DNA of 35,245 nt from Spirochaetales bacterium (GTDB taxonomy: Bacteria > Spirochaetota > Spirochaetia > SZUA-6 > RPPD01): NCBI GenBank assembly GCA_016929065.1, contig JAFGJO010000026.1:1-35245 (forward strand), written 5' to 3'. Positions 1 to 35,245 of the stretch are shown here, one piece after another. The notes below the pieces were generated by a model. That model made no database searches and was not told where the DNA came from. It saw only the letters and a program-made list of their open reading frames with translations. The translations under genes and the position numbers were made by a program. The stretch's first letter is position 1; each line of letters begins with the position of its first letter.

Positions 1-128
1 ATTGGTTAAAAAATGGTACATGCCGGCACGGATAGGTTATAACAATTCATATCATTTTATTTGAAATTAGACCTGTAATATGTGTGCGTTCCCATCTTCC
101 TGATCCGGCTGAATTGTGCTAATGTCCT
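1..128. other. Left-edge intergenic sequence
   Basis: No gene is seen here. Positions 35-58 match 29345-29368 at about 22 of 24 bases (shared core GGTTATAACAATTC followed by TCATTTT). The right-hand site is the boundary of a small element with inverted ends, so this may be the edge of a related element. The sequence is AT-rich, so chance is not excluded. No convincing Shine-Dalgarno sequence precedes the folC start. Confidence 0.35.
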
Positions 129-1460
129 GTGGTGGACGCAATTTCAACATACCAGCAGGCAGAAGACTACCTGTATAAATTTATCAATCTGGAAATCCGG
201 CAGACACCCTACACAAAACGGGCATATCGTCTGGACCGGATGGAAGCGTTTTTGGCCTTTGCCGGAAACCCGCATTATGGTGCACAATGTGTCCATATTG
301 CCGGTTCCAAAGGCAAGGGCTCAACAGCCCTGTTTATTGCGGCACTCATAAAGGAAAAAGGATACAGGGTGGGACTGTATACGTCACCGCATATTATTCA
401 TTTACGTGAACGAATTCAAATTGATCAAAAGCCGATATCCAAAGAATTGTTTATCAGGCTTGTCCGGCAGGTTGAGACAATATTATCCAGACACCCGGCT
501 GGGGATTTTCCCGGAGAGATTCAGCCGACTTTTTTCGAAATAATAACCCTGATCGGGTTTTTGGCATTCAAAGAATCCGGGTGCGACTATTGGGTATTGG
601 AAACAGGCCTTGGGGGAAGGCTTGACGCGACCAATGTCATTATTCCGCTGGTTTCTGTGCTCACCCCGATTGAATTTGAGCATGAAGATATACTGGGTGA
701 TACAATCGAAAAAATAGCAGCAGAGAAATGCGGAATTATCAAAGAGGCTGTTCCTGTTTTTTCCAGCAAACAGCTTCCGGCAGCGAAAAGAATAATCGAG
801 GAATCTTCAGAAAAGCAAAAGACGTCTGCTGTATTTTTCGATGATGCAATACAAAAACTGTCCTGTGTAATCGCCGCTCATGGGACGAAAATTGCCTGTT
901 TGTTTAAAAACGACATAACTGTACAGACAAAAATCAGAATGCTGGGCCAGCACCAGGCGGAAAATGCGATGCTGGCCTGTCTGGTGTTCGGGCAATTATT
1001 TGGAGTCATTGACAATGCTCTGGTCGACCGTGCTTTTTTTTCAGCCAGGCTCCCCGGCCGCCTGGAGATACTTCGTGAAGAGCCGATGCTGCTCATTGAC
1101 GGGGCGCATACGCCTGAATCCATCAAACGGTCAATACGGGTAATCAAGGCAATATCCCAAAAACCCAGAGTGCTGCTTTTTGCCTGTATCAATGGGAAAA
1201 AGTATAAGGAAATGACCAGGATCCTGGCCGATGAGTTTTCAAAGATAATCGTTTCAACACCGGGAACATTCAAAAAAAGCAATCCGGCCGAAGTATATCA
1301 ATTTGTAAAAAAAAAGCATGAGGATGTAGAATTTGTCGATGATCCGAAAGCGGCACTTTCTGCTGCTTTGCAGACCGGACTTCCGGTTTTCGCGCTGGGT
1401 TCTTTTTATTTTGCAGCAGAAATCCGCTCAGTATTTTTGAATAATTCCCGGGATTTATAA
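129..1460 (+). CDS. folC: Bifunctional folylpolyglutamate synthase / dihydrofolate synthase
   Basis: A cytoplasmic Mur-ligase-family enzyme that adds glutamate to dihydropteroate or tetrahydrofolate using ATP, completing and retaining cellular folates. The 443-residue length is normal for the family. The P-loop GSKGKGS lies at about residues 59-65 and is followed by the TSPHI segment. The middle has the LETGLGGRLDATN block and the EHEDILGDT...AAEKCGIIK segment. The C-terminal domain has LPGRLE and DGAHTPES, both family signatures. An in-frame stop at 120-122 limits the start to GTG at 129 or the adjacent GTG at 132, and neither has a clear ribosome-binding site. The gene stands alone and converges on the capA-like gene with only 29 bp between them. 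No terminator was found there. Confidence 0.93.
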   Translation: MVDAISTYQQAEDYLYKFINLEIRQTPYTKRAYRLDRMEAFLAFAGNPHYGAQCVHIAGSKGKGSTALFIAALIKEKGYRVGLYTSPHIIHLRERIQIDQKPISKELFIRLVRQVETILSRHPAGDFPGEIQPTFFEIITLIGFLAFKESGCDYWVLETGLGGRLDATNVIIPLVSVLTPIEFEHEDILGDTIEKIAAEKCGIIKEAVPVFSSKQLPAAKRIIEESSEKQKTSAVFFDDAIQKLSCVIAAHGTKIACLFKNDITVQTKIRMLGQHQAENAMLACLVFGQLFGVIDNALVDRAFFSARLPGRLEILREEPMLLIDGAHTPESIKRSIRVIKAISQKPRVLLFACINGKKYKEMTRILADEFSKIIVSTPGTFKKSNPAEVYQFVKKKHEDVEFVDDPKAALSAALQTGLPVFALGSFYFAAEIRSVFLNNSRDL

Positions 1461-1489
1461 AATCTGTACGCAGAATGCAAGCGAAGCGA

Positions 1490-2590
1490 TCAATGCAGAT
1501 ATTTCTCCATGGTGTTGAAAAAAGCGATGATAATTCTCAGACGGCTTTTGTAAAAATCCTGCCACTTTCCCGGTAATTTTGAAACTGAAAGAGACTCCAG
1601 GGTATCAACGATAGTATCATTTTCCGGCGTTTTGTAAACCGATATAAATACCGGAGTCACATTTGAGATGGAGGCTTTCCCCTGTGTATTTTTGGATATT
1701 TCAACCCGGAAAATTGCCGAATCCCCGGTAAGGGCACGGGCTGATGTTGCCCGGTCCGGAGTCAATCCGTAGGTTTGTCCCGAAATAAAATTACCGGCAG
1801 AATACATGATCAGGTGCCTTGCGCCATTTACATCTATTGTTTCATACGGCTGCAGGACATGCGGATGATGTCCCCAGATAATGTGTACACCTGCATTTGC
1901 GAGATCCCGGAAAAACATCTGTTTGACCGGGTCCGGTGTCTGGACATATTCAACATCAGCGTGAAAGGAGACAATAAACACATCATAATCCGGGGTTATT
2001 TTTTTTAACTCATCAAGAAACTGTTTCGCGGCTGTCTTGTTGTGATATTCCACCATATGGACATAGGGGGTGGATTGCGGGGCGTTTAAAAACTGTGTGA
2101 CGGCAAGAAACCCTATTTTGTATCCGTTTTTATAGATGACTTCCGGCGTGAATGGTTTTGAGGTATTCCCCCGAACGCCGGAAAAATACAGGTTTCCCTG
2201 TACGCGGTCTTTGAGCACCATCAGGGCAGTCAGGGTTTTTAAAACACCGATATCACCCTTGTCGTTTGCGTGGTTATTGGCGAGAGAGAACACATCGAAA
2301 CCGGCATTCACCGCAGCCTGCACATACGGTTCTTTGACATTAAACGACGGATAGGTTGAATAAGGGAGGTCATTGTTTATCGGAGTTTCAAGATTGCCGA
2401 AAGTGAGGTCATCAGCCTGAAAATAATGTTTTACCTTTTCATAAATTTTACTGTAGTCTTTCATTTGAAAGTTGACATCATGCGCCATAATATCGCCGAC
2501 AAAAGTGAGTTTCAGCTGATCCTCTGCAAAAAAAAACCCTGAGATACAGAGAAATATAATTAAGAACAGGCAGATTTTTTTATTATTCAT
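1490..2590 (-). CDS. Exported CapA-family (PGA_cap) metallophosphatase-like protein
   Basis: This 366-residue protein has an N-terminal hydrophobic signal segment (about residues 5-22, ending FFAED), so it should be exported. The rest matches the CapA/PGA_cap calcineurin-like fold: FVGDIMAHD near the start of the mature part, GNLETPI, LANNHANDKG, VSFHADVEY, WGHHPHVLQ and YSAGNFIS. These motifs carry the Asp, Asn and His residues expected to bind two metals. Family members are linked to poly-gamma-glutamate capsule synthesis. No capB or capC homologue is nearby, so the substrate here is unknown. The start ATG is the first codon of the signal peptide. Confidence 0.88.
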   Translation of the reverse strand: MNNKKICLFLIIFLCISGFFFAEDQLKLTFVGDIMAHDVNFQMKDYSKIYEKVKHYFQADDLTFGNLETPINNDLPYSTYPSFNVKEPYVQAAVNAGFDVFSLANNHANDKGDIGVLKTLTALMVLKDRVQGNLYFSGVRGNTSKPFTPEVIYKNGYKIGFLAVTQFLNAPQSTPYVHMVEYHNKTAAKQFLDELKKITPDYDVFIVSFHADVEYVQTPDPVKQMFFRDLANAGVHIIWGHHPHVLQPYETIDVNGARHLIMYSAGNFISGQTYGLTPDRATSARALTGDSAIFRVEISKNTQGKASISNVTPVFISVYKTPENDTIVDTLESLSVSKLPGKWQDFYKSRLRIIIAFFNTMEKYLH

Positions 2591-2702
2591 GAAATCGACA
2601 ATCCTTTTTTATGTGTACATAACAAATTCAATTTTATCATCATGTCCTGTTATATTTTCGAACAAAACAGTTATTTCGTTAACCTTTCGGCGGCTGGATT
2701 TA

Positions 2703-3218
2703 TTATTGAGCGCTGCCCGGGGTATCGATTCTGAGCAGTACAAGATTTCCTGACTTTTCGGTTGAAATGGTATACATCTGTTTCACCAGTGTGCCGTCAA
2801 TCATTTTATCTATTGTTACAGGTACGAAAAGGTTCGATTCACCGGTTTTAAAAGTATCGAGGATTGTCCGCCGTATAATACATCCATTGCAATGCCGGGT
2901 GTTGCCGCAACCGTCAGGCTGATCAGCATACACACATTCGAAAACTTCCCCTTCAAGCGATCCCTCGACTTCCTCAAGTGTTTTCTGAGCGGCAAACAAA
3001 CCTTTTTTGTTTGCTGAAATAAACTGGCCGCTTTCATCCATGACAAAAACAGGGGCATCGATCCGGTCAAGAAATTCATTCAACGATTCCCGATTTGCAT
3101 GAAAATGAATGTCTTTGCATTCTTCACAAATACCATGACTAATCCGGTAATGAGTACTTTCAAGATTTTCTTGAGATGTTAATTTTTTACCGCACCAGGC
3201 GCAAATGTGTTCGATCAT
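2703..3218 (-). CDS. Small zinc-finger plus PAS-domain protein
   Basis: A 171-residue soluble protein if it starts at MIEHICAWCGKK. The N-terminus has CAWC and, about 30 residues on, HGICEEC: the four-cysteine knuckle often found appended to bacterial PAS and GAF signalling proteins. A PAS-like domain follows (FLDRIDAPVFVMDESG, then ISANKK). Its later part is rich in cysteines (CVYADQPDGCG...HCNGCIIRRT), which could bind metal or respond to redox. It has no kinase or output domain, so it may work with a separate partner. An alternative ATG at 3290 has a possible AGGA site but adds an AT-rich hydrophobic stretch unlike the family, so I prefer 3218. It is divergent from pstS across the Pho-box region. 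Confidence 0.75.
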   Translation of the reverse strand: MIEHICAWCGKKLTSQENLESTHYRISHGICEECKDIHFHANRESLNEFLDRIDAPVFVMDESGQFISANKKGLFAAQKTLEEVEGSLEGEVFECVYADQPDGCGNTRHCNGCIIRRTILDTFKTGESNLFVPVTIDKMIDGTLVKQMYTISTEKSGNLVLLRIDTPGSAQ

Positions 3219-3278
3219 GATATTATATTGAATATATACAAAAAGAATCCAATATACAAATATCATTGGAGCAGGAGA

Positions 3279-3333
3279 TTGACAAAACATTAATTTAATC
3301 CTAACACAATATTAATATACTATTCTATATATT
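3279..3333 (+). promoter_or_regulatory. Putative Pho box and promoter of pstS
   Basis: Four hexamers resembling TTAACA sit at exact 11-bp spacing: TTGACA (3279), TTAATT (3290), CTAACA (3301), TTAATA (3312). A weak fifth, TTCTAT, is at 3323. A candidate -10, TATATT, is at 3328-3333. The layout resembles PhoP/PhoB boxes, where tandem hexamers with 5-bp spacers replace the -35. The same layout recurs before pstC, and a PhoB-type regulator is encoded in the same locus. Binding is inferred. Confidence 0.7.
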
Positions 3334-3416
3334 GCATATAAGGATACAAAGAGCTTTGTTGTGCGCGATAATCATTGTTTACATAATGATTAATATAATA
3401 TTAAGGAGGTTCATTT

Positions 3417-4265
3417 ATGAACATTCGAATGAAGACAATTTTTGTTTTGAGCATACTTGTACTCGCGGTAGTTTTTATTGCGGCCTGTGGAAAATCGGGA
3501 ACTGTGCAGAGCGTGAATTACGGAGGATCGACGACTGTGCTTCCAATTATGGAGGGCGCCATCGAACAGTTTCAAAAATTGTATCCGGCTGTTACCGTGA
3601 GTTACGAGGCACCCGGCTCAAGTGCGGGAATCAAGGGGGTCGCTGAAGGGACCTACAAGCTGGGTGGATCATCCAGAAAGCTCAAGGACAGCGAGAAGGA
3701 ATCCGGCATCCAGGCGACACCAATAGCACTCGACGGGCTTGCAGTCATCGTGGGTGGAAATGTTCCTGTTGCCGATTTGACAATTGAAAAAGTGGCCAAA
3801 ATATTCGCCGGAGAGACAAAAAATTGGAAAGAAGTCGGCGGGCCGGATATTCCAATAGTCGTGATCAACCGGGATGAGGCATCCGGAACAAGGGGTTCAT
3901 TCAGTGAGCTGGTGCTCCAGCATGTCTTGGGCAAAGATGCGAAATTTGTCGAGACTGCGATTATTGTGGAATCGAATGGAGACATGACGCAGAAAGTCGG
4001 GAATACTCCGAATTCAATCGGGTATTGCGGGTTCGGATACATTGATGCAGCCAAACATGCAGGAGCGAAAGAGGTGAGTATTGCCGGGATGTTACCGGAT
4101 ATTCGGAATGTCTATTCCGACAAATACCCGCTTTCCCGTGAGCTGTATATTGTGCATAAAGGAGACCTTCCGAAGGACGGTGTTGAACGGGATTTTGTGA
4201 ATTTTCTTCTCTCAAAAGACGGACAAAAAATAGTAAAGGACACAGGTTTTATTCCTCTTCCCTGA
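3417..4265 (+). CDS. pstS: Phosphate ABC transporter substrate-binding lipoprotein PstS
   Basis: The periplasmic phosphate receptor of the Pst importer, 282 residues. It has a lipoprotein signal peptide with lipobox IAAC (Cys about 24), so it should be tethered to the inner membrane. Phosphate-binding motifs of the family are present: GGSTTVLP at about 36-43, GSSAGIKG at about 67-74 and EASGTRGSF at about 154-162. TPNSIGY at about 197-203 is the conserved segment also repeated inside the neighbouring PstA. A strong ribosome-binding site (AAGGAGG) precedes the ATG. It is preceded by a hexamer array and followed by its own terminator, so it can be expressed at higher levels than the permease genes, as is common for binding proteins. 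Confidence 0.95.
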   Translation: MNIRMKTIFVLSILVLAVVFIAACGKSGTVQSVNYGGSTTVLPIMEGAIEQFQKLYPAVTVSYEAPGSSAGIKGVAEGTYKLGGSSRKLKDSEKESGIQATPIALDGLAVIVGGNVPVADLTIEKVAKIFAGETKNWKEVGGPDIPIVVINRDEASGTRGSFSELVLQHVLGKDAKFVETAIIVESNGDMTQKVGNTPNSIGYCGFGYIDAAKHAGAKEVSIAGMLPDIRNVYSDKYPLSRELYIVHKGDLPKDGVERDFVNFLLSKDGQKIVKDTGFIPLP

Positions 4266-4277
4266 GTTCTTGTTTCC

Positions 4278-4316
4278 AAAAAGGCTGGTTGGATTGTATA
4301 AAGACCAGCCTTTTTT
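4278..4316 (+). terminator. Rho-independent terminator after pstS
   Basis: A stem AAAAAGGCTGGT / ACCAGCCTTTTT (12 bp) with a 14-base loop ends in a run of six T. It separates pstS from the pstCAB-phoU-phoBR genes, which have their own hexamer array immediately downstream. Confidence 0.9.
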
Positions 4317-4317
4317 A

Positions 4318-4367
4318 TTGAATAGTTGCTAACAATAAACTAATATTCTATTAATATATTAATAACA
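4318..4367 (+). promoter_or_regulatory. Putative Pho box and promoter of pstC-phoR operon
   Basis: Five TTAACA-like hexamers lie at exact 11-bp spacing: TTGAAT (4318), CTAACA (4329), CTAATA (4340), TTAATA (4351), ATAACA (4362). A TATATT lies at 4355-4360. The distance from CTAACA to TATATT is 26 bp here and 27 bp before pstS. Ungapped, the two sites agree at 19 of 24 bases starting from CTAACA. It lies directly after the pstS terminator. Control by the PhoB encoded downstream is inferred. Confidence 0.7.
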
Positions 4368-4388
4368 CAACATGAGAATACTGATGCC

Positions 4389-5297
4389 ATGAAAGATATT
4401 TCAAGCCAAAAGAGCAAGGCAATTCGCTTCCGTGAAATAAAAGAAAAAACCATAAAATATGCTCTCCTTATGTGTGCCTTTACTTCGGTTCTCGCTGTTA
4501 TTATCATAACCATGTTTATCTTTTGGGAGGGGATGCCGCTTTTTGGATCGGTGAACCCGATTGAATTTCTGCTGAATCCGCGATGGGAACCCTCTGACGC
4601 AGTGAATCCTTCATACGGTATACTGGCGTTTATTATCGGGTCGGTGTATGTCACCGCGCTCGCACTTTTGCTTGGTATTCCCATTGGGATTGCCTGTGCC
4701 ATCTTTTTGGCGGAAATCGCCAAGGGACCTGTTGCCAAAGTGCTCCGGCGGGCTGTGGAAATACTTGCGGGGATACCTTCGGTGGTCTATGGTTTGTTTG
4801 GGTATCAGACAATTTGTATTTTTGTGCGTGAGTCGTTCGGGGGTACTGGGTACAGCGTGTTATCCGCAGCGATTGTCCTTGCGATTATGATCCTGCCGAC
4901 TATAATAAACATCGGTGAAATATCAATCAGGGCTGTCCCGGGGGAATACAGGGAAGGTTCACTTGCAGTTGGCGCAACACATTGGCAGACAATCGTGCGG
5001 GTGCTCCTGCCTGCTGCCCGCTCCGGTATCATCGCGGGAATTGTCCTGGGAACCGGCCGGGCAATCGGAGAGACCATGGCCGTGCTGATGGTCGCGGGAA
5101 ACTCGACTCCCATCCCTTTTTTGGTTACCGACAGTACCAGAACACTCACCATGAATATTGTCACTGATATGAGCTACGCCTCCGGTTTGCATCGGGTTGC
5201 ACTCTTTACAACAAGCATTGTTTTATTTGTGTTTATCATGATATTGAATTCAGTGATTCAGTTTCTAACCCGAAAAAGCAGGATGCAGGGTGCCTGA
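4389..5297 (+). CDS. pstC: Phosphate ABC transporter permease PstC
   Basis: An inner-membrane permease subunit of the Pst importer, 302 residues, a normal length. TM1 is at about residues 23-47 and is followed by a short loop with the typical FLLNPRWEPSD segment. The permease core then begins at about residue 78. The EAA-type loop that contacts PstB is visible at about 186-213 (EYREGSLAVGATHWQ ... LLPAARSGI), and GRAIGETMAV follows at about 223-232. It pairs with PstA to form the channel. The start has only a weak ribosome-binding site. Its stop codon lies just before the pstA ATG, so translation is probably coupled. Confidence 0.95.
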   Translation: MKDISSQKSKAIRFREIKEKTIKYALLMCAFTSVLAVIIITMFIFWEGMPLFGSVNPIEFLLNPRWEPSDAVNPSYGILAFIIGSVYVTALALLLGIPIGIACAIFLAEIAKGPVAKVLRRAVEILAGIPSVVYGLFGYQTICIFVRESFGGTGYSVLSAAIVLAIMILPTIINIGEISIRAVPGEYREGSLAVGATHWQTIVRVLLPAARSGIIAGIVLGTGRAIGETMAVLMVAGNSTPIPFLVTDSTRTLTMNIVTDMSYASGLHRVALFTTSIVLFVFIMILNSVIQFLTRKSRMQGA

Positions 5298-5298
5298 G

Positions 5299-7311
5299 AT
5301 GAAAAAGATTTCAACAAACAAAACAAATGCACGGTTATTCGAGAAGATTGCAAAGGGATTTCTCTGGATTGCAGCGGGAATGTCAATCGTTGTTTTATTA
5401 TGGATCATCGGGTCAATATTGTTCCAGGGATTTATTGCAATATCCGACCGTGAGTATCCAGTCATTGCGCGGGGAAGCATGACAGCGGCCTTTGATGCTG
5501 AACGAAAGTACACCGCTGCATTTTTAATAAACAGCGGAATTCGTACCGATGAACTTACTGCCCAGGATATTATCGATTTTTATTCACTTGAAAAAACAGA
5601 CTGGGTGATTTCGGCGCAGGATCTGGATGTCTCTTTGTTTTCCTATGAGGCTGAATCAGGATTGGTTGAATCATTCCGTGAAAGTGTATTTGGCGATGAG
5701 TTTCAGCTTGCATTTACTGCCCGGCCCGCTTCAACAGAATATGAGATGCTGGGTAACGTTGCTGCAACACCCGGTGCGATAGGATATATTGACTCCGGCC
5801 TGAAGGCTTTTGCCAAAAGCATGGGGGTAACTGTACTTGATATCCCGGAGGCTGAAAATAAAAAAATTGCCATAATTGTGAACAAAACCATTGGTATTTC
5901 CGAACTCTCGCTGCGACATGTTGTTGAAATATTTTTGGGGGATGAACGCAAATGGAACGAAGGCGGTGTGGATATCGTTCCTTATATTTATACCACAACA
6001 AATACGACTCACTCAGTATTTATTGCTTTGATGCAGGAGGGTATGTTCAAACGTTCCTGTACTCTCGTTGAAAGCGACCATGAGATGATCGAGAAAGTCG
6101 GTTCCACTCCCGGTGCAATCGGATTCATCCCCGAACACGCAATTGATTTGGCACGGCAAAACCCCAATGTAAAAATTGTTACTGTCCGGTCTGTTGCCCT
6201 GTTTGTCAATCCGGCTGTTATGGAGATAAAAGAATACCGGCAGCTGCGGCAAATTGCCGAAGCAAATGTTTCAAAACTTTTTAGTGGTGCCATTACAAAT
6301 TATTCCGAAATAGACGGCATTGATCTGCCTGTTGTTCCCATCCTGTACAAAGAATCAACCCGGATGGATAACGAGCTGAGGACAATACAATTCCCCGAGG
6401 GGTGGGAACATGGTGTTGACGCCATATCCGTTGAAACAGAAGCGGAATTTGTTACGACGCTGTCAAAAACCCCCGGCGGGATAGGGTTCGGCAATTATTT
6501 TTCGCTTCACAATACACTCGTTGGACAAGTGCTTCCGGTACGGCGTCAGGAGATAACACAAAATCTTACGTTTGAGTTTTTAACAGAAGCTCCCAGCAAA
6601 TCAAGCCGGGCTGGCGGAGTCTCCACAATTATCGGGAACACGATACTGCTGATTTTTATCACCCTTCTTTTTGCGGTTCCCTTCGGCATAGGCGGAGCAG
6701 TGTATCTGGTTGAATATTCACGGCAGGGCATGCTGGTAAATACCCTTAGATTTTTTACCGAAACCCTTGCGGGGATACCATCCATTATTTACGGGTTATT
6801 CGGATACATCCTTTTTCGAATCGTCTTTGGACTCCAGGAGGGAATATTGTCCGCCGGGCTCACTTTGATGATCATGATTCTGCCCACCATAATTCGTACG
6901 GCAGAGGAGGCCTTGAAGTCAGTTCCAAAGTCATATCGCTTTGAGAGTTTTGCTCTTGGCGCGACCAAATGGCAGACGATCCGCAGGGTAATCCTGCCTG
7001 CTGCATCACCCGGCATTGTCACCGGTATTATTCTGGGTGTTGGACGCGCAATCGGGGAAACAGCAGCAGTCTTGTTTACCTGCGGCTCCAGTTCGCGGTT
7101 TGTACTGGATCAGGGTGTTAATGTTGAGATGTTTACAAAATCAGCGCGGGTCCTCGCCCTGCATATCTTTTTTCTTTTCAAGGAGAGCGCGGGGAATGTA
7201 CGGGCGATTCACCAGGCATACGCAACATCAGCTATTTTGATTATCGTTATCCTTGGAATTAACCTGCTGACCGCCCAGCTTTTAAAAAGAATGAATTCAA
7301 TGCGGAATTAA
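5299..7311 (+). CDS. pstA: PstA permease with a large inserted PstS-like periplasmic region
   Basis: The second Pst permease subunit, but about 670 residues instead of the usual 280-300. TM1 lies at about 19-46. The permease core resumes at [15 protein letters not shown] (about 427) and continues to the end, with the EAA loop at about 545-575 ([10 protein letters not shown] ... ILPAASPGI) and [10 protein letters not shown]. Between them is a predicted extracytoplasmic insert of about 375 residues. It contains three repeats resembling half of a PstS: each has a hydrophobic strand, an IF/LFxG...W-type segment in repeats 2 and 3, and a TPGAIGY/F or TPGGIGF motif at about 157, 270 and 391. The SGTR phosphate-binding loop is not conserved in any repeat. 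An upstream GTG at 5290 is possible, but ATG 5299 has CAGGG at the right distance. The reading frame is open throughout and spacing to pstC and pstB is tight, so this is not an assembly join of two genes. Confidence 0.92.
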
Positions 7312-7325
7312 CTGGAGAACAGGAA

Positions 7326-8084
7326 ATGAATGATACAAAGATCAGTACACAAAATTTGAATCTTTTTTACGGGGATGTACAAGCGCTTCAGGATATTTCA
7401 TTTGATATGAATGAGCATTCAGTGACTGCTTTGATCGGGCCGTCGGGATGCGGAAAGTCGACCTTTTTGAGGGTGATCAACCGAATGAATGATCTGATAG
7501 ATTCGGTTAAAATTACCGGTACTGTCCTTTACAATGGCAACAATATTTACGAAGGCAGTTTCGATGTCATTGCACTCCGTAAAAGCATTGGGATGGTATT
7601 CCAGAAACCCAATCCTTTTCCCATGAGTATTTATGATAATGTGGCGTACGGGCCGAGGATTCACGGAATAAGAAAAAAAGACGAGCTGGACTCGATTGTT
7701 GAAAAAAGCATCCGCCAGGCGGCTCTATGGGATGAAGTATCGGACCGGTTGAATACCCCGGCTCTGGGGCTGTCGGGCGGACAGCAGCAGCGGTTGTGTA
7801 TTGCCCGCGTGCTTGCAGTGGAACCGGACGTCATCCTGATGGATGAACCCACCTCGGCACTCGATCCCATTTCTACTGCTAAAATAGAAGATTTGATCAA
7901 CGAGCTGAAGCAGATGTACACAATTATTATTGTCACACATAATATGCAGCAGGCAGGCAGGATCTCGGATGTAACAGGGTTCTTTTTGAATGGAGTTCTT
8001 GTTGAAACCGGGCCGACAAAGGATATATTTTTTAACCCGAAAGAAAAAAGAACTGAGGATTATATTTCCGGCCGTTTTGGTTGA
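7326..8084 (+). CDS. pstB: Phosphate ABC transporter ATP-binding protein PstB
   Basis: The cytoplasmic ATPase that powers phosphate import, 252 residues, the usual length. Walker [10 protein letters not shown] is at about 38-46, the Q-loop FQKPNPFPM at about 92-100, signature LSGGQQQR at about 149-156 and Walker [13 protein letters not shown] at about 169-180. The H-loop VTHNMQQA follows. The FQKPNPFP and THNMQQA segments are diagnostic for PstB rather than other importers. It starts 14 bp after pstA with an AGGA-type ribosome-binding site and is followed by phoU. Confidence 0.97.
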
Positions 8085-8111
8085 TAACGTGAAAAAAGGA
8101 AGGACAAGTTT

Positions 8112-8780
8112 ATGCGGCAAAGTTATACCGAGAAACTGGATGATTTGAAAATTGAGGTACTTCGGATGGGGGCATTGGTTGAAGACGCCATCACCAAAGC
8201 TTCCTATTCGCTTCTCAGGCAGGAGGTGTCTCTTGCCGAGGAGGTGCTCCGCAATGAAGAACATATCAATAAATATGAGACAATCATAGAAGATAAATGC
8301 GTGATTCTCGTTGCGACAGAGCAGCCTGTGGCACATGACCTGCGTTTAATTATTTCAACATTAAAATCCATACGGGATCTTGAGCGGATCGGAGATTATG
8401 CCGCACATCTTGCTTCTATAGCACGGAATTTAATCGGCGGAAATTTTCTGGAAAAATTTTCTCTGCCGCTGCACAACAATATTAAAAAAATGTTCGAGAT
8501 GTGTGTCGAGATGATAAAAAAAACAATGCAGGCCTTTCGTGAGGAAGATGCGGGGATTGCACGGGAAGTCATGGAGTTTGACGAGCAGGTAGACTCATTA
8601 TATCTTGATGTATTCAAGGAATTTCTTGGAGATATGAAACAGGATCCTTCATACGCACATCAGTTGAATTCATTGATTTTTGTGTCAAAATACCTGGAAC
8701 GGCTGGCAGACCATGTCATCAATATTTGCGAGGAAATAATTTATATCCAGACCGGTGAACGGGTTGAAAAACAAAACTAA
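8112..8780 (+). CDS. phoU: Phosphate signalling regulator PhoU
   Basis: A cytoplasmic all-helical protein of 222 residues, made of two three-helix PhoU repeats. Known members link the PstB/PstA transporter to PhoR and keep the regulon off when phosphate is plentiful. Family signatures are visible: RQSYTEKLDDLKIEVLRMG at the N-terminus, then QPVAHDLRLIISTLKSI and DLERIGDYAAHLA in repeat 1. LNSLIFVSKYLERLADHVINI is in repeat 2. The two E-R-x-(G/A)-D sites bind metal clusters in solved structures. It lies 27 bp after pstB, in the standard gene order. Confidence 0.95.
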   Translation: MRQSYTEKLDDLKIEVLRMGALVEDAITKASYSLLRQEVSLAEEVLRNEEHINKYETIIEDKCVILVATEQPVAHDLRLIISTLKSIRDLERIGDYAAHLASIARNLIGGNFLEKFSLPLHNNIKKMFEMCVEMIKKTMQAFREEDAGIAREVMEFDEQVDSLYLDVFKEFLGDMKQDPSYAHQLNSLIFVSKYLERLADHVINICEEIIYIQTGERVEKQN

Positions 8781-8811
8781 AATGTCCTGAACAGGCAGAG
8801 GATTTGTGTAA

Positions 8812-9507
8812 ATGGCAAAAACAACGATACTGATTGTAGAGGATGACCAGGATATTCTCGATCTCATTTCCCACCATCTTGTAAAGGAAGGGTATACTGT
8901 CCGGACAGAAACAAACGGATCATCCGCTTTGCTGCAGATTGGTTCGCTCAATCCGGATTTGATTCTGCTTGATATCATGCTTCCGGGTATTGACGGGCTT
9001 GAAATCTGCCGGCAGGTAAAATCAAACACAGATACTGCTGATATTCCCATTATTATGGTGTCGGCAAAAGATGCGGAGGCTGATATTACCAAAGGGCTTG
9101 ACCTTGGTGCGGATGATTATGTCACAAAACCGTTCAGCCCCTCCGTCCTTGCCTCGAGGGTAAAAGCAGTTTTACGCAGGAAAAAAGATCAGGTACGGGC
9201 TAAAAAAATGAAAGATGCGCCGGTAGTATTGAGTGACTTGTATATTGATCCGGGAAAACACAGCGTGAGGGTCAAGAACCGGAATGTGTCGCTGACCATG
9301 ACAGAGTTTCAGATTCTGTACCTGCTTGCCAGCAACCCGGGCTGGGTATACACCCGCTACCAGATTGTCGAGGCAGTCCGCGGCGATTCCTACCATGTGA
9401 CTGACCGTTCAGTGGATGTGCTTGTGTTTGGCCTTCGTAAAAAGCTGGAAGAATGCGGTGAATACATCGAGACTGTACGGGGGATCGGGTATCGCTTTAA
9501 AGAGTAA
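8812..9507 (+). CDS. phoB: Phosphate regulon response regulator, PhoB/OmpR family
   Basis: A two-domain transcription factor of 231 residues. The receiver domain has the acidic pair VEDD (about 9-12), phosphoacceptor Asp54 in LLDIMLPG, the switch Ser84 (VSAKD) and Lys106 (VTKPF). The C-terminal winged helix (about 130-231) ends with the typical TVRGIGYRFKE. Position after phoU and before phoR, plus tandem hexamer arrays upstream of pstS and pstC, support assignment as the phosphate regulator. It could equally be called PhoP in Gram-positive style. The 31-bp gap to phoU contains no obvious separate promoter. Confidence 0.93.
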   Translation: MAKTTILIVEDDQDILDLISHHLVKEGYTVRTETNGSSALLQIGSLNPDLILLDIMLPGIDGLEICRQVKSNTDTADIPIIMVSAKDAEADITKGLDLGADDYVTKPFSPSVLASRVKAVLRRKKDQVRAKKMKDAPVVLSDLYIDPGKHSVRVKNRNVSLTMTEFQILYLLASNPGWVYTRYQIVEAVRGDSYHVTDRSVDVLVFGLRKKLEECGEYIETVRGIGYRFKE

Positions 9508-9522
9508 ACCAGGAGCATCGGA

Positions 9523-11343
9523 TTGAAGAGATTCACTATCATATTGTTTCCGCTGTTATGGCGCTCAATCATTTTTATTATCATAGCCTCCCTGTTCAGC
9601 CTGATGATTATTATACCAGTGGTACAGTTGGGCCGGGAGAGCCAGTTAAAAGATGATCTGCTGATACAGGCCAGGCTTGTTTCGTTTCAAATTGATAAGG
9701 CCATAGAAAACCGGGAATATGTATATGTCAACGAAATCCTTGAAAAGGTTTCCCGAACCGCCCGTGTCGGGATTACCCTGATCTCGCCAGAGAAAAGAGT
9801 GTATTTCCAGGGCGAAGCAGATGCCTTGTCTTCCGAAAACCTGATGATCCGGCAGGAGATTCAAGCTGCAATCAATAATGGAGAGGGTACGGCAAGCAGG
9901 TACAGCACAACATTTGCTTCCAATATAATATATGCGGCAATCATATTGCCCATGCAGAATCAGGAAGGTTTCAGTATCCTGCGGCTTTCTGCTCCGGTTT
10001 CGGCCAATGTATTGATGTTTTTTATCCCGCTTGGCGGGTGGCTATTGCCCGGGTTCGCAGTAATCATTCTGTTTGTTTTTTTGATTTTTTACGGGTATTC
10101 CCGAAAAATCATGCGGCCGGTTGAACGTCTTGCGTATGTAACCCGTACATTGTATCCCGATATTCCTCAGAAAGATTTAAGTTCCAAACGGTCATCAGTT
10201 TTTATGTTTCCGGAAATAAATCATGCAGTACATATCATGTATGCATTATCAAAACAATTAAAGCAAAGTGCAGACCGTTGGGTACACCGCCAATTATGGG
10301 AGACCTCAATTCTCGCGGGCATGACCGAAGGGGTACTGGCGATTGATGTGAACTTCCATATCCTGGTGATGAACCCGGCTCTTGCAGAAATGTTTCATAT
10401 CACCAGGGAATTGGTCATTGGAGAGCGCGTTGAAAAAGTATTCCCCGGCATGAGCATAATCAATCTGATTGAAGAAATATTCCAGGAACGGAGAACCATT
10501 GACAGGATCCTGACGATTCTGGAAAACCATGACCGCTTTCTGCAAGTTATCGGCACACCTCTTTTTGAGGATGATAACAATTGCTATGGAGTTCTCCTGG
10601 TGATTCGTGATGTGACAAATATTCGCAGGCTTGAAACAGTCCGCAGGGAATTCGCGTCGAATGTGTCACATGAATTGAAAACTCCGCTTACTTCAATAAA
10701 AGGGTATGTGGAGACGCTGATTGATGACCCTTCTTTGGACGAAAATAAAAAACAATGGTTCCTCTCAATTGTAAAAAAACAGACAGAAAGAGTTATTGCG
10801 ATTATTGAGGATTTGCTGCAGCTTTCAGGTATCGAGAAGGATATAGAGCGGAACTTGTTGAGTTTTGAAAAAACGAATTTATACATAATTATCTGTGATG
10901 CAGTTGAGGTGTGTACTGCGCACAGCAGGCAGAAAAAAATTAATATTCATGTCGATTGCCCGGAAAAAATAATGGTCCGGCTTCATCCTCACTTGTTTGA
11001 ACAGGCGATGGTGAATCTGATTGACAATGCCGTCAAATACAGTAATCCTGAATCAACGGTGAATGTCTCTGTTGAAAAAAGAAAAGGCGAAATTTGTGTC
11101 CGGGTTCAGGATTTTGGATGCGGCATTCCGTCAGAGCATCTGCCGCGGCTTTTTGAACGGTTTTACCGGGTGGACAAGGCGCGGAGCCGGGATATGGGGG
11201 GAACCGGACTTGGGCTCGCGATTGTCAAACATATTATCCAGGCGCACCAGGGACGATATGCAGTTGAAAGTAATGTTGGAAAAGGGAGTACGTTTACACT
11301 CTGTCTTCCGGATACTGATGATGGGCATGCTTTGACCAATTAG
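9523..11343 (+). CDS. phoR: Phosphate-regulon sensor histidine kinase PhoR
   Basis: A membrane sensor kinase of 606 residues that starts at TTG, supported by AGGAG seven bases upstream. TM1 is at about 11-36. An extracytoplasmic region of about 120 residues follows, then TM2 at about 165-191 and a linker. A PAS domain lies at about 258-365 (GMTEGVLAIDVNFHILVMNPA). The HisKA phosphoacceptor is His383 in SHELKTPLTS. The HATPase domain follows, with an N-box MVNLIDNAVKYS, G1 DFGCGIP and G2 GGTGLGLAIVKHI. This order (two TMs, PAS, kinase) is that of Gram-positive PhoR/WalK-type kinases with an extracellular domain, longer than E. coli PhoR. It is adjacent to phoB by 15 bp. Confidence 0.93.
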   Translation: MKRFTIILFPLLWRSIIFIIIASLFSLMIIIPVVQLGRESQLKDDLLIQARLVSFQIDKAIENREYVYVNEILEKVSRTARVGITLISPEKRVYFQGEADALSSENLMIRQEIQAAINNGEGTASRYSTTFASNIIYAAIILPMQNQEGFSILRLSAPVSANVLMFFIPLGGWLLPGFAVIILFVFLIFYGYSRKIMRPVERLAYVTRTLYPDIPQKDLSSKRSSVFMFPEINHAVHIMYALSKQLKQSADRWVHRQLWETSILAGMTEGVLAIDVNFHILVMNPALAEMFHITRELVIGERVEKVFPGMSIINLIEEIFQERRTIDRILTILENHDRFLQVIGTPLFEDDNNCYGVLLVIRDVTNIRRLETVRREFASNVSHELKTPLTSIKGYVETLIDDPSLDENKKQWFLSIVKKQTERVIAIIEDLLQLSGIEKDIERNLLSFEKTNLYIIICDAVEVCTAHSRQKKINIHVDCPEKIMVRLHPHLFEQAMVNLIDNAVKYSNPESTVNVSVEKRKGEICVRVQDFGCGIPSEHLPRLFERFYRVDKARSRDMGGTGLGLAIVKHIIQAHQGRYAVESNVGKGSTFTLCLPDTDDGHALTN

Positions 11344-11396
11344 CCGCTTTCCGCTACACTGCGAAACTCAACTTTTCTGAAAAACAGGGAATAATC

Positions 11397-13016
11397 ATGA
11401 TTAATTTATCCAATATCAAAATCAGCTACGGCGACAGGATTCTTTTTAAAAACGGCAATATTCTCATCAACAATAATGACCGGATAGGCCTGGTGGGGCA
11501 TAATGGCTCCGGCAAGACGACTGTGTTCAGGCTCATTGCAGGGCTTGAGACTCCTGACGAAGGCGAAGTCCTTGTCGATCCCGGGCAGGTCATTGGCTAT
11601 TTTCGCCAGGATGCCGGGGAGATGAGCGGCGGTACTGTGCTGGAGGAAGTTTTGTCGGGGGCCGGGCGGGTATCTGAAATTGCACACCAGCTCTCCGGGC
11701 TCGAGCACCGGATGTCTGATCCCGATGGTCCGGGCCTGAGTGACGAGGAGATGAACCACTATGGTGAACTGCAAATCGAGTTCCAGCATGTCAACGGATA
11801 TGAGCTGGAGAATAACGCCGAGGCGATTCTCGAAGGTCTGGGAATCGGCAAAGACCGGATGCAGGAACCGGTGGAACACTTTTCCGGCGGATGGAAAATG
11901 CGAATCGCACTTGCCAGGATTCTGCTGATGAAACCGGATGTGCTTTTAATGGATGAACCCACCAATCATCTGGATGTAGAATCGATTGTATGGCTTGAGC
12001 AGTGGCTTGCTTCTTTCAAAGGCGCTTTGGTCATGACGAGCCATGACCGGGAGTTCATGACGCGAATTTGCAAAAAAACCGTGGAAGTGGCGCTGGGGAT
12101 GATTACCACATACAGCGGAAATTACGATTTTTATCTGCGGGAAAGAGAAATACGGCGGGAACAGCTTCTCGCCTCAAAAAAACGGCAGGATGCCATGCTC
12201 GCAAAAGAGGAAGAGTTTATCGCAAAGTTTGCCGCGCGAGCATCGCATGCAGCCCAGGTGCAGTCAAGGATTAAAACGCTGGAAAAAATAGAGCGAATTG
12301 AGGTCCCGCCGGACCCGAAGGTCATGAAGTTTACTTTTGGTGATATAAAACGAAGCGGTGATATCGTTGTGGAGATGAAGGACCTGGCCAAATCATGGAA
12401 AAATACTGACGGCTCTGATCTGCGCGTATTCAGCGGAATCACTGGAACGGTGGTCCGGAAAAACCGGATTGCCGTAACCGGAATAAACGGTGCGGGAAAA
12501 TCGACACTTCTGAAAGTCATTACCGGGCAGACAGACCCGAGTTCCGGTATCTGTACACTTGGCTCGAGTGTCAATATCGGTTATTTCAGCCAGTATTCAT
12601 CGGATGTTTTAAAAGCGGAACACACAGTGTATGAGGAAGTTGCATCACGGATTCCGAATGCGACGATCAGTTATGTTAAGAATCTGCTGGGGGCTTTCCA
12701 GTTTCCGGGGGATGATGCGGACAAGCGAATATCTGTTTTATCCGGCGGCGAAAAAAGCCGGGTGATTCTGGCTGCGATCATCGCACAACCGGTAAACTTT
12801 CTGGTATTGGATGAGCCGACCAATCACCTGGATATTGCAAGCCGGGAAGTGCTGCTTGAGGCGCTGCAAAGTTTTGACGGGACACTGATGATCGTCAGCC
12901 ATGACCGGTATTTCCTCAGGCACCTGGCCAACCGTGTCTTTCAGATTGACCACGGGATGCTGAATGTCTTTGAAGGAGATTATCACTATTATCTGGAAAA
13001 AACCGGTCATGTGTGA
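11397..13016 (+). CDS. ABC-F family ATPase (ribosome-associated type)
   Basis: A 539-residue soluble protein with two ABC ATPase domains and no membrane segments. Domain 1: Walker A GHNGSGKTT (about 34-42), signature FSGGWKMR, Walker B LLMDEPTNHLD. Domain 2: Walker A GINGAGKST, signature LSGGEKSR, Walker B LVLDEPTNHLD. The DEPTNHLD form and the charged linker between domains (about 240-310, including KKRQDAMLAKEEEF) are hallmarks of ABC-F proteins, which act on the ribosome during translation. The subfamily (Uup, YbiT/YdiF or resistance type) cannot be fixed by eye. It has an AGGGA ribosome-binding site and lies 53 bp after phoR, so read-through from that operon is possible. Confidence 0.9.
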   Translation: MINLSNIKISYGDRILFKNGNILINNNDRIGLVGHNGSGKTTVFRLIAGLETPDEGEVLVDPGQVIGYFRQDAGEMSGGTVLEEVLSGAGRVSEIAHQLSGLEHRMSDPDGPGLSDEEMNHYGELQIEFQHVNGYELENNAEAILEGLGIGKDRMQEPVEHFSGGWKMRIALARILLMKPDVLLMDEPTNHLDVESIVWLEQWLASFKGALVMTSHDREFMTRICKKTVEVALGMITTYSGNYDFYLREREIRREQLLASKKRQDAMLAKEEEFIAKFAARASHAAQVQSRIKTLEKIERIEVPPDPKVMKFTFGDIKRSGDIVVEMKDLAKSWKNTDGSDLRVFSGITGTVVRKNRIAVTGINGAGKSTLLKVITGQTDPSSGICTLGSSVNIGYFSQYSSDVLKAEHTVYEEVASRIPNATISYVKNLLGAFQFPGDDADKRISVLSGGEKSRVILAAIIAQPVNFLVLDEPTNHLDIASREVLLEALQSFDGTLMIVSHDRYFLRHLANRVFQIDHGMLNVFEGDYHYYLEKTGHV

Positions 13017-13020
13017 CCGG
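12997..13020 (-). terminator. Rho-independent terminator of the LysR gene
   Basis: Read on the minus strand, a perfect 7-bp stem CCGGTCA / TGACCGG with loop CACA is followed by six T. It lies just past the LysR stop codon and overlaps the last codons and stop of the convergent ABC-F gene. The plus strand has no T run after it. Confidence 0.85.
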
Positions 13021-13026
13021 AGCCGG

Positions 13027-13914
13027 TCAATTCTTGTTTCCCAATTCCAGAAGAAACCGTTCTGTTGCTGCAGAAACCGCACCACCTTTTATTACCGCGA
13101 TACCAAGTTTTCGTCTTGGGAGCTGTTCTTTTGTTTTTATGTGAAACAGATTTCCTTTTTTAAGATATTCCGAGGCACTTTCTTTGAGCACATGAGCGAT
13201 TCCCGCCCCGATTCGGGCAAATTCCACCAGGAGCTCCATGCTTTCAAATTCGATTGCAGAAGAAATCACGACTTTCAAAGAATCGAAAAACGCATCCAGG
13301 TTCTGGCGTGTCCGGCTTGCCTTGTGCAGGAGCAGGAGCGGATAGCCGGCCAATTCTTTGAGGGTACACAACCGATTTTCCAAAATACTGCATTTTTTTG
13401 ACGCGACGAAAATATCCTCCACCTCGATAAAATCGATGATATCGAGTGCGGGATCGGCAAGCGGCAGTGAGACAATACCAAAATCGATTGTTCCTTCCTT
13501 CAATAATGCGGTAATTCCCGGAGTGGTTCTGTTTATTATTTTTATTTTGATCGCGGGATACTGTACAAGAAATTTTTGAATGTGACCCGTTAAAAAATAT
13601 TTACAGATTGTGTCACTCACGCCGATGGTAATTTCCCCGGCCGAGATGTTCTGCATCTCCTCAATCTTTTTTTCGCCCAGTTTAAGAAATCGGTATCCCT
13701 GGGTTACATAATGGTACAATTCTTTCCCTTCATGCGTAAGGACAAGTTTTCTCGGCCTGCGTACAAAAAGCGGGACTCCAAGACTGTTTTCCAGATTTTT
13801 CACTGCCTGGCTCACTGCCGATTGGGTTATATGGAGGTGTTCCGCTGCTTTGGTAAAGCTCAATTCCCTGGCAGCATAATAAAATACCTTGTACCATTCA
13901 AAATCGATATTCAT
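13027..13914 (-). CDS. LysR-family transcriptional regulator
   Basis: A 295-residue DNA-binding regulator. The N-terminal winged helix-turn-helix is clear: YYAARELSFTKAAEHLHITQSAVSQAVKNLE at about residues 12-42, written here as positions only beyond its core SAVSQAVK. The remainder is a periplasmic-binding-like effector domain (about 90-290) with the GVSDTICKY and IDFGIVSLP segments usual in LysR proteins. The effector is unknown. It is divergent from purL, so control of purL is possible but not shown. A palindrome with T-N11-A form overlaps the first bases of its start codon, suggesting autorepression. Confidence 0.9.
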   Translation of the reverse strand: MNIDFEWYKVFYYAARELSFTKAAEHLHITQSAVSQAVKNLENSLGVPLFVRRPRKLVLTHEGKELYHYVTQGYRFLKLGEKKIEEMQNISAGEITIGVSDTICKYFLTGHIQKFLVQYPAIKIKIINRTTPGITALLKEGTIDFGIVSLPLADPALDIIDFIEVEDIFVASKKCSILENRLCTLKELAGYPLLLLHKASRTRQNLDAFFDSLKVVISSAIEFESMELLVEFARIGAGIAHVLKESASEYLKKGNLFHIKTKEQLPRRKLGIAVIKGGAVSAATERFLLELGNKN

Positions 13915-13927
13915 TAGAATTACTAAT
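13913..13927. promoter_or_regulatory. Palindrome, candidate LysR-type operator
   Basis: ATTAG-AATTA-CTAAT is a perfect 5+5 inverted repeat containing the T-N11-A pattern recognised by many LysR regulators. It overlaps the first two bases of the LysR start codon and covers its translation-initiation region. It lies about 80 bp upstream of purL. Confidence 0.4.
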
Positions 13928-14008
13928 CCTGATAATAAATAACATTAATTTTACTTGTTTGCAATAATTATGTACATTAAGTCAGTTTTTATTGAGGAGG
14001 CTCTGGAT

Positions 14009-17000
14009 ATGGGAGCGGTGAAGCGGATTTTTGTTGAAAAAAAAGAACAGTATGCGGTAGAAGCGCACAGCATTCTTCATGATATCAGGGACAATCTGGA
14101 AATAAAGGGGCTTGAATCAGTTCGTGTCATTCACCGGTATGATACACAGGGGATTACCGATGAAGTTTTTGACAAGGCTGTTTCGCTTGTTTTTTCAGAA
14201 CCGCCTGTCGATTCGGTATTCTCTGATTTTCCCGTACTCGCTGAAAATGAAAAGACTTTCGCTGTTGAATACCTGCCGGGCCAGTATGACCAGCGCGCCG
14301 ACTCGGCGGCACAGTGTGTGCAGATTCTCACAAAGGAAGAAAAACCAAAAGTAAAAACCGCTCGCGTTCTGCTGTTTTGCGGGAACATCAATGATAAAGA
14401 GTTTGAAAAAATAAAACAATATGTTATCAACCCTGTTGAAAGCCATGAGGCATCAATGGAACTCCCCGCAACACTCGATGATAAGCTTGAGGTGCCGGGT
14501 GACGTTGAAATATTATCGGGATTTATTAAAAAATCCGCCGGTGATATCCGGAAAATGGCAGGCAGCCTGGGTCTTGCCATGAGCGGGGAAGACCTTGAGT
14601 TCTGCAGGGATTATTTCCGCGGCACCGAGAAACGGGATCCGACAATCACCGAAATTAGAATGATCGACACGTATTGGTCTGATCATTGCAGGCACACGAC
14701 ATTTCTTACAAAAATTGATTCGGTTGAATTCGCGGACAATGAAACCGCACAGGATATTGCTGAAACCTGGAAACGCTATCATGAGGCAAGAGATTTTGTG
14801 TATCAGGGAAAAGAGAAAGACATCTGTCTTATGGATATGGCGACCATCGGCATGAAGGAACTGAAAAAACGCGGCATCCTTGACAACCTTGATGAATCTG
14901 ATGAAATAAACGCATGCAGTATTGAGGTTGATGCTGAAATAAATGGAAAAACGGAAAAGTGGCTGGTCATGTTTAAAAACGAAACCCACAATCATCCAAC
15001 TGAAATAGAACCATTCGGCGGTGCGGCAACCTGTCTGGGCGGCGCGATTCGAGACCCGCTGTCAGGAAGAAGTTATGTCTATCAGGCGATGCGTGTCACC
15101 GGAGCTGCCGACCCGACCGTGAGCATTGACAACACCCTGAAAGGCAAGCTGCCGCAGAAAAAGCTCTGCACGGTTGCGGCAAAAGGGTATTCCAGTTACG
15201 GAAACCAGATTGGCCTTGCCACCGGACAGGTATCAGAAATTTATCATCCGGGGTATGTCGCCAAACGCATGGAAATTGGTGCGGTCGTCGGGGCAGCACC
15301 AAAACATCATGTAAAGCGCGAAAAACCGAATCCGGGGGATGTCATTATTCTGCTTGGAGGGCGGACCGGACGGGATGGGATTGGCGGAGCGACTGGATCA
15401 TCAAAAGAACACACCGAGGAATCCATAGAGATGTGCGGTGCAGAAGTGCAGAAAGGAAACGCTCCGACGGAGCGGAAAATCCAGCGGCTGTTTCGCAATC
15501 CGAAGGTGAGCACACTTATAAAAAAATGCAATGACTTCGGCGCTGGCGGAGTCTGTGTGGCCATCGGGGAGCTCGCCGACGGGCTGGAAATCAACCTTGA
15601 CAGTGTCCCCAAAAAATATGAAGGGCTCGACGGAACCGAACTCGCGATCTCGGAAAGCCAGGAGCGGATGGCAGTGATGGTGTCACCGCAGGATGCAAAC
15701 ACTTTTATTGCATATGCAGAGAGAGAAAATCTGGAGGCGGTGATCGCAGCCAGGGTCACTGAAATCCCACGGCTGGTAATGCATTGGCGCGGGAAAAAAA
15801 TTGTCGATTTGAGCCGGGAGTTCTTGAATACGAATGGAGTTATTCAGCATACCAATGTAACCGTTGCCGGAGCCGATTCAAGGGCCATGCCGGGAACAGA
15901 TGTGTTTCGAAAGTCTGCCGCAGAAGCTTTTTTGAACGGCTCTGAAAAATATCTTGCAGTTCTTTCCCGCCTGCGTCATGCAAGTCAGAAGGGACTGGGA
16001 GAGATGTTTGACAGCACCATTGGTGCGGGATCGGTTTTAATGCCGTTCGGCGGGAAAACCCAATTGACCCCCGCTGAGGGCATGGCTGCAAGGCTTCCGG
16101 TTCTGGAAGGCGATACTTCCACCGGCACGCTGATGAGCTGGGCGTTTGACCCGTATGTGAGTGTATGGAGCCCGTATCATGGTGCACAGTATGCCGTGAT
16201 TCATTCTCTTTCAAAAATAGTTGCCATGGGCGGACAGTTTAAAAATATTCGGCTGTCCCTGCAGGAGTACTTCGAGAAATTGCAGAATAATCCGGAAAAA
16301 TGGGGTAAGCCCATGAGTGCACTGTTGGGTGCGTTCAAAGCACAGATTAATCTGATGGTTGCCGCGATCGGCGGGAAAGACAGCATGAGCGGAACATTCG
16401 GAGACCTGGACGTTCCGCCCACACTCGTCAGCTTTGCACTCGCTCCGTACAATGTTGCCGATACTGTCTCCAATGAATTCAAAACCCCGGGAAATCAGGT
16501 TGTCTATATTGAATTGCCGACATCGAATGCATACCTGCCCGATTATTCGGGGATCAAAACCGTATATGAAAAAATACAGCAGCTGATGCAACAGAAAAAA
16601 GTTTTCTCTGCTGCAACAGTCGGCCCGCACGGTGCCGCATCGGTACTCGCTTCGATGTGCTTTGGGAACTGTGTCGGGTTTAAAGCCGGGGAAAAGTTTT
16701 CCGAGATGTTTCTTTATAGTTCAGTTCCCGGTTCTTTTATACTTGAGGTTATACCTGGTTTTGATGCAACCGCAGAGCTTTTGGAAATAACGCATGTGGT
16801 AATTGGAAATACGATTGAAACCGAGGAGTTTGTTACTCCCAATTTTTCACTTTCACTCAAAAAGATGTGCGCGGCTTGGCAGAACCCACTGGAAAATGTA
16901 TTTCCGGTCAAAGCAGAGAGCGGAAACAATCAACCGATTAAACCGTTGTATACCAACGGGCCGGTGATAATAAAAAAAACAGACAAAGCGGGACCCCCAC

Positions 17001-17791
17001 GGGTTTGCATTCCTGTTTTTCCGGGAACCAACTGTGAATACGATTCTGCGCGGGCATTCGAAAGAGCCGGAGCGTGTGCAGAGGTGGTGGTGATAAAAAA
17101 TCTTAATTCCGGTATGATTGCCGAATCTGTTGCGGCGGTGGCTGAGACAATTCGCAAATCACAAATCATCATGATTCCCGGAGGATTCAGTGCCGGTGAT
17201 GAACCCGAAGGTTCGGGGAAATTTATTGCTGCCTTTTTCCGGAATTCCGAGATAACCGATGCGGTGCATGATCTTCTTGAAAACCGGGACGGGTTGATGC
17301 TGGGAATTTGTAACGGGTTCCAGGCGCTGGTGAAACTGGGACTCCTTCCTTATGGAAAGATAACCGCAACCACGGAAGACAGCCCGACGCTGACGTTTAA
17401 TTCCATTGGCCGGCATGTGTCCTGTATGGTCAGAACAAAGGTTGTTTCAAATCTTTCACCGTGGCTGTCTTTGACAAAACCGGGAGATATTCATACGATT
17501 CCGGTGTCACATGGGGAAGGAAGATTTGTCGCAGACACAGCGCATTTTAACGAGTTGATAAAAAAAGGTCAGATCGCCTTTCAGTATGTGGATTATAACG
17601 GTGAAGCATCAAACGACATCAGATTCAATCCAAATGGATCAATCAACGCGGTGGAAGGGATTACCAGCCCCGATGGACGCGTACTGGGCAAAATGGGACA
17701 TTCAGAGCGTATCGGTACACACGTATGTATTAATGTGCCCGGAGAGAAGGACCAGAAAATATTTGAAGCGGGAACCCGGTACTTTTTATAA
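14009..17791 (+). CDS. purL: Phosphoribosylformylglycinamidine synthase, single-chain (PurL with PurQ domain)
   Basis: A cytoplasmic enzyme of de novo purine synthesis that converts FGAR, glutamine and ATP to FGAM. The 1,260-residue chain includes an N-terminal PurS-like region, two PurL half-domains and a C-terminal glutaminase. Visible motifs are the DTYWSDHCRHTTF core block, FKNETHNHPTEIEPFGGAAT, GGRTGRDGIGGATGSS and the second-half GAAPK/GGKDSMSGTF segments. The glutaminase has VFPGTNCEYDSARAF, the nucleophile Cys at about 1101 (GICNGFQ) and the catalytic His at about 1167 (SHGEGRF). The N-terminal RIFVEKKEQ matches the clostridial-type large PurL rather than the E. coli type. ATG 14009 is chosen because GAGGAGG lies eight bases upstream. 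No other pur gene is in the window. Confidence 0.95.
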   Translation: MGAVKRIFVEKKEQYAVEAHSILHDIRDNLEIKGLESVRVIHRYDTQGITDEVFDKAVSLVFSEPPVDSVFSDFPVLAENEKTFAVEYLPGQYDQRADSAAQCVQILTKEEKPKVKTARVLLFCGNINDKEFEKIKQYVINPVESHEASMELPATLDDKLEVPGDVEILSGFIKKSAGDIRKMAGSLGLAMSGEDLEFCRDYFRGTEKRDPTITEIRMIDTYWSDHCRHTTFLTKIDSVEFADNETAQDIAETWKRYHEARDFVYQGKEKDICLMDMATIGMKELKKRGILDNLDESDEINACSIEVDAEINGKTEKWLVMFKNETHNHPTEIEPFGGAATCLGGAIRDPLSGRSYVYQAMRVTGAADPTVSIDNTLKGKLPQKKLCTVAAKGYSSYGNQIGLATGQVSEIYHPGYVAKRMEIGAVVGAAPKHHVKREKPNPGDVIILLGGRTGRDGIGGATGSSKEHTEESIEMCGAEVQKGNAPTERKIQRLFRNPKVSTLIKKCNDFGAGGVCVAIGELADGLEINLDSVPKKYEGLDGTELAISESQERMAVMVSPQDANTFIAYAERENLEAVIAARVTEIPRLVMHWRGKKIVDLSREFLNTNGVIQHTNVTVAGADSRAMPGTDVFRKSAAEAFLNGSEKYLAVLSRLRHASQKGLGEMFDSTIGAGSVLMPFGGKTQLTPAEGMAARLPVLEGDTSTGTLMSWAFDPYVSVWSPYHGAQYAVIHSLSKIVAMGGQFKNIRLSLQEYFEKLQNNPEKWGKPMSALLGAFKAQINLMVAAIGGKDSMSGTFGDLDVPPTLVSFALAPYNVADTVSNEFKTPGNQVVYIELPTSNAYLPDYSGIKTVYEKIQQLMQQKKVFSAATVGPHGAASVLASMCFGNCVGFKAGEKFSEMFLYSSVPGSFILEVIPGFDATAELLEITHVVIGNTIETEEFVTPNFSLSLKKMCAAWQNPLENVFPVKAESGNNQPIKPLYTNGPVIIKKTDKAGPPRVCIPVFPGTNCEYDSARAFERAGACAEVVVIKNLNSGMIAESVAAVAETIRKSQIIMIPGGFSAGDEPEGSGKFIAAFFRNSEITDAVHDLLENRDGLMLGICNGFQALVKLGLLPYGKITATTEDSPTLTFNSIGRHVSCMVRTKVVSNLSPWLSLTKPGDIHTIPVSHGEGRFVADTAHFNELIKKGQIAFQYVDYNGEASNDIRFNPNGSINAVEGITSPDGRVLGKMGHSERIGTHVCINVPGEKDQKIFEAGTRYFL

Positions 17792-17940
17792 GTTTGACAG
17801 CTTTATCGCTGCATTAAAAAGCATGTAATTGGGGAGACGTTCAGATACATATTCCGCTGAAACGAACTGCATGGATAATCCAATAAAAAAACAAAGTATC
17901 TCAATATACCTGTATTTACCGGAAGAATAACTTTTAATTT

Positions 17941-18630
17941 TCAGGTTATATAGAGAAATGCCATCATGGAAAAAAAGTTTTTATTTGAGGGTGTCCAGCC
18001 GCTGTGTAAAAATGATGGGGAGTAGATCAAGCGCACACCGCAACTGATATGCGGTGTAATTTCAACACCAAACCCTGTAAATAACCCGCCTCCCATGATA
18101 AATGTCTGCATGGAAATACTTTGAATGCCTGAATATCCCATTCCACCTTCGAAGTAGAGTGAAGGTGTGGAAGGGAATGTATAATATCTGATACCGGGAC
18201 CGACAAAAATTTGGCTTTCAAAAAACAAGGCGATCGGGATAAACGGTGTCAGCAATACTCTGAGAGTTTCATTTTCTGGATCCTCATACACCCATTTGGA
18301 AAAATCAACAATCGTGGAAAATGTCATGAAATTCACATGTGTGAATAAAAACAGAGACAGGTGTTCGTTGATGTGAACGCCGATTCGACTCTCAATACCG
18401 AAAGTAAAATTAGCTGGAATTTCCGCAACGTCATTATCAAATGAGAAAAGTCCCGCGCCCAAACCGAAATCAGAAAATAAACCTTTTCGGACAGGAATCT
18501 CGGCCTCTGATGTTGTGTTTTCTGCATGAAGACAGGCGGGTAAAATGAGCATCAAGACAAGAAAGGAAAAAAAATAAATTATTTTTCCTTTACAGAAATG
18601 TTGCACAGCGAGAAGTATTTTACATTCCAT
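17941..18630 (-). CDS. Exported protein, probable small outer-membrane beta-barrel
   Basis: A 229-residue protein of unknown function. The N-terminus has a basic start and a hydrophobic core (about 19-34), then LPACLHAE, which could be a signal peptidase I site after LHA or a loose spirochaete lipobox (LPAC). The mature part is rich in Gly and aromatics in alternating pattern (FGLGAGLFSF, GIESRIGVHI, FVGPGIRYY, GVEITPHISCGVRLIY) and ends in FLYIT. This fits an eight-to-ten strand outer-membrane barrel, though that is inference. An AGGA site lies upstream of the ATG. It stands alone between purL and the nitroreductase-like gene. Confidence 0.65.
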   Translation of the reverse strand: MECKILLAVQHFCKGKIIYFFSFLVLMLILPACLHAENTTSEAEIPVRKGLFSDFGLGAGLFSFDNDVAEIPANFTFGIESRIGVHINEHLSLFLFTHVNFMTFSTIVDFSKWVYEDPENETLRVLLTPFIPIALFFESQIFVGPGIRYYTFPSTPSLYFEGGMGYSGIQSISMQTFIMGGGLFTGFGVEITPHISCGVRLIYSPSFLHSGWTPSNKNFFSMMAFLYIT

Positions 18631-18719
18631 AAAAATCCATCCTGAATAAAAAGGATAAGTATTCTTTTATCACTATTATTATGATAGTCTTTTTAGTAGT
18701 ATTTATCCAGAAATTCGGT

Positions 18720-19412
18720 CTACCATTGCAGCAGATACACATCCTCTTTTTGTTTTTTCAGCCGGATTTTTTTCTTTAATGCCTTTCCGGCAATATACCC
18801 GTGGTATAAAACAATGCCGAAATCTATGTAACTCCAGACTGCATGGCCGGGAAGTTTTTCAACCAGGATAGATTTCTTGTCCATAACCGTGAACCGCCAC
18901 GGCTGTTTGTTCACTGCCGAGGGGGCAAGCCGCATTGCATCAATAATGCGGTTCTGTTCCATGGTGGGAAGCAGACTGTCCTTTGCAAGCAGGGTTTCTC
19001 TGTCTTTTCGGCTGTTGCTGCCGATGAACAACCTTTTTGCAGAAGACAGTATTCCTGCTTTTGTTCCCTTTCCAAGCACAATGACTGCCGGGGCATCCTG
19101 GACGACCGCTTTTCCTGAAGCCATCCAGCAGGTGGCGAGTTCTATTTCGGTGAGGCCTAACAGGATCGACTCGCCCTGAAAACCATATTCGATAAGTTTT
19201 TTATTGGACAGTTTTTTTACCATAGAGTAAATTCTCCCGCTTCCAATGGGGGAGGATGATTCAAACTGCCAGTCGAGTTTGATACTTTTGTCCAGGACCG
19301 GAGCGGTTCGGATAATTTTTTGAATGGCCTTTTGCTGTTTTCTATCAAGGGGAAACAAGGTAAAGTCTCTGGCGGAATAGCGCCGTCGAATTGCTTGAAA
19401 GATATCGTTCAT
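18720..19412 (-). CDS. Nitroreductase-family protein (TM1586-like)
   Basis: A 230-residue flavin-fold protein. The N-terminus MNDIFQAIRRRYSARDF carries the R-R-S/R-x-R-x-F pattern that opens nitroreductases and contacts FMN. Later segments (GFQGESILLGLTEIELATCWM, and the repeat-like RLAPSAVNKQPWRF) are typical of the pseudo-dimeric putative nitroreductase family represented by TM1586, in which two half-domains sit in one chain. The substrate is unknown. The start is placed at 19412 because AAGGA lies seven bases upstream. An in-frame ATG at 19466 would add 18 residues with no family resemblance. Confidence 0.8.
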   Translation of the reverse strand: MNDIFQAIRRRYSARDFTLFPLDRKQQKAIQKIIRTAPVLDKSIKLDWQFESSSPIGSGRIYSMVKKLSNKKLIEYGFQGESILLGLTEIELATCWMASGKAVVQDAPAVIVLGKGTKAGILSSAKRLFIGSNSRKDRETLLAKDSLLPTMEQNRIIDAMRLAPSAVNKQPWRFTVMDKKSILVEKLPGHAVWSYIDFGIVLYHGYIAGKALKKKIRLKKQKEDVYLLQW

Positions 19413-19725
19413 TGAAAATTCCTTTTTTATCGGGATAATTTTAAATATACCTGTATTTTTTTGCAATGGACAGCGGTCTTTTATTGCTCACTGTATGGTT
19501 TTTTGAACACAGGAGACAATAAATACAATTGACAAAACATGTTTCCATGAATACAATCCCTTTTTACACAAAAAACAGATATATAACGGTGTTTTTGTGT
19601 TGATTTCTGGAGCAGTTAAAAATAATTCAGTTTCGATTATCGCTTTTTTTATTTCTATGGATTGTTGAAACGTCTTTTTAAGCATAATTGTGGAGCATGG
19701 ACAATATATTTTCCCGGAGCAGGAT
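19413..19725. other. Divergent intergenic region before aspS
   Basis: No gene is seen in this 313-bp stretch. It holds the aspS promoter candidate described separately. It also holds a near-perfect hairpin at 19566-19600 (arms ACACAAAAAACA and TGTTTTTGTGT), which would lie at the very start of a leader of about 160 nt. No T-box signature was recognised. Confidence 0.6.
19529..19557 (+). promoter_or_regulatory. Sigma-70 type promoter, likely for aspS
   Basis: TTGACA (19529-19534) and TACAAT (19552-19557) are separated by exactly 17 bp. Transcription would begin near 19564 and give a leader of about 160 nt before the aspS start at 19726. Confidence 0.65.
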
Positions 19726-21516
19726 ATGAATAAATACAGAACACATACGTGCGGAGAGCTGCGCAAAGACCATATTGGCAAGGAAGTCACGATTGCGGGT
19801 TGGGTGAACAATAAACGCGACCATGGGGGAGTGCTGTTTGTTGATCTGCGCGATCATTATGGATTGACGCAGGTGGTGATACGGCCCGAATCGGGCATTC
19901 TTGATTCTGTTTCTGCATTACGGAAAGAGACAGTTGTCCAGTTTGAAGGTTTTGTGGAAATGCGCGATGAAGAAACCAAAAACCTCAAGATTCCAACTGG
20001 AGAAATAGACCTCGCTGCACGGAGATTCGAAGTGCTGGGAGAATGTGAGTCCCTGCCTTTCAGTATTTTTCCGGAAGAAGAAGCACCGGAGGAGACCCGT
20101 TTATCATACCGGTACCTGGATCTCCGGAAAAGCAAGCTGCATGAAAACATCGTTCTCCGTTCCAAGGTAATTTCGAGTATACGAAAACATATGGAACAAC
20201 TGGGATTTCATGAATATCAGACCCCCATTCTGACTGCTTCAAGCCCGGAGGGTGCGCGGGATTACCTGGTACCGTCGCGGCTGCATCCGGGAAAATTTTA
20301 TGCGTTGCCGCAGGCGCCGCAATTGTACAAACAGCTTTTGATGGTCGCAGGTTTTGACCGCTACTTTCAGATTGCACCCTGTTTTCGTGATGAGGATGCG
20401 CGCGCAACCCGCTCACCCGGCGAGTTTTACCAGCTGGACCTTGAAATGTCGTTCGTCACGCAGGATGATGTCTTTGCAGTGATCGAATATCTTTTCCCCA
20501 AAATATTTTCCGAATTTTCCAACGCAACATTAACCAAAACACCCTTTCCGCGCATTCCATATAAAGAGGCGATGCTGAAATACGGATCGGACAAACCCGA
20601 TTTGCGCAATCCAATAGAAATCTATGATGTCACCGATATTTTCAAAGCATCGGAGTTCCAGGCCTTTAAAAAGATTGTTGATAAAGGCGGGATTGTCCGC
20701 GCGATGACTGCAAAAGGCATTGCCTCCCAGCCAAAGAGTTTTTTTGAGAACATGCTTGCGTTCGCGCAGTCGATCGGCTCCCAGGGGCTGGCTTATCTTG
20801 TTTTTAATGAAACTGAGGTCAAGGGGCCGGTCGCAAAAGTGCTCCCGGCACAAGAAATGGAACTGCTTAAAAAAGCAGGAGGAATAGAAACCGGCGACGT
20901 CATGTTTTTTGTGGCCAACAAAGAACGCGAGACCGTGCGTATTGCCGGTGAAATCAGGACAAAACTCGGCGAAGAATTGCATCTTCTTGATGCAAATGTG
21001 TTTCAATTTTGCTGGATCACCGATTATCCAATGTTTGAACTCGATGAAACGGGAAAAAAGATCATGTTTTCCCACAACCCGTTTTCCATGCCGCAGGGCG
21101 GAATGGATGCATTGCTGAATGAGGATCCTCTGACCATTCTGGCGTATCAGTACGATATTGTGTGTAACGGCATCGAGCTGTCCAGTGGTGCGATAAGAAA
21201 TCACCAGCCGGAGATCATGTACAAGGCGTTTGAAATTGCGGGATACAGCAAAGAGGAAGTCGACAGCAAGTTCAGCGCACTCATCAAGGCTTTCCACTAT
21301 GGTGCTCCCCCGCACGGCGGCATTGCACCGGGGATTGACCGGATGATCATGCTGTTGGCGGGTGAGGATAATATACGTGAAGTAATTGCCTTCCCCATGA
21401 ACCAGAAAGCCCAGGAACCCATGATCAATACCCCGCGGGAAGTCTCAAAAGAGCAGCTGCGGGAACTGCATATTAAAACAGCGGAACCGGCTGTCAAAAA
21501 AAAGGATGAACAGTAA
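19726..21516 (+). CDS. aspS: Aspartyl-tRNA synthetase
   Basis: A cytoplasmic class II synthetase charging tRNA-Asp, 596 residues, the size of bacterial-type AspRS. The N-terminal OB-fold anticodon domain shows [17 protein letters not shown] and [19 protein letters not shown]. Motif 2 is visible as [24 protein letters not shown]. The bacterial GAD insertion lies in the middle (about 280-415). The C-terminal part has [16 protein letters not shown] and motif 3 [19 protein letters not shown] 19726 has GGAGCAGGA just upstream. An in-frame ATG at 19690 would add 12 residues absent from the family. A terminator follows directly. Confidence 0.96.
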
Positions 21517-21524
21517 ATAACTAT

Positions 21525-21560
21525 CCGGCACATTGTCAAAGACTCTGTGCCGGTTTTTTT
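21525..21560 (+). terminator. Rho-independent terminator after aspS
   Basis: Perfect stem CCGGCACA / TGTGCCGG with a 13-base loop, then seven T. The T run reaches the stop codon of the convergent gene. The minus strand lacks a T run here, so it works in one direction only. Confidence 0.9.
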
Positions 21561-22800
21561 ATGGTGCAGAGACTTTAGTAATCACCAGACGCTTTGCATT
21601 CCCGATGGTTTGCAGAAGCATGAGTGTTGTGCCGTTTTCCGACATAAATACATTGTTGTTTGATACAATATCGATTCGTGCTTTTGGATCGGGGACCGGC
21701 AAATACCCGGGTTTTTTCCCCAGGTCATACCATACCCAGCGCGACCCTGATTTATAAAAAATGAAATTACCGTCATAACTGGCGAACCGCCCGTCCGCGT
21801 AGCTGGGGATGGAATCTGATCCTGTCTGTGCAGTCCCGAATTTCAGGACACTTCCGCTTTTCCAGTTGTATGCCAAAATGGGGCCGCGTTCTTTCGGATA
21901 CAGAAACACGTACGTCCCGTCGTTTGTTCCCATGATGACCGGGCCGCCGCGGAAGTACGTACTGTTTACCCCTGTCATGGCTTCATTTGTAACCGGATAA
22001 TGGCTGAATTTCTGCACCCATTGGCCTGTATATAAATATGAATACATTCCTTTGCCGCCGGGGCCTGCGCCTTTATAACTGAAACTTTTCCCGCTTGCAT
22101 TGGTTGTTATTCCCGCAAACGGATAATACTGCTCCCCGCTGGCTGCACTGGAATGAAAGGTCATTTTATTTGTTTTGATATCAATTTCTATGACCGCAAC
22201 GCGAATGGGGTAGGAGCGCTGATATTCATTATCGCTTTTTTTATGGAAGGGGACTGTTACCCACAACAGTGAACCATCGGCATTCATATCCATGCCTGAT
22301 ACTCCCCGCGCCCCGTCGATCTGACTGTCCTGTTTCTTCAGAAAATCCTTCAGGTCGTACAGTTTTGCCGGACTCCGGCCGTCAGTTTGTTTTACGATAA
22401 CCGCCGCTCCCCAGGGATCAACAAAGGTCTTGTCATTTCCTGCCAGGAACGCCTGAAACGCAGCCACAGACCCGTTTCTGGACAGCCTTACCTGGCCTTC
22501 GGAGGCAAACCATCTGTTTTTTCCTGAAAGGATTTCACCATTCCGCCAGAACACAACCAGCTTTCCGGTGGTAATGCTGTATGCTTTCCCTTCACCGGCG
22601 GCGGTAAAGTTGGCCTGCATATTGACCGCCACACTGCCGTCATAGCTGAGTGCGCAGGTGGGGTGATTTGAATCCCCTTCCTTGTAAAAGGTTGCAGGGA
22701 GTTCTGTATAACTGAGTAAATTTACTTTTGGTATATTTTGCGCGCACGCAATTTCCGCTGCAAATAAAATACACAGAAAAATTATAATAGGCCGTTTCAT
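21559..22800 (-). CDS. Exported protein of unknown function, beta-propeller-like
   Basis: A 413-residue protein with a clear signal peptide (MKRPIIIFLCILFAAEIACAQ, cleavage probably after ACA). I do not recognise a named family. The mature protein is made of repeated short strands with recurring patterns such as ALSYDGSVAV, RLSRNGSVAAF, DMNADGSLLWV and FMSENGTTLML, which look like blades of a WD40 or TolB-type propeller. Some cysteine is retained only near the N-terminus. ATG 22800 is chosen because GGAGG lies a few bases upstream. It shares a divergent intergenic region with the PH-domain membrane protein. Confidence 0.65.
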   Translation of the reverse strand: MKRPIIIFLCILFAAEIACAQNIPKVNLLSYTELPATFYKEGDSNHPTCALSYDGSVAVNMQANFTAAGEGKAYSITTGKLVVFWRNGEILSGKNRWFASEGQVRLSRNGSVAAFQAFLAGNDKTFVDPWGAAVIVKQTDGRSPAKLYDLKDFLKKQDSQIDGARGVSGMDMNADGSLLWVTVPFHKKSDNEYQRSYPIRVAVIEIDIKTNKMTFHSSAASGEQYYPFAGITTNASGKSFSYKGAGPGGKGMYSYLYTGQWVQKFSHYPVTNEAMTGVNSTYFRGGPVIMGTNDGTYVFLYPKERGPILAYNWKSGSVLKFGTAQTGSDSIPSYADGRFASYDGNFIFYKSGSRWVWYDLGKKPGYLPVPDPKARIDIVSNNNVFMSENGTTLMLLQTIGNAKRLVITKVSAP

Positions 22801-22945
22801 GAGTCCCTCCTGTATTATCAGCATAAAACAAACTCAGTGAAAAAAGCCAATGAATTTAAGGAGGGCTGTCAGGGAAAAAAAATTCAATCGACTTGACGAG
22901 TGACGGCGGCTGATGATAGAACCAGTGAAACATGGGGGAAATAGC

Positions 22946-23488
22946 ATGAATGGCATTACTGTGGGCATAATTTTCATTATTGTTACTGTGGTTGTTGCAA
23001 TTATACGGATTTCAGGCAGAAAAAAGGCAATCGTTACTGCTTCCGGAACAATGGTCATGAAATACCCGGTGCTGGTTGCGATATTCGGGTATATCGGGAT
23101 TGGCTTTGGTTTGGCAGCAGGTATTATTGCGTATTCAAATATTATTCCTGTTACAGGAACCGAAGCTGTCCCGTTCCTGGTTCTTGGATTTGTACTGATG
23201 GGACTGCCGCATGTGATTCTGCAGGCAAATGTACGCGTAATTGTTGATGAAGAAACAATTCGATACTCGGGATTTTTGCGAAAAAACCGTGAAGTACGCT
23301 GGGAAAAAATTCTTGAAGTAAGGTTCAGTTTCACTTCCGAACTGGTACTTTATTCGGATACAACAAAAATTAAAATTAATTCGATCATGAAAGGATATGC
23401 AGCTTTTATTGACCGGCTCAAACAAAAGTGCGTGCCCGCTCTCTGGGAAGATGCGGTGAAAAAAAGCGACCGGGTAACCGGTATTTGA
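22946..23488 (+). CDS. Membrane protein with bacterial PH-like domain
   Basis: A 180-residue protein with two transmembrane helices: about residues 2-20 (GIIFIIVTVVVAIIRI) and about 40-80, which contains a long hydrophobic stretch that may be two helices. The C-terminal soluble part (about 95-170) has VIVDEETIRYSGFLRKNREVRW followed by alternating strands and a final helix. This is the pattern of bacterial PH (bPH) domains. Function is unknown; related proteins have been tied to envelope stress or membrane association. ATG 22946 has GGGGGA upstream. Confidence 0.6.
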   Translation: MNGITVGIIFIIVTVVVAIIRISGRKKAIVTASGTMVMKYPVLVAIFGYIGIGFGLAAGIIAYSNIIPVTGTEAVPFLVLGFVLMGLPHVILQANVRVIVDEETIRYSGFLRKNREVRWEKILEVRFSFTSELVLYSDTTKIKINSIMKGYAAFIDRLKQKCVPALWEDAVKKSDRVTGI

Positions 23489-23580
23489 CCGGGACCAGGA
23501 GAATTGGTGGAACCAACATGAACCTTGCCGCCTGCCGGCCGTGAACATGCCTGGAAGGTTTTATCGCGATGCCAAACGTG

Positions 23581-24915
23581 TTATTTTTTGGATTCCTGGA
23601 TGAGCTTCATGAATGTATCCAGGCCGGGCAAGGGCCCCTGCGGTGTCAGCCGGAACGTGTTCCCTGCGGCTGTATATTGTGGTGTATTCATTGCGTCGAC
23701 CAAAGGGGTGTAGAAATGGGAATACATCCCCTGGGATACAGCCCCAAACTGATACCTGAGGGATTCTGTTTTTTTTCCATTCATGGTAGTAATTCCCTCC
23801 CCGACAGTTATCTTGATCCCGTAATTGACAAGCAATTCCGGCAGTTCTTTGCCCAGACGCAGAAACAGTTTATTGACAAGGCCGGTGAAGCGGTCGTCTA
23901 TTACCGTAAACGCATTGCGCATGAGCCGGTCCTCCATAATTGAAGCATATATTTTTGGTTCAAACTTTTCTGCATACAGGATATAGGTCAATATCCAGTA
24001 ACGGAATTCCGCCCAGGCAAAGTAATGACCCAAAACTTCTCCTGTCCAGTCAAGCCAGGTTTTTGCACTTTGAGGGTTTATGGTTTTGTAGTATTCAAAC
24101 AAATCAAAGATGACCTTGTTTGACCAGTAATAGGAATTATATTCATCCAGCAATCCGGAAATGCCGCTTTGCTGACAGCTGTGATGGGACTCTTTATTAA
24201 TGTAGGTTTTATACCGGAATGTTCTCAATTCTTCCGGGATCAGGATTTCCAGTTTCCCCGCCCCAAAAGCGGGATATTGAAGATGAGTCAGGGAGCGCCT
24301 GGGCGCGTAAATTGTGTTGTTCCTGTCAAGATAAAAGGCGTCCAGATACAGTATGAAACTTCTTGTTCCGTCGCTGGAGTAGACGGACATCTCCCTTTCA
24401 CTGCGAACTTTCCTGCTTAAAAGGTAAAGGGCACTCGTGTTGGTAAATTCATGGTTTTCCTCATGGACTGCGGTTGAAATGTCTTTCACCTGTTCAAAAA
24501 AAGATTTATCTGTCTGTATCCAGCGTTTTAATCCACTCCCGTCTAATATTGTTTCTGTTGTTTTCCCGTCAGAACCTGTGGTCGTCCTTGTTCCCGAACT
24601 ACTTGTTTTTGTAGAGGTAAAAGAAGTTCCAATTTTTATTGTATCTGGAAGTTCCTCCGTCCTTCTTGCCAAAAAATATGCATCAGGTGAGTATTCCAAA
24701 AGTAAAGCCCAAATCGGATCTGAAGGTTTTTCCGGCTTGTCCGGAAATTTTTCATGTTCTATGAGTTTTACGAGATACTCGGCGTTTGCCTGCTTGACAG
24801 GCGCCCCGTCAGGCCTGAAATTTTCCCCGGTGCAGAAACAGGAATAAAAAAAGAGAAAAATACCCAGGCATAACAATACTGTAACCTGGCGTTTGTTTTG
24901 TGTGATCATACTCAT
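23581..24915 (-). CDS. Lipoprotein with HExxH metallopeptidase-like motif
   Basis: A 444-residue protein of unknown function. The N-terminal hydrophobic segment ends in FFYSC, a loose spirochaete lipobox, so it is probably lipid-anchored. A Ser/Thr/Gly-rich stretch lies at about 99-120. HEENH at about 151-155 fits the zinc-binding HExxH motif. About 100 residues later KESHHSC and GLLDEYNSYYW (Glu about 258) could supply a third ligand. Nothing else matches a protease family that I can name, so catalysis is only inferred. ATG 24915 has GGGAG five bases upstream. Same strand as the phosphoesterase upstream, 91 bp away. Confidence 0.65.
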   Translation of the reverse strand: MSMITQNKRQVTVLLCLGIFLFFYSCFCTGENFRPDGAPVKQANAEYLVKLIEHEKFPDKPEKPSDPIWALLLEYSPDAYFLARRTEELPDTIKIGTSFTSTKTSSSGTRTTTGSDGKTTETILDGSGLKRWIQTDKSFFEQVKDISTAVHEENHEFTNTSALYLLSRKVRSEREMSVYSSDGTRSFILYLDAFYLDRNNTIYAPRRSLTHLQYPAFGAGKLEILIPEELRTFRYKTYINKESHHSCQQSGISGLLDEYNSYYWSNKVIFDLFEYYKTINPQSAKTWLDWTGEVLGHYFAWAEFRYWILTYILYAEKFEPKIYASIMEDRLMRNAFTVIDDRFTGLVNKLFLRLGKELPELLVNYGIKITVGEGITTMNGKKTESLRYQFGAVSQGMYSHFYTPLVDAMNTPQYTAAGNTFRLTPQGPLPGLDTFMKLIQESKK

Positions 24916-25006
24916 GTTGTCTCCCTGTGATGGCAGTATAATGATACCAAATTCAGATTGCAAGGAAATTATCGCATGCGAGGAAACGATCAAATTTATT
25001 TAAGGA

Positions 25007-25831
25007 TTATCGTGCTGTATTTTTTGCTTTCAATTTTATTACACTGATCTGCGGGCGGGCAAAAAATCTGACCGGCGTGGTGATTGTACCAATCCCATTG
25101 GTTATAAAGACATCACAGCGGGGGCCTTTGACCAGTCCGCTCCGGTATTTCTGCTCGGTTGTTGTGGGCAGGATCGGTGCAAAGAGCCCGAAAAAAGTCA
25201 CCTGTCCTCCGTGTGTATGTCCACTGAGCATGAGATCAATCTGTGACGTCGGCAGCATTTCGGCATAGTCGGGATTATGGGAAAGCAGGACAACAAAATC
25301 ATCGTCGTAGACATCAGAAACCGTGGATTTTGTGTTCTGCAAATCTGTCAAAAGGTCACCGACACCGCCGAGCTTTATCCGCTCACCTTTATAACTGATC
25401 CACACTGATGTATTGTCAAGTACCTGAATATTGTTTTTCAGCATCACTTTTCGTGTGAGTTCCGCACTGCCGTAATGGTCATGATTGCCGAGTACTCCGT
25501 AAACTCCGCTGCGGGCTTTTATATTCCCGAGTACTTCAAAACACCAGGGAATGGTTTCTGTATCGCCATTTGTGTAATCGCCCCCCAACACAACCAGGTC
25601 GGCTGTGAGTTTGTTGATGATATGGACTGTTTCTTCAAGACGTGTTTTGGAAAAATATTTTCCTGCATGAAAATCAGAAATAAATGCAATGGTATATCCG
25701 TCGAATGAAGCAGGGATATCCTTGTGAGGATATTCAATACTGTCGGTCGAGATCCAGTGCGGTTCGATGAAGCTGTACAATAACAGCGAAAACAAAAAAA
25801 CAGCAAACAACAGCAGCTTCTGCTTTTTCAT
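25007..25831 (-). CDS. Membrane-anchored metallophosphoesterase, YkuE-like
   Basis: A calcineurin-like phosphoesterase of 274 residues with one N-terminal membrane anchor (about 5-21). The catalytic domain faces outward. All dinuclear-metal motifs are present: ISDFHAG, LGGDYTNGD, GNHDHYG, LLSHNPDY and SGHTHGGQ. The order and the GHTHGGQVTFFG and GLVKGPRCDVFITNGIGT segments fit the YkuE/YaeI group, some members of which hydrolyse lipid headgroups or UDP-sugars on lipids. ATG 25831 has AGGA with good spacing. An in-frame ATG at 25882 exists without a ribosome-binding site and would add a basic 17-residue extension. Confidence 0.88.
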   Translation of the reverse strand: MKKQKLLLFAVFLFSLLLYSFIEPHWISTDSIEYPHKDIPASFDGYTIAFISDFHAGKYFSKTRLEETVHIINKLTADLVVLGGDYTNGDTETIPWCFEVLGNIKARSGVYGVLGNHDHYGSAELTRKVMLKNNIQVLDNTSVWISYKGERIKLGGVGDLLTDLQNTKSTVSDVYDDDFVVLLSHNPDYAEMLPTSQIDLMLSGHTHGGQVTFFGLFAPILPTTTEQKYRSGLVKGPRCDVFITNGIGTITTPVRFFARPQISVIKLKAKNTAR

Positions 25832-25952
25832 TGCTGTTCCTGCTCTTTGAAAAAACCGTTTCAACAAATTATTCTTTTTCATCCGACAAATATATATAAT
25901 TATATCGGCATAAATGTGCTGAAAAAGGGGAAAGATTGTGGCAGTAAAAAGG

Positions 25953-27041
25953 TCAACTGCGCAGGATGATTCCGCTGCCGATCACCAGTTCATCGTTGTA
26001 AAATACAGCGGACTGGCCGGGAGTTATCTGTGCTGCGCTTGTCAATGAAACAGAGTACCAGCCTGTTCCCGCAGGTTTGATTGCCGCGGGGATATCTTTT
26101 GACTGATACCTCACTTTAATCCGGCATTCAATTTCGGTTTCAGGAGGGGGTATAAACCAGTTAAGCTGCCCGACCGAAAAGACCGTATGTTCGAGTTCAG
26201 ACTGTTTTCCCACGATTACTTCATTGCTTTGCGGATTCAGTCTTGTCACATACCAGGGGCCGCTGCCCAGGCCCAGGCCCTTGCGCTGGCCGACGGTGTA
26301 ATGAATATATCCATGATGCTTTCCAATAATATTTCCATCAGTATCCACGATGTTCCCCGGGGAATCCAGTGCAATTTCCTTTCGGGATTCCTGGACAAAA
26401 GCAGCGTAGTCATCATTGACAAAACAGGCATCCTGGCTTTCTTTTATTTCTCCATAGGTGAAATTGTGTCTTTTGGCAATTTCCACCACTTCACTTTTTA
26501 AATATGTTCCCAGTGGAAAGACCAGGAAGGGAAGCAATTCTTTTGGCACGCGGGAAAGCATGTAGGTCTGATCCTTTTTTGGATCGCGGGCTTTTTTAAG
26601 AAAATATCCTTCATTGGTTTTTTCGATTTGCGCGTAATGGCCGGTTGCAAAATAGAAGGGTTCATCGGGCTTTAACAGACTGTCTGCAACCAGCTGTTCT
26701 TTCATCTGTGTATAAAAGCGGGTAAACCGGATGCGCTCATTACACCGGATACAGGGATTGGGTGTCATGCCGTCAATGTAGGTGTCGATAAAATCATCAA
26801 CCACGTTTTGGGTGAACGCATCTTGCAGGTCAATCATGTAATAGGGGATGGACAGATGCCGGGCAAGAAATTTCGCGCGCTTGAACACGGGAATTGAGCA
26901 GCACCGTGAATCGGGCCAGATATAATGTGTCGCTCCCACAAGCCGGGGGTATTGCTCCCGCAGAAGAATGGCAGCGACCGTGGAGTCAACGCCGCCGCTT
27001 AATGCAACCGCAAGGAGCTTGTCTGAGGTTTGTCCTGCCAT
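25953..27041 (-). CDS. mnmA: tRNA 2-thiouridylase MnmA
   Basis: A cytoplasmic PP-loop ATPase of 362 residues that puts the 2-thio group on U34 of Lys, Glu and Gln tRNAs. The PP-loop SGGVDST is at about 15-21. The catalytic cysteines are in NPCIRCN (Cys about 100) and SQDACF (Cys about 206). GHYAQ, KDQTYML and the C-terminal beta-barrel segments (GQRKGLGLGSGPWYV, TPGQSAVFY) are also present. RDPKKDQTYMLSR is diagnostic. There is no Shine-Dalgarno sequence before the only available ATG, but a promoter places the transcript start at about the ATG. Confidence 0.95.
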   Translation of the reverse strand: MAGQTSDKLLAVALSGGVDSTVAAILLREQYPRLVGATHYIWPDSRCCSIPVFKRAKFLARHLSIPYYMIDLQDAFTQNVVDDFIDTYIDGMTPNPCIRCNERIRFTRFYTQMKEQLVADSLLKPDEPFYFATGHYAQIEKTNEGYFLKKARDPKKDQTYMLSRVPKELLPFLVFPLGTYLKSEVVEIAKRHNFTYGEIKESQDACFVNDDYAAFVQESRKEIALDSPGNIVDTDGNIIGKHHGYIHYTVGQRKGLGLGSGPWYVTRLNPQSNEVIVGKQSELEHTVFSVGQLNWFIPPPETEIECRIKVRYQSKDIPAAIKPAGTGWYSVSLTSAAQITPGQSAVFYNDELVIGSGIILRS

Positions 27042-27077
27042 GACGAGAATATACTATCCGGATGCCGTGTGTGGCAA
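27042..27077 (-). promoter_or_regulatory. Promoter of mnmA, probably leaderless
   Basis: On the minus strand, TTGCCA (27077-27072) and TATATT (27053-27048) are 18 bp apart. Only six bases separate the -10 from the mnmA ATG at 27041, so transcription should start at or next to the start codon. No ribosome-binding site is present, which agrees with a leaderless transcript. Confidence 0.5.
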
Positions 27078-27160
27078 TCGGGCTAAATAAAAACAGGAAA
27101 ATCAGGGAGAATAATTCGCAGGGTATTTGTCCCCCATCTGGTGCGGAGATATGGAGTATG

Positions 27161-27214
27161 TGGACGTTTCCACGAAGTGGAAACTCCGGACATTAGCCCG
27201 CCAGGGCTAATGTC
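27161..27214 (-). repeat. Dispersed two-hairpin repeat, copy 1
   Basis: Two adjacent perfect hairpins: GTTTCCAC-gaa-GTGGAAAC and GACATTAGCCC-gcca-GGGCTAATGTC. The 54-bp unit, read on the minus strand, matches 33900-33953 at 44 of 54 bases with no gaps. A related half unit (GGACGTGGAAACACCGG) lies at about 27232-27248. The rest of the 366-bp gap between mnmA and the next gene holds nothing else recognisable. Confidence 0.8.
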
Positions 27215-27407
27215 ATTTCCTCAATAAGCCGCGGACGTGGAAACACCGGCCGCCGGCCATTGCGCCACACTCAAGAAATTGACTCCTCTTCATTATTTCG
27301 TCCTGGATGCGAAAGCGGGACAGGTCTGTGCCTCTTTGCATTATTTACGCCAAATTTCATTGCAATGGCACATGGGATGGGATAAAATGAGGATGTAGGG
27401 GGAGAAT

Positions 27408-28547
27408 ATGGGGAAAATCGCCGCTGTTCTGATCGTAATGTTCGCCTTTTTCGTCGCTGCACCGCTTTCCGTGTCCGCGCAAGAGGTGGTCATTATGACG
27501 GAGATAACAATGTTAAGAGTAAACTCTATTATTGAAAAATATGGTTGTGTGGAAAAAGGCGTTTATAACAGGAAGGCTGATGTAGTCGTTGACGTCGAAT
27601 TTGAAGATACTGAAAAAGTTTATGCAATTGAAGGAGACGAGAAGGTATTGGATACTCCTGAAGAATTTGTGACAGCAGCGTGGTTTGCGAAAGTAACAAT
27701 AAAGGATGTTAAGGCGGCGGAAGAGATATCAAAGGAGTTGCCGCAGGGGAAAGAAGGGGCGTTGAAGTTATGCGCGATGTGGACGAAGAAGTGGACTGAG
27801 GCACATTTTATTGAATTTAAATCTGAGGAAGCACGGAAAGCCCAGAAAGAAAGCTATCTCAAAATTATTGATACTATCGCCAAGAAAAACGGTATTTCTC
27901 CCGCTGAAATTAATAAATACTTCGCCGAGGCGATGAAGGGCGAGATCGACCGGGTGGTTGATGAAGCGTACAGTACGGTGGAGTTTAAACTTCAAAACTT
28001 TAAAGACGAAATAAATGTAGTAAAAATTATCCGACTAAAAAATGGAACTTATGATATATATGCTAGAAATGGTGGGGATTTTAAAAAACTCGGCAATGTT
28101 AGCGATGTAGAGAAGGATTTAAGTCAGTTTACAGCTATCGGTTTTACTCCCGCTCAAGCCGCCGAGTGCAAAGAAGCCGCTGGACCACTGCGCATTATCT
28201 GGTCGATCGCCGACCTGGCCCCAATCGTAAATGCTAAAAAACTCCTTTATGCTTTTTATCAAAAACCCTCCCCCGAAAGCTATATCGCCCTTGCTTATGG
28301 TCTTGCTTCTTTTAAAATATTTAGAATGGAAAATATCGAGCTTAATGATTTTCAAAGAAGATGTCTTGGTATAACTATAACCCAGCTTAGCGGAGGCCTA
28401 GCCAAAAGTCTGGCGCCCGTTGTTGATGATATCGTTGATACATATTTAAAAGACAAATCTAAAGTAAATTTAGTACTCCTTACCGACATCAAAGGCCAAC
28501 TTGTACTAAACTCCTCCGGCGGCCCAGTCAATCAGGTAAAATACTAG
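27408..28547 (+). CDS. Exported protein of unknown function
   Basis: A 379-residue protein beginning with a signal peptide, cleaved probably after SVSA (about residue 24). I do not recognise the mature protein. It is rich in Lys and Glu, with predicted helices at about 95-170 (KAAEEISKEL, EEARKAQKESYLKIIDTIAKK). A more hydrophobic C-terminal half contains SIADLAPIVNAKKLLYAFY. The signal-peptide-coding segment (27416-27490) is repeated almost exactly at 29257-29331, so this 5' end may have been acquired as a cassette. GGGGGAG precedes the ATG. Base composition of the later part is more AT-rich than neighbouring housekeeping genes. Confidence 0.6.
   Translation: MGKIAAVLIVMFAFFVAAPLSVSAQEVVIMTEITMLRVNSIIEKYGCVEKGVYNRKADVVVDVEFEDTEKVYAIEGDEKVLDTPEEFVTAAWFAKVTIKDVKAAEEISKELPQGKEGALKLCAMWTKKWTEAHFIEFKSEEARKAQKESYLKIIDTIAKKNGISPAEINKYFAEAMKGEIDRVVDEAYSTVEFKLQNFKDEINVVKIIRLKNGTYDIYARNGGDFKKLGNVSDVEKDLSQFTAIGFTPAQAAECKEAAGPLRIIWSIADLAPIVNAKKLLYAFYQKPSPESYIALAYGLASFKIFRMENIELNDFQRRCLGITITQLSGGLAKSLAPVVDDIVDTYLKDKSKVNLVLLTDIKGQLVLNSSGGPVNQVKY
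27416..27490 (+). repeat. 75-bp direct repeat, copy 1 (signal-peptide segment)
   Basis: Identical to 29257-29331 except for one base (C here, T there, changing Pro to Leu). It encodes the hydrophobic core and cleavage region of the signal peptide of the gene starting at 27408. Confidence 0.95.
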
Positions 28548-28601
28548 AATCCAAAAAAGGAGAAAGCAAAAAAGCGGCGGCGGGAAGGGGAGAGGAATAA
28601 C

Positions 28602-28730
28602 ATGCCAACAATCTCAATGTTTTTCGGAATTATTATCCGGATGTACTACTCACCCAAAGAACATAATCCACCCCATTTTCATGTTTATTATCAAAACAAT
28701 TTGAAAGGGATTTTATGTACAAGTCTGTAA
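28602..28730 (+). pseudogene. Truncated DUF4160 gene
   Basis: The 42-residue reading frame starts like DUF4160 proteins (MPTISMFFGIIIRMYY, then HNPPHFHVYYQN). DUF4160 proteins usually run to about 80 residues. Here the frame ends after ILCTSL, overlapping the start of the DUF2442 gene by 16 bp. The missing 3' half suggests a deletion joining it to DUF2442. It has an AGAGG ribosome-binding site, so a short peptide may still be made. DUF4160 and DUF2442 genes commonly occur as a pair whose function is unproven. Confidence 0.75.
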
Positions 28731-28948
28731 AAAAAGTTTATCCGCTGGAAGATTACAAAGTTAGAATTATTTTCAGCGGCAGGGAAGAAAAAATAATTGA
28801 TTTGAAGCCTTTCTTAAAGCGCGGAAAATATAAAGAGCTTCTAGACAAAAAGCTCTTTGCTACTGTCCATGTCGCTTTTGATACTATCGAATGGGATAAT
28901 AAGCTCGATTTAGATCCTGAATTTTTATATAATTGCAGCAGTAATTGA
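28715..28948 (+). CDS. DUF2442 family protein
   Basis: A 77-residue protein matching the DUF2442 pattern: VKKVYPLEDYKVRIIFSGRE, then DLKPFLKRGKYKELLDKKLF, then TIEWDNKLDLDPEFLY. These are small soluble proteins often paired with DUF4160 in toxin-antitoxin-like operons, with role unproven. It appears complete. Its start overlaps the end of the shortened DUF4160 frame, with no independent ribosome-binding site obvious, so its translation may depend on that frame. Confidence 0.75.
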   Translation: MYKSVKKVYPLEDYKVRIIFSGREEKIIDLKPFLKRGKYKELLDKKLFATVHVAFDTIEWDNKLDLDPEFLYNCSSN

Positions 28949-28994
28949 AGTGCAGACCGCTGCCGGCGGGAGAAGGGGATAGGAAAGGGGAAGT

Positions 28995-29183
28995 ATGACA
29001 ACCAAAGAAGAAGTAAAAAAAATGCTCGATAATCTGCCGGACAATGTCTCGGTGGAAGATATTATGTATGAGCTATACTTCAAGCAGAAAGTTGACCGGG
29101 GATTAAAGGATTACGCGGCAGGAAATTATGTTTCCCATGAAGATATCTTAAAAGAAGCCCATCAATGGCTAAAGCAAAAATAA
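28995..29183 (+). CDS. Antitoxin-like protein of a ParE/RelE-type module
   Basis: A 62-residue, mostly charged protein. NVSVEDIMYELYFKQKVDRG followed by a HEDILKEAHQWLK tail is a pattern I associate with antitoxins encoded just before ParE/RelE toxins. It overlaps by 19 bp the toxin-like frame starting at 29165, which is the usual coupling. The toxin itself is broken, so this antitoxin is an orphan unless it acts on a toxin elsewhere. A GAAAGGGGA ribosome-binding site precedes the ATG. Confidence 0.7.
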   Translation: MTTKEEVKKMLDNLPDNVSVEDIMYELYFKQKVDRGLKDYAAGNYVSHEDILKEAHQWLKQK

Positions 29184-29386
29184 TCTGGTCTCAGGAAGCC
29201 AGAGAAGATTTTCTAAATATAAAAAACTATAAAGTACTAAATACTGAGCTACTGCTAATCGCCGCTGTTCTGATCGTAATGTTCGCCTTTTTCGTCGCTG
29301 CACTGCTTTCCGTGTCCGCGCAAGAGGTGGTGCAGGATTCTGGTGGTTATAACAATTCCTGTCATTTTGCAATAAAGGCCGCATAA
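29165..29386 (+). pseudogene. ParE-like toxin interrupted after about 22 residues
   Basis: The first 22 residues (MAKAKIIWSQEAREDFLNIK, then NY) look like the start of a ParE/RelE toxin. The frame then runs into the duplicated signal-peptide segment (29257-29331) and ends at 29386 in unrelated sequence. The toxin core and C-terminal active region are absent from the window. The result is a 73-residue chimera with a hydrophobic middle and no predicted toxin activity. Confidence 0.75.
29257..29331 (+). repeat. 75-bp direct repeat, copy 2
   Basis: Second copy of 27416-27490, 74 of 75 bases identical. It lies at the break point of the ParE-like toxin. The near identity implies a recent event. 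Confidence 0.95.
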
Positions 29387-29516
29387 ATGCTGCCATAGAT
29401 CGCAAAGAGGACAAGCCCTGGTTTTGTTTTTTTGGAGTTGATTTGTCCTCACCCCTGTCTGTCGATGGTCCGTGGCTTATGATGCCTCTTTCACGGGAAT
29501 GGGCAATAAAATGACA
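29360..29516. mobile_element. Small element with short inverted ends (MITE-like, tentative)
   Basis: A 157-bp stretch bounded by TGTCATTTT and its inverted copy AAAATGACA, flanked on both sides by TCC, which could be a 3-bp target duplication. It has no coding capacity. Sequence across its left boundary resembles 35-58 of the window. The ends are short, so this is a weak call. The rest of the gap to 29632 shows only the ribosome-binding site of the next gene. Confidence 0.35.
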
Positions 29517-29632
29517 TCCCGGCACGACTGTTAATTTAAATGTAGAAAAAGCGATTTTTATGCTTTCAGATTGAAACCTCGCATGATTTGTGATACATTC
29601 TCACTGAGATTAAACCCATTCAAGGGGGAGCA

Positions 29633-30952
29633 ATGAGAAAAAACCTATGGCGTTATATTACCCATTCCGTACTTTTATTTATCATACCCTTTAGCTGTGT
29701 TATTCCGGCGGATGACCCGGATCCTTTGGCTATCACTTTTTTGCCTGCCGCGGGCAGTTTTCAGGTGACGCCGGAAATATCGATCACGACCGGGGACGCA
29801 ACGGCGGAAATCCGGTTCACCAGGGACGGGAGTGATCCGGTGACCAGCGCCACTGCAGAGACATACACCGCGCCTTTCCTTTTTAATGGAACGCTCCGTG
29901 CATATGCAAGCGCAGCTGCAAAAAATGGACCGGAACGGGAGGGTCTTTTCAGCGTCACCGGGACAATTTCACTTCCCAAAACCGGACAGACAAATTCAAT
30001 AGCAACAGGAGATGACGGTGACCTGGAAATGGGAACGGACTTTCCCTATCCCCGGTTTACGATACATTCGAACGGAACCCTCACCGACAACCTGACCGGG
30101 CTCATGTGGGAGCAGACCCCTGTCAGCACCACATATAATTGGGTCAACGCATTTGAGACAAGGATTGCGGACCTCAACACCGCTGAGCTTGGAGGATATT
30201 CAGACTGGCGCCTCCCCAACAGAAATGAATTCCGGAGCCTGATGAATTATGGTTTGCCCGGAGGTTACCTGGAATTTTCAGGCTGGCTGGCGGGCCAAGG
30301 TTTTTATAATCTGGATGCAGTGGAGTTCTGGACATCCAGCACCTTTTATGAAGATGCAAACTATGCCTGGGTCGTTCATTTAATGGGTGGTCATGTCCTC
30401 AGTGGCCAGAAAACAAGCGCACGCCGGGTGCTTGCAGTCAGAGGAACGACCACCGGTCCGGCAAGTGTCCCTGTAACCGGGCAGAGCCTGGTTTTTCACC
30501 TTGGCGATGACGACAGGGCGCTTGCGGCGGGTATCCCGTGGCCCTCCCCCCGTTTTAATGACAATGGCAACGGCACCGTGACAGACAACCTGACGGGCTT
30601 GATGTGGTTGAAAACCCCCGGGACCACCGGCTATTCATGGTCTGCCGCGTGCTCCACGGGCCTTGCGGCATTCAACACGGCACTGGTGGGGGGGTATTCG
30701 GACTGGCGCATGCCCAATGTGAATGAGTTGGCGAGCATTGTCAACCACGGTTCCGGTGCCGGAACTGTGGCGGATTGGCTGAATCTGAATGGATTTTCAG
30801 AGGTCCCCGCCTCCATTTACTGGACCTCGACATGCTATGCCGGGGATGTGGTTCCAAGCCAGTACTGGTTTGTTTCCATGGGACAGGGCCCTGTGAATGT
30901 CTCCTCAGGTACATTATCGTTTAGAATGTGGGCTGTACGGGCAGGGCAATAA
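29633..30952 (+). CDS. Lipoprotein with two DUF1566 (Lcl C-terminal-like) domains
   Basis: A 439-residue surface-type protein. The signal peptide ends in PFSC (lipobox, Cys about 22). Residues about 33-110 form a short beta-rich domain with ITTGDATAEIRFTRDGSDP, the chitobiase/FN3-associated type often found in spirochaete lipoproteins. Two DUF1566 domains follow at about 125-270 and about 290-438. Each has DNLTGLMW, GGYSDWR(L/M)PN and WTS plus a closing R...AVR. These domains are thought to act in surface interaction or carbohydrate binding, but function is not established. AAGGGGGAG precedes the ATG. Confidence 0.85.
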   Translation: MRKNLWRYITHSVLLFIIPFSCVIPADDPDPLAITFLPAAGSFQVTPEISITTGDATAEIRFTRDGSDPVTSATAETYTAPFLFNGTLRAYASAAAKNGPEREGLFSVTGTISLPKTGQTNSIATGDDGDLEMGTDFPYPRFTIHSNGTLTDNLTGLMWEQTPVSTTYNWVNAFETRIADLNTAELGGYSDWRLPNRNEFRSLMNYGLPGGYLEFSGWLAGQGFYNLDAVEFWTSSTFYEDANYAWVVHLMGGHVLSGQKTSARRVLAVRGTTTGPASVPVTGQSLVFHLGDDDRALAAGIPWPSPRFNDNGNGTVTDNLTGLMWLKTPGTTGYSWSAACSTGLAAFNTALVGGYSDWRMPNVNELASIVNHGSGAGTVADWLNLNGFSEVPASIYWTSTCYAGDVVPSQYWFVSMGQGPVNVSSGTLSFRMWAVRAGQ

Positions 30953-31189
30953 GCTTGTCAAGTGGCCAGATACCCGTCTCGAGGGGTATAAGGAAGGCTG
31001 GAAATCAGGAAGAAGAAGTTATAAAAAACTCGGGAAAAGGGCAGCCAAGCCATCCCCATGAAATTGTAATAATCATAAATGCGTATTTGGTGGTGAAAGT
31101 TCCAATAACGATTTCAAAAGAATGCAGGGATGTATCAGAATACACAAAAATGTTCCTGGAACATGGCGTAACCGGGATGTTTTCCCTCT
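30953..31189. other. Intergenic region, no gene recognised
   Basis: An open frame continues through part of this 237-bp stretch, but it has no ribosome-binding site and no family resemblance. No terminator was found after the lipoprotein gene. Confidence 0.4.
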
Positions 31190-31816
31190 TCATTTTCCTC
31201 CAAGTGTCGAAGTAAATTCTTCGAATGCCATAAACCGAAGAAATGAGTTTTCATATGTGTCATAGAAAACCTGGTCTATATTTTTTAAATCCTTTTCTTC
31301 ATAATAATATCCCTGAATTGACTGTTTGAGAACAATCGTGCTGGCGAAACCGTCATGAATCTGCCATTCCACATCCATGGTCATTTCGGTTATCGGCCGA
31401 TTTCCAATTTCGCAAAAATTTGCTATGCAGGTAATCCCCCTGGCCCAGACATTTGTGATATGCACATCCTTGATAATTGCACCGATCTGGAATCTGGCTT
31501 TTTCCGCGCTTGAGGAACCAAACAGATCATCTGTTTCTTCGAATACATTATAACCATAATTCCGTAATTGTTTTTTGACAATTTCAATATATTGATCTTC
31601 TGCTTCTATAGTCGGGCTTTTCCATTCAAGTACAGATCTGTTTCCGAACTGATCTGCAAGATAGCCGATCCTTTTTCCTGTGGCTATTCTGAAAATTACC
31701 TTTCGTACAGAAATTATCTCGAATGTTTCAGCCATTTTTACTTTGGGCATTTTTTTTCTCTCAGCAGGAGTTTCACCAAATAGCACTCCAGCAGATACAA
31801 ACATAAAAATAAACAT
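31190..31816 (-). CDS. Exported protein of unknown function
   Basis: A 208-residue protein with a short hydrophobic N-terminus (MFIFMFVSAGVLFGE) consistent with the end of a signal peptide. The mature part mixes strands and helices, with GKRIGYLADQFGNRSV, YIEIVKKQLRNYGYNVFEE and IGAIIKDVHITNVW. This resembles proteins that sense or build complex surface structures but matches no family I can name. The signal peptide looks cut short. Deleting one T from the TTTT run at about 31839-31842 would join a better signal peptide start (MKKYFNLF at about 31871). So the gene may be frameshifted at its 5' end. Confidence 0.55.
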   Translation of the reverse strand: MFIFMFVSAGVLFGETPAERKKMPKVKMAETFEIISVRKVIFRIATGKRIGYLADQFGNRSVLEWKSPTIEAEDQYIEIVKKQLRNYGYNVFEETDDLFGSSSAEKARFQIGAIIKDVHITNVWARGITCIANFCEIGNRPITEMTMDVEWQIHDGFASTIVLKQSIQGYYYEEKDLKNIDQVFYDTYENSFLRFMAFEEFTSTLGGK

Positions 31817-31922
31817 GATTATCCATGATGCACATTTAAAACGGACAGAAAAGATTGAAGTACTTTTTCATGACAAAGTTGGAACAATACTTTTATGCAT
31901 TATTAAACAATATTAAAAATAG

Positions 31923-32015
31923 TGTCGAGGGTAATTGAGATTCACCACAAAAAGCCTCTCCAGGGTAATCGAGATTCATCACTGATTTTGCGTCAGGGTA
32001 ATCGAGATTCACCAC
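31923..32015 (+). mobile_element. Orphan IS21-type terminus with three internal repeats
   Basis: Three copies of a 21-bp unit, AGGGTAATYGAGATTCAYCAC, begin at 31928, 31962 and 31995, a 33-34 bp period. The outermost copy is preceded by TGTCG. Multiple subterminal repeats next to a TG-starting end are typical of IS21-family elements, where they serve as transposase binding sites. No istA or istB gene follows, so this is a remnant. The remaining sequence to about 32250 contains a short frame with KEYTVVRMSRLALYTWEAH that I could not assign. Confidence 0.6.
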
Positions 32016-32257
32016 TTCAGGCCAAAAAAAAATTATTTGCCGCAGCTGTTAAAGAGCCGGCAGCACGGTTTTGCTGCAGCAGGTACAGGATCTGCTGAAA
32101 GAATATACTGTTGTACGGATGTCGCGGCTTGCACTGTATACCTGGGAAGCGCATCTTTTAAAGAAAAAGACTGATTTGCACGTTCTGCTTTTGTAAACTT
32201 TAATCCAGTATTCGTAATTTTCGTGTATTTCGCAGTTTATTTTTCTGAGGATACTTC

Positions 32258-32294
32258 TTGACGTGCTGTTATACAGTTGTTATACTTGTTATAC
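32258..32294 (+). promoter_or_regulatory. Promoter and operator of the RelBE-type module
   Basis: TTGACG (32258-32263) and TATACT (32281-32286) are 17 bp apart. Three direct copies of GTTATAC, at 32268, 32279 and 32288, overlap the -10 and likely start site. They are probable binding sites for autorepression by the ribbon-helix-helix antitoxin. Confidence 0.75.
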
Positions 32295-32306
32295 GAGGGT
32301 AACAAA

Positions 32307-32519
32307 ATGATAGCGATACGTCTTGATCCTGAAACAGAAAAGAAACTCGCCAAACTTTCACAAGAGACTGGCAGGAGCAAGAGTTATTACGTAAAACAGG
32401 CCATAGATAATTTTCTTGAGGAACGCGCTGATTATCTGCTTGCACTTGCCGTTCTTGAGCGTGAAGAGCCGCGGAAATCAATAGCAGAGGTGAGAAAAGA
32501 GCTTGGCCTGGAGGATTGA
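32307..32519 (+). CDS. Ribbon-helix-helix antitoxin, RelB/CopG-type
   Basis: A 70-residue protein. The N-terminus MIAIRLDPETEKKLAKLSQ followed by TGRSKSYYVKQAIDNFLEE is the ribbon-helix-helix fold: one DNA-contacting strand then two helices. The C-terminal tail (EEPRKSIAEVRKELGL) would wrap the toxin. It probably represses its own operon through the GTTATAC repeats and neutralises the RelE-like toxin that overlaps its last 17 bp. ATG 32307 has GAGGG seven bases upstream. Confidence 0.88.
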   Translation: MIAIRLDPETEKKLAKLSQETGRSKSYYVKQAIDNFLEERADYLLALAVLEREEPRKSIAEVRKELGLED

Positions 32520-32772
32520 GTTTTCAGCAACTGCCATCAAGCAATTGAAAAAAATCGATAAAAAGCAGCAAAAAGAAATTCTTGATTATCTCGATTTTGA
32601 TGTTTCACCCTTAATTGACCCAAGAAGCCGGGGAAAGGCTCTTTCCGGTGACCTGAAGAATCTGTGGAGATACAGGGTAGGTGACTACCGGGTAATTTGT
32701 CAGATTCTTGATGCAGACTTGATTGTCTTTGCGATTGCGATAGGGCACAGAAAAAATATCTATAAAAAGTAA
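32503..32772 (+). CDS. RelE/ParE-family toxin
   Basis: An 89-residue protein beginning at TTG, inside the antitoxin 3' end. MAWRIEFSATAIKQLKKIDK, then GDLKNLWRYRVGDYRVICQI and AIGHRKNIYK, are standard RelE-fold segments with the expected basic residues (Arg in RYRVGDYR and GHRK). Known members cleave mRNA on the ribosome. Full length and intact reading frame indicate a functional pair with the preceding antitoxin. Confidence 0.9.
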   Translation: MAWRIEFSATAIKQLKKIDKKQQKEILDYLDFDVSPLIDPRSRGKALSGDLKNLWRYRVGDYRVICQILDADLIVFAIAIGHRKNIYKK

Positions 32773-32872
32773 GAAACAATACCATCAAATGATGGAAGCC
32801 ATTTCGTGTATTACGTAGTCAATAAAACTACTTCTCTTCGCGGTCTTTTTTTAAAAAATATTGTTATTACGG

Positions 32873-33442
32873 TTAAAACGAAATATCCTGTGATGAAATA
32901 ACATTGATGCACTGCAGGATATCGGCGGCAAGCTGCTCCAGTCCCAGAATATTTTTCTCCCGCTCATCCGGGGTCAGAACGGTATCTTTCGCGGCCTCGG
33001 CATACCGGACGAAAATATTTTTCATTCCGGGCATCAAAACAGTGTTGTACCAGTCGGCGAATGTTTTCGGCAGCGGCTGTTTGAGTAAGGGAAGAACCCC
33101 TTTTCCTTCCCATGTTTTTGTATCCAGCCGGACCACACAGGCAGCGTTTGCCAGAACATTAACCGGTTCTTCACCTTCATTTGTGTATTTGGCAAGATAA
33201 TCGCGGAAAACAAAGATACCACCCAGCAGATTTTCCAAAAGCAGAATAAGATTTGCCTTTTCCTGTCCAATCAGCTCATTATCGGTGGTAAGGTATTGGG
33301 TGTAATTCTTTCCAATTAATTTAAAATGCTGGATAGCTTTGTTCATCCAGCCGCCAAGGTCGTCGATATTGCGGAGTTCCGGCGGAATAATCCCTCCGCC
33401 GGACCATCTGTTGTGTGCCAGAAAAACCAGTTTGTTTGCCAT
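32873..33442 (-). CDS. Hypothetical helical protein, second gene of a coupled pair
   Basis: A 189-residue soluble protein that I do not recognise. It has no signal peptide. Long helices are visible at about 55-85 (ELIGQEKANLILLLENLLGG) and about 155-185 (DEREKNILGLEQLAADILQ). These two segments share a pattern (negatively charged cap, then a Leu-rich helix), which suggests an internal duplication. It starts three bases after the stop of the 68-residue gene upstream, so the two are almost certainly translated together. Confidence 0.6.
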   Translation of the reverse strand: MANKLVFLAHNRWSGGGIIPPELRNIDDLGGWMNKAIQHFKLIGKNYTQYLTTDNELIGQEKANLILLLENLLGGIFVFRDYLAKYTNEGEEPVNVLANAACVVRLDTKTWEGKGVLPLLKQPLPKTFADWYNTVLMPGMKNIFVRYAEAAKDTVLTPDEREKNILGLEQLAADILQCINVISSQDISF

Positions 33443-33445
33443 GTA

Positions 33446-33652
33446 TTACTCTTTATTCCGGACTCTTTTGGAGTCGATGTATGCTTTAATTGCCTTGTCG
33501 TCTATATAGCCGAGTTCAATCGCGATGATTCCGAACAGCTTGCTTGGGTCCTGTGCCTGTATTGTAAGGATTTCATCCACTTGCTGCTGGGTGAGGGCTT
33601 CAATCCTTACCAGAAATTCTCCAATTTTCTCGGAGATTTGAGTCTCTGCCAT
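33446..33652 (-). CDS. Small protein resembling a GspE/MshE N-terminal domain
   Basis: A 68-residue protein. IGEFLVRIEALTQQQVDEIL, then KLFGIIAIELGYIDDKAI, follow the repeated pattern (L..Q....LG..A..LGY) of the N-terminal domain of type II secretion and MshE ATPases, a helical domain that can bind c-di-GMP or partner proteins. No ATPase is attached. A GAGG ribosome-binding site precedes the ATG. It is the first gene of the pair with the 189-residue protein, so a joint scaffold or signalling role is possible but unproven. Confidence 0.6.
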   Translation of the reverse strand: MAETQISEKIGEFLVRIEALTQQQVDEILTIQAQDPSKLFGIIAIELGYIDDKAIKAYIDSKRVRNKE

Positions 33653-34216
33653 AATAACAACCTCGCTTTTATTATTAACTATATACAGATACCCGTGATA
33701 ATCAAGAAGTGAGAGGGAAATATTTAAATAAAACTGACAGGAAAAAATATATTCTCACAGCACCATGCTGAGCTGTTTTATTCATTCATCTTTCCCAAAA
33801 GGCGCGCCTTGTCAGGAATGCTGACTTCTTTCAGCTCCTCTGCTTTTTGATGAGTAAACTCCGTATAATCAGACAATCTGCATGCCTTTTGATGGTAATT
33901 ACATTAGCCCGGTCGGGCGAATGCCCGGAGTTTTCACTTAATAAAAACGTCCATGACGTAGATTGTGGGTAATAAAAACAAAGCTGGTGAAATATTGTTC
34001 TCTGCCGCGGGAATGCCCCTTTTTCGGAGCCTGCCATACCCCATCACCCTTTCTGTTTCAAGTATAGCACAAAAAATCGGCTTTTCAACCGGAAAATCCT
34101 GAATTACAACCAGCCAAGAACATACCTATCCCATTGTGCTTTGTGATTTTATCGAGAAGATGTTTTTATGAGTAATACAGCTATCCCGGCGGCCCACGAC
34201 CCTTCTTGTTCATACA
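33653..34216. other. Intergenic region with dispersed repeat
   Basis: About 560 bp with no gene recognised. It contains the second copy of the two-hairpin repeat (33900-33953) and a 12-bp palindrome AAGGCGCGCCTT at 33799-33810. A minus-strand frame at 33831-34037 runs through the repeat and is judged not to be a gene. Confidence 0.5.
33900..33953 (+). repeat. Dispersed two-hairpin repeat, copy 2
   Basis: Matches copy 1 (27161-27214, opposite strand) at 44 of 54 bases without gaps. The first hairpin is partly kept (CATTAGCCC / CGGGCGAATG); the second is degraded (TTTTCACTT / AATAAAAA). It is therefore an older or decaying copy. Confidence 0.8.
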
Positions 34217-34512
34217 GTGGATGATATCCTGGATGGCTTCGTGAAATTCACGTATCCGGATATTTATACATCATACAGTTTTAACGAGGGGCTGGCGCGG
34301 GTCCGGAATATTAGAATGAGCCTCCAGAAATGCGGGTATATCGACAAAACAGGGAAGGCAGTACTCCCCATTCAATACCAGGACGCGATGGCCTTCTCAA
34401 ACGGATATGCCGGCGTGCGGCTGAACGACAAATGGGGTTAATCGATAAAACCGGCAGGCTCGTTGTTCCCTGCCAATACGACTGGTTTGTGTACAACAAA
34501 TGTTTCTGGTAA
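34217..34512 (+). pseudogene. Frameshifted WG-repeat protein fragment
   Basis: Residues such as YSFNEGLARVRN, GYIDKTGKAVLPIQYQDA, FSNGYAGVRLNDKWG belong to the WG (KWGFI-type) beta-rosette repeat family. The frame stops right after KWG at about 34441. The next repeat, GLIDKTGRLVVPCQYDWF, continues in another frame and ends at 34512. A single lost base in GGGGTT at about 34435-34440 explains both. The 5' end also lacks a signal peptide or ribosome-binding site. Confidence 0.8.
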
Positions 34513-34565
34513 AACCGTAGACAGGAATTCTCATCCTTAGAAAGTAAAAGCGAAGATCGGAACGA

Positions 34566-35093
34566 CTAATGCATCAGCACATAAAACGTAAAATCATAAA
34601 GACGTTTTCCCCGGGCAATGCACCACTGCAGCGGGAACTCCTCTGCATCAAGATTTTTCCGAATTTCTTCGTCGCCTTTTTTATACAGAAAGGGAGCGCT
34701 GTTTTTCAGATAGATATGGTGCTTTACGTCTTCATGATAATGATCTTCATAAAAGACAAACACGAGGTTTCCGTCCGCGTTAAAAAGGTATTCCTCATTT
34801 CTGTATCCCGCTGATAGTTTTGCGGCGATTTTTACATAAATCAACGGACCATCTTCGGTTTTAAGGGAGTCATCAAAATAAATGTCCATGTCCTGCGCGA
34901 ACGTGCCGAGAGCGCGCCAGCTGTGATCTTCTTCGTTTACGGTAATATGGGCATGATACATGCCATCAGATTTTGCCCGGTGAATGACATTAGTATACAG
35001 CTGGTGTATTTCCGCGATATCATGCTGTTCATCCGCGTACATGCCTGTCATCACGCTGATAAAAAGCAGTAGAAAGAAAATATAATTCTTCAC
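34566..35093 (-). CDS. Exported protein of unknown function
   Basis: A 175-residue protein with a signal peptide (KNYIFFLLLFISVMTGMYA, cleavage probably after YA). No family is recognised. The mature part is acidic and rich in His, Tyr and Asp (YHAHITVNEEDHSW, YEDHYHEDVKHHIYL). GTG 35093 is preferred as the start because AGAGGAG lies six bases upstream. Longer in-frame starts up to 35225 would bury the signal peptide and run through the transposase remnant on the other strand. Confidence 0.6.
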   Translation of the reverse strand: MKNYIFFLLLFISVMTGMYADEQHDIAEIHQLYTNVIHRAKSDGMYHAHITVNEEDHSWRALGTFAQDMDIYFDDSLKTEDGPLIYVKIAAKLSAGYRNEEYLFNADGNLVFVFYEDHYHEDVKHHIYLKNSAPFLYKKGDEEIRKNLDAEEFPLQWCIARGKRLYDFTFYVLMH

Positions 35094-35147
35094 AAAGAGC
35101 TCCTCTTGCATGCACAAAATGTCAGTACAAGAAATATACTCCCTGCT

Positions 35148-35245
35148 CATGCTGTTATCAATATTAATGAGCTGGATAAAAACACTATCACCCCATCGCA
35201 GCTGCTTGCGGTGTACAAAGCCCAAAACGTCTCGGTAGAACGCGG
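35148..35245 (+). mobile_element. IS1634-type transposase fragment at window edge
   Basis: The plus-strand frame beginning at 35148 reads HAVININELDKNTITPSQLL, then AVYKAQNVSVERG at the edge. The NELD ... LL..YK.Q..VERG pattern is that of IS1634-family (IS4-like) transposases, upstream of their FRFLKDP block, which would lie beyond the window. No start codon is seen, so at least the 5' part is lost unless it is rearranged. It runs off the right end. Confidence 0.6.

Follow-up and report, generated by a model that had tools for sequence, protein, structure and literature searches.

Tandem TTAACA-like repeats upstream of pstS and pstC in a spirochaete as probable Pho boxes conserved in related pst loci

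The PhoP box of Bacillus subtilis is formed by TTAACA-like hexamers that are separated by N5 spacers. The E. coli Pho box is formed by a CTGTCAT motif arranged in 11-nt repeats, and the Pho box word in Streptomyces is GTTCACC (PMC4415409). Tandem direct repeats are also found in the cyanobacterial (PMC1906773) and actinobacterial Pho boxes, where they are bound by a PhoB or PhoP homologue. In the E. coli protein, Arg201 of PhoB hydrogen-bonds a guanine (PMC3973317). No published description of a Pho box in spirochaetes was found in the open-access literature that was searched.

The window analysed here is a stretch of 35,245 nucleotides from the 3.49-Mb, AT-rich draft genome of a Spirochaetales bacterium. 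The genes pstS, pstC, pstA, pstB, phoU, phoB and phoR follow one another in this order on a single strand, no gap from pstC onward exceeds 32 bases, and a hexamer array is located in the leader of pstS and in that of pstC:

3279-3317, + strand: predicted Pho-box array of pstS, with TTGACA (3279), TTAATT (3290), CTAACA (3301) and TTAATA (3312) in 11-bp steps
3328-3333, + strand: TATATT, an unproven candidate -10 hexamer of pstS
3417-4265, + strand: pstS, phosphate-binding lipoprotein (PBP_like_2, E = 4e-36)
4278-4317, + strand: intrinsic terminator 3' of pstS, which abuts the pstC array and ends just before 4318
4318-4367, + strand: predicted Pho-box array of pstC, with TTGAAT (4318), CTAACA (4329), CTAATA (4340), TTAATA (4351) and ATAACA (4362)
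4389-5297, + strand: pstC, permease (BPD_transp_1)
5290-7311, + strand: pstA, permease that carries a large PstS-like insert (open reading frame and Pfam domains)
7326-8084, + strand: pstB, ATPase
8112-8780, + strand: phoU (PhoU, E = 2e-43)
8812-9507, + strand: phoB, response regulator proposed to bind the arrays (Response_reg and Trans_reg_C)
9523-11343, + strand: phoR, sensor kinase (PAS, HisKA and HATPase_c)

The initial annotation had reported nine hexamers in strict 11-bp register, and each of them was recovered at its given coordinate when the sequence was checked. Both arrays are thus tandem direct repeats with an 11-bp period. The best core of the pstS array spans positions 3290-3317 and that of the pstC array positions 4329-4356, while the outer units (TTGACA, TTAATT, TTGAAT and ATAACA) are weaker than the array cores.

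The arrays share with the B. subtilis PhoP box its hexamer word, 5-bp spacer and 11-bp direct repeats, the presence of several units per operator and the location upstream of pst and other phosphate genes. Measured against the generally known B. subtilis consensus, the hexamers are TTAACA-like with 5-bp spacers, but they often begin with C (CTAACA), and pstC has here an operator of its own, the second of the locus, behind a terminator. The E. coli Pho box is similar in having 11-nt tandem repeats upstream of pstS and a regulator of the PhoB family, whereas the word found here is CTAACA instead of CTGTCA and residue 201 of PhoB is glycine instead of arginine. Allowing up to three mismatches, four CTGTCAT half-sites were found in the window against 2.6 expected, none of them at the arrays, and CTGTCAT-N4-CTGTCAT did not occur above chance, which agrees with the earlier proposal that the arrays are closer to the Bacillus than to the E. 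coli operator. The cyanobacterial and actinobacterial boxes are alike in their tandem arrangement but differ in the repeat word. Arrays of the TTAACA type were also observed upstream of pst genes in contigs of Bacillota, Bacteroidales and WOR-1 (e.g. L067, L114 and L134), where they score with the spirochaete matrix described below and are located upstream of the pstC match and on its strand, although they are weaker and carry TTAACA rather than CTAACA. The word is therefore not confined to spirochaetes. By its structure, its context and its cognate regulator, the box is most likely a Pho box, of the TTAACA kind and not of the CTGTCAT kind.

Both arrays are very probably Pho boxes bound by PhoB, where one would drive pstS and the other the pstC-pstA-pstB-phoU-phoB-phoR operon. 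The 11-bp unit (C/T)TAA(C/T)A-N5 would be present in three to five direct copies in each operator, to which phosphorylated PhoB, encoded 4.4 kb downstream of the arrays, would bind head-to-tail. When phosphate is scarce, PhoR would phosphorylate PhoB and the arrays would be filled, and PhoB would then recruit RNA polymerase beside the -35 region to produce two transcripts. The first would carry only pstS and stop at the terminator of that gene, and the second would cover the tightly packed unit from pstC to phoR. As this unit includes phoB and phoR, the regulator is expected to raise its own synthesis by positive feedback.

The terminator that the initial annotation had placed between pstS and the second array was observed to be real, with a 13-bp stem, a 12-base loop, a U-run and a fold z of -3.9. 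It is found at the same place in all 12 relatives tested, 5-67 bases before the array. A terminator of its own after pstS and an array before each of pstS and pstC make two transcripts, pstS and pstC-phoR, the simplest arrangement. Generic sigma-70 and terminator scans returned nothing useful at these leaders, and the terminator scan, whose loop limit is 8 bases, misses the 12-base loop of this hairpin.

The spacing of TATATT was also found to be as first described, the start of the hexamer lying 27 bases (pstS) and 26 bases (pstC) downstream of that of CTAACA. The -10 positions are not consistent; among relatives, -10-like hexamers are weakly concentrated 17-20 nt downstream of the third hexamer, and the promoters of the window are ambiguous. 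At pstC, TATATT (4355-4360) overlaps the array unit at 4351 and is followed by another one at 4362, an arrangement that would suit a PhoB which binds but mainly represses or tunes at one site, for example over the pstC -10. Such a role is a variant of the PhoB reading and does not exclude it, but we consider it improbable, as several relatives have their last clear hexamer 17-20 nt before a -10-like hexamer, where an activator box would be located. In three of the relatives' loci (L157, L158 and L193), the last clear hexamer is located 17 bp before a TAATAT or TAATAG hexamer, at the -35 place. It is also generally known, and reviewed in PMC4415409, that regulators of the PhoB type mostly activate pst genes.

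In nearly all close pstC orthologues, the leader was found to contain YTAACA-like units, two to four in number, in 11-bp register, and several genomes that have pstC behind pstS but lack an array in the space between carry one before pstS instead. More distant PstC relatives (e.g. L019-L022 and L028-L031) showed no array, which indicates that the box is a feature of this pst lineage rather than a universal one. When the upstream regions were pooled, pairs of YTAAYA were observed at distances of 11 (26 times), 22 (12 times), 33 (4 times) and 44 bp (3 times); no other distance within 45 bp gave more than one pair, and the opposite strand gave a single pair in total. A matrix was built from the arrays of 30 relatives, with the genome of the window excluded, and over about 70,000 window positions it ranked 4329 first (17.3) and 3290 second (14.3), the next score being 9.6. 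The sites of this matrix were picked by eye with weight given to YTAAYA, and it is thus not fully independent of the word first noticed in the window; this choice affects the spacing and pattern counts less. The pstS array is degenerate, and its score differs little from the highest one in the reversed control (13.8).

In 148 genomes of the class, a search for the strict pattern YTAAC-N6-YTAACA-N5-YTAACA gave 22 occurrences, against one for the reversed control. The genes downstream are pstC (10), pstS (6), phoU (2), phoR (1), a Na/Pi cotransporter (1) and others (2), and hence 20 of the matches are located directly upstream of phosphate genes; seven of these assignments were confirmed by Pfam and the others were read from the protein sequence. 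With one mismatch allowed in a slightly narrower pattern, 31 loci were found (4 in the control), 28 of them at phosphate genes, phoB included. These class counts include sister genomes, which are not independent. Boxes before a tRNA-like gene (G047, L161) and a ROK-type gene (G016, L156) look like chance. A four-unit box was observed in the interval that separates a phytase gene (PF02333) from the gene for a DctP-type binding protein (L153, G069:C1:144363-144401); it faces away from the DctP gene and was left uncounted as a phosphate target.

The association with phosphate genes, phoU, phoR and phoB among them, also bears on the regulator. Tandem half-sites at 11 bp are common to the OmpR/PhoB family and several PhoB-like paralogues are encoded in these genomes, so that a different member of the OmpR family, such as a WalR/YycF-like protein, might be thought to bind the arrays. 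The WalR-type consensus is TGTWAH-N5-TGTWAH. The arrays contain no perfect copy of this pattern, and the window shows no enrichment of it, with a count not above chance; the only match near the arrays has one mismatch and is on the opposite strand (4351-4367). Together with the tracking of phosphate genes, this makes another regulator very unlikely, and PhoB is retained as the proposed binder.

Other phosphate genes of the same genome were found to carry the box, namely a Na/Pi cotransporter gene that includes PhoU (L048:2470) and a second pstS (L056:3275), and with the arrays at orthologous pst loci across the class they support the proposal of a Pho operator for this lineage. Sites in this genome were counted by pattern searches. 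Pairs of YTAAYA are not enriched genome-wide (14 against 30 in the reversed control) and were dropped as a predictor, and triples in which one or two mismatches were allowed gave counts not clearly above control, so that only exact triples together with the identity of the downstream gene are informative here. Exact triples occur at three places, pstC, the Na/Pi cotransporter and an orphan gene on contig C10, and at none in the reversed control. The relatives' matrix gives 21.8 for the Na/Pi cotransporter leader, 17.7 for the C10 orphan and 13.6 for the second pstS, scores that were reached by 0, 1 and 10 of 5000 dinucleotide shuffles respectively. In the window itself, YTAAYA-N5-YTAAYA was seen three times, always in the pstS and pstC leaders, against 0.10 expected from dinucleotide shuffles. 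Although the leaders have only 24-29% GC and pairs alone are not enriched, chance register of YTAAYA words in AT-rich sequence can be set aside, since shuffles of the same leaders attain the observed score, under the matrix trained on other genomes, in 10 of 5000 cases for pstS and in 0 of 5000 for pstC, and since the 11-bp spacing is conserved over many families.

In the Na/Pi cotransporter leader (L048:2470-2530), a near-perfect TTGACA-17-TATGAT promoter lies right behind the box and ends about 7 bases before the ATG, and its transcript may therefore be leaderless. The second pstS is diverged (gene 3374-4231, box L056:3275-3305, contig C37) and the box in its leader is weaker. The exact triple on C10 (L047:2327-2300, minus strand) is located 139 bases upstream of the gene for a 144-aa orphan protein, for which neither a Pfam match nor, in 60 genomes, a relative was found. 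This gene is without a known phosphate link and is possibly an unrecognised member of the Pho regulon.

Both a PhoB and a PhoR are encoded in this genome, and a pstC-linked PhoB was observed in most relatives. The window PhoB consists of receiver and winged-helix domains, and its DNA-binding domain matches the E. coli PhoB structures 3t72 and 1gxp (E about 1.5e-14). The residue aligned to Arg201 is glycine in this protein; among 14 spirochaete sequences it is glycine in 11, asparagine in two and alanine in one, and never arginine. Glycine at this position appears to fit the different repeat word, CTAACA against CTGTCA, as a correlation and not as proof. We can propose only tentatively, and with some doubt, a class-wide spirochaete Pho regulon that has its own word, (C/T)TAACA, and a PhoB whose lineage would have lost the guanine-contacting Arg201, in which specificity and operator would have changed together and which would include targets beyond uptake genes, such as the 144-aa orphan here and a chemoreceptor-like protein and others in relatives. 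A defined operator would make the phosphate regulon of a large and mostly uncultured class readable from sequence, and it offers a compact test case for a joint change of PhoB recognition and operator.

The PstA protein (5290-7311) has 673 aa and carries a large insert with PstS-like (PBP_like_2) sequence before the permease domain. In many relatives the second permease is likewise found inside open frames of 500-800 aa, and the binding-protein-like insert may be clade-wide. Elsewhere in the class, a one-mismatch box is located upstream of a membrane protein which resembles the start of a chemoreceptor or sensor (L212, G128:C145, minus strand), where a link to phosphate taxis is possible.
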